Positions 1-37,022 of a DNA stretch of 37,022 bases are shown piece after piece. Below the pieces are notes generated by a model, which saw nothing but the letters and a program-made list of their open reading frames with translations, was not told the origin of the DNA and searched no databases. The DNA comes from a virus, in IMG/VR virus record IMGVR_UViG_3300033388_004555, positions 1 to 37,022 of that record. One strand, written 5' to 3'. The translations under genes and the position numbers were made by a program. Position 1 is the first letter of the stretch. The number at the start of each line of letters is the position of its first letter.

Positions 1-1
1 T

Positions 2-949
2 GGAATTTACAGTACGACAAGCCCTTTTGATGCTTCATATAATTACGCTGATCCAAAAACCAGCCAGGACCTAATAGGAAAGATAGCTAGAAGAGCTGAG
101 CAAATTGAACATGAGATGGATATTCCTTACGAGGAAGCAAAAGTAATTGCTGAGAGAGAGCTGGTTGGTAATCCAAATGTAATGCCTTTAATGGTTAGAA
201 CTGAAAATCCTGTGAGGGTTGGTGGTGATAACGAAACAATGTTTGTTGCTGAAAATATTTATGATACTGAATCAACAATGGATGATGCTATAGATCAGGT
301 TAATGAGCAGTTTGCTGATGAGATTGCTGAGGGTGTTTATGATACTGATGATTTGAAAGAGATGTACGATGATCGCGCTATGGAGCTTGCCCAGGAGTGG
401 GATTATGTTGATGAGGGTGGAAACTTAAATGAATTTTTAAACGCCCTAGATAATGTTGCCTATCGATTTGAAGATGCTGATGCTGAAAAGGTAAGGGCTG
501 ATTTTGTTGATTATATGTACGATGGTGAGATTGGGGCTGAAAACTTTGTTGATCAATTAAAGAACTCTGATGGTTTGATGTATGCGGTTGATCCTGATAC
601 TGGCGATATGGCTGCTGGTGAGGTTATCAGGCAAACGCTTCAAGAGATGGGGTATGATTCAATAATAGATTCAACTCCTGATATGAAGTGGGGTACTGGA
701 TCTGGTAGGCAGAATTTTATGCCTGAGCTTGAAGGTACTGATCATATTATTGCTTTTGATCCATCTCAGATGAGATCTGTAAATGCTGCTTTTGATCCAG
801 AGAAAAAAGGCATCAGGAATCTACTTGCTTCGGCTGCTCCGGTTGCTGTTATTGCTGGAAATTCTGATGATGCAAGTGCAGATCAAAAGAAAGAGAAACC
901 AAAAAACCAAAACAGATTAAGCGAGCTAAAGAGTAAATATGGCTATTAG
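2..949 (+). CDS. Polyvalent protein with ADP-ribosyltransferase-like C-terminus, 5' truncated
   Basis: The reading frame is open from base 2, so this is the C-terminal 315 codons of a larger protein; the ATG at 116 is internal. The C-terminal part carries the layout of the ART-like domain of phage polyvalent proteins: a strand-plus-NP segment (NVMPLMVRTENPVRVG), then LQEMGYDSIID, then HIIAFDPSQMRSVNAAFDP, the last being the most diagnostic block. In that family the domain is predicted to transfer ADP-ribose to host targets and is often injected with the DNA; activity here is inferred. A short hydrophobic stretch (LLASAAPVAVIAG) and a lysine-rich tail follow. It overlaps the next gene by 11 bp, and its neighbours are virion genes, fitting an ejected protein. 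The N-terminal domains lie outside the window. Confidence 0.7.
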   Translation, partial: GIYSTTSPFDASYNYADPKTSQDLIGKIARRAEQIEHEMDIPYEEAKVIAERELVGNPNVMPLMVRTENPVRVGGDNETMFVAENIYDTESTMDDAIDQVNEQFADEIAEGVYDTDDLKEMYDDRAMELAQEWDYVDEGGNLNEFLNALDNVAYRFEDADAEKVRADFVDYMYDGEIGAENFVDQLKNSDGLMYAVDPDTGDMAAGEVIRQTLQEMGYDSIIDSTPDMKWGTGSGRQNFMPELEGTDHIIAFDPSQMRSVNAAFDPEKKGIRNLLASAAPVAVIAGNSDDASADQKKEKPKNQNRLSELKSKYGY

Positions 950-2519
950 TAAAAACGCAATATCAAAGCTGCTTGATTACTTATCGAGAAGAGGTAAGCC
1001 AGATTTATCTGGATATCAGGTTGCTGAGGAAGTTACTGATCAAGGTGATCAAGATATTCCCGCTTTAGTGCAACAAATGATCGATGCCGATAGTGACTTC
1101 TCAACTGTTTATCGAAATGCGCCAATAGGAGATATCCCTGTATCTGGAAAGCCTATTGAGAGTGTTGAGGATGCTGCTCATTATTTTGCACCAATGAGAA
1201 AGATGGCAAATGAAAACATGATGGCTCTTGTTACTAATGAGCAGGGTATTCCACTGGAGATGCTAAGGCATACCAAAGGCGGTTCAGCTCAAGCCTCTGT
1301 TTTTCCTGAAATATTAATGTCAGATATTGCATCTGTTCCTGGTGGTAAGAGGTTTTATTTATCTCATAATCATCCATCAGGTGTTCCAGATCCATCGCAA
1401 TCCGATATACAGATAACAGATCAGATTTTGGATTGGGCTGATGGTATTGATGATCTTGATTATGGCGGTCATTTGGTGATGGGTGATGCTGGTAAGTTTG
1501 CTCAATTTCATCCTGAAGATTATGAAACTAAGTTTGGTGATGCAACTCCGATGCCTCGAAGAGAAACCATTGGGCTGAGTGAAAAGGTAAGGCAAAAGAA
1601 AATACCGCCAGGACCGCAAATAACAAGCCCTACTGCTGGTCAAACTTTGGCAGAGTCCATACCCGAAGAAAACGCGATCATGATGTTTGATAATCAGAAT
1701 CGCTATATCGGCAATGTACCAATGAGTCCTGAGGAAATGAAAAACCTTAGAGATAATGATGGTGTGAGAAAACTGATGGCTAGGGTTTCAAGATCTCAGC
1801 CTGGTGCGATTATGCTAAAAACCGGCGATAAGGATGCTGCAAAAAATGTATCTAAATTCTTCAATCGCGGCGGTGATATCAGGGTTTTAGATTGGATGAA
1901 GCCAGAAGGCAAGGGTTATAGAAGCGATGCTCTTGAGGGTGGTTATGCGACTAATGCGAGTGGTGATTTTAAGTCTGTTATCCCTGCTGGTTTGGCTGCT
2001 GGAGGTTTGGCATCAGGTTACTCTGGTGATGTTGATGCTGCTGCTATGAATTTGGCTGATGCCTATGGAATGGATAACGATTCGGCATTTGAAACCGCTG
2101 AACTTGGTGAGCTTGCATCTCTAGCTTATCAGGAAGGCGATATGGAGCTTTATGAGAAAGTTATTAATAGAGCAAACCAAAATATACAAATGTTTAGTGA
2201 TCCGGCTGCAAGGGTTTTGGCTGAGGGTAAGTCAAAGGAGATGCGTGATCCGAGAATAACTGGAGTTATGAAGCCTAGAAATGAAGTGTTTGCCGATCTT
2301 GCTCAGATATCAGAAGAGTATATTGATGATAATCTGCTTGGATATATGCCAATTTTAGGTAATGCAACAGCGTTCTTTAATACCGCTGCTGATCTTGAAG
2401 GTGATAACTCAATGATGGATCTGGCTAAAATGTCTTTGCCTGTAGCTGCATTGGGAACTACAAAAGGTGAAACATTAGCACTCGCAGATATGATTAAAAA
2501 TATGTGGAAGGGTCAGTAA
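939..2519 (+). CDS. RadC/JAB-domain virion-associated protein
   Basis: A 526-aa protein whose N-terminal half contains a RadC-type JAB (JAMM) domain. The signature LSHNHPSGVPDPSQSD at residues 141-156 supplies the metal ligands H143, H145 and D156. In RadC and JAB families this fold is a zinc isopeptidase or related hydrolase; in phages it occurs in polyvalent proteins next to ART-like domains, as here. The C-terminal half (about residues 340-526) has no recognised domain but is rich in Ala, Asp and Met, with two weakly hydrophobic stretches. The ATG overlaps the end of the upstream polyvalent gene by 11 bp and the stop overlaps the next ATG by one base, so it belongs to the virion operon. 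Substrate is unknown. Confidence 0.7.
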   Translation: MAISKNAISKLLDYLSRRGKPDLSGYQVAEEVTDQGDQDIPALVQQMIDADSDFSTVYRNAPIGDIPVSGKPIESVEDAAHYFAPMRKMANENMMALVTNEQGIPLEMLRHTKGGSAQASVFPEILMSDIASVPGGKRFYLSHNHPSGVPDPSQSDIQITDQILDWADGIDDLDYGGHLVMGDAGKFAQFHPEDYETKFGDATPMPRRETIGLSEKVRQKKIPPGPQITSPTAGQTLAESIPEENAIMMFDNQNRYIGNVPMSPEEMKNLRDNDGVRKLMARVSRSQPGAIMLKTGDKDAAKNVSKFFNRGGDIRVLDWMKPEGKGYRSDALEGGYATNASGDFKSVIPAGLAAGGLASGYSGDVDAAAMNLADAYGMDNDSAFETAELGELASLAYQEGDMELYEKVINRANQNIQMFSDPAARVLAEGKSKEMRDPRITGVMKPRNEVFADLAQISEEYIDDNLLGYMPILGNATAFFNTAADLEGDNSMMDLAKMSLPVAALGTTKGETLALADMIKNMWKGQ

Positions 2520-3919
2520 TGTTTCAGGAAATACCATTACCTAGAGGTTTAACCGGCAAGTTTAATTCGTATCGTCAGCGTGAGCTTTTAATTAATAAGT
2601 TTTACGAGGAAAGGCCTGGAAGTGTTGGAACTCTGGTTGATAGACCAGGAGTTGAAAAAATCCAAAACGGTATCGGGTTTTGCCGTGGATCTGGTCTGTT
2701 CAAGGAAGAACTGTATCAGGTATCAAGTAACAAGCTTATCAGGATAACTCTAAAGCCTGAGACTCCAGTAATTGTTAATGAAATCAGCGAGGATGATGTT
2801 GATGTTGAGGTTGTTGGTGATATCGGTGGTGCTTCAGGTTGTTTATTGATTGCTGGATTTACAAAACTGCTAATCATGGAGATTGGTGGTGGTGCGTATG
2901 TTTATGATGGTAACACTCTTGAGCAAATAACTGATGCGAGCTATAAGCCGAGTGTTAGTGCTGCATATATTCAAGGAAAGTTTGTTTTCATTCCCGCTGA
3001 TGGTGAGCCGTTTTTCTGGAGTGAGATTGGAGATCCGGCTAACATATTGCCTCAGTCTTATGCTGATGCTGAGGAATTTCCAGATCCCAATAAGGGCTGC
3101 TTTGTTATTAATCAAACTTTGTTTGTTTGTGGTACTAGATCTATTGAGGAATTGGAGTTCGATGCAAACCTTCAAACATTTGTGAGGATTGCTGGTAGAT
3201 CTCGAAATGTTGGTTATGTTGGTGGATTAGCAGATTACAAAGAATCATTTATGTTTGTTGGTCGTGGTAAGAATGGTGGTTTTGCTGTTTACGATATCAT
3301 GGATACTGCAAACCCTAGATCAAATAGCTTTGTGAGTGAGTTGCTTAATACTCAATACACTCTCGAAGATCTGGAGAATATCAATGCTCAATACTTTAAA
3401 TATGATGATACGGATTTTATTTTATTCTATCTTCCAAATGATACTCTTTGTTACTGCAATGGAGAATGGAGCTTTTGGCGAGAGGGAACTAAGGGGCTTG
3501 ATCGTGGCACTTTGGGTTATTCATATATCCAGTTTGCTTATGGTCGTTTATTTACTGGCGATATTAATAATTCAAATATCGGAATACTCACAAACACTTC
3601 AACCGATTATGGATTGGATATTGAGTACATAATTCAGACTTATGTAAGGTTTGAGAATCGCGGTAATTTAGTGATGGATCGTTTGTTTCTTGATTGCACA
3701 ACAGGCCAGAAAAATCGCAATAGATCAATAAGTGTTGCATTTAGTGAAGATGGTCAAATATATGGTGATGATCATTCTGAGTATTTGGGTGATGCGGGTG
3801 ATTATGCTGCTGAAATTTCCTGGGGTTCTCCGATAGGCACTTTCGATAATTATTGTGGAATTTTGATGAAGCAGGTTGGTGATATCGAGATGGATATTGA
3901 TCGAATGGGTTTTATGTAA
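2519..3919 (+). CDS. P22 gp10-like packaged-DNA stabilisation (tail hub) protein
   Basis: A 466-aa protein, close to the 472 aa of P22 gp10. The N-terminus (FQEIPLPRGLTGKF, then VDRPGVEKI) and the repeated short beta-strand pattern of a propeller-like fold fit the P22 gp10 / Phage_stabilise family, which closes the portal-gp4 channel after packaging and forms the tail hub. The GTG at 2504 is in frame, but the ATG at 2519 is preferred: it follows GGAAGG at 2506 with good spacing and makes the TAATG overlap typical of this genome. The function rests on family resemblance plus the other P22-like virion genes in the window. Confidence 0.65.
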   Translation: MFQEIPLPRGLTGKFNSYRQRELLINKFYEERPGSVGTLVDRPGVEKIQNGIGFCRGSGLFKEELYQVSSNKLIRITLKPETPVIVNEISEDDVDVEVVGDIGGASGCLLIAGFTKLLIMEIGGGAYVYDGNTLEQITDASYKPSVSAAYIQGKFVFIPADGEPFFWSEIGDPANILPQSYADAEEFPDPNKGCFVINQTLFVCGTRSIEELEFDANLQTFVRIAGRSRNVGYVGGLADYKESFMFVGRGKNGGFAVYDIMDTANPRSNSFVSELLNTQYTLEDLENINAQYFKYDDTDFILFYLPNDTLCYCNGEWSFWREGTKGLDRGTLGYSYIQFAYGRLFTGDINNSNIGILTNTSTDYGLDIEYIIQTYVRFENRGNLVMDRLFLDCTTGQKNRNRSISVAFSEDGQIYGDDHSEYLGDAGDYAAEISWGSPIGTFDNYCGILMKQVGDIEMDIDRMGFM

Positions 3920-4197
3920 TGGCTGAGAGTTTTCGTAATCCAAAACAGGATGAGCCATTTGTTAATAATCAAGGAAGGCAGACAGATAATGCCTTTCGTT
4001 TTTTAACAAGGGTTGCAGATTTTTTAAAGGGCTTGGTTGCATTGAGGTTGCCGGTTTATGCCGATAAGAGCGATGTTGAGGCAAAAGTGCCAAACCCTAT
4101 TCCAAACAGTATTGTTTACATTAGTGATCAAGGGCTTGCTGTGTATAATGGCTCTATATGGGTTTTGGCTGCTGATGGTACTACTCCGATAGTTTGA
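3919..4197 (+). CDS. Small virion-operon protein, unknown
   Basis: A 92-aa protein that starts in a TAATG overlap with the gp10-like gene. The C-terminal half reads as a small beta unit (PNSIVYISDQGLAVYNGSIW), a pattern often found at the ends of phage tail or head-tail proteins where a short Gly/Trp hairpin repeats. No catalytic motif, membrane segment or coiled coil is visible. Its place between the gp10-like and ejection-type genes is that of the tail needle (gp26) gene in P22, but it lacks the long coiled coil of a needle. A structural or assembly role is inferred from position only. Confidence 0.6.
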   Translation: MAESFRNPKQDEPFVNNQGRQTDNAFRFLTRVADFLKGLVALRLPVYADKSDVEAKVPNPIPNSIVYISDQGLAVYNGSIWVLAADGTTPIV

Positions 4198-4205
4198 GGT
4201 GATTT

Positions 4206-4769
4206 ATGGGTTTAATGGATAAAGTGGGTAATTTCTTTTCCGGTGGCGGTGATACTGAAAAAGCTATCAAGCGAGCAGGTCGTTACGCTGAGAGAACTCT
4301 TACGCCAATGATGGATGATTACAAGCCGTTTGAAGCTAATTTGCAGCAAGGCATTGATTATATGGCTGATGCTGCAACTGTTGAGGGTATGGATCGCCAG
4401 ATTGGAGATGTCGAGGCAAGTGATGTTTTCCGGCGAATGCTTACCGGAGCAAATAGAAATGCTGTTCAGGCGTTAGCTGATCAAAATCAAACGCGATCCG
4501 GATATGGGTCTGGCGTTACCTCTCAGGCCTATCTTGATTTATTGATGGGTATGGGTGATCAAATGTATCAACGACAGCAACCATTGGTTCAAATGGGTCA
4601 GTATGGATTGGAAGGGCGGCATGGACTCCAGAAAGATATTATTAATGCAAAAACTGGAGCTATGGTTGGGTCTGCTCAGGCTAAGGGTGCGAATCGTGCT
4701 GCCGGCTTAAAAGGCTTGCTTGATATCGCTGGCACAACTGCCGATGCCTATACAGCATTTACAGGATAG
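4206..4769 (+). CDS. Ejection-type internal virion protein (gp7/gp14 position)
   Basis: A 187-aa, largely alpha-helical protein. It starts after a clear GAGGTG ribosome site. The central segment (NRNAVQALADQNQTRSGYG followed by SGVTSQAYLDLL) and the Gln- and Met-rich helix after it resemble the small internal proteins that podoviruses place just before their larger ejection proteins. The N-terminus (MGLMDKVGNFFSGGGD) is amphipathic and glycine-rich; the C-terminal 40 residues are Ala/Gly-rich and could contact membrane. In P22 the equivalent position holds gp14 and gp7, which are ejected into the host envelope. The assignment is by position and composition, with no diagnostic motif. Confidence 0.5.
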   Translation: MGLMDKVGNFFSGGGDTEKAIKRAGRYAERTLTPMMDDYKPFEANLQQGIDYMADAATVEGMDRQIGDVEASDVFRRMLTGANRNAVQALADQNQTRSGYGSGVTSQAYLDLLMGMGDQMYQRQQPLVQMGQYGLEGRHGLQKDIINAKTGAMVGSAQAKGANRAAGLKGLLDIAGTTADAYTAFTG

Positions 4770-4777
4770 GTATTCTT

Positions 4778-6070
4778 ATGGCTGATAATATAAATCCAGC
4801 AATTCAGGCAATGATGAATGCTCGCATTCCAGATACTAGCGATGCTTTTTCTGGTCTTAGATCCGGATTGCAAAATTTGGGGGAGTCAAACAGAAGAAAA
4901 AAGCAACAAGAAATGATTGATCAGTTGGTTGCTGGTGCTGGTGTTGCTTATGGCGCGATGGATTTTGAAGATGATGAGCAGCAAGTTAATTATCTTATTG
5001 AGCAATCAAAAAGATTGTCTGAAGATGGGTATGAAGATTTAGCCAATGAAACTCTAAACATGATCAACATGGATTACGATCAGAGAAAGGGTGTGTTGAA
5101 TGGTGATCTACTGAAGGCATCTCAATATTTAAAAATCCCTGGAATTTCAGGTGGTGTTAATAAAAGCGCAGCCAATAAATACTGGCAACCAATCAAAACC
5201 AGAAAACCGGCTTTGATGGCTGATGGCACTCCGGTTATGGATGCTCAAGGTAATCCAGTTTATAAGAATGTTTTGGTTACTCCTGGTATTCAAGATGATA
5301 AGCCGGTAATGCTTGAGCAGGAGCTTGAGGGTGATTTTCTAACCAATGTTGGTGAAACCATCGAAGAGCAGAGAATTGGTGAAACAAATCTTGCTGGATC
5401 TAAAAAGACTGCTCAACTATCTGCTGAGGCTGCTGGAAAGCCTAGTGTGATTGATGCAACCAGGGATGCTGAGGTTCAAACTGCTCAGGAAATAGCAAAA
5501 GCTGAGGCTGAGCAAAAAAATCTCTCTGGTTTTCGTATCGATATCAAGAAAGATATTATGGGTGGTGCTAGTGCTGCCAAAAGAGGTATGGGTGAGCTTG
5601 TTTCCATTAAGAGAGCTTTGGATATCTTAGGTAATAAAAATCTCGGTACAGGCCGTATAGCTAAAGCTCAAAATATTCTCGGTTCATTTATTCCTGGATT
5701 AAAGGATGTCGATGCTGAGGTTTTTGAGGGTTTGGTATTTGATCAAGTAACTCAAAAGCTGAGAAATACCCCTGGGATTGCTACCGATGCAGATTTTAAC
5801 AACCAAATGAAATCAATGCCTGATCTTGGCAAAAGCCTTGAGGCAAACGTTCGATTACTTGATGCGGCTATGGAAGCTGTTGATCGTAGGGTTCATGAAG
5901 ATATGGAGTTTCGTAAGTTCCTTGCTGGTGGCGGTCAGCCTGAAGATTTTAGTGTTACTTATAAGCCAGTACCTCCTGAGCATATTGAATTCTTTAAGAA
6001 GAATAGAAGTAAGCCGAATATTAGAGCTAACTTCAAAGAAAAATACGGTTACATTCCAACTGGATACTAA
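4778..6070 (+). CDS. Ejection-type internal virion protein (gp20 position)
   Basis: A 430-aa, helix-rich protein lying between a smaller and a much larger internal protein, the arrangement of P22 gp7-gp20-gp16. The N-terminal 110 residues are charged helices with many Gln, Asp and Leu; a DUF-like beta segment (ALMADGTPVMDAQGNPVYKN) sits near residues 145-164; the middle is Ala/Glu/Lys-rich and likely coiled; the C-terminus ends FKEKYGYIPTGY, a short ending common in podoviral internal proteins. No enzyme motif is visible. It is translated from an ATG 8 bp after the previous stop and is followed after 2 bp by the next gene. Role in DNA ejection is inferred from order. Confidence 0.5.
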   Translation: MADNINPAIQAMMNARIPDTSDAFSGLRSGLQNLGESNRRKKQQEMIDQLVAGAGVAYGAMDFEDDEQQVNYLIEQSKRLSEDGYEDLANETLNMINMDYDQRKGVLNGDLLKASQYLKIPGISGGVNKSAANKYWQPIKTRKPALMADGTPVMDAQGNPVYKNVLVTPGIQDDKPVMLEQELEGDFLTNVGETIEEQRIGETNLAGSKKTAQLSAEAAGKPSVIDATRDAEVQTAQEIAKAEAEQKNLSGFRIDIKKDIMGGASAAKRGMGELVSIKRALDILGNKNLGTGRIAKAQNILGSFIPGLKDVDAEVFEGLVFDQVTQKLRNTPGIATDADFNNQMKSMPDLGKSLEANVRLLDAAMEAVDRRVHEDMEFRKFLAGGGQPEDFSVTYKPVPPEHIEFFKKNRSKPNIRANFKEKYGYIPTGY

Positions 6071-6072
6071 GA

Positions 6073-8472
6073 ATGGCTGAAAATATTTTTGATTACTTAA
6101 CTCCGGAAATGCTTAGAAGTTCAGGCGGTCAAACGCCACGGCACTTAATGAGCGAGGAAGAGAGAATATTGCAATCAACCGGATTTCCGGCTGAGACTTT
6201 TGTTAATCCTGATGGATCGCCACGCCAGCCAAGCCCTGAAGAATTAGGTTTGGAAACTGGATCTTTTATGGGTGGTGTTAAGTCTGCTGCTGATGCCGGT
6301 AGTCATGTTATATCAACTGCTGTTCTTGAGCCTTTAGCTGGTTTGATTGGTTTGGGTTCAGTGCCAATTTGGGCGATTATTAAAGATCCAAGTTTTGCCG
6401 GCGAAACTGTTGAGAGTGTTCGTGGCTGGGCTTATGAGCCAAAAACTCAGGAAGGCCGTGATGTGCTTCAGAGAATGGGTAAGAATATTCAAAACACTCA
6501 GGGTTTGAAGCAGTTACTCGCAGCAATCAAAAAGCTTGAGGAAATAGGTAAGGAAGGTGGTAAGGCATCTGAAGAGCTTGGTTTGCCTCCGATTGTTTCT
6601 GCAACCGTTGAATCAGTACCGCAAATTCTTCCCGATGCTTTAGCTCCGGTGATGAAAGCTCCAAAATCATTAGCTAAGGTCTTGGATACAGAGATTCCAA
6701 TGCCTCGAATGAATAGGGGTGGTGTGGATGGCGATATTGATACCAGAAGCCGTATTGAGCCTGATTTGGAAAATTCAACATTGCCTGATGATGATACTCA
6801 AACCATTGGTGATCCATTTTTAAATGCTCAAGATCCTAAGGTGATTGCCGCTGCTGAAAAGTTTGGTATCGATCCAGAAACTTACGCGAAATTATCAAAA
6901 GCTCAGCGTGATTTATTAAATGAGAAATTGAAAACAACCGAAGTGCTTGAGGCTGCTGATGCCGCAACCACTGAAAAAATGTTCAGTGCCAGCAAGCAGC
7001 AGCAAGCCGCTGAAGATTTAGCTCAGCAAGTTGAGCCAGATCCTCAGATTGTCGGCGCTGTTGAGGAGATGGGTTTTGATGTTTCTGATATACCTGAGGG
7101 TGCCTTATCGCAAAATCCTCAATTTAGAGCTGTTTATGGTGGTTTAGCATCTCAGCCAGGATCTCAGGCGCAAATGAAGCGATTGCAGTTGCTTCAGCGT
7201 ATGGGTGAGCAAGCTGATGAGAGAATGACTGAGATTGCCGGTGCGCTTGATCGCGGTCAAATCAGTGATGATCTATTTAATCAAATGAAAGAGGTTAGGG
7301 AGGGTCTGATTGAGACTGAGCGAAACCTTTATGATTTAGATCTGAAGCAATTAATCATGCAGGGCAATAATGGAAAAATGCCTATCGTTAAGCCAAATAG
7401 AACAATCGCTCGATTACAGCAGCGTATTGATTCATTGGGTGGTGGTGTTAAAGATTTAACCCCATTAGAGAAAAAGATTTGGGGATCTCTAAATGAGCAG
7501 AATCGCCCTACTTGGCAGAATCTTGATGATATGCGCAAGTATTTAAACTCCAAAGATATCGATCCAAATTATATCGATCAGAATGCCGGTGAGCTTATCG
7601 AGTATCAAAAGCTGGTTAGAGCTGATCAAAAGGATGTGGCTGATGTGTTTGGTGCTGGTGAGGGCTTTGAGGCTGCTATGGCATCAACACAAATGAAGAA
7701 ACAGCATATCGATAATATGCGCTTGTTGTTTGGTAAATCTCTGGATAAAACATTAAGAAGAATCATGGATACCTCAACAACAAATCTACAGAAAGGGGAT
7801 GTGACTGAGTTTCGCAAGATAATGAATGCGATACCTCAAAAAGATCGCAAGGCGGTTTTGATTAACGCAATCGCTGATAAGATGATCGATACAAAAACTG
7901 GAGCTGCTGTTGCTGATCCAGCTAAATTTGCAGCATGGTGGAATCAATTAAAAAGAAACCAAACTGCTTATGCTGAGATTCAGAAAAACCTTCCTGATAA
8001 AGCCGTTAGTTATTTGAATAATTACGCCAAGTTATCCACTGGCTTATACAAAGCTGGAAAGGATTTTATTAACACTGGAAGAATCAACTCGATGGGTGAA
8101 GCGTTTAAGGCTCAAAATAAAGCCATTGATATCCTGGTGAATGGTGGTGCTGTTGGTGCTGGAGCATCAACCGGATCCCCAATGGCCGGAATGCTTGTTG
8201 GTAAGGTGCTGAAGGGTATTGGTAGTAAAGAGGCTGCTCCATTAGCTGATCGGGTTGCTGATTTAATGGCTTCACCTCAGTTTCAAATGTTAGTCAGGGA
8301 TGTTGCTTTAAATACACGAAACCCTGAGAGAGCTGCTGTAATGGTAGAAAAATTACCAGCATGGAAGCGTTATGTGTCTGCACTTAGTAATGAGCAAGCT
8401 GCTAAACTGGAGCGACTTGGTATAGTTGAATTTTTGAAACAGACTCAGCCGGATGAAGAGGCTCAACAATAA
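6073..8472 (+). CDS. Large ejection-type internal virion protein (gp16 position)
   Basis: A 799-aa protein, the largest in the window. It has one hydrophobic stretch near residues 75-105 (VISTAVLEPLAGLIGLGSVP) and a Gly/Ala-rich one near residue 690-715 (GGAVGAGASTGSPMAGMLVG), either of which could insert into a membrane. The rest is predicted helical and rich in Gln, Asp and Lys. There is no lysozyme or transglycosylase active-site motif that I can see. It is the last internal-protein gene before the tail spike, matching P22 gp16, which forms part of the trans-envelope ejection channel. The stop overlaps the next ATG by one base. Function is inferred from position, size and hydrophobic segments. 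Confidence 0.5.
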   Translation: MAENIFDYLTPEMLRSSGGQTPRHLMSEEERILQSTGFPAETFVNPDGSPRQPSPEELGLETGSFMGGVKSAADAGSHVISTAVLEPLAGLIGLGSVPIWAIIKDPSFAGETVESVRGWAYEPKTQEGRDVLQRMGKNIQNTQGLKQLLAAIKKLEEIGKEGGKASEELGLPPIVSATVESVPQILPDALAPVMKAPKSLAKVLDTEIPMPRMNRGGVDGDIDTRSRIEPDLENSTLPDDDTQTIGDPFLNAQDPKVIAAAEKFGIDPETYAKLSKAQRDLLNEKLKTTEVLEAADAATTEKMFSASKQQQAAEDLAQQVEPDPQIVGAVEEMGFDVSDIPEGALSQNPQFRAVYGGLASQPGSQAQMKRLQLLQRMGEQADERMTEIAGALDRGQISDDLFNQMKEVREGLIETERNLYDLDLKQLIMQGNNGKMPIVKPNRTIARLQQRIDSLGGGVKDLTPLEKKIWGSLNEQNRPTWQNLDDMRKYLNSKDIDPNYIDQNAGELIEYQKLVRADQKDVADVFGAGEGFEAAMASTQMKKQHIDNMRLLFGKSLDKTLRRIMDTSTTNLQKGDVTEFRKIMNAIPQKDRKAVLINAIADKMIDTKTGAAVADPAKFAAWWNQLKRNQTAYAEIQKNLPDKAVSYLNNYAKLSTGLYKAGKDFINTGRINSMGEAFKAQNKAIDILVNGGAVGAGASTGSPMAGMLVGKVLKGIGSKEAAPLADRVADLMASPQFQMLVRDVALNTRNPERAAVMVEKLPAWKRYVSALSNEQAAKLERLGIVEFLKQTQPDEEAQQ

Positions 8473-10463
8473 TGACTCAGGTAATTTTTAAAGAATTTGT
8501 ACCTAAAATTGATGGTTCTCCAGCCTATATGTATGAGTGTTGGGTTGGTAAGCCTAACACTGATCCAACTGATCAATCGGGTGAGAATCTTTTGGCTGTT
8601 TATGATGGTGAGGGTGGTGTTAGAACATCAAACCCTTACTTTGTTGGTCGTAATGGTCGCCCTGTAAATAGTAATGGCGCACCAATCAATCCAGTAGTTA
8701 ATGAAACCGAATACAGTTATGTTATTACAGCACCTCGTAATGGTGCTATTTTGGATCGCTGTCCGTTAATGGTTGGCTCTATCGCTGGATCATCTGCTGG
8801 TGGTGGTAGTGCTGATTTTGTTATTGATAATTTTGCTCAGGCTTTAGTTACTGATTTGAGTGAATATAGTTTGGTTTATGTCAGATCTTATTATGCTGGA
8901 TGGAATTTGGGTGATCCGAGTGGTCGTAGAAATCCTGCTGGTTTTTATATTTGGCGTAATGGTGATAAACCTGGCGGTACTCCATCAACGGGAACTCCAG
9001 GAAGATTTTTGGATGCTGCTGGTAATGAGTGGATTCCTGCTAAAAGCCAAAAGTTATATGCAGAAATGTTTGGCGCTATCGCCGAGGTTGGTTTTGAGGG
9101 TAACACTAAGGCATTCCAAGATTTATTTAATGCTGGCAATGATTTGGGTCGCCCCGTTTATGCTGAAGATAAGGGTGATTATGAGTTTAAGCTTCAGGTT
9201 AATGAGGCTGAAAACTACAGTAATTTAGAATTCTATGCGATAAAGCTCTCGGGTTACGTTGAGTTTTATATGGGTGAAGAAACTCAGCTTATAAATGAAA
9301 ATCAAAATTCTCAGCAGTATATTTTATTTGCTGAAAACTGTACGACTCTAAAAATTGATGGTGGTGTGATTGATGGTAAGGCTGTTGATGCTGGTATTGC
9401 TGGCATTAAGACAGGATCTTTATTTATTGCTGGTTGTGGAGATGTTGAGCTAAATACTGAGATAAAGAGGTCTGCTCCAATGTATTGCTGTCAATCATCG
9501 AGCAATAATACTAAACGGATTGAGTCTAATGTTTTAGTGTTTACTGAAGCTGTTGATTATGCGGTATCTGGATCTGGTGGCGGTGTCGAGAATTTTGTTT
9601 GCGATACAATCATTTTTGATAATTGCCAAAAAGGTATAGACAGCCAAAAGGATGATGTTGATTCGTTTGGTTTAGATCCTGCTGATCCAATTTGGGGGAT
9701 CGGTGAGGTTTATGGCTCTGTAACTCAAAATCTTTTCCGCTGTAAAGAGGGTGGTGTATCTATTAATAAGGTTTTTGCTGATTGTGATAATAGGTTTAAT
9801 ATTGATCTCGATGTGGCTGATTTTAAATACATTAAATACAATGAGGCTAATGGAGAGGTTGCTGGAAAGAGTTTTAATTTTCTTGGTAGTAATGGGGGTA
9901 AGATTCTTGAGGTAGTGTCGGATAAAAAACCTCTTGCAAATGGGGTTGATATTATCCCTTATACCGATGGAAGTATGGTGGTTTATGAGCCTAAAGATGG
10001 CATTACCAGAGTGAGAGCTACTATTTTTGGTGGTGGTGGTGGTGGTTATGCTGGTGGTTCAAATAATGCTGGTGATGGTAGTCCGTCAACATTGAATCAT
10101 GGCGGGGTTTCTCTTTCTGGTAATGGTGGTGCTAGAGGTCAGTTTATTCTTGGTGGTGGAGCAACTGGCGGTGATTTCAATTACAAGGGTGGTGATGCTG
10201 TTGGTGCAACCGGAGGCAGGGCGAATGCTCCATTCATCTTTAATGATGCCGATGCTCCAGCTGGCGGGTCAGTGCCAGCTTTCGGTGGTAACGGGGATGT
10301 TTCTGGTGATGGCGGTGGTGCTGGTGGTTGTGCTTTAAAGCTTTTTGATATTGATTTTACCTTAGATGTTGAGGTGACTATTGGTAATGGTGGGAATCGA
10401 GATACATCCGGCGGCAATGATGGTTTTGATGGCGGTAAAGGATATTGCGTAATTGAGTATTAA
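8472..10463 (+). CDS. Tail spike/fibre with P22-like head-binding region and glycine-rich tip
   Basis: A 663-aa receptor-binding protein. Residues 1-115 follow the layout of the P22 tailspike head-binding domain: YECWVGKPNTDPTD, then VYDGEGGVRTSNP, then GRPVNSNGAP, matching the family pattern of DP, DG, P, and NG turns. Residues about 190-500 show the short-strand pattern of a right-handed beta-helix. The last 155 residues form a glycine-rich domain with many GGNG, GDGG and GGAG triplets, ending DGGKGYCVIEY, the typical end of the glycine-rich tip domain found on phage fibres and related to the polyglycine sandwich of gp38-like adhesins. No catalytic glycosidase residues were identified. The tip probably recognises a surface protein, whereas P22 cleaves O-antigen; that contrast is inferred. 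Confidence 0.75.
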   Translation: MTQVIFKEFVPKIDGSPAYMYECWVGKPNTDPTDQSGENLLAVYDGEGGVRTSNPYFVGRNGRPVNSNGAPINPVVNETEYSYVITAPRNGAILDRCPLMVGSIAGSSAGGGSADFVIDNFAQALVTDLSEYSLVYVRSYYAGWNLGDPSGRRNPAGFYIWRNGDKPGGTPSTGTPGRFLDAAGNEWIPAKSQKLYAEMFGAIAEVGFEGNTKAFQDLFNAGNDLGRPVYAEDKGDYEFKLQVNEAENYSNLEFYAIKLSGYVEFYMGEETQLINENQNSQQYILFAENCTTLKIDGGVIDGKAVDAGIAGIKTGSLFIAGCGDVELNTEIKRSAPMYCCQSSSNNTKRIESNVLVFTEAVDYAVSGSGGGVENFVCDTIIFDNCQKGIDSQKDDVDSFGLDPADPIWGIGEVYGSVTQNLFRCKEGGVSINKVFADCDNRFNIDLDVADFKYIKYNEANGEVAGKSFNFLGSNGGKILEVVSDKKPLANGVDIIPYTDGSMVVYEPKDGITRVRATIFGGGGGGYAGGSNNAGDGSPSTLNHGGVSLSGNGGARGQFILGGGATGGDFNYKGGDAVGATGGRANAPFIFNDADAPAGGSVPAFGGNGDVSGDGGGAGGCALKLFDIDFTLDVEVTIGNGGNRDTSGGNDGFDGGKGYCVIEY

Positions 10464-10466
10464 GAT

Positions 10467-11585
10467 ATGACGGCGATTATAGATTTTCAAAGAATTATGA
10501 ATGGTAGGCCGCTGCTGGATGGTCAGGCCGCTGTGTCTGCTTTTGGTGAAGATCCATTGGCAAGTGCGCCAATCCCTATCTTTTCTGATATCGGGCTTAC
10601 TGAGCGAATCATGCCGATGCAGGGTGGTCGTTATCGATTAAACCAGCATGGCGATATAACTGATGCAACTACAGGCTTAACCTATCAAACAGCTTACACT
10701 CCAGCAGGTTACTCGCTTCAGTTATTGGATAAGGATGGTATCGAGATATTTCAGCCGTTCAGACAAATTCAAGATCCTGATGTTTTGGCGTTGCCTGATT
10801 CGGTTGGTGTTTCTGTTGTTGCTGGTGAGGTTTTAACTCTGGATAAAACAACAATTCCAGAGATTACTGATAACGCAATTCTTTTTGTTTCAGTGATTGA
10901 GCCTGAGGGTTATATGCCTGGTGATCCATTGGATTACATTTTAGAGCTTACTGAGCTTGGTAATACCGAGTTTGCTGATGGTGCTGAGATTGCTGTTGTG
11001 AATTTCAATACGATCAATGGCTTTATTATGGAATCATCGGGTGCGCTAATTACCACTGATGGAACTTCAAAGGTTTTCCTTAATAAGAATCGCGTAAATT
11101 CATGTGGTATTTTGGATGAAACAAATTCTCAATTTAAACTGAAGAAAATTGATGGTGGTTCTGAGGGTGGTGTTTGGTATGCCTCTGGCGAGCTTGATAT
11201 TATCGGTGGCGGTCCTGGTGGTGAAACATATCCAGAGTTTATCGATATCCTTGATGATGGTGATTTCACTCTTCCAATATTTCCTCAGAGAAGGCATACG
11301 ATTGTTCTTGCTGGTGATGCGTTTTCAACTATCGAATGCTTGATTCCAGATCCAACTTTATTGCTGGATGGAACGATAATTGATCTCTATAACTTAAATA
11401 CCGGAACGATTGATTTAAGGCCTGATGCTGGTGTTTTGGTTAGTGGTATTTTCTATCCTGGAACTAAGCTGCCTACTCCAAGTCAGCCGAATGGAACTAA
11501 GGTTTGCCGGTTTGTTAAGTATGTTTTTGAGGGGTCTCCGGCTTGGTTGTGTAGTGGTGATCTCGTTTTTATTCCTCCGGATTAA
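10467..11585 (+). CDS. Second tail spike/fibre-type protein
   Basis: A 372-aa, beta-rich protein. The N-terminal 120 residues (PIPIFSDIGLTERIMPMQGG, then RYRLNQHGDITDATTG, then GYSLQLLDKDGIEIFQPF) again resemble a short-tail head-binding or adaptor domain, with the same Gly/Asp turns as the preceding gene but little direct identity. The remainder contains no glycine-rich tip and ends in a compact beta domain (AWLCSGDLVFIPPD), like the C-terminal receptor or capping domains of small fibre proteins. The gene follows the first spike by 3 bp without a strong ribosome site, suggesting coupled translation. Whether it is a second adhesin, a branch on the first, or a baseplate decoration cannot be decided here. 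Confidence 0.6.
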   Translation: MTAIIDFQRIMNGRPLLDGQAAVSAFGEDPLASAPIPIFSDIGLTERIMPMQGGRYRLNQHGDITDATTGLTYQTAYTPAGYSLQLLDKDGIEIFQPFRQIQDPDVLALPDSVGVSVVAGEVLTLDKTTIPEITDNAILFVSVIEPEGYMPGDPLDYILELTELGNTEFADGAEIAVVNFNTINGFIMESSGALITTDGTSKVFLNKNRVNSCGILDETNSQFKLKKIDGGSEGGVWYASGELDIIGGGPGGETYPEFIDILDDGDFTLPIFPQRRHTIVLAGDAFSTIECLIPDPTLLLDGTIIDLYNLNTGTIDLRPDAGVLVSGIFYPGTKLPTPSQPNGTKVCRFVKYVFEGSPAWLCSGDLVFIPPD

Positions 11586-11593
11586 GGTGATTT

Positions 11594-11926
11594 ATGTTAG
11601 TTACTACAAGAAAGATTAGTGAGAAGAATCCTTGTTCGGCGCATAAGAGGATTTTGCCGGTGTTTCAGGATGAGTATCCAAAAGGTGTTGAATTAACCGA
11701 TCTACTCACTAGGGCTGATAAGGATATGCCTGAGCATATAGATTGGATATGTAAGAACTTCGGTGATGATCTGCCACAAAGTTACGATTATTCTGCTTTA
11801 TCTATCGTGTCAAAAGCGGCTATTGTGAAAGCCAATCCAGAGCTGGTTGATTGTATCGGTTTAGATGCAATGACTAAGCAGGAAAAGCGTTTAATCAATT
11901 TATCTATTAAAGCCAAAAAGCTTTAG
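11594..11926 (+). CDS. Small paralogue 1 behind the tail spikes, unknown
   Basis: A 110-aa protein that begins after an AAGGTG ribosome site. It is a paralogue of the next gene: both share the block EYPxGVxLxxLxxRADKDM (residues 27-45 here), then two aromatic-rich helices and a C-terminal helix with KRLINL. No catalytic motif, signal peptide or membrane segment is visible. It lies at the 3' end of the virion operon, a place where phages often carry small host-interaction or superinfection genes, but the sequence does not reveal which. I do not recognise the family. Confidence 0.6.
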   Translation: MLVTTRKISEKNPCSAHKRILPVFQDEYPKGVELTDLLTRADKDMPEHIDWICKNFGDDLPQSYDYSALSIVSKAAIVKANPELVDCIGLDAMTKQEKRLINLSIKAKKL

Positions 11927-11937
11927 AGGTTAAGAAA

Positions 11938-12261
11938 ATGTCTTTTAGAGTGACCGTTAATGAAATTCATCGCAAAACTTTGTGTGAAGCTTCATATCCG
12001 TTAATCAAGCAGTTTGAGCAGGAATATCCTGGCGGTGTCTGTTTGTGTGAGCTTATCGAGAGAGCTGATAAGGATATGCTGGATCAGTTGAATTTCTTAT
12101 CGCGCTATTTTGGTAGTTGTGTTGATCCTGAGCATGATTTCTCGGAGATGAGTATTGAAGGTAAGGTTATTCTTTGCACTTGGAATCCTCAGTGCGTTAA
12201 TCAGATTGGATATGATGCGCTGCCTCCTGAAGAGAAAGACTTGATTGATGCTGTCGTATAA
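11938..12261 (+). CDS. Small paralogue 2 behind the tail spikes, unknown
   Basis: A 107-aa protein 11 bp after its paralogue. The shared core is EYPGGVCLCELIERADKDM (residues 29-47), followed by LNFLSRYFG where the neighbour has IDWICKNFG. It differs by holding more cysteines (C16, C35, C37, C60 and others). Ribosome site is AGAGGTTAAGAA. Its last 65 bp overlap, tail to tail, with the minus-strand gene at 12197-12457, so there is no room for a conventional intergenic terminator between the two operons. Tandem duplication followed by divergence is what the sequence shows; the function is unknown. Confidence 0.6.
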   Translation: MSFRVTVNEIHRKTLCEASYPLIKQFEQEYPGGVCLCELIERADKDMLDQLNFLSRYFGSCVDPEHDFSEMSIEGKVILCTWNPQCVNQIGYDALPPEEKDLIDAVV

Positions 12262-12457
12262 GCTCGCTTTGGATTGCTGAGAAGATATCCAGAAACTCAC
12301 AAAATTCAATCTTATGAAAGATATCGATTCCATTGTAATACATGGAGTCGATGCTTAGTTTCTGGTGGGTAGTATCATAGAAACCAGCAACATCAACATC
12401 AATGCTGCTGGTTTCCACTGATATCAGTGATTTTGGTGTTTTAACTGTGAACTTCAC
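12197..12457 (-). CDS. Small unknown protein at the end of the leftward operon
   Basis: An 86-aa protein read from a GTG that overlaps the last 17 bp of the exonuclease gene, so its translation is probably coupled to it. A GGATGA ribosome-site-like sequence lies just upstream. The sequence looks like a real globular protein, with alternating beta strands (KFTVKTPKSLISVE, SIDVDVAGFYD), then GIDIFHKI and a helix with FSAIQSELI. This overall pattern (beta strands, a GxYD, a GxDI, a helix) recurs in small phage proteins without assigned function. The final 65 bp lie opposite the end of the rightward gene at 11938-12261. A coding call rests on protein-like composition and overlap coupling. Confidence 0.55.
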   Translation of the reverse strand: MKFTVKTPKSLISVETSSIDVDVAGFYDTTHQKLSIDSMYYNGIDIFHKIEFCEFLDIFSAIQSELIRQHQSSLSLQEAAHHIQSD

Positions 12458-13169
12458 GAAACATCATCCGATTAAAAACATTGCGCACCAACTCAACATC
12501 AACAGCATTGTAATCTTCGACTTTGTTGATCATGCCGGCTTTGACGTAATCCCATACCTGAGAGCCATCAATATCATCTGGCTTTCCTGGAATACCTAAG
12601 GCATCGCAAATGACTTCGAGTTTGCAGTTGTCTTTATAGCCTACCCATGCAATTTGGGTATCGAAAAAGTGTTGTCCATGCCTTCCATTAAAAGGAATCT
12701 CAAAGCCTGGATTAACACCTAAAACAACAGCTCGCTGGAAGATGAATTTCATATCAAAGCCAGCAACAAAGTGTCCAACAAAGTATGGGGTTGATTTGAT
12801 GTTTTCTTTGATATCGCCAAAAAACGCTCTAAGCATATCGGCTTCACTGTCAAAAACATTAGGATCGCGCGAGAGTGATTTGACTTTCTCATCGCCAATC
12901 GCCCATGCAATAGTGATGATTTCACCTTTTGAGCCTGTTAAGCCGGTTTTACGGTACTGAGTATCAATGGCTTCATCTCTCACACCTTCATACTTGCCTT
13001 CACCATTAATCCAGGCATCAATAGTTTCTTGCTTCTTGATTGCTGCTGGTGGCTTTATGGATTGCGCGATTAGGGTTTTTGATTCGGCTTCGGGTTGCTC
13101 AGGGATAGTTTCAATATCCATAAACACTTCATGCTTAGGCAAAAACTTTGTTCTCTTATCTTCACTCAT
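12441..13169 (-). CDS. DEDDy-type 3'-5' exonuclease (PolB exonuclease-like)
   Basis: A 242-aa protein of the predicted 3'-5' exonuclease family related to the proofreading domain of B-family DNA polymerases. Three exonuclease motifs are visible: FMDIETIP (first Asp and Glu), VGHFVAGFDMKF (second Asp), and DYNAVDVELV near the C-terminus (Tyr and last Asp). The start at 13169 is chosen over an in-frame GTG/ATG further upstream because AAAGGA precedes it at proper distance and it follows the Erf stop by one base. Paired with Erf, it probably supplies the 3' or 5' strand resection for single-strand annealing, as exonuclease-annealase pairs do in other phages; polarity in this case is the family expectation, not seen. 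Confidence 0.8.
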   Translation of the reverse strand: MSEDKRTKFLPKHEVFMDIETIPEQPEAESKTLIAQSIKPPAAIKKQETIDAWINGEGKYEGVRDEAIDTQYRKTGLTGSKGEIITIAWAIGDEKVKSLSRDPNVFDSEADMLRAFFGDIKENIKSTPYFVGHFVAGFDMKFIFQRAVVLGVNPGFEIPFNGRHGQHFFDTQIAWVGYKDNCKLEVICDALGIPGKPDDIDGSQVWDYVKAGMINKVEDYNAVDVELVRNVFNRMMFREVHS

Positions 13170-13170
13170 G

Positions 13171-14037
13171 TTAAGTCCTTTGAGGTTCGTTGGTTTTAAT
13201 GATTGTTTGTGATGGTTTTTCACCAATCGTTTTGTTCAGGTGTTCACGTTTTTTCCTGAAGGCGGTAAGCATTTGTTTATCAATCTTGCTGGATTTTGCG
13301 CGAGAATAAACAAGGTCTAAATCGTTATGGTTGTTACAACCGTTAATATATTCCTGGCATTGCTGAACGGTAATTACATCAACCGGAGGTGGGTTTGGTT
13401 TGTTGTTTTGAGATACGCTCAGATCAGTTTCAGAGGTTGGGTGTGACTGCTGAGCGGTTGCATCAGGCTTAATTCCGCTATGGCTAGCTTCCTCATGCTC
13501 ATTCTCACCTTCAACGGGGATACAGAAGAGCTGGAAGCAAAGAGCCTTGTAAGCGTTGCTCATGGCTGTGAGAGTGCCTTTGTGATCGTGAGTCATTGCC
13601 TCACCAATCACGGTTGTTTCATACTGAGAGCCATCTTTGGCTGATATCAGTTTGTATTCAACTTCGAGATGGGTGTGGAATACAACATAGCCAGAGATTT
13701 TTTCGCGCTCATTGATTGTACGAGATTTAACATTTGGCATTGTGATTAAGCCGTATTTAGCCAGCAGTTTTGATATTGAGTTATAGATATCATCAATACC
13801 GCGAAAGAGATAAAATTCATCTTCATGCTGCTGAGCTTTTTTGATGCCGATTATTGAGATATCGGCTTGGACTTGGTTAATCGCTGTTAAAACATGAGGT
13901 GTTTTTTCATCAGGATCAACCAGAGTGAAGATAATATCTTCAGACTGATCTTCGGTTGGTTTATTGTCTGCTTTGGTTGTGGTTTTCTTTTTTGGTGCTG
14001 CTTTTTTGCTAGCAGTTTTTTTACTATCTTCAGTCAT
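13171..14037 (-). CDS. erf: Erf-family single-strand annealing protein
   Basis: A 288-aa protein. The N-terminal 35 residues are Lys/Ala/Thr-rich (KKTASKKAAPKKKTTTKAD), a likely flexible DNA-binding tail. The Erf domain follows: FRGIDDIYNSISKLLAKYGL near residues 74-93, and GEAMTHDHKGTLTAMSNAYK followed by FQLFCIPVEG near 146-177, all family hallmarks. P22 Erf promotes homologous recombination and circularisation of the injected DNA by annealing complementary strands. A low-complexity linker (QQSHPTSETDLSVSQNN) leads to a C-terminal helical domain. Strong ribosome site GGAGAAATATA before the ATG. It sits directly upstream of the exonuclease gene in the leftward operon. Confidence 0.85.
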   Translation of the reverse strand: MTEDSKKTASKKAAPKKKTTTKADNKPTEDQSEDIIFTLVDPDEKTPHVLTAINQVQADISIIGIKKAQQHEDEFYLFRGIDDIYNSISKLLAKYGLITMPNVKSRTINEREKISGYVVFHTHLEVEYKLISAKDGSQYETTVIGEAMTHDHKGTLTAMSNAYKALCFQLFCIPVEGENEHEEASHSGIKPDATAQQSHPTSETDLSVSQNNKPNPPPVDVITVQQCQEYINGCNNHNDLDLVYSRAKSSKIDKQMLTAFRKKREHLNKTIGEKPSQTIIKTNEPQRT

Positions 14038-14049
14038 TATATTTCTCCA

Positions 14050-14229
14050 TTATGATCTGATTGATTGTTTAAGGGATTCCAGTGCAGCATCATACTCGCC
14101 TTCTGCGTAAGCAGTTGTCGCAATACGTTTGATAATGCTGTGATGCTCTTCGGGAATTAGCTCAAGAGCCATTGAGTATTGTGGGGATGTGAAGTCGATC
14201 TGAGGTTGATCAGAAGAGTTATTAGCCAT
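14050..14229 (-). CDS. Small leftward early protein, unknown
   Basis: A 59-aa protein preceding erf. It opens MANNSSDQPQIDF and ends with a helix YDAALESLKQSIRS. AGGAAATTGAT gives a well-spaced ribosome site before the ATG; the same AATTGATATG start block recurs at three rightward early genes. It is acidic and has no recognised domain. It is the first gene after the promoter-operator at 14264-14292, so it is likely the promoter-proximal cistron of the erf-exonuclease operon. Function is unknown. Confidence 0.65.
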   Translation of the reverse strand: MANNSSDQPQIDFTSPQYSMALELIPEEHHSIIKRIATTAYAEGEYDAALESLKQSIRS

Positions 14230-14263
14230 ATCAATTTCCTAAACATATCAAGTAATATGACTA

Positions 14264-14292
14264 ATACTAGGTAAACTATTTACGGTGGTCAA
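14264..14292 (-). promoter_or_regulatory. Leftward promoter with palindrome in the spacer
   Basis: On the minus strand TTGACC (14287-14292) and TAGTAT (14264-14269) are separated by exactly 17 bp, a good sigma-70 arrangement. The perfect inverted repeat GTAAA-N3-TTTAC at 14271-14283 fills the spacer, so a protein bound there would block polymerase. The promoter would drive 14050-14229, erf and the exonuclease. The -35 lies within the last codons of the HTH gene. Confidence 0.6.
14271..14283. repeat. Operator-like palindrome GTAAA-CTA-TTTAC
   Basis: A perfect 5-bp inverted repeat with a 3-bp centre. Same design as GTAAA-GAA-TTTAC at 31158-31170, and related to the TAAATAATTTA core at 14744 and 17444. 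Its placement inside promoter spacers argues for a regulator-binding site. Confidence 0.6.
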
Positions 14293-14458
14293 GCATTTTC
14301 CGAATTTTTTTCTCGCGTAAGCCAAAACAAAAAGCCTCGAAGCGATCAGGATTGTTTTTCATCCAGTTCCCCATTGTTTCCCTGCTTGTATTTCCCAATT
14401 CAACAGCTTCTTTTATGCTGTCGATATCGTATTTCTTTAGTTCCGCTGCTAGGCTCAT
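14276..14458 (-). CDS. Small helix-turn-helix protein, candidate regulator
   Basis: A 60-aa protein starting at the ATG at 14458, which follows the strongest ribosome site in the region (GGAGGTGG). The middle looks like a phage HTH: helix SIKEAVELGN, turn, recognition helix TSRETMGNWMKNNP, then FEAFCFGLRE, a pattern common in small phage proteins of the type 'GxSRxTLxxWxxxNP'. It lacks a dimerisation or sensor domain. Its own promoter region carries a partial copy of the repeated palindrome, and its 3' end overlaps another copy, so it is the best candidate in the window for the protein that binds these sites. Repressor, Cro-like or activator roles cannot be separated from sequence alone. Confidence 0.65.
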   Translation of the reverse strand: MSLAAELKKYDIDSIKEAVELGNTSRETMGNWMKNNPDRFEAFCFGLREKKIRKMLDHRK

Positions 14459-14485
14459 AATTCCACCTCCAAAAAATAATAGTAA

Positions 14486-14516
14486 ATAGTAGCACAAAAT
14501 AGGTTGCAGTTAGCAA
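14486..14516 (-). promoter_or_regulatory. Probable leftward promoter of the HTH gene
   Basis: Minus-strand TACTAT (14486-14491) is preceded by TGC, making an extended -10; TTGCTA (14511-14516) is a weak -35 at 19 bp. The 9-mer GTAAATAGT at 14482-14490, half of the repeated palindrome, overlaps the -10, compatible with autoregulation. Confidence 0.4.
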
Positions 14517-14531
14517 GATAATTATTTTATC
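14517..14531. repeat. Operator-like imperfect palindrome GATAA-N5-TTATC
   Basis: Inverted repeat between the divergent early units. Its first 11 bases, GATAATTATTT, recur exactly at 26088-26098 upstream of a small membrane protein gene. Related by eye to the TAAATAATTTA sites. The rest of the interval 14532-14620 shows no clear promoter or gene. Confidence 0.4.
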
Positions 14532-14633
14532 ATTCGGTCTCTGGTGTTGATTGGTGATGGATACATGAATGAAAGGCACGAAATCACCGATCTTCACTAT
14601 TTATAACGCCAGGTGAATTGAGGGAGGTTCAAA

Positions 14634-14738
14634 ATGGCAAAGAAAAATAAAAGGAATGATCGTAGGGCTGCGAGAGATCGCAAGCGCAATGGCGGTCAAA
14701 GTACACCTCAAAACAATAAAGGCAAAAAAACCTATTGA
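14634..14738 (+). CDS. Tiny highly basic protein (34 aa)
   Basis: A 34-aa open frame with the strong ribosome site GGGAGG eleven bases before the ATG. The protein (MAKKNKRNDRRAARDRKR and then a Gln/Asn/Lys tail) has roughly half its residues basic, so it would bind nucleic acid or acidic protein surfaces. The stop codon overlaps the -35 of the next promoter. It is the first rightward gene after the divergent control region. Too short for ordinary gene-calling, but the ribosome site and position support translation. Possible roles include a ribosomal-protein-like or nucleic-acid-coating peptide; none is shown. Confidence 0.5.
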   Translation: MAKKNKRNDRRAARDRKRNGGQSTPQNNKGKKTY

Positions 14739-14761
14739 CCTGATAAATAATTTACTATAAG
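14735..14761 (+). promoter_or_regulatory. Rightward early promoter with palindrome in the spacer
   Basis: TTGACC (14735-14740) and TATAAG (14756-14761) with a 15-bp spacer that is entirely the repeat TGATAAATAATTTAC, whose core TAAATAATTTA (14744-14754) is a perfect palindrome. The spacing is short, so activity may need an activator, or be controlled by repression. It would drive 14796 onward. Confidence 0.5.
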
Positions 14762-14795
14762 TTTAAATCTCACTTGAAATGTTTTAGGAATTGAT

Positions 14796-15128
14796 ATGTT
14801 AGCACTCGCAAGAGCCAATTCAGGCTATAACCGATCCATAGATCAAACACTATCGCTGGAATATGATCATTTAAGCGATGATCTGAAAGAAATCTGCGAT
14901 CTTTGTGATGAGGTCGATCTTCCATTAAGTCTCGATATCAAAGTAACCACTTATTCAATCCAGAGAGCCGAGCCGATGAATGGCATAAATGAGGCTTATG
15001 TTGAGGATTGGCATGCTGAGTGGTGTGATGGTGCTGGTGAGCTTGAGCTTAAAGATTTAAGTGGTGAGGGTGTTGATCTCATCTGTCAGGCAATTCTCGA
15101 TTATGATGGTCGGGAGTGTGAGATATGA
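14796..15128 (+). CDS. Early protein, unknown (110 aa)
   Basis: First larger rightward early gene, 34 bp downstream of the -10 at 14756. The ribosome site AGGAATTGAT precedes the ATG. The protein is acidic (many Asp and Glu), starts MLALARANSGYNRSIDQ and has a C-terminal beta segment (AWCDGAGELEL-like, residues 74-90). No recognised domain. It overlaps the next gene by ATGA. Acidic early proteins of this size are frequent host-interaction factors, but nothing in this sequence proves that. Confidence 0.6.
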   Translation: MLALARANSGYNRSIDQTLSLEYDHLSDDLKEICDLCDEVDLPLSLDIKVTTYSIQRAEPMNGINEAYVEDWHAEWCDGAGELELKDLSGEGVDLICQAILDYDGRECEI

Positions 15129-15562
15129 GTTTTAAAAATGGTGATTTAATTGCAATAAAAAGTATTGAGTATGTGGTCACATCTGATGATGAGGTTGCCA
15201 ATGTGGTTGCATCTCCAAATCGATTTAATCCGGTGTCTGGAGATATGATGTTGGATGGTGGTCTTGTCAATACTGAGGTGATAAGAGGTAGGAGATTTAG
15301 GCGTTTCAGTCGTGATGGTCAGTGTGAGGTTGATATCATGATTGGATTGTCGAATGAGGTTGCTGATATTTTTGGTTTTAGAGAAGAGGCGTTTTTGGCT
15401 TTAGAATCAGAGGTTGAAAATCAGAGTGATTTTATTCAGAGGTTGCAGCGATACAATAAAGATTTGGCTAAAGCTAATATTGATATGGCAGAGGAAAAGC
15501 TTGATTTGCAAAGCGCAGGTTTCTGGAGGCGTTTTATCTGGTTGTTTGTGGGGGTGAAGTAA
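15125..15562 (+). CDS. Early protein with coiled coil and hydrophobic C-terminus
   Basis: A 145-aa protein in an ATGA overlap with the previous gene. The first 80 residues are a beta-rich unit (GDLIAIKSIEYVV, VNTEVIRGRRFRRFS). Residues about 95-130 form a likely coiled coil (ALESEVENQSDFIQRLQRYN). The end, FWRRFIWLFVGVK, is aromatic and hydrophobic and could touch the membrane. The stop overlaps the next ATG by one base. Family and role not recognised. Confidence 0.6.
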   Translation: MSFKNGDLIAIKSIEYVVTSDDEVANVVASPNRFNPVSGDMMLDGGLVNTEVIRGRRFRRFSRDGQCEVDIMIGLSNEVADIFGFREEAFLALESEVENQSDFIQRLQRYNKDLAKANIDMAEEKLDLQSAGFWRRFIWLFVGVK

Positions 15563-15888
15563 TGCAGCTTTATCAACAGTGGAAAGATCTTGAGTCTCAT
15601 CAAAAAAAGAATGTTATCAAGCTCAAAGGTGAGGGTTTGGATTGGAAATATGTTGCTGATAATCTCAAGGTTTTCGATATGTTTTTGTATCAGGTAAATC
15701 GTGCTCATTTAGCTGGCAGAAAAAAGATGTCGGCAACTCAAATTGTCAATTTCTTACGTTGGGATACATACGCAAGCGATAACGGTTCAACATTCAAAGT
15801 TAATGATCATCTATCTCCATTATTCGCCAGGCTAACAATGCGAATATTTAAGGATATGGAGGGCGTGTTTGAGATTCGTGGCGGCTAG
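15562..15888 (+). CDS. Conserved-type phage early protein (108 aa), unknown
   Basis: A 108-aa basic protein. The C-terminal half (MSATQIVNFLRWDTYASDN, then FKVNDHLSPLFARLTMRIF) fits a pattern frequent in phage early regions: an Ile/Arg-Trp helix, an N-D/N-N loop, then an R-L-x-M helix and a final FExR. Those proteins are uncharacterised; a small winged-helix or Holliday-associated role has sometimes been guessed. The N-terminal 50 residues are Lys-rich helices. Overlaps the preceding stop by one base. Confidence 0.6.
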   Translation: MQLYQQWKDLESHQKKNVIKLKGEGLDWKYVADNLKVFDMFLYQVNRAHLAGRKKMSATQIVNFLRWDTYASDNGSTFKVNDHLSPLFARLTMRIFKDMEGVFEIRGG

Positions 15889-16110
15889 ATGAAAACAGTT
15901 TATATGGTTTATGCAATTCTGGTTTTAAAGTTTTCAGTGATCAGGGTTGATGAAGATTTGGATGGTAGGTGTGTTCAATGGATTGCTCATGATGATCCTC
16001 AGGATGGTGCTGCTGGAACTAATTTAGGCTGTATTTGGAGTAACTATCATAAGACTCCGCAAAATGCAGTTTGGGCGTTAAGAGAATTGAGAAAAGAGAG
16101 AGGTAAGTAA
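15889..16110 (+). CDS. Small early protein before ssb, unknown
   Basis: A 73-aa protein whose ATG directly follows the previous stop and whose stop overlaps the ssb ATG by one base. N-terminal strands ([17 protein letters not shown]) are followed by [17 protein letters not shown] and a helix [12 protein letters not shown]. The first 18 residues are hydrophobic but read better as beta strand than as a membrane span. No family recognised. Confidence 0.5.
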
Positions 16111-16550
16111 TGGCTCAGCGTGGTGTAAACAAAGTGATTTTGGTTGGTAATTTAGGTCAAGATCCAGATTCAAAAACAACTCAATCAGGAACAACAATTA
16201 CAAATGTGAGTGTGGCTACTTCTGAGGTTTGGAATGATAAGCAGTCAGGGCAAAAGCAAGAGCTTACTGAGTGGCATAAGGTTGTTTTCTTTGGTCGCTT
16301 GGCTGAGATAGCTGCTCAGTATTTGAAGCAGGGTGCAAAGATTTATGTTGAGGGTCGTTTGCAAACAAAGAAATGGCAGGATAATAACGGTCAGGATCGC
16401 TACACAACTCGAGTAATTGGTGAGCAGATGCAAATGCTTAATGGTTTTGATAATCCTGGTGGCGGCAATCAGCAGAAAGCTCCAGCACCTCCACCATCAA
16501 GTGAGCAGCCTGGTTATGACAATGCTTTCGATGATGATATTCCTTTCTAA
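16110..16550 (+). CDS. ssb: Single-stranded DNA-binding protein
   Basis: A 146-aa SSB of the bacterial type. The OB fold spans residues 1-108: [71 protein letters not shown] and [12 protein letters not shown] are all standard. A Gly/Gln/Pro linker leads to the acidic tip DDDIPF, the host-protein docking tail found in cellular SSBs. It coats single strands in replication and recombination and would cooperate with Erf, the exonuclease and NinG. It is somewhat shorter than E. coli SSB (178 aa) because of a short linker. Coupled to both neighbours by one-base overlaps. Confidence 0.95.
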
Positions 16551-16741
16551 TGAAAGAGGTTGATTGCATTGAGGATGAATTGGAAGTCGGTGATATTTTT
16601 TGTATTAAAGGTTTTCGAGTGAACTTCAAAGGTGAGCATGATTTAAATTGTAAACCTGGAAGAGAGAGTGAGTTTATTGTTTATCTTGATATCGATGGAC
16701 TCAAAAAATTTAAACTAAAACCCAAAGGAAAACCAAAATGA
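16550..16741 (+). CDS. Small early protein after ssb, unknown
   Basis: A 63-aa protein starting in a TAATG overlap with ssb and ending in an ATGA overlap with the RyR-Acb2 gene. It has an acidic N-terminus ([18 protein letters not shown]) with a short beta hairpin and a strongly basic end (KKFKLKPKGKPK). No domain recognised. Tight coupling on both sides supports translation. Confidence 0.55.
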   Translation: MKEVDCIEDELEVGDIFCIKGFRVNFKGEHDLNCKPGRESEFIVYLDIDGLKKFKLKPKGKPK

Positions 16742-17367
16742 AAATAGAAGATATTGCTCGCGTGGCTCATGAGATGAATCGTGCCTATTGTCAGTCAATA
16801 GGTGATGATTCTCAGCCTGAATGGAATGATGCTCCAGAGTGGCAAAAAGAGTCTGCTATAAAAGGCGTTGAGTTTCACATGGATAATCCGAGAGCGTCTG
16901 CTGCTGCCTCTCATGAAAGCTGGTTGGCTGAAAAAGAAGCTGATGGCTGGAAGTATGGTGAGGTTAAAGATCCTGAAAAGAAAGAGCATCCATGCTTTGT
17001 GCCGTTTGATCAGTTGTCGGTTGAGCAGCAAGCAAAAGATTTTATTTTTCGTCAAACAGTACACTCCCTTTGCGGCTTTGATGTGAAGCTTAATCAGCAT
17101 AATAAAATCAAAGGCTATCGCCAACTAAGTGATGCTGAGATTGCTTTGGTTAATATGTATAAGGATCTGGAAAAGCAACTCATGACGCTACTACAGAGGG
17201 CAATGATGGAGGAGATTGAAAGGCATGCAAAAGTTCGTGATAGCGATCTCTATACGCCGGATTTCGAGGCTGAGCATCAGGAATCAATGCGCTGGATCAA
17301 TATTGCTCGCACCGATCTTCAGAAAGGCGTTATGGCAGCTATTCGCGCTGTCACTAAGCCAAAGTAA
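16738..17367 (+). CDS. RyR domain fused to Acb2/Tad1 hairpin domain
   Basis: A 209-aa two-domain protein. Residues 1-110 match the RyR domain found in phages: IEDIARVAHEMNRAYCQSIG, PEWNDAPEWQKESAIKGV, HESWLAEKEADGWKYGEVKD, EHPCFVPFDQLSVEQQAKD. Residues 123-208 match the Acb2/Tad1 helical hairpin: IKGYRQLSDAEIALVN (124-139), a long helix, then RWINIARTDLQKGVMAAIRA (185-204). Acb2 proteins form compact hexamers that soak up cyclic di- and trinucleotides and so block CBASS; Tad1 sequesters gcADPR and blocks Thoeris. The insertion near residues 155-180 is larger than in stand-alone Acb2. A sponge function is inferred from family; the RyR half may bind another nucleotide signal. It is an early gene after ssb and is followed by a weak terminator. 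Confidence 0.8.
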   Translation: MKIEDIARVAHEMNRAYCQSIGDDSQPEWNDAPEWQKESAIKGVEFHMDNPRASAAASHESWLAEKEADGWKYGEVKDPEKKEHPCFVPFDQLSVEQQAKDFIFRQTVHSLCGFDVKLNQHNKIKGYRQLSDAEIALVNMYKDLEKQLMTLLQRAMMEEIERHAKVRDSDLYTPDFEAEHQESMRWINIARTDLQKGVMAAIRAVTKPK

Positions 17368-17395
17368 CTCTAATCCCCTAGAGTGTTCGGTTTTT
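17367..17395 (+). terminator. Weak terminator-like hairpin
   Basis: ACTCTA (17367-17372) and TAGAGT (17379-17384) form a 6-bp stem with an ATCCCC loop, and a T5 run starts at 17391. The T run is six bases away from the stem, so termination would be weak. It sits just before a new promoter. Confidence 0.35.
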
Positions 17396-17424
17396 GTGGT
17401 TTCCGATTGACAAAAAACCACAAA
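17393..17424. repeat. 10-bp perfect inverted repeat around a -35 box
   Basis: TTTGTGGTTT (17393-17402) and AAACCACAAA (17415-17424) are perfect complements with a 12-bp centre that holds the TTGAC part of the promoter -35. It could be a second operator or a hairpin in read-through RNA. It resembles none of the palindromes elsewhere in the window. Confidence 0.6.
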
Positions 17425-17455
17425 TAATAACTATAATCCTTGATAAATAATTTAC
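17407..17455 (+). promoter_or_regulatory. Rightward promoter with consensus boxes and downstream operator
   Basis: TTGACA (17407-17412) and TATAAT (17432-17437), both perfect, with a long 19-bp spacer. Four bases after the -10 begins TGATAAATAATTTAC (17441-17455), the same 15-mer as at 14741-14755; its palindromic core would cover the start of transcription. It would drive the genes from 17501. Confidence 0.6.
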
Positions 17456-17500
17456 GCTTTGATAGGGTGTAAATGTAATTGATATGTTGGAGGAATTGAT

Positions 17501-17626
17501 ATGATTTTTATATGTGTAGATTCTTTTGCTGATTTAAGAAAGTGGTCTGGAGCGCAGATTGTTTATTTGTCAGCATCGATTAAAAATAACAAAACCACTA
17601 TCTCAGGCTGGATCTTCGAGGTTTGA
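17501..17626 (+). CDS. Small protein (41 aa), first gene of the second early unit
   Basis: A 41-aa frame with a strong GGAGGAATTGAT ribosome site. The protein (MIFICVDSFADLRKWSG and then IVYLSASIKNNK) looks like one beta-alpha-beta unit ending GWIFEV. It is the first cistron behind the operator-promoter at 17407-17455 and is followed one base later by the next ATG. Family unknown; the call depends on the ribosome site and position. Confidence 0.5.
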   Translation: MIFICVDSFADLRKWSGAQIVYLSASIKNNKTTISGWIFEV

Positions 17627-17627
17627 G

Positions 17628-18026
17628 ATGGTTTACGAATCGTTTTTTGGAAGTCCGAGCAAGAAGTTTATTGATGAAGAAGAAAGGAAGCGTCAGAGAA
17701 CATTGCCGCAAAATCGAGCAATCAGATTATATTGGAAGCTTTTGGCAGTCGCTCTCAATGAAGCCGGCTTCACGGTTGAAAAAGTCATGCGGCATGATTT
17801 TGAGATTCCCTGGACTCAAGAGCTTGTTGGTGAGATCTTGTGGCGAGAACTCCAAAGAGCTATGTTCTTTATCGAGTCAACAGCAGATCTATCAACTACG
17901 CAAGTTTCTGATATTTACCATGTTCTTGATCATCAGGTTTCAATGTCAACTGGCGGTGTTTCAGTTGACTTTCCTTGCCTTGAAAGCTTAATGAAAAAAT
18001 ACTTAGGTGAAGATTATGAAAGGTAA
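17628..18026 (+). CDS. Conserved phage recombination-region protein (QNR/IPWT family)
   Basis: A 132-aa protein. The start at 17628 follows GAGG and is preferred over a frame extension to 17559. Residues 23-100 hold the blocks RTLPQNRAIRLYWKLLA, EIPWTQELVGEILWRELQRA and ESTADLSTTQVSDIYHVL, a pattern widely seen in phage early regions (R-T-x-x-Q-N-R, I-P-W-T, L-W-R, E-S-T). These proteins are usually uncharacterised; the QNR opening recalls NinB but the rest differs, so I do not name it NinB. It lies upstream of NinG and may act in recombination, by context only. Confidence 0.65.
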   Translation: MVYESFFGSPSKKFIDEEERKRQRTLPQNRAIRLYWKLLAVALNEAGFTVEKVMRHDFEIPWTQELVGEILWRELQRAMFFIESTADLSTTQVSDIYHVLDHQVSMSTGGVSVDFPCLESLMKKYLGEDYER

Positions 18027-18387
18027 TCGATACACCGAAACAAAAATGCAGAAAATTATCAGGGTTGGTTTTTCTGCTATTGATCAAAAGATTGATAATG
18101 CTTGCGTTAAGCCTGATAGGTTGGCTGAGGATTTGGATTTCAGAGTTGCAAGGTATGAAGAAACAATAGAAGTAAATCATAATAGAAATCTACGCGAGAT
18201 GGGTTATAAAGCTCCGGTTTTTGATAGTCCGTTTGGTAGATATTGGAGTCTGCTAAGCAGTAGGGGAAATATAAGTATTGATCATTTGCTAGATTCTAAT
18301 AGGCTGATGAGGTCTGGAAAAGCTGCTGAAGTAAAAATCAGGGCTGCTCAAGAAATGATGAATAATCTATACAAAATTAACATCTAA
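18016..18387 (+). CDS. Early protein, unknown (123 aa)
   Basis: A 123-aa, charged, helix-rich protein. The ATG at 18016 follows AGGTG with 7-bp spacing and overlaps the end of the previous gene by 11 bp. Contains VGFSAIDQKIDNACVKPDR and a C-terminal helix (AAEVKIRAAQEMMNNLYK). No known domain or motif. It ends 28 bp before the next gene, which has its own GGAGG ribosome site. Confidence 0.55.
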   Translation: MKGNRYTETKMQKIIRVGFSAIDQKIDNACVKPDRLAEDLDFRVARYEETIEVNHNRNLREMGYKAPVFDSPFGRYWSLLSSRGNISIDHLLDSNRLMRSGKAAEVKIRAAQEMMNNLYKINI

Positions 18388-18415
18388 ACCCATAACCAAA
18401 AACCCTGGAGGATTT

Positions 18416-18796
18416 ATGTCTGAAGATAATGGTTATAAACAAGCTGAAGATGGTTTCATTGCCGAGCTTCAGCGATTGAAAGGTGGTCGCCTTGAGGAAG
18501 AGTTGGATGATGCTTTGCGTGAAGGTATCGCAGCAGCTATTCAGCATGGTGGTACATCAAAAATTACCTTAGTGCTTGAGGTAAAAAAAGATCCTGAGTA
18601 TGAGGGTATGGTTGGTAGTAAGGGTACTTTCACTAAGAAATTCCCTGAGTTGCCAGTTCGTTTGGAAACTCGATTCACTACTAAAGATAATGGTTTGTCT
18701 GCTGATATGCCTGAGCAGGAAGAGCTTGATTTGGGTGGTATGAAAAAAACTACTGCTCCAGTTAGTCAGTTAAAGCGAGTTGATAATAATGAGTGA
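18416..18796 (+). CDS. Partner protein of the DUF2303 gene
   Basis: A 126-aa acidic protein. The block GRLEEELDDALREGIAAAIQ followed by HGGTSKITLVLEVKKDPE fits a small phage family that regularly sits upstream of DUF2303 proteins (pattern: L-x-x-A-L-x-E-x-V/I-A-A-I, then G-x-x-K-I-T-L). The C-terminus is acidic and Leu-rich (EQEELDLGG). Strong ribosome site CTGGAGGA. It overlaps the DUF2303 gene by 8 bp. Role unknown; recombination or DNA-binding help is a guess from neighbours. Confidence 0.6.
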   Translation: MSEDNGYKQAEDGFIAELQRLKGGRLEEELDDALREGIAAAIQHGGTSKITLVLEVKKDPEYEGMVGSKGTFTKKFPELPVRLETRFTTKDNGLSADMPEQEELDLGGMKKTTAPVSQLKRVDNNE

Positions 18797-19589
18797 AGCT
18801 AAAGATATTGCAGCCTTATCGAAAGAGGTGAAGATCGAAGAGCAATGCGGTATGCCGATTGCGTTTATCCCGCCAGACCATAAAATCAAAGAGCTTGGTC
18901 ATTTACTTGAAAAGCCGTTGCATGTTATTGGAAATCCAGAGTTTTTGGATGCTGAGTCGTTTGGCGAGTATTACAAAGAGATGGCGGAAGATGATGATAA
19001 GGGTGTAAATCGTACTCGAATATTTGTTGATGATCGTGTTTTTAACTTTGAAGCCGTTTTCGATTCAAATGCCAAAGATGATCCTGGTCATGGTCGTAAT
19101 CGTGCATCATTGAGATTTTTTAGATCTCATGAGTGGGAAGGTTTTAAAGGTGCTTCTGGTTCAGCTATGAATCGACAGCGTTTTGCGCGATTCCTGGAGC
19201 AAAACATTGATTACATTGTTGGTGATTTCTCTGGAATTAAGTTGCTTGATATGTGTCGCAAGCTAAAGATCCGAGTGAAGGGCGATATCGATGTAACTGA
19301 AGATATGGCTGCTGGTGAGCGAGGATTGACTATAAGTGGTAATCAGGCTGTTTCCGGTGGTGATCAAAGCATTCCTTTTCCTGAGGTGCTGAAGGTAAAT
19401 TTGCGTATCTTCAAGCATTGCCATAATTATGAGCTTGAAGCTCGTTTGAATTGGAATCTTGATCACGGTGAGATACAATTTACTTTCGATATCGTTGATC
19501 CTGAAGGTGTTGAAGAAAAAGCCTTTAATGAGGTGATTAAGGATGTTGAGAGTGCTGCTGGTAAGAAGCCGATTAGAGGTAAATACTAG
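18789..19589 (+). CDS. DUF2303 family protein
   Basis: A 266-aa protein. The layout matches DUF2303 (YfdQ-like): IAFIPPDHKIKELGHLLEKP, ESFGEYYKEMAEDDDKG, TRIFVDDRVFNFEAVFDS, GRNRASLRFFRSHEWEGF and RFARFLEQNIDYIVGDFSG. Family members lie in recombination or early regions of temperate and lytic phages, with unknown biochemistry. The ATG at 18789 is chosen over TTG 18780 because it makes an ATGA-type coupling with the previous stop. A hairpin follows the gene. No sign of truncation. Confidence 0.75.
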   Translation: MSEAKDIAALSKEVKIEEQCGMPIAFIPPDHKIKELGHLLEKPLHVIGNPEFLDAESFGEYYKEMAEDDDKGVNRTRIFVDDRVFNFEAVFDSNAKDDPGHGRNRASLRFFRSHEWEGFKGASGSAMNRQRFARFLEQNIDYIVGDFSGIKLLDMCRKLKIRVKGDIDVTEDMAAGERGLTISGNQAVSGGDQSIPFPEVLKVNLRIFKHCHNYELEARLNWNLDHGEIQFTFDIVDPEGVEEKAFNEVIKDVESAAGKKPIRGKY

Positions 19590-19613
19590 CATCTAACTAA
19601 TTTAATATGTTGC

Positions 19614-19641
19614 ATAAGCCCTGTAGAAATGCAGGGCTTAT
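19614..19641 (+). terminator. Perfect 10-bp hairpin after the DUF2303 gene
   Basis: ATAAGCCCTG (19614-19623) and CAGGGCTTAT (19632-19641), perfect stem, 8-base loop. The following sequence TTAAGAAG lacks a real T run, but the stem's own 3' end supplies TTAT then TT, so it may act as a partial terminator, or as a processing site ahead of ninG. Confidence 0.5.
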
Positions 19642-19656
19642 TTAAGAAGAATTGAT

Positions 19657-20337
19657 ATGTGCGCTATACCTAAACCAAAAGATATAAATCCATCTGTTTC
19701 AAAAGTAAAAACCAAGCAGAGAGTCTGCAAGGTTTATCATGATGGTATTCGATGTAATACCAAATTCACTCCGCGTTTTCCAAATCAAAAATGGTGTTCT
19801 GATAAATGCCAGAAAGTTGTTAATGATGAAAGCCTAGTGAAGATAAAGGCAAAGCGAGAGCGTGATTTTCAGAAGAAATTAAGCCAGCCAAAGCCAGAGA
19901 AAAAGAAAGTTAAAAAGCAAAACTCCTTAGGCTTGAGGTCTTTAGGGTGGTTTCATGATAAAGCTGAAAAAGCTGCTCATGCCTATGTTAGATATCGTGA
20001 TCGAAAAAAAACCTGCATCAGTTGCGATAAGCCGTTGATTGGTGAGATTGAATACCATGCAGGGCATTATCTAAAATCCGGATCTCATAAGTGGATTGCT
20101 TATGATGAAAGAAATATCAATGGTCAGTGTATCGAATGTAATTGCAATAAAGATGGTAATGAAGCTGCTCAGAGAATCAAAATGATTGAGCGTTATGGTG
20201 TTGATGTTGTTATTGAGCTGGAGACTTCATCAAATAGAAATCTAGCTGAGAAGAGTTATAACAGGGATGATTTGTTGTCGATTGAATTGCATTACAAAAA
20301 GAAACTCAAAAAATTAAAAGCTCAGGAAGGTGAATAA
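19657..20337 (+). CDS. ninG: NinG/Rap recombination nuclease
   Basis: A 226-aa protein of the lambda NinG (Rap) family, a structure-specific nuclease that cuts Holliday junctions and D-loops. N-terminal Cys pairs (RVCKVYHDGIRC, WCSDKC) form a first zinc site. The second, HNH-like site is CISCDKPLIGEIEYHAGHYL then GSHKWIAYDERNINGQCIEC, with the family's AGHY and NINGQC motifs. A Lys-rich linker joins the two. It starts after AAGAAG with the recurring AATTGATATG context and ends in a TAATG overlap with the methyltransferase-like gene. With Erf, exonuclease and SSB it forms a recombination set. Confidence 0.9.
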   Translation: MCAIPKPKDINPSVSKVKTKQRVCKVYHDGIRCNTKFTPRFPNQKWCSDKCQKVVNDESLVKIKAKRERDFQKKLSQPKPEKKKVKKQNSLGLRSLGWFHDKAEKAAHAYVRYRDRKKTCISCDKPLIGEIEYHAGHYLKSGSHKWIAYDERNINGQCIECNCNKDGNEAAQRIKMIERYGVDVVIELETSSNRNLAEKSYNRDDLLSIELHYKKKLKKLKAQEGE

Positions 20338-20984
20338 TGAAAGTTTTAGTTGCTTGCGAATACTCAGGGCGCGTGAGAGATGCGTTTATTGAAAAAGGTC
20401 ACGATGCTATCAGTTGCGATATATTGCCAACTGATGTTCCTGGTAATCACTATAAGGGTGATATCAGAGATATCTTGTTTGATGGTTGGGATCTAATGAT
20501 TTGCCATCCACCATGCACCTATCTCACTGGAGCTGCTGAGTGGGCTTACGATGATAAGCCGATGATCAATGGGGTTCCGAGAAAGATGAAGCCAGGAACT
20601 TTGATTGGTGCTGATAGGCGAGCAGCAAGATTAGAGGCAATAGAGTTTGTTGATCTGCTTTGGAATGCACCAATTAAAAAAATATGCCTCGAGAATCCAG
20701 TTGGTGTTATTAATCGATTGAGGCCGGAAATGCCAAAGCCCCAATATGTCCAGCAGTATTGGTTTGGTGAAGATGCCAGCAAGAAAACAGGGTTATGGTT
20801 GAAAGGGTTGCCGCCTCTGTTTCCAACAAATGAGATAGCTCCACGGATCGTAAATGGCAAAAAGCGTTGGGGTAATCAGACTGATTCAGGTCAAAATAAA
20901 CTTCCACCATCTGAAGATAGATGGAAGATCAGAAGTGAAACTCCAATCGGGTTGGCTAAGGCAATGGCTGAGCAATGGGGTTAG
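20337..20984 (+). CDS. DNA cytosine methyltransferase-like protein
   Basis: A 215-aa protein with Rossmann-type start MKVLVACEYSGRVRDAFIEK, then SCDILPTDVPGNHYKGDIRD, then DLMICHPPCTYLTGAAEW. HPPC resembles catalytic motif IV of cytosine-5 methyltransferases and LENPVGVI (near residue 120) resembles motif VI (ENV). The target-recognition region seems short: the family members in phages are about 200-230 aa, smaller than usual 5mC enzymes. It may modify phage DNA against restriction, or be an inactive relative; target site cannot be read. The C-terminal part carries KKTGLWLKGLPPLFPT and TPIGLAKAMAEQWG, conserved among such phage proteins. Confidence 0.65.
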   Translation: MKVLVACEYSGRVRDAFIEKGHDAISCDILPTDVPGNHYKGDIRDILFDGWDLMICHPPCTYLTGAAEWAYDDKPMINGVPRKMKPGTLIGADRRAARLEAIEFVDLLWNAPIKKICLENPVGVINRLRPEMPKPQYVQQYWFGEDASKKTGLWLKGLPPLFPTNEIAPRIVNGKKRWGNQTDSGQNKLPPSEDRWKIRSETPIGLAKAMAEQWG

Positions 20985-20987
20985 TTA

Positions 20988-21353
20988 ATGCTTGAGTCAT
21001 TACCAGAAATTATTTACTATGTATTTTTCATTGTTTTGCTACTGATCGGCAAAATGCTTTGGTTATTCACTGGAGGGCTTAACATGGGTCTGAAATTATT
21101 ACTGGCAAATATTATTACTTCGACTATCAAATCGAAGCTTGAGAATCCTAAAAAAACAGGAAAGAAATCAACTGCGGCGGCTGTTGTTGTTGGTGCGCCT
21201 GTTGCTTTGGGTATGGCTGCTGCTGCAACAACTGAGGCCGGCATGACTGGCGATCCGGTTTATGATTGGCTGATGGTGGGTGCTGGCATGGTTGTTACTT
21301 ATGGTTTATCTCAGTTTCGTGATTGGTCTAAAGAAAAATATAAGCTGGATTAA
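20988..21353 (+). CDS. Holin candidate with two possible starts
   Basis: A 121-aa membrane protein from the ATG at 20988. Residues 8-30 (IIYYVFFIVLLLIGKMLWLF) are a membrane segment; an Ala/Gly/Val-rich segment (residues 65-80, AVVVGAPVALGMAAAA) and a third (WLMVGAGMVVTYGL) follow, with charged ends. A second in-frame ATG at 21084 has a much better ribosome site (GGAGGGCTTAAC) and would give an 89-aa form lacking the first segment. Dual starts are used by holin/antiholin pairs such as lambda S, although there the two products differ by only two residues. The gene leads a lysis cassette with DUF5675 two genes later. The long form has only GGGG as a weak ribosome site. Confidence 0.6.
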   Translation: MLESLPEIIYYVFFIVLLLIGKMLWLFTGGLNMGLKLLLANIITSTIKSKLENPKKTGKKSTAAAVVVGAPVALGMAAAATTEAGMTGDPVYDWLMVGAGMVVTYGLSQFRDWSKEKYKLD

Positions 21354-21355
21354 TT

Positions 21356-21529
21356 ATGTCAGGTGTTGAAATTCCGAGTTGTAAGCTTTGTGGTGGTCAG
21401 GGTAAAACTGATGCCTCATGTGGTGAGGTGGCGGTTAAGTGCGTCAAGTGCGGTGCTGGTACAGGACACAAGGTTAATATTGGTGTTGCTGTGAAAGAGT
21501 GGCGCATTTTGATGGGTGATGAAAAATGA
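21356..21529 (+). CDS. Lar-like zinc-ribbon protein (57 aa)
   Basis: A 57-aa protein missed by ordinary size cut-offs. It has CKLCGGQGK and CVKCGAGTG, two Cys pairs separated by about 20 residues, then VAVKEWR. This is the layout of the Lar restriction-alleviation family (C-P-F-C-G, then C-x-x-C-G-A, then A-I-x-x-W-N-x-R). Lar of Rac relieves type I restriction by acting on modification; the same small ribbon is common in phages and is often untested. Start has weak ribosome site; it is coupled by ATGA to the DUF5675 gene. Confidence 0.6.
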   Translation: MSGVEIPSCKLCGGQGKTDASCGEVAVKCVKCGAGTGHKVNIGVAVKEWRILMGDEK

Positions 21530-21978
21530 TCATTGAGCTTAATAGAGCGTTTTCTGGCAATGATTCAACCATTGGTGTGCTTTCAGTCAATGGTGAGCCG
21601 TTTTGCTTCACTGTTGAGGATGAGGGTCGTGAGAGTAAGGTTACTGGCGAGACTCGCATTCCAGCGGGTTCTTACCCAATAACTCTCAGGAATGAGGGTG
21701 GAATGACAAAACGCTATGCTGAGAAGTTTCCTGATATGCACCAAGGCATGATCTGGTTGCGTGATGTGCCAGGCTTCACTTGGGTTTATATCCATATCGG
21801 TAACACTGATGATCACTCTGAGGGTTGTATCCTAGTGAATTACAATGCTTATCTTGAGGGTGAGCGTGGTGGTCGAGGTGGAAACTCAACAAAGTGCTAT
21901 GCTGATTTATATGCGATGATTGTTAAAGAAATGAATATGGGTAATCCCGTACAAATCATCGTGAAAGATCATCTGTAG
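21526..21978 (+). CDS. DUF5675 protein, probable peptidoglycan-active lysis enzyme
   Basis: A 150-aa protein with the full DUF5675 layout: IGVLSVNGEPFCFTVEDEGR, GETRIPAGSYPITLR, HQGMIWLRDVPGFTWVYIHI, then GNTDDHSEGCILV. The HIGN...SEGC segment (H90, C101) is very like the catalytic H...S-x-G-C of L,D-transpeptidases (YkuD fold), so it may cut or rearrange cell-wall peptides. It has no signal peptide, so it would need the holin to reach the wall. Position right behind a holin candidate supports a lysis role; no classical lysozyme, amidase or peptidase is seen elsewhere in the window. Confidence 0.7.
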   Translation: MIIELNRAFSGNDSTIGVLSVNGEPFCFTVEDEGRESKVTGETRIPAGSYPITLRNEGGMTKRYAEKFPDMHQGMIWLRDVPGFTWVYIHIGNTDDHSEGCILVNYNAYLEGERGGRGGNSTKCYADLYAMIVKEMNMGNPVQIIVKDHL

Positions 21979-22035
21979 TGAAATTTTTACTGTATATATC
22001 AATGATCGTTGTTGCTACTGAGGTATGATAAGGGC

Positions 22036-22602
22036 ATGGATATGGAAGCTTTAAAAACAAGATTACTTCAAGTGCTGGTTGTTGGTGTAATGACCACGTT
22101 TGGCTTTGGTGTCAATGAAGGCTATCAACATTATGAAGCTTCTGAGTATGGTGTTGAAAAAGGCAAAGTTTCGTATGCTCAAGAGCAGTTATCCTTTTAT
22201 AAGCGCAATGAAATGTGCATGGTTGATCTTCAGCCAATCCAAGTCCAATCATCGCCAGAGCTATCGATATCAATTTTGGCTTGTCCGTCAGGGGATGTGC
22301 GAATCATCGCGCTTAATTCTCAAACCAATCAAAGATTTTCTAAGTGGCTGGCAACAAATCAAGTCGCTATGGTTACGGATCAGATATCATTTTCATTGCT
22401 TAACAAAGCCTATGCTGATGATGTAGGCGGCAATATTTTTGGTGAAATACAGACTCAAACGAAAATCTGTAAGGCTTTCACTAAAGGAAATTATTTTATT
22501 GAGGTCACTCGAAGCCCTGAGGGTGTTTGTAGAGAGATCACCTATAATGGTAGTGGTAGGGTTGTTTTAGAGAGAAACATACCTTGCTACGCTTGTGATT
22601 AG
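22036..22602 (+). CDS. Membrane-anchored lysis-region protein, unknown
   Basis: A 188-aa protein. The ATG at 22036 (or the second at 22042) follows AAGG; an in-frame TTG at 22009 is less likely. Residues about 8-26 (RLLQVLVVGVMTTFGFGVN) are a single membrane anchor, leaving a 160-residue periplasmic domain with cysteines (MCMVDLQ, ILACPSG, KICKAF, GVCREI, IPCYACD) that could pair as disulfides. Such anchor-plus-domain proteins occur in the spanin place of lysis cassettes, but the domain is not a coiled coil as in Rz. Family unknown. Confidence 0.5.
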   Translation: MDMEALKTRLLQVLVVGVMTTFGFGVNEGYQHYEASEYGVEKGKVSYAQEQLSFYKRNEMCMVDLQPIQVQSSPELSISILACPSGDVRIIALNSQTNQRFSKWLATNQVAMVTDQISFSLLNKAYADDVGGNIFGEIQTQTKICKAFTKGNYFIEVTRSPEGVCREITYNGSGRVVLERNIPCYACD

Positions 22603-22612
22603 GAGTAAAGAA

Positions 22613-22954
22613 GTGTCAGATCACGATATTCAGCAATTTGTGTTGGAGCATAGTAACGCAACCACGATTGCTGGAGTGAGTGGAGCTGCCACCGTTGCAA
22701 CAGTGCCTTTCTTTGAGGAAGCATTGATGTTCGGTGTAACTGGAGTCGAGATTCTTTGGTGTCTCGGTGCTGTTGTTGTCATATTGGCGATAGCGGTAAA
22801 AATCCTTGAGGTTGTTTATCTTAGGAAGCAGATAAAAAGCCTGGAGGAAAACCAAAACCCCACAAACCCGAAAGAGAGTAAATCCGATGTTTCAACCAAA
22901 CCACGCGCCATTCCCGAAAGAGCTGGCAGGGGAAATGCTGATACTTGCGATTAA
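22613..22954 (+). CDS. Two-span membrane protein, holin/spanin-region candidate
   Basis: A 113-aa protein from a GTG at 22613, which follows GGAG by 8 bp; the frame extends further up to a GTG at 22595 inside the previous gene. N-terminal 25 residues are soluble, then segments TIAGVSGAATVATVPFF and VEILWCLGAVVVILAIAV span the membrane, followed by a charged coil (LRKQIKSLEENQNPTNPKES). This is the topology of a small holin. The last 68 bp overlap the start of the next gene in another frame, where the protein is a low-complexity tail. Confidence 0.5.
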   Translation: MSDHDIQQFVLEHSNATTIAGVSGAATVATVPFFEEALMFGVTGVEILWCLGAVVVILAIAVKILEVVYLRKQIKSLEENQNPTNPKESKSDVSTKPRAIPERAGRGNADTCD

Positions 22955-23210
22955 ACGCACCGGCAGATTCGATAGAGCAGCAGTATTACATCATTCAACA
23001 ACTTATCTGGAATCCATTGGGTATCCTCATTTGATGGATCTCGCTATGGAGGGTCGTATTTTCCAGGCTCATAAAGAAAATAATCAAACTCACGTTTTCT
23101 ATCCAGCACCAAAATCCTCACATAAGATCGCGTATGCCATCAATAACGAGGGTCGGTTGCCAACATGGTTACTGGATAAGCATTTAGAAAAAGCGCAAGC
23201 AGCAGCATAA
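22887..23210 (+). CDS. Small soluble protein, unknown
   Basis: A 107-aa protein starting 11 bases after GAGAG, nested in the 3' end of the previous gene. It has a helical first half (IKRTGRFDRAAVLHHSTTYL) and a C-terminal NNEGRLPTWLLDKHLEKAQ. The GRLPTWL segment weakly recalls the DNA-binding loop of H-NS-type proteins (G-R-x-P-x-W-L), which phages do carry, but the rest does not fit and I do not claim it. Followed by the next gene after 10 bp. Confidence 0.5.
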   Translation: MFQPNHAPFPKELAGEMLILAIKRTGRFDRAAVLHHSTTYLESIGYPHLMDLAMEGRIFQAHKENNQTHVFYPAPKSSHKIAYAINNEGRLPTWLLDKHLEKAQAAA

Positions 23211-23220
23211 GAGGGTTCTC

Positions 23221-23493
23221 ATGAGTGATATCGTGGGGCTTGGCGATGCCAATAATGTGCCTTTTACGCTCCGAAAAATGGCAAAAGATATTGAGAGTGG
23301 AAAAATAGTTCTAGGTGATGCTGGTTTAACGATTGTAGCGCCTCCAAATGTTTTCCAGTTGGGTTATGTTGCATCGCCTAATGAGGCTGTGATGAAGTCG
23401 ATAATGAATCTTAGTCTAGGGATTACCAAGCTCAATAATTCAGTTTTATCTTCTTATCAAAATTATGGTGGTGATGATGATCAATCGCCATGA
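23221..23493 (+). CDS. Small accessory protein, unknown (90 aa)
   Basis: A 90-aa protein with ribosome site AGAGGG. It starts MSDIVGLGDANNVPFTLRK and contains DAGLTIVAPPNVFQLGY, then a helix AVMKSIMNLSLGITKL. There is no recognisable motif. Its end overlaps the next gene in another frame. Standard accessory gene of the late-early region. Confidence 0.5.
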   Translation: MSDIVGLGDANNVPFTLRKMAKDIESGKIVLGDAGLTIVAPPNVFQLGYVASPNEAVMKSIMNLSLGITKLNNSVLSSYQNYGGDDDQSP

Positions 23494-23743
23494 AAGCAGG
23501 GTGATATTCGGTTTGAATGAAGCAGCTCGGTCTGGATATCGGGTTAATGAGGCAAAGTTTATGAGTTATAGGAGGCTCGCATTTAAATCACGTTTGCCGA
23601 AAAAGAGAGAGAAATCCAGAAGATCGGTGAAGATCGGATCATACTATGTCGGCTGTGATTCTGTTGTTTTTCAGAATGGTGAGCTATACGCGCATCCATT
23701 GGTGGTGCTAAAGATTAAGCGAATGATGGAGAAAAAGAAGTGA
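23474..23743 (+). CDS. Small basic protein with GYRVNxA motif, unknown
   Basis: An 89-aa, very basic protein. Several ATG/GTG codons lie at 23465-23479; 23474 is a compromise after GGTGGTG and the true start may be 3 codons away. The block AARSGYRVNEAKFMSYRRLA resembles LLSAGYRVNKARHAG in the gene at 25754-26014, so the two may be diverged relatives. The C-terminal half is Lys/Arg-rich and may bind nucleic acid. The stop is inside the start of the next gene. Confidence 0.5.
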   Translation: MMINRHESRVIFGLNEAARSGYRVNEAKFMSYRRLAFKSRLPKKREKSRRSVKIGSYYVGCDSVVFQNGELYAHPLVVLKIKRMMEKKK

Positions 23744-24351
23744 GTCAGGTTAGTGAAAAGGCAAGATTGGTTGTAATGCTTACGGTTGCCAAAGTTGATC
23801 TAGCTATTGCAACAGCTCCAAAGGATCTATATCAGAGAGTGAATCCTGAAGATGCTAGTAATCTCATGGAGTTAAGGGATGAAGTTGATCAGTTACTTGA
23901 GATTATCAAGAGTGATAATCCGTATGATATTGATTCTATTGATAATAGATTTTTAAGGAATGGTGCTTTGCCTGGTGTTGATGATCTTTGTGAGCTTCCA
24001 AAAGATGTTGAAAATCAAGAGATTGATGATGAAATCGAGATTGAGGATGAAGAAATATCAATGGATTTCACTGTTCCTTTTGAGTGTTGTGATGAAAGGG
24101 TTGGCAGAAAGGGTTTGGCTTTAAGGTATGTCGGATGGAATAAAGACACGATTAAAGAATTATTTGAGGGTTTTGTACATCCAGATCCAAACTCACTTGG
24201 ATTGATTATTGGTACTGAGAAAACAGGCTCATCGCCGCTAAATGTCGGGGATTTTATATTTGTTGAAAAGGTGTTGAGTGCTAAACCAATAGTGGTTGAG
24301 CCGGATCTGTTTCAAAGGCATTTTGATTACTATAAGGGTGAAAAGGAATGA
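23740..24351 (+). CDS. Acidic accessory protein, unknown (203 aa)
   Basis: A 203-aa acidic protein translated from a GTG that overlaps the previous stop. N-terminal helices (KARLVVMLTVAKVDLAIATA), an acidic linker (EIDDEIEIEDEEISMDF), and a C-terminal domain with RKGLALRYVGWNKDTIKE and EKTGSSPLNVGDFIFVEK, possibly a small beta barrel. No enzyme motif. Coupled to the next gene by ATGA. Confidence 0.5.
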   Translation: MSQVSEKARLVVMLTVAKVDLAIATAPKDLYQRVNPEDASNLMELRDEVDQLLEIIKSDNPYDIDSIDNRFLRNGALPGVDDLCELPKDVENQEIDDEIEIEDEEISMDFTVPFECCDERVGRKGLALRYVGWNKDTIKELFEGFVHPDPNSLGLIIGTEKTGSSPLNVGDFIFVEKVLSAKPIVVEPDLFQRHFDYYKGEKE

Positions 24352-24716
24352 GTGTTATTCGTAGACCTGAAGATTATTTGATTGAAGAGGCTGATGGTGA
24401 AGTTCAGGAATATATCGATCAGCTTGAAGAGTGTATCGCTGTATTTGTCAGAGAAGAGGCTGATTTTGATGCTGAGACTGATAGCGATGCGATATCAAAG
24501 TTCTATGAAAAATACTGCCAGTCTGCTTATGAGAGTTTGCTGGTTAAAGTTCCTGATAGGTCTGTAATAAAAAACAGGAAAACCGGCGAGAAAATTGTTG
24601 TTTATGGTGAGAGTGAGATTCATACATCAGAATTCGAGGTGGTGGCAGATAGGCCTCATGGTGATGGTGATTACAGTTATTTATGCAATAGCCAGTATTG
24701 TAGATGCAAGCAATAA
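24348..24716 (+). CDS. Accessory protein with Cys-rich end, unknown (122 aa)
   Basis: A 122-aa acidic protein, ATGA-coupled to its neighbour. Helical first half (DYLIEEADGEVQEYIDQLEE), then a beta-containing second half (KIVVYGESEIHTSEFEVVA) that ends YLCNSQYCRCKQ with three cysteines. No family recognised. It ends 8 bp before an AAGGTGATTT ribosome site. Confidence 0.5.
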   Translation: MSVIRRPEDYLIEEADGEVQEYIDQLEECIAVFVREEADFDAETDSDAISKFYEKYCQSAYESLLVKVPDRSVIKNRKTGEKIVVYGESEIHTSEFEVVADRPHGDGDYSYLCNSQYCRCKQ

Positions 24717-24724
24717 GGTGATTT

Positions 24725-25069
24725 ATGGATATTAATTTAGCTTATGGTCAAGGTGAAGATGCTGCGAGAGCTGGTAGAGGTCTTGATTCATGCACTCTGG
24801 AGGGTGATTTTAGAAGAGCCTGGATGCAGGGTTTTAATGATTTCAGGGGTTCAGTGATAACTGATCGTGATGAGCGATTGAAGCGAGCAACTGAAAAGAT
24901 ATCCGAAAAGAATCAGCGTAATCGTGAATTGAAGTTGGAGGCGTTATCAAAGCTTGAGGAAGCTGTTGAGGCTGTTGATAAATACGCCAAAGATTGCGAA
25001 TACGATGATCATAGAGCTGCGGCTATGGCTGCAAAAGAAAGATTAATCAATGCTTTGAGGGCTTTGTGA
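24725..25069 (+). CDS. Rmf/CrpP-like domain protein
   Basis: A 114-aa protein whose first 40 residues (AYGQGEDAARAGRGLDSCTL followed by DFRRAWMQGFNDF) match the small Rmf/CrpP fold: G-x-x-A-A-x-x-G, a C-P/T-like turn and W-x-x-G-F/W. Rmf binds ribosomes and pairs them into inactive 100S dimers; CrpP was linked to fluoroquinolone change but that is disputed; many phages carry this domain with unknown role. The rest is a long charged helix (LKLEALSKLEEAVEAVDKYA). A host-translation or DNA-linked role is inferred only from fold. Strong ribosome site AAGGTGATTT. Confidence 0.6.
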   Translation: MDINLAYGQGEDAARAGRGLDSCTLEGDFRRAWMQGFNDFRGSVITDRDERLKRATEKISEKNQRNRELKLEALSKLEEAVEAVDKYAKDCEYDDHRAAAMAAKERLINALRAL

Positions 25070-25323
25070 TGAGAAAGAATTGTGCTGGTTGTAAAAATCT
25101 AGGTATGGCTAAGCATTTTAATGGTTTGGCGATTCCGTTTTGTAAAGCTGCTGGTGAGGCGGTTGTGCCTCATTCTGCAACCGATATCGGAGAGCTTAAA
25201 TGTGAGGTTGTGTTTTGGCGTGTGCCTGAGTTTTGCGTATTGCCTGATGATGAGGTTGATAAGACTGAGGATAGACAGCCAGAAAAACACTGGACTACTG
25301 AAAAGCACTCAATGGTGAAATGA
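25069..25323 (+). CDS. Small zinc-ribbon-like protein
   Basis: An 84-aa protein with a start in a TGATG overlap and GAGGG before it. Cysteines at NCAGCKNLG, PFCKAAG, LKCEVVF and EFC give five ligands in a ribbon-like spacing. The C-terminus is acidic then Lys/His-rich. Zinc binding is probable; target unknown. Followed by an ATGATG start of the dsRBD gene. Confidence 0.5.
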   Translation: MRKNCAGCKNLGMAKHFNGLAIPFCKAAGEAVVPHSATDIGELKCEVVFWRVPEFCVLPDDEVDKTEDRQPEKHWTTEKHSMVK

Positions 25324-25754
25324 TGAAACATAAAGATTATCTGCTTATGGCAGCAACAGTAATTTCAGTGCATGAGGATATTGATATCGTTGATGCCTTA
25401 GAGGGTGCGCGTTGCATGGCTGATCGATTGGAGGATGAAGGCCTATTGGATAAACCAAAACAAAAGGAATCATCTGGTGAGATAACTTCAGATATGGCAA
25501 GTAATCCGATTGGTTTTATTCAAGAGGTTTGCCAGAAAGCAGGTATTGAAGCTCCGCACTATACGGTATCACCAATCGTTGATGGTCAGCTATCCAAATT
25601 CCAATGTAATGCAAAAATGGTTTGGGTTGATGGTGAAACTATTAAATCGAAAGGCATTCCGTCATTGAATAAGCGTAGAGCAAAGTTTGAAGCTGCTAGA
25701 GGTTTGATCGAGAAGTTGTTTGATCATGATAACGACTATCGAGATTTCTGTTGA
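25320..25754 (+). CDS. Double-stranded RNA-binding domain protein
   Basis: A 144-aa protein. Residues 62-134 fit a double-stranded RNA-binding motif: helix 1 NPIGFIQEVCQKAGIEAPHY (62-81) with P-x-Y, a loop DGQLSKF (88-94) in place of the GPxHxxxF, strands FQCNAKMVWVDGETIKSKG, and helix 2 NKRRAKFEAARGLIEKL (117-133) with the K-x-x-A-K-x-x-A-A pattern that contacts the RNA major groove. The N-terminal 60 residues form a small helical region and an acidic linker (DIVDALEGARCMADRLEDEG). No nuclease domain is attached. In cells this fold appears in RNase III; a free dsRBD in a phage could hide phage dsRNA or compete with a host RNase or sensor. Function inferred. Confidence 0.7.
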   Translation: MMKHKDYLLMAATVISVHEDIDIVDALEGARCMADRLEDEGLLDKPKQKESSGEITSDMASNPIGFIQEVCQKAGIEAPHYTVSPIVDGQLSKFQCNAKMVWVDGETIKSKGIPSLNKRRAKFEAARGLIEKLFDHDNDYRDFC

Positions 25755-26014
25755 TGGCAAGGTTTTATCCTCGCAAGGGTTCTGATGATAGGTCCTGGGT
25801 GTTCAAAGCCGAGCCTAGACAAAAATTCAGAGAAGATTACGAGGGTTTATTATCTGCTGGTTATCGAGTGAATAAGGCTCGTCATGCAGGAATATCAAGA
25901 GTTTATATCATTGCCTATGATCATTTTTGGGATAGGTACGGTGATTATATTTGGGCTAAGCGGGGTGTAGGTATGTTTATTCCAAGCAGAATCAAAAAAT
26001 ACAGGAAAAGGTGA
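25754..26014 (+). CDS. Small basic protein with GYRVNxA motif, unknown
   Basis: An 86-aa basic protein starting in a TGATG overlap with the dsRBD gene. The core LLSAGYRVNKARHAGISR followed by IIAYDHFWDRYGDYIW parallels the block in the gene at 23474-23743. It ends in a Lys/Arg tail (SRIKKYRKR). No known domain. The short overlap suggests coexpression with the dsRBD protein. Confidence 0.5.
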   Translation: MARFYPRKGSDDRSWVFKAEPRQKFREDYEGLLSAGYRVNKARHAGISRVYIIAYDHFWDRYGDYIWAKRGVGMFIPSRIKKYRKR

Positions 26015-26019
26015 TTGAT

Positions 26020-26064
26020 ATGAGTAGTAGTTTGATGTGGAAGTCAGTAACTCCAGAGTATTGA
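26020..26064 (+). other. Possible 14-aa leader peptide frame
   Basis: ATG at 26020 follows AAGGTGATTGAT and gives MSSSLMWKSVTPEY before a stop. Only a ribosome site supports it. The interval 26065-26115 holds no gene but a copy of an operator-like sequence (next entry). Confidence 0.2.
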
Positions 26065-26087
26065 TTAAGGTTTTGTCACCAATACGA

Positions 26088-26099
26088 GATAATTATTTA
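26088..26099. promoter_or_regulatory. Operator-like sequence GATAATTATTTA before the small membrane protein
   Basis: Shares GATAATTATTT exactly with 14517-14527 and, on the minus strand, TAAATAATT with the sites at 14744 and 17444. Promoter boxes nearby are poor (TTGATT at 26061, TTGTCA at 26073), so activity is uncertain. Confidence 0.35.
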
Positions 26100-26115
26100 A
26101 AACGAGGATAGAGAT

Positions 26116-26334
26116 ATGGAGCAGATAGCGATTGTTTTTACTGGAGCTGTAGCAATATGGCTAACGCAACAAGCCAATGAATCATGGAAGAAATACGCTT
26201 GTTTGTTTGGTTTAGCTGGTCAGCCATTTTGGTTTTATGCTTCATATCAGGCTGAGCAATGGGGTGTGTTTGCGATGTGCTTTGTTTATACCTGGAGTTG
26301 GTTGCTTGGATTTAAAAACAACTGGCTGATTTGA
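26116..26334 (+). CDS. Small phage membrane protein, unknown
   Basis: A 72-aa membrane protein of a type common just before phage terminase genes. Segments IAIVFTGAVAIWLTQ, YACLFGLAGQPFWFYASYQA and WGVFAMCFVYTWSWLLGF are likely spans; the motif FGLAGQPFWFYA...QWG is the conserved core of this family. Family function is unknown. Ribosome site is CGAGGATAGAG. It is followed 1 bp later by another membrane-anchored gene. Confidence 0.65.
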   Translation: MEQIAIVFTGAVAIWLTQQANESWKKYACLFGLAGQPFWFYASYQAEQWGVFAMCFVYTWSWLLGFKNNWLI

Positions 26335-26335
26335 T

Positions 26336-26716
26336 ATGGATGTTTTAGTTGTTGTTTTAATGCTGGTATTGATATTGATTTTGATGTTTGTGGTGGCGTT
26401 GCTTATTGCTCGAAGCATGAAGATAATTAGTGGTATATCTGATGATGAGTACAGAAGAGAGCAGTTAGAGGAAGTGTTTGATCCAGTTGGGCGTTGTATT
26501 TATTGTCTGGAATTTCATCGTGTTTCTCATGTATGCTTTGCAAAACAGCAAGATATAAGGATTACCAAGAAAGAGAATAATCATTGGAAGTATGTTGCTG
26601 AGGATGATGTTGATGTAAATATAATATCGATTGCCATTAACTTTGATGGCTCGATAAGTACCGTGGTTATTCCAGCAGGGAGATTTCATGCCTCGTCAGA
26701 AGTCAAAGGCGACTAG
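26336..26716 (+). CDS. Membrane-anchored protein with Cys/His cluster
   Basis: A 126-aa protein. Residues 2-27 (VLVVVLMLVLILILMFVVAL) are one membrane span. Then comes RCIYCLEFHRVSHVC, a C-x2-C-x3-H-x3-H-x-C cluster likely to bind zinc, and a C-terminal beta region (IISIAINFDGSISTVVIPAG). The last 29 bp overlap the small terminase gene. Role unknown. Confidence 0.5.
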   Translation: MDVLVVVLMLVLILILMFVVALLIARSMKIISGISDDEYRREQLEEVFDPVGRCIYCLEFHRVSHVCFAKQQDIRITKKENNHWKYVAEDDVDVNIISIAINFDGSISTVVIPAGRFHASSEVKGD

Positions 26717-27380
26717 AGCAAAAAACTTCATTGCCGATCATGAGAAGCAGGGTCGCGTTTTCTCTATCGAAAATAAGAAGCTGAAAATAAAGCCAGCCAT
26801 CAGGAAGAAAGTCGATAAGGAAGAGCTTGCTGATATCGAAAAAGAAGTAACAAAGCTAATCAGTGATCGATTGAAAGATCAGAAGAAAATCGAGGATATC
26901 AAACAGCAGGTTAATCCTGGTGGTCGCCCTACCGACTACACTCCAGAGATAGCTGAGATATTTTGCTCGTATTTGGCTGAGGGTTTATCGGTTCGCACTA
27001 TTTGCCGATTTGAAGAGATGCCAAGTAAAAGAACATTTTTCCGCTGGCTGAATAAACATCCAGAGTTTCGCACTCAGTATGAAGTTGCCAAAGAGCAATC
27101 AGTACCGGCTTTGTATGAAGATATGATGGATGATCTGATGGATGATGTTGGTGAGCCTTTGGTTGTTAATGGTAAGCCAATCAAGGATGCAAATGGAGAT
27201 CAGGTGATGGTTATAACCGCTGCTTCGATATCTTATGCGCGATTAAAATATGATGCTCGTAAGTGGGCTTTATCCAAGTTAGCTCCGAAGAAATTTGGCG
27301 ATAAGCTGGCACTTGGTAAGACTGATGATTTTGGGGAATATTCTGACGATGAACTCGCAGCAATCATCAGTTCAGCGTAG
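26688..27380 (+). CDS. terS: Terminase small subunit
   Basis: A 230-aa DNA-packaging recognition subunit. A basic N-terminal tail (PRQKSKATRAKNFIAD) and coiled region (residues 45-75) precede the HTH domain GGRPTDYTPEIAEIFCSYL followed by LSVRTICRFEEMPSKRTFFR and WLNKHPEFRTQYEVAKEQ, the Sf6-type small terminase pattern. The C-terminal region has the family ending YARLKYDARKWALSKLAPKKFG. It should bind the pac/cos site and recruit the large subunit. ATG preceded by AGGGAGA; overlaps the large subunit gene by 32 bp. Confidence 0.85.
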   Translation: MPRQKSKATRAKNFIADHEKQGRVFSIENKKLKIKPAIRKKVDKEELADIEKEVTKLISDRLKDQKKIEDIKQQVNPGGRPTDYTPEIAEIFCSYLAEGLSVRTICRFEEMPSKRTFFRWLNKHPEFRTQYEVAKEQSVPALYEDMMDDLMDDVGEPLVVNGKPIKDANGDQVMVITAASISYARLKYDARKWALSKLAPKKFGDKLALGKTDDFGEYSDDELAAIISSA

Positions 27381-29001
27381 AGAGCTTGAGCGCAAAGCTA
27401 AGGCTGCGATTGAGCTGAAGTCTCGCCGCACTACTCGATATGGCTTGCTTTGCCCTGATAGTGGTCATGTAACAACACTCCAAAGAGATAATAAGAATCG
27501 CCAGATATGGAATCGTGATGTATCTGAAGCTCCGGATATTTGGATTCCAGCAAAGTTTGATCGATGGCTAACAACACAAAAGCGAAATAAGGGTGTTTAT
27601 GGTGGTCGTGGATCTGCTAAAACTGAGAGTGTTTGCCGGATATCGCTGGCAGAGTCAAAGGATATGGGTTACTCGAATGGCTGCTTTCGTGAGTTTCAAA
27701 ACTCCATTGATGATTCAATACTATCAAACTTAGCCAGATTAGTTCCTGAGATTGGCGCTTATGCCTTTGATGTTCAAGCAAAGAAAATACTAGGTACTAA
27801 AAAAGAATTTGATTTCACTTTTAAGGGTCTAGCCAGAAACATCGAATCAGTTAAGGGTATGACTGATTATGATCGTTTTATTTACGAGGAAGCTGCAACT
27901 CTATCTGAAGAATCATTGCAGACTTCAGGTAAAACATTGCGTAAGCCTGGATCTGAGCATTGGTATATTTTCAATCCACAAGCATCAACTGATCCATTAA
28001 GCCAAAAGCTAATTATTCCATTCCAATCAGAGTTGGATGAGTTTGGTTTCTATGAAGATGATGATTATCTGATCATGAAGCTGAATTGGAGTGATAACCC
28101 ATGGTTTCAAAACACTCCATTAGCTCAAGATAGATTGAATGATTTTCGTGATTTACCGCGAGCTGTTTATGATCATATCTGGGAGGGTGCGTTTAACGAT
28201 TCAGTTGAGAATGCGATTATCCCTGCTGAGTGGTTTGATGCTTGTATCGATGCTCATTTGGTCAAAGGCTTTAAGCCATCAGGTATCAAGGTTGTTTCTC
28301 ATGATCCATCAGATCTGAATGAGGGTTCAAATTCAGCAAACGTAAATGATCCGAGGGCTTTGGCTTATCGTCACGGATCGGTGATTTTAGATGTTGTCGA
28401 GAACAAAGAAGATGATGTGAATGATGCTTGTGATTGGGCTTTGGATTTCGCTATTGGTGCTGGTGCTGATGGATTTATATGGGATTGTGTTGGTATTGGT
28501 CTGAGCTTGAAGCGTCAAGTGTCTCAATCCCTGGAGGGTAAGCGCATTGTTGCTGAAATGTTTGGTGGTGGTGACAGTGTGGATTTTCCAAGGAATATCT
28601 ATGAAGCAACCGATACAACTGAATTTCGATCACCAAAAAGCAACAAAGAAACCTTTGTAAACAAACGCGCTCAGTATTATTGGATGTTGAGAGATCGTGT
28701 TTATAATACCTATCGAGCTGTTGTTCATAATGAATATATTAATCCGGATGATATGATTAGCTTTTCATCGGGCATTAAGAATCTGCAAAAGTTACGATCT
28801 GAGGTATGTCGTATTCCACGAAAACCCAATGGTAATGGTAAGATTCAGATGTTATCTAAGGATGAGATGAAGAATAAGCTCAAAATTGCATCGCCAAACA
28901 TGGCTGATTGCGTAATGATGAGCCTTGCAATGAATGGTATGAGCAGGGCTGTCAAAAGACAGGAATCAACGAACATACCTCAACGCCAAAGGGTTAGATA
29001 A
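27349..29001 (+). CDS. terL: Terminase large subunit
   Basis: A 550-aa packaging ATPase-nuclease. Walker A is GGRGSAKT at residues 85-92; the Walker B region is DRFIYEEA at 175-182, with Glu180/181; the nuclease Asp residues lie in VVSHDPSDLN (D319), FIWDC (D379) and NMADCVMM near the C-terminus. This is the Terminase_3/PBSX-like type found in P22-related and other headful or cos phages. The start at 27349 gives a normal N-terminus; an in-frame ATG/GTG upstream at 27295 lies within terS and lacks a ribosome site. It ends one base before the portal ATG. The packaging type (headful or cos) is not decided by this sequence alone. Confidence 0.95.
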   Translation: MNSQQSSVQRRELERKAKAAIELKSRRTTRYGLLCPDSGHVTTLQRDNKNRQIWNRDVSEAPDIWIPAKFDRWLTTQKRNKGVYGGRGSAKTESVCRISLAESKDMGYSNGCFREFQNSIDDSILSNLARLVPEIGAYAFDVQAKKILGTKKEFDFTFKGLARNIESVKGMTDYDRFIYEEAATLSEESLQTSGKTLRKPGSEHWYIFNPQASTDPLSQKLIIPFQSELDEFGFYEDDDYLIMKLNWSDNPWFQNTPLAQDRLNDFRDLPRAVYDHIWEGAFNDSVENAIIPAEWFDACIDAHLVKGFKPSGIKVVSHDPSDLNEGSNSANVNDPRALAYRHGSVILDVVENKEDDVNDACDWALDFAIGAGADGFIWDCVGIGLSLKRQVSQSLEGKRIVAEMFGGGDSVDFPRNIYEATDTTEFRSPKSNKETFVNKRAQYYWMLRDRVYNTYRAVVHNEYINPDDMISFSSGIKNLQKLRSEVCRIPRKPNGNGKIQMLSKDEMKNKLKIASPNMADCVMMSLAMNGMSRAVKRQESTNIPQRQRVR

Positions 29002-31161
29002 ATGCTTGCACATCATGAAGTGATAAAAAACTACGAGGAAGATAGATCATATCGCCAGGCTGTTTTGGATGAGCGTATTCCTGATTTGCACTTTGCTCGC
29101 TATGGTCAGAATGACGATGTAATGACAGGCGTTAATCCATGTGAATTCACTGGAGAATACAACATTATTGCGAAAGAGCGTAGGCGTGTGATGGCTGAGC
29201 TTCGCAAAAATGAGATTGAGTGTAAGTTCCGCATTGAAGATGATGATGATGATGAGATCGATGAAACCATGCAGGGCATGTATCGCACTGATCGTAGGGA
29301 TTCAAAGACTGAGCAGATTATCAATACTGCTGAGGAAGATGCTATTGATTGTGGTTTCGGGTCTTGGATGTTTCGCGCGGTTTATGAAGCTCCAGAAGAT
29401 CCACTGAATACAAATTTAAAGCCTCAGCGAGTTGCTTTACCTGAGTCGGTAAGGAAGGTATTTTGGGATGCTAATTCGGTAATGTCTGATAAATCTGATG
29501 CTCAGCGTTGTTCTGTTATTCATGATTTCACTGAGGCTGGATACAAGCAGTTTTTAATTGATAACGGCATTGATCCAGATAAGGTTGGATTTACTTCTTT
29601 CGATAGTCCTTATCAGTCTGTTTATGAGTTGTATTATCATCGCTCTCTTTTGTATCCATTGTTCAGCTCAACTTATCGCAAGCTTTCAATTCTGGAATCG
29701 TTTTCATTAGAGCCTGAAAATGAAACCTTTTATATTTATGCAAATGAAGAAACCAATGAGCTTTACTCACTAACCAAAGCAAAAGCTGAAGAGTTAGAGA
29801 TGCCAGAGCCTTTGCAGAAAAAGCGCATCAAGATCAAAAAGTGCTTCCGCTATGTAACTAATGGGTCGGATCTCCTGGTTAATCGTGAGCCTGTTCACGG
29901 CGATATCATTCCAGTTGTTTCAATGTACGGTGAGCGTAACTTTGTGAATGGTGTTGAGAATTTTTATGGCATCGTTAAAGCTGGTAAAGATCCTCAGAAG
30001 TTATTGAATAGCTGCTTGAACTTCCTTGCCAATATGATGATGTATTCTCCAGTGCCTAAGCCTGAGTTTGATAAGCGTGAGATCGAAGGTGTTGAGCGTT
30101 ATCATGAGGGTGCTGCAAATTCACATCAACTAGCTTATGCCTTGCGTAACAAGCTTTGGAAAGATCCTGAAACCGGCGAAACATATACATTTGATAATGC
30201 TACCTATACTCGCCAGCCAGAGATTCCACAAACCGTTTCTGAGTTGATGGCTGTATTGCCTTCATTGCTTGAAGGTATTATGGCAAGCCCTGGAATTAGT
30301 GATACAACATTTGATACTAACGCTTCAGGTAAGGCGCTTGAGAATATTCAGGAAGTTATTGGAATGATGACTTATATCTATCTGGATCGTAAGGCTGAGG
30401 CTATTCGTAGAGATGCCGAGATCTGGCAAGCAATGACTGTATCAATGTACGATACTGAGCGTGAAGTAACTATCACAAATTCTGATGGTAAAACCGCTGT
30501 TAAAAAGGTCAATGAGTTCGGTGATTTCCTAACATTTAATGATAATGGTGAGCTTGATGTTGTTGATAATAATCGTAATGTTATCGCCAATAAGAAGTTT
30601 AAGGTTTATCACGATATCGGTGCTTCCTATCAGTCTCGAAGAGATGCAACTTTAGCAAGCCTGAAAGAGTATCTGAATACACTTGATCCAAATGATCCAT
30701 TACGTCAGATTGTTACATTGAATATCCTATCCAAAGAGGATGGTGAGGGCATGGATGAGCTTAATGATTACGCTCGCCTAACATTGCTTGAGATGGGATT
30801 ACCTGGATTCAAGCCTCAGAATGAAGCTGAGAAAGAGTTTGTGATGCAGGTTAATAATCAGCGTATGCAGGATCAAATAATGTCTCAAAATCAGCCTGAT
30901 TATATGCAGGAAATGATTGAGGTTGAGAAGCAAGGTAAGCAAATCGAGATGATCGATACAATATCAAAAGCCAAGCTTAACGATGAGAAAGCCAAAACCG
31001 AGCAAGCAAACAGAATATCAAAACTGATCGATGCGCGTATTAACAGTAAAGAGCTGCAACTAAAAGAGCGTGATCAGATTTTTAATAACCGCCAGCAAAT
31101 GCTTCAAAATCAGGTAGATTTAACAGATTCACTATATGAAGCCAGTCAGGGGTTGATGTAA
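29002..31161 (+). CDS. P22-like portal protein
   Basis: A 719-aa portal, against 725 aa for P22 gp1. Clear P22-type blocks: MQGMYRTDRRDSKTEQIINT, VFWDANSVMSDKSDAQRCSV followed by IHDF, GDIIPVVSMYGERNFVNGVE, and ASPGISDTTFDTNASGKALE. The C-terminal 120 residues are a long Gln/Lys/Glu helix (AKLNDEKAKTEQANRISKLI) equivalent to the barrel that extends inside the P22 capsid. It forms the dodecameric packaging channel and binds terminase and gp4. The stop codon lies inside a promoter-operator with the repeated palindrome. Confidence 0.95.
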   Translation: MLAHHEVIKNYEEDRSYRQAVLDERIPDLHFARYGQNDDVMTGVNPCEFTGEYNIIAKERRRVMAELRKNEIECKFRIEDDDDDEIDETMQGMYRTDRRDSKTEQIINTAEEDAIDCGFGSWMFRAVYEAPEDPLNTNLKPQRVALPESVRKVFWDANSVMSDKSDAQRCSVIHDFTEAGYKQFLIDNGIDPDKVGFTSFDSPYQSVYELYYHRSLLYPLFSSTYRKLSILESFSLEPENETFYIYANEETNELYSLTKAKAEELEMPEPLQKKRIKIKKCFRYVTNGSDLLVNREPVHGDIIPVVSMYGERNFVNGVENFYGIVKAGKDPQKLLNSCLNFLANMMMYSPVPKPEFDKREIEGVERYHEGAANSHQLAYALRNKLWKDPETGETYTFDNATYTRQPEIPQTVSELMAVLPSLLEGIMASPGISDTTFDTNASGKALENIQEVIGMMTYIYLDRKAEAIRRDAEIWQAMTVSMYDTEREVTITNSDGKTAVKKVNEFGDFLTFNDNGELDVVDNNRNVIANKKFKVYHDIGASYQSRRDATLASLKEYLNTLDPNDPLRQIVTLNILSKEDGEGMDELNDYARLTLLEMGLPGFKPQNEAEKEFVMQVNNQRMQDQIMSQNQPDYMQEMIEVEKQGKQIEMIDTISKAKLNDEKAKTEQANRISKLIDARINSKELQLKERDQIFNNRQQMLQNQVDLTDSLYEASQGLM

Positions 31162-31180
31162 AGAATTTACGGTGTATTAT
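31153..31180 (+). promoter_or_regulatory. Promoter with palindrome upstream of scaffold and coat
   Basis: TTGATG (31153-31158), 16-bp spacer, TATTAT (31175-31180). The perfect inverted repeat GTAAA-GAA-TTTAC at 31158-31170 fills the spacer, as at 14271-14283, and the two share TTTACGGTG. It would give extra transcription of scaffold and coat, the most abundant virion proteins, and tie it to the early regulator. Confidence 0.55.
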
Positions 31181-31193
31181 CCGTGATAGCTGC

Positions 31194-31210
31194 CAGCGAG
31201 CTTATCGCTG
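31194..31210 (+). other. Leader hairpin CAGCGA-loop-TCGCTG
   Basis: Perfect 6-bp stem with a 5-base loop in the leader of the scaffold transcript, 47 bp before its ATG. No T run follows, so it is not a terminator. It may stabilise the 5' end of an abundant mRNA. Confidence 0.4.
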
Positions 31211-31256
31211 AGTGCAATTTTGCAAATCTCAAAACCATGTGATGAGGAAAAATATC

Positions 31257-32306
31257 ATGAGCGTTGAAAATAACGATACTGCTGAAGAGCAAATCGACTT
31301 GGAGTCGGAAGAAAACTCGATTGAAGATCAGGACTCGCTGGAGGGTGAGGGTGGTCAAGCTACTGATGATGATGGTCAAAATACTGATGAAAATGATGCT
31401 AACGCTGAAAATGATTCGGAAGATGGCAACTCAACTGAATCTGATGAAGCTGCTGAGATTGACTTGGAATCTAATGAAGTGGTTGATTTGTTGGACTCGC
31501 AATCCAAAAAAGATGAGCAAGAGGAAGCGGATAAGAAGCGTAATGCTGCTTATGCTTCATTAAGGCGTGAAAATAGAAAACTGAAACAGTTGCAATCAAG
31601 GTTGGAAAACAACCAGCTTGATATCAATCCTGATGATTTTGGTCAAAAGCCAAACCTGAGGGAATATTTGTCGGATGAGAAATTGTACGGCGAATTTAAT
31701 GGTAATGAAGCACTTGCTAAAGCAACTCATCAGGAAGATCTGGAAAAGTGGCAGCGTAATGGTCAAGGGCTTGTAAATAAAGCTCGCGGCGAGTTGCAAC
31801 AGGAAATTCAGAGAGAAGAATACTTTGACGGTATTCAGGGTGATTTTGAAGAGAGAACTAAGTCTTTTGGTCATGTGAAAGATTTAGGGCGATTGATTAA
31901 TCAGGCTGAATCTGCAATGCAGGTTGCTGGAGATAAAGAGGGTGAAGTCCTGGATGGAACTCTTATTATCAAACAGGAGCATCCGGAAAATGCACCGATG
32001 ATGTTGGCGTTATTGGGTACTAATCCTAAGCTGGCTGAAAGGTTAATGTCTTTGCAAGAGCCTAACCAGATTTATAAATTCATGGCTGATTTGGAGCAAA
32101 AAGCAATTAGTGTTTTGGATCGCGCACCTCGTATTTCAAAAGCTCAGGCTGAAACTACGATTGATGGTGGTAATGCTGGTGGATCAGCTCAGATATCGGA
32201 TCTTGATAAGAAGATTGATGAAGCTGCTGATGCTGGAAACTTCGACTTATACTCGAAGCTGAAAAAGCAAAAAAAAGATGCCTTGAGTAAGGCTGGTGCT
32301 GCTTAA
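31257..32306 (+). CDS. Scaffolding protein
   Basis: A 349-aa acidic helical protein between portal and coat, the position and size class of P22 gp8 (303 aa). First 100 residues are extremely Asp/Glu-rich with low complexity (EGGQATDDDGQNTDENDAN); a Lys/Arg coil follows (YASLRRENRKLKQLQSRL). The C-terminus (DEAADAGNFDLYSKLKKQKK region) is a helix-turn-helix with basic residues, as in the coat-binding end of scaffolds. It guides coat assembly and leaves before maturation. Start at 31257 follows GAGGAAA; the GTG 31212 is an unlikely extension. Confidence 0.8.
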   Translation: MSVENNDTAEEQIDLESEENSIEDQDSLEGEGGQATDDDGQNTDENDANAENDSEDGNSTESDEAAEIDLESNEVVDLLDSQSKKDEQEEADKKRNAAYASLRRENRKLKQLQSRLENNQLDINPDDFGQKPNLREYLSDEKLYGEFNGNEALAKATHQEDLEKWQRNGQGLVNKARGELQQEIQREEYFDGIQGDFEERTKSFGHVKDLGRLINQAESAMQVAGDKEGEVLDGTLIIKQEHPENAPMMLALLGTNPKLAERLMSLQEPNQIYKFMADLEQKAISVLDRAPRISKAQAETTIDGGNAGGSAQISDLDKKIDEAADAGNFDLYSKLKKQKKDALSKAGAA

Positions 32307-32351
32307 AGTCATGTTTTGGTCGGGCAAAAATAATATTTTTGGAGGGGCAAA

Positions 32352-33662
32352 ATGTCCGGTCAATTAAGTGAAGGTAAGATGATTACCTATGCCATCGAAG
32401 AGATGGTTAATGTGTTTGAAGGTATGTCAACACTAACTGATATGAGTCAGGTTTATGATCCAGGTGCAGGTAGTTTACAGCGTTCAAACAACCAATATTG
32501 GAAGCCAGTTCAGCAACAAGCTGTAACGAAAGATGGTTGGGATTTAACAGGGCAGCGTGATGGAGTTCTTGAGCTTTCTATCCGTGGTGCTTTAGGTGAT
32601 CCAGCTAACACTTTCCGCGAGCTTCGTGCTGATGATTTGCGTGATGAGACTTCGTATCGCCGCGCTGTTCAGGCTGATGCCAAAAAGCTATTGAGCCAAA
32701 TGGAGTTCCGCGCAATGGAAGTTGCTCGTACTCAAGGTTCTTTCTGTATTACTGATTCTGCCGAATTTGGTAGTGCGCCAGGTGATTTCCTTTTATGGGA
32801 TGGCTTATCGCGCTCTACTGCTCGTATGATCGAAACTGAGTTCTATCGTGATGATGGCACTTGCGCGTTCCTTAACCCTACTGCTTATCAAGCTGGTGGG
32901 CGTGATTTGGTTCGCTCTACTGCTAACTACGGCCAAAGCATTCCTGATAATGCGTATCGTAATGGTCAGATCGATAAGAAAGTTGCTGGTTTTGATGATG
33001 TTTATCAGCATTCAAAATTGGGTCTTATGCAGGGTCAGAATGAAGTTGTTACTGTTAATGGTGATGTTTCATTGAAGCCTTTAGCTTCTGAAGCTGCTCC
33101 TGGTTTCCAGGAAGTGCCATTCGATAATCGTTATGGCAGCATTCCTTTGAATGGTGTTACTGCGAATCTTCGTATCGGTGATAAGTTCAAGCTTGATAAT
33201 GGTGGTACTCCGGTTCGTGCTGTATCCTTGGATCAAAAGATTCCATTAGCGTATAGCCAAACATTTACTGTTGTTGGTGAGTCTGCTGGTACTGCTGTTG
33301 TATCTCCACGCCCAATCGCGTTGAATGATCCAAACTTGAGTCCATTGGAAGCGAGCTATGCGAACATTGATACGCAAATTCTTGATGGTGCTACTGTCAC
33401 TTGGTTGAATACAACTGATCGTCAGTCAAACATCATCATGAATAAAGATGCGATGGTTATTGCCTCTTCTCCAATCCCAATGAATCATGAGCTTTTCAAA
33501 AACTTGAATGCGCGTGAGTTCACGGTTGGTAAGATCAACGGCATTATCGCGTTTGATGGTGATATCAATGATCTGTCTGGTTCGTATCGTATCGCTCTCT
33601 GGTATGCCTGGAATATGGAAAAGCCGGAGCAATGTGGTGTGTTGCTGGATGGTCAGGTTTAA
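32352..33662 (+). CDS. P22 gp5-like major coat protein
   Basis: A 436-aa major capsid protein with direct similarity to P22 gp5 (430 aa). Matching segments include ELRADDLRDETSYRRAVQ against QLRADDLRDETAYRRRIQ, VAGFDDVYQHSKL, PIALNDPNLSPLEASYANI, ASSPIPMNHELFKNL and LSGSYRIALWYAWNMEKPE. It has the HK97 fold plus the inserted domain typical of P22. Strong ribosome site GGAGGGG suits its abundance. A terminator hairpin follows. It fixes the identity of the virion as P22-like. Confidence 0.97.
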   Translation: MSGQLSEGKMITYAIEEMVNVFEGMSTLTDMSQVYDPGAGSLQRSNNQYWKPVQQQAVTKDGWDLTGQRDGVLELSIRGALGDPANTFRELRADDLRDETSYRRAVQADAKKLLSQMEFRAMEVARTQGSFCITDSAEFGSAPGDFLLWDGLSRSTARMIETEFYRDDGTCAFLNPTAYQAGGRDLVRSTANYGQSIPDNAYRNGQIDKKVAGFDDVYQHSKLGLMQGQNEVVTVNGDVSLKPLASEAAPGFQEVPFDNRYGSIPLNGVTANLRIGDKFKLDNGGTPVRAVSLDQKIPLAYSQTFTVVGESAGTAVVSPRPIALNDPNLSPLEASYANIDTQILDGATVTWLNTTDRQSNIIMNKDAMVIASSPIPMNHELFKNLNAREFTVGKINGIIAFDGDINDLSGSYRIALWYAWNMEKPEQCGVLLDGQV

Positions 33663-33681
33663 CCGATAAACCAAACTGAAA

Positions 33682-33713
33682 ATGCCCTGGCTTATGTCGG
33701 GGCATCTTCTTTT
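33682..33713 (+). terminator. Rho-independent terminator after the coat gene
   Basis: ATGCCCTGGC (33682-33691) and GTCGGGGCAT (33696-33705) form a 10-bp stem (two G-T pairs) with a TTAT loop, followed by CTTCTTTT. It probably reduces transcription of downstream neck and fibre genes relative to coat. Confidence 0.7.
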
Positions 33714-33750
33714 AAAACCCAATCTAAAAACCCGAATGAGGAAATCTATC

Positions 33751-34176
33751 GTGGAAAAATTTAAAACAAAAATCGTATTTATTTTGTGCCTAACGGCGGC
33801 TGAGATTGCTAAAGCAGCATTCAAAGGTCAGCGTGATGGTGTTCAGTATTACTGGAACTCGGTTGATTGTCGCAGTCAAGGCCAGTATGAAAAAAAGAAA
33901 GCTGAAGGATGGTATGACAGTTTAGATGCTGCCATTGAGGATGCTGCTGCTGGTAAGGTGAAAGAGCCTAAGGGTGGTTCTGGTGGTAGTGGTGATGATA
34001 CCAAAATTACTATTGATCAAATTGTTGAGGCTATTGGTACACTGAGTAAAGATACTGAAGGTCACTTTACAAAAGGTGGTAAGCCTGAAGTTAAAGCCAT
34101 CGAAGCTGCTTTGGGTGAAGGTGCTGATATTACGTCAAAACAGCGTGATGAAGCCTGGAAAATTGCTCAAGGCTAA
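33751..34176 (+). CDS. Head-region protein downstream of coat (141 aa)
   Basis: A 141-aa protein from a GTG at 33751 that follows GAGGAAA; the ATG at 33736 has no ribosome site. N-terminal strands (FKTKIVFILCLTAAEIAKAA) precede a Gly/Ser hinge (PKGGSGGSGDD), then a small C-terminal domain KPEVKAIEAALGEGADITSK ending RDEAWKIAQG. That ending (GKP-x-V-x-x-I-E-x-A-L-G, I-T, R-D-E-A-W) is frequent in small phage proteins placed after the coat gene. Head decoration or packaging accessory is inferred from position. Confidence 0.6.
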   Translation: MEKFKTKIVFILCLTAAEIAKAAFKGQRDGVQYYWNSVDCRSQGQYEKKKAEGWYDSLDAAIEDAAAGKVKEPKGGSGGSGDDTKITIDQIVEAIGTLSKDTEGHFTKGGKPEVKAIEAALGEGADITSKQRDEAWKIAQG

Positions 34177-34188
34177 TAGGTAAAAATT

Positions 34189-34716
34189 ATGTCTGATTGC
34201 GGCGTTAAGCAGGAAAATGTTGAGGTAAATACATTGCCTAGAGATAGGCGATCTGTTCAGTATGTTCTCGAATGGGTTTTACGCGAGGCAAAGCAATCAA
34301 CTAATTTTAAGAAAGCAAAAGATTATCAATACACTGAGGTTTTTGATGGTCTAATTGATATGCTCTACGATTGGAAAGATCGTAATTATGGCTTTTTCGG
34401 TGCTATCCCTGAAAATGAAGATGCCACGCTTGGTAGAGAAGATCCTATCAATGCAATCAAATTCTGTTTATTAGCTCATTGCTCGGATTATTTGAATTAT
34501 GAAATGACTCAAATGCAAAGAGCGAGAGCTGCAAACTCTCTTCAATGGATTCGTAATCGCTCAGTTTGTTTGCCGGTTATAGGTGCGCCAGCTCGCCAGC
34601 CTCGCGGATCTGGCAACTATCGCTGGTTTAACGGTAGTTCTTATGAGGATGTGGATGATGTTAATGATGAGGGTAAATATCTTGTAAATAATCAAGGTAT
34701 TCCGTTGGTAACGTAG
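34189..34716 (+). CDS. gp4-like head-completion / tail accessory protein
   Basis: A 175-aa protein compared with 166 aa for P22 gp4. Shared layout: N-terminal helix, FDGLIDMLYDWKDRNYGFF against the gp4 M-A-E-W helix, GREDPINAIKFCLLAHCSDYL matching the [22 protein letters not shown] helix, and PARQPRGSGNYR matching the P-S-R-M-P-T-G-S-G-N loop. P22 gp4 plugs the portal and is the base for gp10. A one-gene gap separates it from coat, and the gp10-like gene is at the other end of the window, so the neck genes are not adjacent as they are in P22. Confidence 0.65.
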   Translation: MSDCGVKQENVEVNTLPRDRRSVQYVLEWVLREAKQSTNFKKAKDYQYTEVFDGLIDMLYDWKDRNYGFFGAIPENEDATLGREDPINAIKFCLLAHCSDYLNYEMTQMQRARAANSLQWIRNRSVCLPVIGAPARQPRGSGNYRWFNGSSYEDVDDVNDEGKYLVNNQGIPLVT

Positions 34717-34724
34717 GGTGAGTC

Positions 34725-35600
34725 ATGGGTTTAGTTAATAGTTGTTCTGGTTGTGGATGTGGTTGCGGTAATTCAAATTGCGGTGTTTGTAAGCGATGTA
34801 ATACTTGCGGTGTAAAACTTTCTCAATTTAGACCAAAGAAAAATATCGGCCTAAACAATGAGCTAATCCTTGCTGATAACACAAAAATTACAATTCAAGA
34901 GCTGGCTGATTTTCTGGCTTTTGAGGTTGAGATTCCTGATATCCTGGGAATTCCGGATGGTAACTTTCCTATTGTTGATGAGGGTCAGTTTAAGCCATCA
35001 AATATCACTCAGGATGATGATGGTAATATCGTTTTTAATGGCGATCTTATTCTTCCAAACAACTCATGGCAGTATGAAAACTCTTTACGCTTCAGAAACT
35101 CTGGATGGGGTCAGTATGTAAAGGTTCATGATCATGAGTATATGGAGGTTTTATTCACCTCCGATGATGTTTCTTCAAGTCGCCCTATTTGGTTTGATTT
35201 ATTGCCTGAAGGTACTGGCATTATTCAGCCAATCGCTACTGATAATCTCGCCGCCACCTCATTCCAATTCGGTACTCCGAGTGGCGGTGATCCAACTGGA
35301 ATGGGTTTAATTAAATCTTTGATACTTAAAGCGGTATCTCCAGTGTCAGGTGTAAAGCTAACTCTATCTGCCGATGGTGCGCCTCTCGCTGATAATTCAA
35401 ATGTACTTTGGCAGAATGTAACTGATGCTGATTGGGCTAATGGTGCTGGTGCTATATTAACTGCCGGTGATAATGAGATTGATATTCCGAGTATCATTGT
35501 TGCTTGTTGTGATAATTATTGGTTCACCTTAGAGCTTCATCCAACAAATATCGATTTGATTAATCTTGAGGGTGAGCAAACGGGTTGCTGGTGCTGTTGA
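34725..35600 (+). CDS. Cys-rich tail/fibre protein, unknown
   Basis: A 291-aa beta-rich protein. The first 28 residues hold eight cysteines at 7, 10, 12, 14, 19, 22, 25 and 28 (CSGCGCGCGNSNCGVCKRC), and the last residues GCWCC hold three more. The middle (residues 90-275) is a beta domain with jelly-roll-like strands (RPIWFDLLPEGTGIIQ, VSGVKLTLSADGAPLADNS). Cysteines may bind metal or cross-link the particle. Ribosome site GGGTGAG. Its end overlaps the next fibre gene, which is likely translated by coupling. Confidence 0.55.
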   Translation: MGLVNSCSGCGCGCGNSNCGVCKRCNTCGVKLSQFRPKKNIGLNNELILADNTKITIQELADFLAFEVEIPDILGIPDGNFPIVDEGQFKPSNITQDDDGNIVFNGDLILPNNSWQYENSLRFRNSGWGQYVKVHDHEYMEVLFTSDDVSSSRPIWFDLLPEGTGIIQPIATDNLAATSFQFGTPSGGDPTGMGLIKSLILKAVSPVSGVKLTLSADGAPLADNSNVLWQNVTDADWANGAGAILTAGDNEIDIPSIIVACCDNYWFTLELHPTNIDLINLEGEQTGCWCC

Positions 35601-36642
35601 TGGTAATTTCGCCGGATTAGATGTTGATGGAAATCTAACTGATTCCGGATCTGCTCCAAGTGATTTTGCTACGGCTGCTCAAGGTGCTTTGGCTGATTCA
35701 GCTATTCAGCCAGGTGATAATGTTTCTGAGCTTGTCAATGATGCTGGTTATGAGCAGCAATCAAATAAGGGTGTGGCGAATGGTTATACCCCACTGGATG
35801 CCGGCGGCAAGGTAGATCCATCATTCTTACCTTTCTCTGGTATGACTCCCAAAGGTACTTTTGGTTCTGGTGGTTCAACTACTGGAGGTGATTTGCCTCC
35901 TGCTGGGGAATCTGGCGATTACTATATTTGTGATACCGATAATTATAATTCCGCTGAGGCTGGACTAACTTTTGATATTGGTGATTGGGCGGTTGATAAC
36001 GGTGTTTCCTGGAATAAGATTGATAATAGTGATGCTGTATCAAGTGTGTTTGGTCGTTTGGGTGCGGTGGTTGCTCAGCTTGGTGATTACGTTACAAGCC
36101 TTATTGCTAATGATTCTGTTGTTGCAGGTGCGACTCTAAATGATGTGATATCAGCACTAAATACAGCGATCACAAATAACGCAACAGCGATTTCAAATCT
36201 CGATAGTTCTGATGTTGCTAATGTTTCTGGTGTTGTTGGTGCGCTTGTTACCGATGCGCTCAATCAATTAAATACCGATGTTGGTAACAATACTGCTGCG
36301 ATTGCTGCGATTGGTACATGGGTTACTGTTGGTGGTGTTGGCGAGTATCTACCTTTGCCTGGTGGTGCAATTCTTCAAAGAGGTTCGATTGCGGTTGTTG
36401 GTGCTGGTACTTCGATTGCCATGCCTATCGCATTCAACAACACAAATTATCGGATCTTTGGTACTTATCATGGTGCTGCTGGTGATGGGGGTGGTCGTAT
36501 GTTCAGTTTGGATAATGGATCAAAAGCTGTTGGGTCTATTACTGGCTATGTACATCAGGTTGATACTCATGGTGCTTTCGGTGGGGATGTTGGTTCTCAG
36601 GATACCGGCGGCACGATAGATTGGTTTGCAATAGGTGATTAA
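35572..36642 (+). CDS. Tail fibre protein with gp53-like C-terminal domain
   Basis: A 356-aa fibre protein. The N-terminal segment SKRVAGAVDGNFAGLDVDGN then LTDSG is a pattern common at the start of fibre and needle-like proteins, which supports the GTG at 35572 despite the lack of a separate ribosome site; a TTG at 35566 is also possible. Middle: VSSVFGRLGAVVAQLGDYV, a fibre repeat, then heptad-like ALNTAITNNATAISNLD. The C-terminus (IAMPIAFNNTNYRIFGTYHG to IDWFAIGD) fits the gp53-like fibre tip domain, which ends W-x-A-I-G. It overlaps the previous gene by 29 bp. A receptor-binding or needle role is possible. Confidence 0.7.
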   Translation: MSKRVAGAVDGNFAGLDVDGNLTDSGSAPSDFATAAQGALADSAIQPGDNVSELVNDAGYEQQSNKGVANGYTPLDAGGKVDPSFLPFSGMTPKGTFGSGGSTTGGDLPPAGESGDYYICDTDNYNSAEAGLTFDIGDWAVDNGVSWNKIDNSDAVSSVFGRLGAVVAQLGDYVTSLIANDSVVAGATLNDVISALNTAITNNATAISNLDSSDVANVSGVVGALVTDALNQLNTDVGNNTAAIAAIGTWVTVGGVGEYLPLPGGAILQRGSIAVVGAGTSIAMPIAFNNTNYRIFGTYHGAAGDGGGRMFSLDNGSKAVGSITGYVHQVDTHGAFGGDVGSQDTGGTIDWFAIGD

Positions 36643-36644
36643 TA

Positions 36645-37022
36645 ATGGTCAGTAGATTATGGAGTAAAACCAAAAGAGCTTTGGTTATCGAGGGTATTCA
36701 CTTTGAAGGTGAATTACCTGCTGATGTTGTTGAGCTTGATGAAGATCATTTTATTTATAGTCCAATCCCTGAAGGGAAAAGATTAGCTTTCACGTTTGAT
36801 GGTTTGCCATCGCTGATTGATGTCGTTCCTATGAGTGATGAGCAGCTTGCTGATATCAAAAGAGCTGAAGTTAAAGCCTGTATTGAGCAATGTCGATTGG
36901 ATAAGTTTTATCAGGACTTTGAATATAAAGAAAAAGTATTCCAAGGTGATAAGGTTGATATCGAAAACATCAAAGAGCTTATCAGTGCTAGTAATGCTGT
37001 AACGCTTGAGAGAATTTATAAT
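36645..37022 (+). CDS. Fibre-associated protein, DUF4376-like, 3' truncated
   Basis: The first 126 codons of a gene cut by the window end. It starts 2 bp after the fibre stop. N-terminal beta unit (KRALVIEGIHFEGELPADVV), then VPMSDEQLADIKRAEVKAC and KFYQDFEYKEKVFQGDKVDI and SASNAV. The last part has the layout of DUF4376 (R/K helix, F-x-Y-x-G-like strand, F-Q-x-D, then N-I), a domain found in fibre-assembly or fibre-tip proteins. No stop in frame to base 37022. Confidence 0.55.
   Translation, partial: MVSRLWSKTKRALVIEGIHFEGELPADVVELDEDHFIYSPIPEGKRLAFTFDGLPSLIDVVPMSDEQLADIKRAEVKACIEQCRLDKFYQDFEYKEKVFQGDKVDIENIKELISASNAVTLERIYN

Follow-up and report, generated by a model that had tools for sequence, protein, structure and literature searches.

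A P22-like phage encodes a nuclease-free protein with a C-terminal dsRNA-binding domain and a possible role in masking duplex RNA

A small gene within a tight gene series

We analysed a window of 37,022 nucleotides that makes up the whole of one virus record. On its plus strand, ORF P0001 (25320..25754) runs from an ATG at 25320 to a stop at 25754 and encodes a 144-residue protein with a stand-alone dsRNA-binding domain (dsRBD). The ATG overlaps the stop codon of the preceding gene and the following gene starts with a matching overlap; P0001 is translationally coupled to the genes on both sides. Its G+C content by codon position (0.52/0.35/0.32) is coding-like and resembles that of its neighbours. 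Because of these start and stop overlaps, together with the neighbour-like codon-position G+C, P0001 is a real gene within a tight series of small genes.

The flanking plus-strand genes are an 85-residue ORF with cysteines directly upstream (25066..25323) and an 86-residue basic ORF directly downstream (25754..26014), and neither matches a family. The downstream protein and another basic small protein (23465-23743, plus strand) have the motif GYRVN(E/K)A(K/R) in common; paralogy of the two would rest on a match of only 9 residues. Two genes upstream of P0001, a plus-strand gene (24725..25069) encodes a protein with a putative RMF/CrpP-like N terminus, indicated by weak profile matches under the curated cut-offs (PF04957, E 0.0015; NF041886, E 2.2e-4). 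The PADLOC matches of the same protein to Csm2 are weak and partial and were taken as chance.

The protein is divided between two regions of differing charge: its pI is 5.2 (acidic) over the whole sequence versus 9.1 (basic) over the dsRBD. The acidic N-terminal region (residues 1-57; 25320..25490, plus strand) is mostly helical by prediction (residues 4-19 and 23-39, at low confidence), and the first 60 residues have a pI of 4.5. Those 60 residues found no relatives when compared with the phage collection and with domain families.

The C-terminal domain is a dsRBD by several sequence comparisons

The C-terminal domain of P0001 (residues 61-135; 25500..25724, plus strand) has the sequence SNPIGFIQEVCQKAGIEAPHYTVSPIVDGQLSKFQCNAKMVWVDGETIKSKGIPSLNKRRAKFEAARGLIEKLFD and is a dsRBD. 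It was characterized with PF00035, an RNase III dsRBD HMM scored beside shuffled sequences, plasmid relatives, a PDB profile, and a structural model with fold search. The PF00035 (dsrm) profile matches residues 63-133 across the full domain (model positions 1-66 of 66; E 1.1e-4), and the score of 23.1 bits passes the curated cut-off of 23 bits by a thin margin. A six-frame search of the 37,022-base record with the same profile returned 24.6 bits at P0001 and no second dsRBD. The dsRBD motifs that the first-pass annotation had placed within residues 62-134, P-x-Y and the basic helix-2 pattern among them, are all found there.

We then compared P0001 with a custom HMM made from 36 dsRBDs of bacterial loci, chiefly of RNase III. 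P0001 scored 14.6 bits, whereas the highest-scoring of 5000 shuffles reached 8.6 bits, and P0001 was the top match across all frames of the window (E 5.5e-4, with the runner-up at E 0.49). As a query, P0001 recovered dsRBDs from each collection: RNase III dsRBDs were 6 of its 10 weak matches in 369 Gammaproteobacteria, the Loquacious dsRBD was its best match among PDB sequences (E 8e-4), and dsRBD proteins were its best matches in the plasmid collection (E down to 1e-3). A joint profile of P0001 with the dsRBDs of Acaryochloris plasmids, which is dominated by the Acaryochloris rows, matched R2D2, Loquacious, TRBP and Staufen in the PDB (E 4e-14 to 5e-7).

The Pfam scan of P0001, carried to E 10, lists dsrm as its sole family, so that the protein has no recognisable enzymatic domain, whether a nuclease, a helicase or another. 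An RNase III catalytic domain, with its NERLEFLGD signature, is absent beside the dsRBD in this 144-residue ORF. The proposal of a nuclease-free dsRBD in a tailed phage therefore stands, with a PF00035 match and a Pfam scan that holds no other family. The HicA toxin, which has a dsRBD-like fold, was rejected as an identity; the same scan holds no HicA profile match. P0001 is also unmatched by the PADLOC defence models.

Predicted structure and fold neighbours

An AlphaFold prediction of the whole protein as a single sequence was too poor to judge its fold (pLDDT 41). For residues 60-138 the prediction gave the elements H4-15 E21-27 E34-41 E48-51 H55-76 at a mean pLDDT of 68.8, from an alignment with one RNase III dsRBD (from viral contig L142) as a row, so that the model is not fully independent. 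The predicted topology of the domain is thus alpha-beta-beta-beta-alpha, the arrangement on which the earlier dsRBD proposal had been staked. This fold evidence is partly circular owing to the alignment row, and the dsRBD assignment stands on the sequence evidence without the model.

When the 60-138 model was searched against the PDB with Foldseek, the leading matches were either dsRBD proteins or proteins of the mitoribosome that have a similar domain. The best was R2D2 (TM 0.71, rmsd 1.7), at an E-value of only 4.9e-3. In VIA-align, R2D2, DRB4, Loquacious, Xlrbpa and RNase III aligned with the model across 65-74 residues, with Z scores of 10.6-9.7. The nearest viral folds were dsRNA-binding proteins of eukaryotic viruses, including the poxvirus and coronavirus ORF4a types, with weak Foldseek E-values.

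Two of three RNA-contact regions are retained

Double-stranded RNA-binding domains contact RNA through three regions: helix 1, the GPxH loop and the start of helix 2. P0001 keeps the glutamate of helix 1, and Q68-E69 is invariant in alignments with known dsRBDs. In the third region, K118-R-R-A-K122 matches the KKxAK signature at the start of helix 2. This helix (residues 117-134; 25668..25721, plus strand) carries the basic RNA-binding signature N-K-R-R-A-K-x-x-A-A in the alignments, where K118, A121, K122, A125 and A126 align with the KKxAKxxAA of known dsRBDs. The second region is absent: between strands 1 and 2, P0001 has VDGQLSKF, with no proline or histidine, in place of a GPxH loop.

A GPxH-type loop, which enters the minor groove, is usual but not universal among dsRBDs. 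Its loss is a caution for RNA binding by P0001 and does not exclude dsRBD membership, because the Acaryochloris dsRBD proteins also do without GPxH. A single dsRBD often binds weakly, and some dsRBDs bind protein only. Judged by its domain and signature, P0001 is predicted to bind dsRNA.

P0001 is an accessory gene in a variable cargo stretch

The virus has a lambdoid/P22-like layout, with leftward Erf and exonuclease genes, rightward replication genes and NinG, and then the late genes. Its coat protein is 39% identical to those of the P22 group, the portal, scaffold and coat families are matched, and both TerS and TerL were found. Because none of the genes from 20988 to 26716 has relatives in 86 related loci, P0001 is an accessory gene within variable cargo, with the NinG region on one side and the terminase genes on the other. 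Among 50 TerL-related virus records, many of them fragments, none has a P0001 relative and none has a dsRBD over the cut-off; partial dsrm matches in two related phages (L083 and L084) cover 23-24 positions, lie under the cut-off and were rejected.

The phage collection (searched by tblastn to E 1), the viral contigs and the genome contigs yielded no close relatives of the full-length protein. Pattern scans of the viral contigs with the dsRBD alignments and with a Porphyromonas phage protein also returned nothing, at a low sensitivity that requires near-exact short peptides. An RNase III scan of the viral contigs gave a single locus (L142:1580-2272), a full RNase III of 230 residues whose flanking ORFs carry GDVSGLRGDVSG repeats. 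Other candidates were discarded: the Pseudomonas phage Ep020 match has no dsRBD in it, and records labelled as phage that contain RNase III, Acinetobacter phage MD-2021a among them, showed a bacterial chromosome context in the one annotated case inspected. Within the open-access papers and terms searched, we found no RNA-binding, dsRBD-only protein of a tailed phage.

Among Enterobacterales, the order of Psychromonas, 147 of 149 genomes have exactly one dsRBD match, in RNase III-sized frames of 220-284 residues, in agreement with the first-pass annotation's statement that bacterial dsRBDs mostly occur with RNase III. No stand-alone dsRBD was found in the 149 genomes. Apart from P0001, RNase III is thus the one dsRBD protein found in the likely hosts.

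A possible counter-defence setting, and a convergent ORF pair at 12.2 kb

The same phage encodes a predicted cyclic-nucleotide sponge, a RyR-Acb2 fusion (16738..17367, plus strand; PF24729, 52.2 bits; PF02026, 46.2 bits). Against the PDB, this protein matches the ryanodine receptor (E 3.5e-18) and Acb2 p26 (E 3.4e-12), consistent with a RyR domain followed by a C-terminal Acb2/Tad1 hairpin domain in a predicted anti-CBASS sponge. The added RyR domain may itself bind a nucleotide ligand; the term 'RyR domain' did not occur in the Acb2/Tad1 literature within the open-access papers searched. Because this fusion lies in the same genome, a counter-defence setting for P0001 is plausible, and because the two genes are 8 kb apart, the fusion is no proof of such a role.

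A plus-strand ORF (11938-12261) and a minus-strand ORF (12197-12457) converge at 12.2 kb and overlap by 65 bp. The codon pattern of the minus-strand ORF is coding-like, and the ORF weakly matches one domain of unknown function. Just past the plus-strand ORF lies a hairpin with a 12-pair stem (12322-12353); the interval 12262-12361 (plus strand), after the stop of that ORF, has a stable hairpin (z -3.05) that could be a terminator or an RNase III site. Judging from gene content, one of the operons meeting here is probably late and the other probably early, with different expression times. Convergent overlap is common in phages. These genes are a possible source of dsRNA for P0001, as had been proposed earlier, but the link is a weak one: nothing ties the site to P0001, and the overlap says little about it because such arrangements are common and the operons probably differ in timing.

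Proposed function and alternative mechanisms

We tentatively propose, with somewhat less than even confidence, that P0001 masks duplex RNA, chiefly from host RNase III and perhaps also from a defence that duplexes trigger. Under this mechanism, P0001 would bind A-form RNA duplexes with at most a weak sequence preference, using predicted contacts from Glu69 in helix 1 and from Lys118, Arg119 and Lys122 at the basic start of helix 2. Without catalysis, the protein would act by occupancy, and phage antisense duplexes or hairpins would be masked while it is bound. Host RNase III is the obvious competitor because it is the sole other dsRBD protein found in the likely hosts. When the tombusvirus dsRNA-binding protein p19 is present in E. 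coli as a foreign protein, it captures duplex RNA that RNase III has produced, and it stabilises intermediates in the RNase III decay of antisense duplexes (PMC7373196). Therefore, a dsRNA binder can act in bacteria, which makes masking our first choice.

Several other mechanisms would employ the same domain. Since dsRBDs can read hairpins, P0001 could recognise one or a few structured phage RNAs, such as a late leader, an antiterminated transcript or an RNase III site, and control their processing or translation. RNase III sites are known regulators in the lambdoid group (the lambda N leader and int/sib), and the lambdoid/P22-like layout, in which P0001 follows the NinG region and precedes the terminase genes, fits this role. 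We consider it unlikely, as an Rfam search found no known RNA family in the window and P0001 is absent from the TerL-related records. A very small probability attaches to a role at the ribosome, in which P0001 would target rRNA together with its RMF/CrpP-like neighbour and bias translation during infection. The RMF/CrpP-like protein is encoded two genes upstream (24725..25069) and dsRBDs can bind rRNA helices, but the RMF match is under the curated cut-offs, no functional tie joins the two genes, and small Rmf/CrpP-type proteins are frequent in mobile elements.

Among solved structures, Dicer partners come closest to P0001 in sequence and fold, and P0001 might likewise serve host RNase III as an adaptor, in the way that Loquacious, R2D2 and TRBP serve Dicer, and redirect cleavage rather than block it. 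The contacts of those partners with Dicer rely on a different domain context and we know of no such adaptor for a bacterial RNase III, leaving this the slimmest of the chances considered here. It is also highly improbable that P0001 is a dsRBD fold re-used as an Acb4-like sponge for CBASS cyclic dinucleotides. The sponge reading draws on the dsRBD-like fold of Acb4 from phage SPO1 (PMC11722364), on the RyR-Acb2 fusion in the same genome and on an Apyc1-like gene that adjoins the dsRBD gene of Porphyromonas phage005; unlike Acb4, P0001 is recognised by PF00035 at the sequence level and retains the helix-2 signature for RNA binding.

We accordingly rank masking of duplex RNA, tentative as it is, ahead of a specific phage RNA, an Acb4-like sponge, a ribosomal target and an RNase III adaptor. 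One form of masking is distinctly improbable in its own right: P0001 could be a counterpart of the dsRNA-masking proteins of poxviruses and coronaviruses and keep duplex RNA that arises during infection from an undescribed bacterial defence that senses dsRNA or is triggered by RNase III products. A host dsRNA sensor is a possible opponent, and to our knowledge no bacterial dsRNA sensor has been described. If P0001 binds dsRNA, it would offer a handle on duplex RNA in phage infection, whether as an RNase III target, a regulator or a danger signal.

Comparison with known systems

The dsRBD of bacterial RNase III (PF00035) has the same domain and fold and can be aligned with that of P0001 along its full length; P0001 differs in having no catalytic domain, in a helix 2 with KRRAK instead of RRKAEQ, and in missing the GEAH of loop 2. 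A nuclease-dsRBD pairing outside RNase III occurs on plasmids of Variovorax, Pseudomonas silesiensis and Acaryochloris, where RNB-family ribonucleases carry 1-3 C-terminal dsRBDs (L136:917-3067, L137:908-2983 and L141:872-2740, with L136 and L141 confirmed by Pfam).

Among eukaryotic viruses, proteins that contain only dsRBDs are a classic means of counter-defence. The poxvirus OPG065/E3 type, betacoronavirus ORF4a and a crocodilepox protein are, like P0001, small viral proteins that have a dsRBD without an enzyme, and they are among its structural neighbours. They differ in targeting eukaryotic sensors, such as PKR, and the likeness is structural, with weak Foldseek E-values. Acb4 of Bacillus phage SPO1 is likewise a small phage protein, with a dsRBD-like fold by structure comparison (PMC11722364), but it binds cyclic dinucleotides and its dsRBD likeness is structural, in contrast to the sequence-level profile match of P0001.

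Five stand-alone dsRBD proteins of Acaryochloris plasmids (WP_315876989.1, WP_261892017.1, WP_315876730.1 and relatives) also resemble P0001. They are nuclease-free (77-157 residues), have a single C-terminal dsRBD without GPxH, and share with P0001 an NPIGxLQExCQ helix 1, P-x-Y and a KKxAK-type helix 2, with 31-40% identity across the dsRBD and a best E-value of 1e-3. In contrast to P0001, they lie on cyanobacterial plasmids and have other N-terminal regions and shorter beta loops. Three of the five genes (on L133, L135 and L140) adjoin reverse transcriptase or group II intron genes.

A second phage case is XAW31776.1 of Porphyromonas phage005_ATCC49417, a 155-residue protein annotated as hypothetical that matches PF00035 at 31.7 bits. 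Its gene lies directly after one annotated as an Apyc1-like anti-Pycsar nuclease, so that RecT, the Apyc1-like nuclease and the unannotated dsRBD protein stand in a row (L129:1915-3228). Unlike P0001, XAW31776.1 comes from an unrelated phage of another host phylum and keeps the histidine in loop 2, and no similarity was seen between the two beyond the domain. Both are nevertheless phage-encoded, dsRBD-only proteins with the domain at the C terminus, which suggests that a protein of the P0001 type is not a one-off.
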